A stretch of 7,987 nt of DNA from an archaeon (GTDB taxonomy: Archaea > Hydrothermarchaeota > Hydrothermarchaeia > JALTZZ01 > JALUTC01): positions 1 through 7,987 of the forward strand of contig JALTZH010000253.1 in NCBI GenBank assembly GCA_027051265.1, given 5' to 3'. Positions 1 through 7,987 of this stretch are shown here, one piece after another. Under the pieces are notes generated by a model, which had not been told where the DNA came from, made no database searches, and saw nothing but the letters and a program-made list of their open reading frames with translations. Positions within the stretch are counted from its first letter, which is position 1; each line of letters opens with the position of its first letter. The position numbers and the translations under genes were made by a program.

Positions 1-1143
1 TTTGTAGATTTTATAAAACTTTTTTAAAAAATACAAAAGAATATATATCATTTGGGGTGTTAAAAGATGAATTTCGTCAAGAATAAAAGATGCATGTCTA
101 AAATTAAATCTTCTGAGAAAGTATTTTCCCGATTGTAGAAATGTTAGAAGAATCTGATCTACTGTTGTTATAGTTATGGGATAAAAAAGAGACCTAGCTA
201 TCTTGTATGAAAACAATCTCTCGTTTGAAAGATTTTCCGTTGTTGAAATATAGGCATCGTATAAATAGAAATACATTTCAACAATATTCTTATTCAAATT
301 CTTTGAAATTTTCTCATAGAAATCTCTTATTGCTGTTATTGTGGGTAAGGTTAATATTATCTTCTCATAACCTTTTCCAAAAAATAGACTTCCAACCGTT
401 TTACCCCATCCTGTAGGAGCTATTAATATTAAAAAATCTTTTTCTGAAAGATGTTGTTGCAATTCCAACTTGTTTTTATCAATTTCAAAACCTTTATCTT
501 CTATATATTTTTTAAGATAATTTAATAAGAGGTTTTCTCTTAATTTAAATTCAACCAATTCTCTTATGTCGTCATATTTTTTACCACATGCAGATAGTGA
601 ATCGATAAACTTAAACAAACCAAACGTATCAACGTAATTAATTTTTTCGTAAAAAGTCTTTTTTCTTATGATATCTTTAATCATGCCTATATCCAAATCA
701 TGAGGAATCCTATATGGAATCTTTCTCTCATAAAAATCTTTTATATATAAGATGTTCAAGGACTTTTTTGTAAGAAGAGAATGATGTCTATACACAAAAT
801 ATGATAAGAGATAATAGTCATCTCCTAATTCTTTAATCAGATGTTTTTTTAATTCATTAATCTTTAATAAACCTATGAATGCATGAGGAACTTTTTTCCC
901 TTTTAGATTCCAATGACGATCAAGTTTTCCTATATCATGGAGTTCAATCAAAAGTTCTAAAAATCTTTTATAAGAGCATAAATTGAATTTTTTGATTAAA
1001 AATTTTGTAATGGTCTTCATTTCCTCTATATGTTTATACAGTTTCTTTTTTGGATGAGATTCTTTTATCTTTGATTTTTCCTCTAAATCTTTTACAATAT
1101 TCTTGTCCAGTATCTTTTTTAACACATTATAAACATCAGTCAT
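1..1143 (-). CDS. cas3: Cas3 HD nuclease-helicase, N-terminal part (runs off the left edge)
   Basis: Cas3 is the effector of type I CRISPR interference: Cascade recruits it to the R-loop, where its HD domain nicks and degrades DNA while its SF2 helicase unwinds it. The 381 visible codons are open throughout and cut by the window edge. An HD domain occupies roughly residues 1-190, with H38, the H69-D70-I-G-K motif, H87, H120-H121 and D181 as likely metal ligands. It is followed by helicase motif I (APTGWGKT, 242-249), a TTVDQ segment (326-330) typical of Cas3, and Walker B DEIH (356-359). All visible catalytic motifs look intact. The missing part should hold helicase domain 2 and the C-terminal domain. 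The ATG overlaps the cas5 stop as ATGA, so translation is probably coupled. HD and helicase in one chain argues against type I-A, where they are usually separate proteins. Confidence 0.95.
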   Translation of the reverse strand, partial: MTDVYNVLKKILDKNIVKDLEEKSKIKESHPKKKLYKHIEEMKTITKFLIKKFNLCSYKRFLELLIELHDIGKLDRHWNLKGKKVPHAFIGLLKINELKKHLIKELGDDYYLLSYFVYRHHSLLTKKSLNILYIKDFYERKIPYRIPHDLDIGMIKDIIRKKTFYEKINYVDTFGLFKFIDSLSACGKKYDDIRELVEFKLRENLLLNYLKKYIEDKGFEIDKNKLELQQHLSEKDFLILIAPTGWGKTVGSLFFGKGYEKIILTLPTITAIRDFYEKISKNLNKNIVEMYFYLYDAYISTTENLSNERLFSYKIARSLFYPITITTVDQILLTFLQSGKYFLRRFNFRHASFILDEIHLLTPQMIYILLYFLKKFYKIYK

Positions 1144-1814
1144 AGTTTATATTCAAATTCCGATAATTTATAGATCGGAAAAATTAATTCATAACCGTTA
1201 ACTTTTACCTGTGAAACTTTTATTTCGTTTTTAAGAAAAATATCTCCTCTAATAATAAATGTGAATTCGTTCACTTTATTTTTATACTTAACAGGAAGAA
1301 TCATTATTTTTGTATTCTTATCAAAATTCTCAATCATCTCTTTCAATATGTATCCAGAATTTATTCTTTTAGAATTGCTAATAGATATATCGGATAAAAA
1401 TTTTATTTTTCTCAAAAAGAAATCATTTTGACCACCAAATGGTAAAAATTTAAACGAATATTCTCTTAATGCTTTCTTAACTGTATTTATTTTTTCATCT
1501 CCTCCAAAAATTGTTACCACATATGTTGGATTGTTTATTATCAAACACTTCTCTATAGATCGACTTCTTTCATTTTCGGTAATTTCAACCAGTGTTGTAT
1601 TTTCATATAAAAGTCTTAAACCTAATGTTCCAGCTCCAAAATAACAATCCCTAAAAAATTCATAGTTGTTTTCTCTTTTTAATCCTAGTATACTACCAAG
1701 CATCCCTGCTATATGTGTTGGTAATGGAATTGGATATGATAGTCTATATTTCATTGTAAGAAACACTCTAAAAAACGCTTCATAAAAAGAAATTTTAAAG
1801 CATATCCCTCTCAT
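1140..1814 (-). CDS. cas5: Cas5, Cascade subunit (RAMP family)
   Basis: Cas5 caps the 5' handle of the crRNA in the Cascade complex and contacts the large subunit. The 224-residue protein opens with the family's N-terminal RAMP strand and signature: FKISFYEAFFR near residues 6-16, then RLSYPIPLPT at 24-33 followed by a Gly-rich GMLGSILG at 37-44. Length is normal for the family. The ATG at 1814 places the first beta strand where Cas5 proteins have it, so I keep this start; no Shine-Dalgarno sequence precedes it. Unlike the other junctions in the operon, cas5 is separated from cas7 by 125 bases and may have its own promoter there. Its stop overlaps the cas3 start (ATGA). I see no reason to assign crRNA-processing activity, which Cas5 performs only in type I-C. 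Confidence 0.9.
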   Translation of the reverse strand: MRGICFKISFYEAFFRVFLTMKYRLSYPIPLPTHIAGMLGSILGLKRENNYEFFRDCYFGAGTLGLRLLYENTTLVEITENERSRSIEKCLIINNPTYVVTIFGGDEKINTVKKALREYSFKFLPFGGQNDFFLRKIKFLSDISISNSKRINSGYILKEMIENFDKNTKIMILPVKYKNKVNEFTFIIRGDIFLKNEIKVSQVKVNGYELIFPIYKLSEFEYKL

Positions 1815-1939
1815 AGTTGTTTAATATTCTATCTTTTCATAAGATGCTTTATAACAAGGCTTTTGCTTTGCATGTAAGAATAAGAGGAACATGATTAAAC
1901 CCCCATGAAGTTCTTACGTAACGGGAGATAGTTCATATC
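1815..1939 (-). other. cas7-cas5 spacer with imperfect inverted repeat
   Basis: A 125-base non-coding gap interrupts an operon whose other junctions overlap. On the plus strand GTAAGAA (1874-1880) is complementary to TTCTTAC (1911-1917). Inside it, two copies of the self-complementary CATG can pair around an ATTAAACCCC loop. The RNA could therefore form a 7-bp stem, an internal loop and a 4-bp stem. An 8-bp palindrome TTACGTAA lies at 1914-1921. The role is unknown; partial termination or RNA processing that makes more Cas7 than Cas5 is one possibility. It does not resemble a CRISPR repeat array or a tRNA. Confidence 0.4.
1847..1855 (-). promoter_or_regulatory. Possible TATA box for cas5-cas3
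   Basis: The minus strand reads GTTATAAAG here. Archaeal TATA boxes sit about 25 bases before the transcription start, which would put the start near 1825 and leave a leader of about 11 bases before the cas5 ATG at 1814. The match is to a short AT-rich motif in AT-rich DNA, so this is only a candidate, supported by the unusual gap in which it lies. Confidence 0.3.
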
Positions 1940-2835
1940 TCATAACCACTCTCTAATATATTCTATAAGTTTTCTTATTTCTCCCTTATTATATACTTTA
2001 GCAGGTATTAATTCTTTCTGAACATTTTTCGGTATTGATTCCTTATAATCTATTATATATAAGAGAGTTTTCGTTTTAATGTTTTTAAGAAGATCAATTA
2101 GATTTTTAAGCAATTCAATATCTGCAACTATCCTGTTGTCTTCCATTTTATAATCGATATAATCGTATATCGGTAATGCTCCAGACTCGGATAGAAGAAT
2201 AACCGCAAAGTAATATTCTGGTATATTTAAAGAATTCGCCCTTTTTGGTAGAACAAATCTTTCAAGAAGTAATATGTCAAGCAATGCTTCAATTCTTTTC
2301 TTTCTTTCAGTTTCGGTAATGGTTTTATCCCAAACCTCATTATCGTATTTTGAAGGTCTACCTATATATTCGTATATGAGAACATTTAATCTTCCTATTA
2401 TTTCAGCAACTTCAACTTCAAAAATATTGGGAGTACCTTCCTCTCTGGGAAACCTAGCACCAAAATCTGTAGATATAGGTGTATTTCTTATCGATTTAAA
2501 ATAAGATATTGCTACTGGGGCTGTTCTTTTTTATCTTGTCCCTTCCCTTTTCCCCTTTGTGGTACTAAATATCCGAAGATATCATTATCAACATATTCCC
2601 ATGGTTTTCCATGATCTTTTAATTGATCTTTTTCTCTATAAAATGGATCTATCTTAAAGCCTTTTTCTTTTAATCTTTGTCTGATTGCAAATTTAATCGC
2701 TCGAGCAGATATGAACGGATACACGTTACCATGTTCATCATACATCTTTTTAATCGTTATCCTATTACCTATAGATTCATCAGCATTAACGTTTCCATAA
2801 ATTTTTGCAAGAATTGAAATTTGAACACATTTCAT
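1940..2835 (-). CDS. cas7: Cas7, Cascade backbone subunit (DevR/Cst2-like), frameshifted at an A6 run
   Basis: Cas7 forms the multi-copy backbone that coats the crRNA spacer in Cascade. The first frame (2835 to a TAG at 2512) gives 107 residues, starting with a RAMP strand (MKCVQISILAKIYGNVNADE) followed by PFISARAIKFAIRQRL and NDIFGYLV, both typical of the DevR/Cst2 branch. The second frame continues without stops to 1940: KRTAPVAISYFKSI, a region with ERFVLPKRANSL, and a C-terminal helix ending EYIREWL. The frames join at six A's (2527-2532). One additional A, or a -1 slip, gives K102-K103-R-T-A-P and a protein of 298 residues, the usual size. The downstream part has no start codon until a TTG at 2284, so it is not an independent gene. 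The ATG overlaps the cas8-like stop as ATGA. It may be a recent loss of function, a sequence error, or a recoded gene. Family assignment is firm; expression status is not. Confidence 0.88.
2527..2532 (-). other. Frameshift point in cas7 (A6 run)
   Basis: On the coding strand the zero frame reads GAT AAA AAA GAA CAG CCC CAG TAG. The downstream Cas7 frame is reached by adding one A (AAA AAA AGA ACA GCC) or by slipping back one base on the second AAA. A two-codon simultaneous slip is disfavoured, because the first Lys codon would re-pair with TAA. The zero-frame stop lies five codons further on, at 2512-2514. Confidence 0.85.
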
Positions 2836-4196
2836 AATGATTTTAAAAGCCCAGATATTATTAAAGCTTTTGCGTGATAGAATTTATCTCCTATAAGTTG
2901 TAAAGTTACGTATCTACTTATATCTAAATCTCTCTTTAGTTTTATTCCAGTATATCTTTCAATCTCTTCTTGTGAGAATCTTACTTTTAAATCGTATTTT
3001 TTTATAAGCAACATTAATTTATTCCAAAATCTTCCCTGCATTTCTTCAACTTTTAACTCATCTATTATTCTTTCAACAATTCTTTTCGAATCCTCTTCCG
3101 TTAAATTCCTTTTCTCTCTGTATTCTTTACTCGAGATATATTTACCTAGACATAAAGACCATAATTCCAAGGATTTATAATCCATATTATTATATAATTT
3201 CTTAAGTACAAAAGGCAGATAAACTATAAATTTCTTCTTTTTTTCTTTTTTAACATATTTAACAATTTCAACAAGAATATCGTTCAAAGCTTTTCCATCA
3301 ATTCTTAATTCATTGAACAATAGATTTATTATCTTTCCAATATTGCTTAAAACTTTATCCCTATAATCTTTATGATATATGTAAAGGCTGAAGATAAATG
3401 CAGCAAGTTTTGGATATAATTTTTTACCTTTCTTAATTATATAACAATTATCCTCACTGTAAAACAATTTATAAATTCTGTGTATGTTTGGGAAGAAAAA
3501 AGTTCGTCTCCAAATTAATTTTTTTGAAACATAGTAAATCTTTGCATAATCCTCATAGGATGCAAACTCTTTTATATTTGATAAAATATAATTTAAAATA
3601 CAAAAACCAATTACATTTGGTTCCTCTATTAATATTCTTCCTCTTCTTTCTATTCTAATATTCTCAGGAAGCCACCTTTCTACATGTTTAAGACTAAACC
3701 CATTTTCATCCCATCGTGATTCTTTAAGTAAATCGAAAAGTAGTTCCTGTAAGATACCTTTACATATTATGATGTATAAATTCTGGCCACTTATCTTGTA
3801 GAAACATTTTACTAGATCAATAAAAAAGTTCATGATATCATTTTTTTCTAAAGATTCTTTTCCTAAATAATAGCCCATCCCTCTAGAATATGTCTGTGTT
3901 GTAATAAAGAGAGAGGTTGGCAACTCATCTTTTCTTAAAGTATTAGATATCAACATCGAGAACAATAGGTGCCAAGCGTTTATTTCTCTTAACCTACTTT
4001 GAATACCTGAAGTGTATTGTCTCGTTAAAAATCTTAAAAGTGGATAATGACTATAAGGAATTTCAATGTTAGCAACCTCGGAAAAAATTTCACAAAATTC
4101 TTTATTTAAATATTTTTTAATACTATTTATCTTGATGTTAAATCTTTTACAATATTCTTCCAATAAATTATTTGAACAATTAGAATTATGTGTCAT
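2832..4196 (-). CDS. cas8: Probable Cas8-like large subunit of type I Cascade
   Basis: I do not recognise this 454-residue protein by motif. It is called a Cascade large subunit because it is the first gene of the operon, overlaps cas7 by ATGA, has the right size and is followed in order by cas7, cas5 and cas3, the usual layout for cas8b-type operons. In the family the large subunit recognises the PAM and helps recruit Cas3. The protein is mostly helical, Lys/Ile/Leu-rich, with aromatic-rich basic stretches (IWRRTFFFP at 228-236) and a lysine cluster KKEKKKKF (316-323). There are no CxxC pairs, so the zinc ribbon of Cst1-type Cas8 is absent. The last ~120 residues (from M338) are helical and could be produced separately as the small subunit Cas11, as known for other I-B/I-C/I-D cas8 genes; no separate cas11 is seen. 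The ATG at 4196 is the first in frame, and no Shine-Dalgarno precedes it. Confidence 0.7.
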   Translation of the reverse strand: MTHNSNCSNNLLEEYCKRFNIKINSIKKYLNKEFCEIFSEVANIEIPYSHYPLLRFLTRQYTSGIQSRLREINAWHLLFSMLISNTLRKDELPTSLFITTQTYSRGMGYYLGKESLEKNDIMNFFIDLVKCFYKISGQNLYIIICKGILQELLFDLLKESRWDENGFSLKHVERWLPENIRIERRGRILIEEPNVIGFCILNYILSNIKEFASYEDYAKIYYVSKKLIWRRTFFFPNIHRIYKLFYSEDNCYIIKKGKKLYPKLAAFIFSLYIYHKDYRDKVLSNIGKIINLLFNELRIDGKALNDILVEIVKYVKKEKKKKFIVYLPFVLKKLYNNMDYKSLELWSLCLGKYISSKEYREKRNLTEEDSKRIVERIIDELKVEEMQGRFWNKLMLLIKKYDLKVRFSQEEIERYTGIKLKRDLDISRYVTLQLIGDKFYHAKALIISGLLKSL

Positions 4197-4225
4197 AATT
4201 TAATAATATATTGCATCTGCATTAC

Positions 4226-4235
4226 TATAATTAAA
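4226..4235 (-). promoter_or_regulatory. Possible TATA box for the cas operon
   Basis: The minus strand reads TTTAATTATA about 30 bases upstream of the cas8-like ATG (4196). Transcription would start near 4206, leaving a leader of about 10 bases. The whole 189-base divergent region (4197-4385) is very AT-rich, so the call rests mainly on spacing. I see no CRISPR leader or repeats in this region. Confidence 0.35.
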
Positions 4236-4329
4236 TTAACAATTTTATTTTCTTTGAAATATATTTTTTGAGGAAAGAATTGGAGAAATTGGGAGTAGAT
4301 TTTTTACTCAAATGTTAAGAATGAACTAT

Positions 4330-4342
4330 AAGTTTAAAACTT
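4330..4342 (+). promoter_or_regulatory. Palindrome AAGTTTAAAACTT overlapping a possible TATA box
   Basis: Two perfect 6-base arms (AAGTTT and AAACTT) flank a central A. The TTTAAAA within it (4334-4340) lies about 46 bases before the sugar-dehydrogenase ATG, a spacing that fits an archaeal TATA box with a ~24-base leader. A palindrome over a TATA box could be a repressor operator. In AT-rich DNA, short palindromes also arise by chance. Confidence 0.3.
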
Positions 4343-4385
4343 GAACTGTTTATGGATACATTATTTACAAGTAACATTATAAATT

Positions 4386-5744
4386 ATGAAGAATTTATTA
4401 GATTCAATAAGAAAAAAAATCGCTAGAATAGCAGTTTTTGGTTTAGGATATGTTGGTTTACCAACAGCACTAGCTTTTTCTTCTAAAGGATTTAAAGTTA
4501 TAGGAGTAGATATAAACGAAAAAATTGTTTCCAAATTGAACAGAGGTGAATCTCATATACCAGAATTAAATCTGGAAGAGAGGCTTAAAAATTCTATTAA
4601 AAACAAACGATTTATTGCAACAACAAACGGTACAGATGCTGTTAGAAATTCGGATATAACAATAATATGTGTTCCTACACCTATAGATGAGAACAAGAAT
4701 CCTGATTTAAGTTATGTTTATAAAGCATTAAGTACGATTTCGAAAGGATTAAGTAAGAATAAACTTATAATTCTTGAAAGTACTGTCTATCCTACGTTTT
4801 GCGAATGTGAGATGATTCCCTTTTTGGAAAAGAATTCCGGACTAAAAGCAGGTAGGGATTTTGGTGTTTCATATGTACCAGAGAGATATAACCCTGGTGA
4901 TCCAGAACATACCGTCGAGAAGGTTACTAGAATAGTTGGCTCTATAAACGATTATTGGCTCAAAGTTACTGTAGAATTATATAAGAATATCGTTAGTAAA
5001 ATATATCCCGTCAAAAGTTTAAGAGTTGCAGAGGCTGCAAAGATAATCGAAAACGTTCAACGTGACTTAAACATTGCATTGATGAATGAATTGGCATTAA
5101 TCTTTGAAAGACTTGGTATAGATGTTTTTGAAGTTATAAAAGCTGCTGCAACGAAATGGAATTTTCACGTGTATTATCCTGGTGCTGGTGTTGGAGGAGA
5201 ATGTTTACCAGCAGATCCTTATTATTTAGTTTATATAGTTAGGAAATTAGGATTTCATCCAAAACTAATATTAGCTGGTAGAAGTATTAACGATTATATG
5301 CCCATACATCTTTTCGAACTCATAAATTACGGTTTAAATAAACTTTCAAAGCCGTTAAAGAATTCAAAAATAGTTATTCTTGGTCTTAGTTATAAAGCAA
5401 ACGTTGGAGATTTTAGACTTGCACCAAGTAAGACGTTGATCAAAAAGTTATATGAGTATGATGCAAAGATATATGTTCATGATCCATTTCTGTCGATAAA
5501 TGAGAAGGAACGAGACTTCTACTCAAAATATGCAACGATTTCAGATCCCTATGAAATATTTGAAGATGCTGATGCTATAGTTCTTGTTACTGATCATGAT
5601 ATATATAGAGAAATAGACTGGGTTAAAGTTAAAAAACTCGTAGGAAAGAATTGTTTAATAGTTGATGGTAGAGGATTTTTCGATTATGAATACATGCAAA
5701 AATTGGGATACAAATATATTGGTATTGGTAGGAAATTCTTTTAG
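4386..5744 (+). CDS. Nucleotide-sugar 6-dehydrogenase (UDP-GlcNAc/ManNAc or UDP-glucose dehydrogenase family)
   Basis: This enzyme oxidises the C6 hydroxyl of a UDP-sugar to a carboxylate in two NAD-dependent steps, giving a UDP-uronic acid for surface glycan or N-glycan synthesis. The 452 residues show the complete family layout. The N-terminal Rossmann domain has GLGYVGLP (19-26) and D42 ending beta-2, then CVPTP (95-99), EST (131-133) and PERYNPG (165-171). The central dimer helix is EAAKIIENVQRDLN with K219 and N223. The catalytic loop GAGVGGECLPADPYYL has C273 and D277. The C-terminal UDP-binding domain has LGLSYKANVGDFR (K337, R344). The PERYNPG and NPG-type loops and the long length favour the WecC/WbpA (UDP-N-acetylhexosamine) branch over short UDP-glucose dehydrogenases, but substrate cannot be fixed from sequence. 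The residue before the catalytic Cys is Glu where His is usual. No other glycan genes are in the window. The downstream gene starts 34 bases after its stop. Confidence 0.93.
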   Translation: MKNLLDSIRKKIARIAVFGLGYVGLPTALAFSSKGFKVIGVDINEKIVSKLNRGESHIPELNLEERLKNSIKNKRFIATTNGTDAVRNSDITIICVPTPIDENKNPDLSYVYKALSTISKGLSKNKLIILESTVYPTFCECEMIPFLEKNSGLKAGRDFGVSYVPERYNPGDPEHTVEKVTRIVGSINDYWLKVTVELYKNIVSKIYPVKSLRVAEAAKIIENVQRDLNIALMNELALIFERLGIDVFEVIKAAATKWNFHVYYPGAGVGGECLPADPYYLVYIVRKLGFHPKLILAGRSINDYMPIHLFELINYGLNKLSKPLKNSKIVILGLSYKANVGDFRLAPSKTLIKKLYEYDAKIYVHDPFLSINEKERDFYSKYATISDPYEIFEDADAIVLVTDHDIYREIDWVKVKKLVGKNCLIVDGRGFFDYEYMQKLGYKYIGIGRKFF

Positions 5745-5778
5745 AATGCTTAAAATGTATATTAATTAAATATTATTC

Positions 5779-6867
5779 ATGGAGTCATCATTAAATAGGA
5801 ATGAAAAAATATTAAGAGAGATTGAAAGTATTGAATTAAAAGTAAGCTATTTGTATAATAAAGTTAAAGAGTTTGAAGATTTTATAAATGCAATGCAACC
5901 TACATTAGAGGAATTCCTCAGAAATGCTTCAGATACTGTTCTGAAATTATCAGAGGACGAAAGACTATTAAAAATAAAAAACCTGTTATTATCACTAGAC
6001 GGAATAGTAAAGATTCTAGACGATATTAGATACAATTTTAGAACTATTCTTGAGGAAGCAAGTCCAGTTTTTATGACATTAATGTTAAAATGGGATTTTG
6101 ACAAAGTACTTAAACTCATAGAAACATTTGAGATAGACTTGGATATGGTGTTAAACAATTTTAAAGAAACTTCTAGAAATATCAGTAAATTATTGGAAGA
6201 TAAACATACTTACATATTACTTTCAAACATTGCAACAAATATTAAGACAATCAATGAAACTACGGAGATTCTACTAAAATATTTAGATGAAATTCAAAAA
6301 CTTCTACCAAATACATTAAACATATCTTATAAATTATTTGAGACTATTGAGAGATATGATTATGAAAAAATATTTGAGGAAATTCATAAAACAGAAATAA
6401 CAACGGATGATATTGTAAAATATATACATTTGATAAACGTTTCAAACAGAGCTTTTAAAAACTTATCCAGCAAAGATTTGGAAATATTAGGTCAAATAAT
6501 AGCCGAGTTGCTCGATAAAGATTCGTTTATATATATAAGAAAATGTATAAAAGAAATTAAACCTATTTTAAAAAACTTACCAGATCTATTGAAAATAGTG
6601 AATGATCTTATTAAACCGGAAACAATTGAACACGTTAAAAAAATCTCTGAACACTTAAAGGATGTTTTAGAAATTTTATCAGATGAGAGATTGCTAAACA
6701 TTATCAAATCAATTCTCATATCAATATATGAAACAACACCAAAGAAATACGGACGATTAGGCATGATCTCAGCTCTAGGAGATGAAAACATACAGTATTC
6801 GTTAGGATACGGAATTGAAGTACTAAAAAATCTTGGAAAAAATTTAAAAGCTATCGGTAAACAATGA
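5779..6867 (+). CDS. DUF1641-like helical protein of unknown function
   Basis: A 362-residue, soluble, nearly all-helical protein with no signal peptide, no membrane segment and a single cysteine. The C-terminal stretch around 325-358 (YGRLGMISAL, then DENIQYSLGYGIEVLKNLGK) matches the DUF1641 pattern: a Gly followed by short helices, an acidic residue plus Asn/Val-Gln, and a terminal LGK. DUF1641 proteins are often found near formate dehydrogenase or heterodisulfide-reductase-like genes, but their biochemical role is not established and no such genes are here. The rest is long amphipathic helix with heptad-like Leu/Ile spacing. Two segments resemble each other: TVLKLSEDERLLKIKNLL (53-70) and DVLEILSDERLLNIIKSIL (295-313), suggesting an internal duplication. 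It lies 34 bases after the dehydrogenase and may share its transcript, although an AT-rich stretch in the gap could be a promoter. The ATG at 5779 is the first in frame. Confidence 0.75.
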   Translation: MESSLNRNEKILREIESIELKVSYLYNKVKEFEDFINAMQPTLEEFLRNASDTVLKLSEDERLLKIKNLLLSLDGIVKILDDIRYNFRTILEEASPVFMTLMLKWDFDKVLKLIETFEIDLDMVLNNFKETSRNISKLLEDKHTYILLSNIATNIKTINETTEILLKYLDEIQKLLPNTLNISYKLFETIERYDYEKIFEEIHKTEITTDDIVKYIHLINVSNRAFKNLSSKDLEILGQIIAELLDKDSFIYIRKCIKEIKPILKNLPDLLKIVNDLIKPETIEHVKKISEHLKDVLEILSDERLLNIIKSILISIYETTPKKYGRLGMISALGDENIQYSLGYGIEVLKNLGKNLKAIGKQ

Positions 6868-6870
6868 GCT

Positions 6871-6891
6871 ATTTTACTATAAGAGTAAAAT
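6871..6891. terminator. Perfect hairpin between convergent genes, possible bidirectional terminator
   Basis: ATTTTACT (6871-6878) and AGTAAAAT (6884-6891) are exact inverted complements around the five-base loop ATAAG. The hairpin lies in the 33 bases between the stop of the DUF1641-like gene (6867) and the stop of the converging cofE gene (6901). Archaeal termination usually needs only T-rich tracts, so the structure may instead shape RNA 3' ends or prevent read-through in both directions. Confidence 0.5.
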
Positions 6892-6900
6892 TTCAAGAGC

Positions 6901-7706
6901 TTAATAAACGAGAAAATCTACATTTTTTATTCTTTTCAATTCTTTTATAGCTCTAAGACATAAGTCCCTTTCTTCTCTTCTAATTATATCTTTAACAGAA
7001 CCGTTACCAAGAAAACTTTTAAGACCCCTAATTATACAGACGGGTATCCTCTCATCCGCTTCACCAAATACGAGATTAGCAATTCCAGCTATATTGTCAG
7101 CTACACATACTATTGTACTCTTTAATGTTCTACCATATATATCTCTATGACCCCTTCTATCATAAATAGATATTATACCACTAGAACCTATTGATGTTCC
7201 TACAGATCCGATTCTGAACGGTCTTCCTATTGAATCTATAATTAAAACAGCGACTCTTTTGCCTGATAATCTCTCGAGTTCTTTTCTTATTGCTCTCGCA
7301 ACATCATCAGGATTTTCTGGTAAAAGTTTAACTTTTCCTTCCTCAACGTTACTTTCATCTATGCCTGCATTTGCGCATACAAATCCATGTTTTGTTTTAA
7401 CAAGCAGAAAATTTTTTGATAGGATTAATATTTCACTAGATTCTCGAAGTATTAGTTCTATAATTCTTGGATCTTTTCCTGTAATTTTTGAAAGTTCTAA
7501 AGCTTTTTGACTAGGAACAATGTCGTTTAAATGAATAACTCTACCTTGCGCTTTTGAGACGATTTTTTCTGTTATTACAACTATATCTCCATCTTCAAGC
7601 TTTAATCCTTTTTTTTTATGGATTCAAAAATTATCTTAGCTAAATTATCTCCTTTTTTTATCATTGGAATATTATCTATAGGTATTATTTCGATTTTATT
7701 TTTCAT
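6901..7706 (-). CDS. cofE: Coenzyme F420-0:L-glutamate ligase CofE, split by a frameshift at an A9 run
   Basis: CofE adds gamma-linked glutamate to F420-0 using GTP, the last step of coenzyme F420 synthesis. Reading from the ATG at 7706 gives MKNKIEIIPIDNIPMIKKGDN and then, after a run of lysines, a stop at residue 35. The remaining frame runs open for 235 codons to a TAA at 6901-6903. It has GLKLEDGDIVVITEKIVSKA, NAGIDESNVEEG (from 113), IIDSIGRPFR (156-165), the D-I-YGR motif (189-193) and CVADNIAGIANL. D117 and D158 correspond in spacing (41 residues) to the metal-binding Asp109 and Asp150 of the Archaeoglobus enzyme; S159 replaces its Thr151. Joining the frames gives 268 residues, close to the family's ~250. 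The large part has no usable start codon, so gene finders will probably miss it. The start overlaps the PRC-barrel gene by 11 bases. Family assignment is very secure; whether the gene is intact is not. Confidence 0.9.
7608..7617 (-). other. Frameshift point in cofE (A9 run followed by G)
   Basis: The coding strand reads ATA AAA AAA AAG GAT TAA in the starting frame. The CofE frame continues as GGA TTA AAG, which is reached by one extra A or by a -1 slip on A_AAA_AAG. That heptamer is in the correct phase and is the classic dnaX-type slippery site; A_AAA_AAT is the site known in the Sulfolobus fucosidase gene. The zero-frame stop follows two codons later. I see no clear downstream hairpin or upstream Shine-Dalgarno-like stimulator. 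Confidence 0.8.
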
Positions 7707-7944
7707 ATAATACTACGTAATCCATTATATTTCTAACATAACTAAATGGTATCAATAAATTGCCGGATTCATCACTTTTGAAATATGTTGAAATCTCTCC
7801 TTTTCTTGGCTTAACAACCAATAATAATATTCTGCCTGAGGAAGTTTCAAAATCTATATCAACAATATTTCCAACAATTATACCACTTTCCGTTATTACT
7901 TGTTTTCCGATCAATTCAGAGCATAGAATTTTCTCTTCATTCAT
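7696..7944 (-). CDS. Small PRC-barrel domain protein
   Basis: An 82-residue stand-alone PRC-barrel. The pattern is LIGKQVITESGIIVGNIVDIDF (11-32), then a DFETSSGRILLLVV strand-turn-strand, and IPFSYVRNIMDYVVL at the end. These fit the family's L-x-G-K-x-V, G-x-x-V-G-x-V-x-D and C-terminal I-P-x-x-x-V-x-x-I-x-D-x-V-x-L features. PRC-barrels occur in RimM and in photosynthetic reaction centre H subunits, and single-domain archaeal copies are common, but their function is not established. It has no signal or membrane segment. It precedes cofE with an 11-base overlap, so the two are probably co-translated; a role in F420 metabolism would be guilt by association only. The ATG at 7944 is preferred because it gives the family's normal N-terminus; the upstream 43 bases are AT-rich with no Shine-Dalgarno. 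Confidence 0.9.
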   Translation of the reverse strand: MNEEKILCSELIGKQVITESGIIVGNIVDIDFETSSGRILLLVVKPRKGEISTYFKSDESGNLLIPFSYVRNIMDYVVLYEK

Positions 7945-7987
7945 AATTTATATATTAATTATCCTGCAAAAAATAAGATATAATAGC

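Follow-up and report, generated by a model that had tools for sequence, protein, structure and literature searches.

In the window analyzed here (7,987 bases; one whole contig, C253, of the source genome G000, from an uncultured archaeal genus), the gene for coenzyme F420-0:L-glutamate ligase (cofE) is split between two reading frames at a run of nine A's (A9), and the only other species of the genus that we compared (G001) carries A9 and the same −1 split at the same codon. Judging from these sequences, it is highly probable that recoding of some kind, by the ribosome or by RNA polymerase, yields CofE. With less confidence, we also consider it likely that cofE is functional and that a productive, conserved −1 slip of the ribosome at A9 yields its full-length protein. 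The genus-level comparison comprises two species, both represented by draft assemblies of environmental genomes: G000 (1.46 Mb, 95% complete) and G001 (∼70% DNA identity to G000). The contig sequence compared amounts to about a third of each genome, and the comparison of open frames drew on contigs totaling ∼480 kb in G000 and 347 kb in G001. A contig scan for a further member of the genus found none, the matches coming only from the class (Hydrothermarchaeia-like).

The two-frame cofE gene occupies positions 6901 to 7706 on the minus strand, and its start is overlapped by the 3′ end of an upstream PRC-barrel gene (7696 to 7944, minus strand; PF05239, E = 2.6e-12), an arrangement also present in G001. 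From the ATG at 7706-7704, the zero frame (7602 to 7706, minus strand) runs for 34 codons (MKNKIEIIPIDNIPMIKKGDNLAKIIFESIKKKD), with 30 codons conserved with G001, and reads ATA AAA AAA AAG GAT TAA up to its stop at 7604-7602. The A9 run (7609 to 7617, minus strand; G001:C116:5899-5907 in the other species) holds two heptamers in phase with the zero frame, A_AAA_AAA (7617-7611) and A_AAA_AAG (7614-7608). The rest of the gene lies in the −1 frame (6901 to 7608, minus strand), where 235 codons extend from GGA at 7608 to the stop at 6903-6901, continuing after the lysines as KKKGLKLEDGDIVVITE. In this frame, a TGA sits just before A9, and no ATG, GTG, or TTG occurs in the first 228 of the 240 codons of the open frame. 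A sequence-only reading of this DNA had described a full-length CofE divided at nine A's, a zero frame stopping two codons past the run, and a downstream part without an early start codon; all of this is borne out.

That reading had also predicted that a −1 shift would give the expected protein, and the joined product of 268 amino acids agrees: in a profile search, it scored 302 bits against TIGR01916 (curated cutoff, 180.65) over profile positions 1 to 242 of 244, and it aligns end to end with the solved CofE 2phn. The −1 part alone scored 280.6 bits, from profile position 28 onward. The joined protein thus covers the whole profile of the CofE family (TIGR01916, PF01996; solved structures 2phn, 2g9i, and 7uld), from which the gene described here differs in its interrupted coding frame. 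Relative to 2phn, the lysines encoded by A9 lie within an insertion of five residues, in a segment that varies among relatives, which suggests that a variable number of lysines would be tolerated and fits either mechanism of recoding. CofD and CofH are also encoded in G000, and a check for a second intact cofE, proposed by the sequence-only reading along with an alignment of orthologs, found none in this 95% complete genome.

The alignment of orthologs sets the two genus members apart from their class. In G001, the zero frame of cofE reads MKGKVEIFPLDNLPVIKPGDDLGKIIVDCIKKKELK before its stop and the −1 frame reads KKKGIEIENGDIIVITEK, with a TTG just before the run in the latter. The zero-frame stops differ (GAT TAA after KKKD in G000; GAA TTG AAA TAG, with KKKELK before the stop, in G001), as expected if the shift site alone is kept. 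DNA identity between the species is 69% in the 5′ part and 71% in the 3′ part, and third codon positions vary most, as they do in the neighboring PRC-barrel gene. The dN/dS values by NG86 were 0.281/1.366 before A9 (30 codons) and 0.227/1.253 after it; the ratio of about 0.2 in both halves denotes purifying selection, and the relaxed selection downstream of the break that would mark a pseudogene was not seen. Among the 18 CofE-bearing genomes of the class, cofE is in one frame in 16, the two split ones being the two genus members. Together, the shared split, the dN/dS values, and the unsplit genes of the class indicate that the split arose in the ancestor of the genus and that both halves have been under selection ever since. 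An in-phase slippery heptamer of the form X_XXY_YYZ is typical of −1 programmed ribosomal frameshifting, as are a shift and shift site conserved among orthologs with both frames under selection; these features were found here in two species.

CofE is not the only protein encoded in this way. A pattern search for A9 runs returned four in G001: two in frame, at rpiA and a DHH-like gene, and the others at cofE and the gene for RaSEA (the archaeosine radical SAM enzyme, TIGR01210). The RaSEA gene has a −1 split at A9 in both species, where 12 codons (MKLRLNNNIKKK and MRLKCIEDIKKK in the two species) lead from a homologous ATG, which overlaps the preceding gene, up to A9. Among 30 of the 45 exact A8 runs of G001 that we inspected, nearly all were in frame and one further broken gene emerged, ksgA, whose −1 split falls at the same codon in G000 and G001 (L150 7492-8280 on G000:C194; L248 on G001:C18). 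The site reads CCA AAA AAA ATT TAG (A8) in G001 and CCA AAA AAT TTT TGG (A6T5) in G000. No internal stop was found in the ksgA of 21 other genomes of the class, and the −1 frame of the G001 gene has no usual start codon before residue 22. The in-phase heptamers are A_AAA_AAA in RaSEA and, in ksgA, A_AAA_AAA (G001) and A_AAA_AAT (G000). A homopolymer of about eight to nine or more, the length associated with poly(A) transcriptional slippage, is thus present at cofE and RaSEA in both species and at ksgA in G001, with just A6T5 at ksgA in G000. The N-terminal pieces of cofE and ksgA belong to the family proteins; in RaSEA, the N-terminal piece forms a short leader ahead of the conserved domain. 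All three shared sites need −1 and sit 12 to 33 codons into their genes. As a result, most rounds of translation may stop prematurely, and expression may be low. The products of two of the three genes act on the decoding machinery, KsgA by rRNA dimethylation and RaSEA through tRNA archaeosine.

Outside these genes, breaks were rare. Measured against intact G001 genes, G000 had 2 (ogg and cas7) among 206 open-frame comparisons, and in G001 one credible break, at a T7 run in a cofG/H-like radical SAM gene, was seen among 191; both denominators include some antisense frames, which leaves a smaller number of true gene pairs, perhaps about 120. On a rough calculation assuming ∼120 pairs, about 0.05 genes are expected to be broken by accident in both species, versus three observed, each at the same codon. 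With only three species-specific breaks among about 200 homologous open frames, the comparison indicates that the shared breaks are neither assembly noise nor decay. In G000, about a dozen to fifteen other genes contain A9 in frame, none of which is kept in G001 (where the A9 list is complete for the contigs examined), whereas of the three frame-breaking G000 runs whose G001 ortholog is known, two are retained there (rough exact test against the in-frame runs, P = 0.02).

The proposed mechanism for cofE is as follows. A ribosome on ATA AAA AAA AAG would move back by one base at the tandem lysine codons (A_AAA_AAA or A_AAA_AAG) and resume at GGA TTA AAG, giving a product with ESIKKKGLKLEDG across the junction; ribosomes that do not slip would terminate two codons on. 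RaSEA and KsgA would be made by the same device in this genus, and the low yield of such a slip may be tolerated or used to limit expression. We infer as most likely that the slip takes place and that it is made by the ribosome, not by RNA polymerase. The ribosome is favored because the ksgA of G000 retains the heptamer A_AAA_AAT without a long homopolymer, because all conserved cases are −1, and because nine A's in the phase A_AAA_AAA_AA gave a 40% −1 shift when chlD was tested in E. coli (PMC3711429). Against the ribosome counts the lack of a stable RNA structure 3′ of the site, with z-scores, which do not take in pseudoknots, of 0.18 and −1.67 for cofE in G000 and G001 and 0.51 and 0.27 for RaSEA; a stem-loop or pseudoknot 5 to 9 nt downstream is a common, though not obligatory, feature. 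The in-phase heptamer on which the sequence-only reading had drawn is indeed present but carries no weight, since any A9 holds an in-phase A_AAA_AAA; heptamer phase is informative for ksgA only.

The same protein could arise if RNA polymerase stuttered on A9, as happens in Thermus dnaX and in endosymbionts of insects, and those transcripts that had gained one A (or lost two) were then translated normally into CofE. We regard this explanation as possible but rather unlikely. It draws support from the A9 runs at cofE and RaSEA in both species, which account for two of just four A/T runs of at least nine bases in G001, from the absence of an RNA stimulator downstream, and from a G000 glycosyltransferase gene broken at A10 in the +1 direction, which fits undirected slippage. 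Nine-base runs are a typical threshold for slippage (PMC1088944), and conserved poly(A) frameshifts are rescued in this manner in Blochmannia and Buchnera (PMC3017870). However, the A6T5 of the G000 ksgA is too short for typical homopolymer slippage, −1 is needed at all three conserved sites, about a dozen or more other G000 genes tolerate an in-frame A9, and we found no paper on slippage by archaeal RNA polymerase.

Explanations in which no recoding occurs fare worse. Both assemblies are fragmented drafts, and the breaks lie at A/T runs, most of them resembling one missing base, as if the true genes had ten A's and one had been dropped in both assemblies. This is very unlikely: the error would have to recur at three orthologous genes in two genomes, once at a mere A6T5, although breaks are as rare as given above, runs of A10, A11, and A14 were assembled in G000, and the A9 runs of about fifteen other G000 genes and the 30 inspected A8 sites of G001 are nearly all in frame. 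Less probable again is a pseudogene or phase-variable gene, in which an indel in the run has switched cofE off. Homopolymers are hot spots for indels, and ogg, cas7, and the glycosyltransferase gene of G000 look like species-specific cases; yet the 235 codons past the cofE break are open and under purifying selection in both species, A9 is found in both with no mixture of lengths, cofE is the sole copy in a genome with other F420 genes, and metabolic and RNA-modification genes are not typically phase variable. The sequence-only reading had proposed −1 shifting while leaving room for error or a pseudogene; the split in G001, this selection, and two more genes split alike support productive recoding over both. 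The least probable explanation is a two-chain CofE, whose downstream part would start alone at an unusual start codon and pair with the 34-residue peptide. The conservation of the N-terminal peptide and the TTG before the run in G001 speak for it, but the −1 frame of G000 has a TGA just before the run and none of the three start codons for 228 codons, and the G001 ksgA lacks one before residue 22.

Ribosomal −1 slippage at A-rich sites has precedents in archaea. According to one review, fucA1 was the only archaeal gene for which −1 programmed frameshifting had been demonstrated; its A_AAA_AAT heptamer gave about a 10% shift in Sulfolobus extracts, a putative stem-loop and rare codons accompany the site, and the fucosidases of other Sulfolobales are not split (PMC8211752). 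The genes described here resemble fucA1 of Sulfolobus solfataricus in being archaeal, with an A-rich in-phase heptamer (identical in fucA1 and the G000 ksgA), the N-terminal part in the zero frame, and the rest in the −1 frame; they differ in that no structure was seen at cofE or RaSEA and in that the split is conserved between two species. The comparison with fucA1 drawn in the sequence-only reading is therefore apt, except that fucA1 has no such conservation between species (PMC8211752) and that chlD offers an archaeal parallel just as close (PMC5009743, PMC3711429). In chlD (Mg-chelatase), −1 frameshifting occurs in Methanocaldococcus, Methanococcus, and bacteria (PMC5009743, PMC3711429). 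Its poly(A) site, A_AAA_AAR, is conserved, archaea included, and the tested nine-A phase equals that of cofE; the two parts of chlD are each about 1,000 nt, in contrast to zero-frame parts of 12 to 34 codons with no evident function of their own here. The poly(A) slippage of Blochmannia and Buchnera is similar in its AT-rich genomes, in A-run frameshifts kept between species, and in intact downstream selection (PMC3017870), but the RNA polymerase there is bacterial and the runs have at least nine bases, whereas one conserved case here is A6T5. Our literature search found no paper on a cofE frameshift. With archaeal −1 recoding already known from fucA1 and chlD, the novelty here lies in which genes are involved, in how many of them a single genus contains, and in the conservation of their splits between species; the use of such recoding near the start codon of several genes, conserved between species, is unusual.

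It is conceivable, though doubtful, that the genus uses 5′-proximal −1 frameshifting to regulate enzymes that tune decoding (KsgA and RaSEA) besides CofE, with KsgA regulating itself in the manner of release factor 2. In E. coli, −1 shifting rose from 33.8 to 42.3% on ribosomes without KsgA methylation (PMC11162774), which makes a feedback loop conceivable; speculatively, ribosomes lacking this methylation would shift −1 more often and thereby produce more KsgA. Three housekeeping genes whose −1 split is shared by species of one archaeal genus would mean that some archaea recode as a matter of routine, and this would account for seemingly broken genes in environmental genomes. The same A-rich sites also offer a natural test of ribosome versus RNA polymerase slippage.

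Some breaks at A/T runs are confined to one species, and ordinary indels therefore make up part of the signal. G001, although the more AT-rich, has 4 A/T runs of at least nine bases in about 1 Mb, compared with about 30 in G000. Other candidates from an ab initio scan for breaks proved to be frames on the antisense strand, ordinary overlaps between genes, or upstream DNA. The glycosyltransferase gene of G000 (L144 1367-1376, G000:C98) is split at A10 and needs +1, and no clear ortholog of it was found in G001. In ogg (N-glycosylase/DNA lyase; L155 1498-1506, G000:C23), −1 is needed at A9, and the intact G001 ortholog lacks the run. The cofG/H-like radical SAM gene of G001 (L197, about 1461, G001:C95) requires a −1 shift at T_TTT_TTT, about 13 codons in; its G000 ortholog (L284) is intact. 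Within the window, a cas7 gene (DevR/Csa2-like; 1940 to 2835, minus strand) of the CRISPR cluster has a −1 break near 2530-2545 at GAT AAA AAA GAA (A6); as its G001 ortholog (L200) is intact, the break is probably species specific. Finally, relative to G001, a small-primase-like gene of G000 (L143, minus strand, about 8400-8530, G000:C84) appears to carry additional bases immediately upstream of its first start codon.
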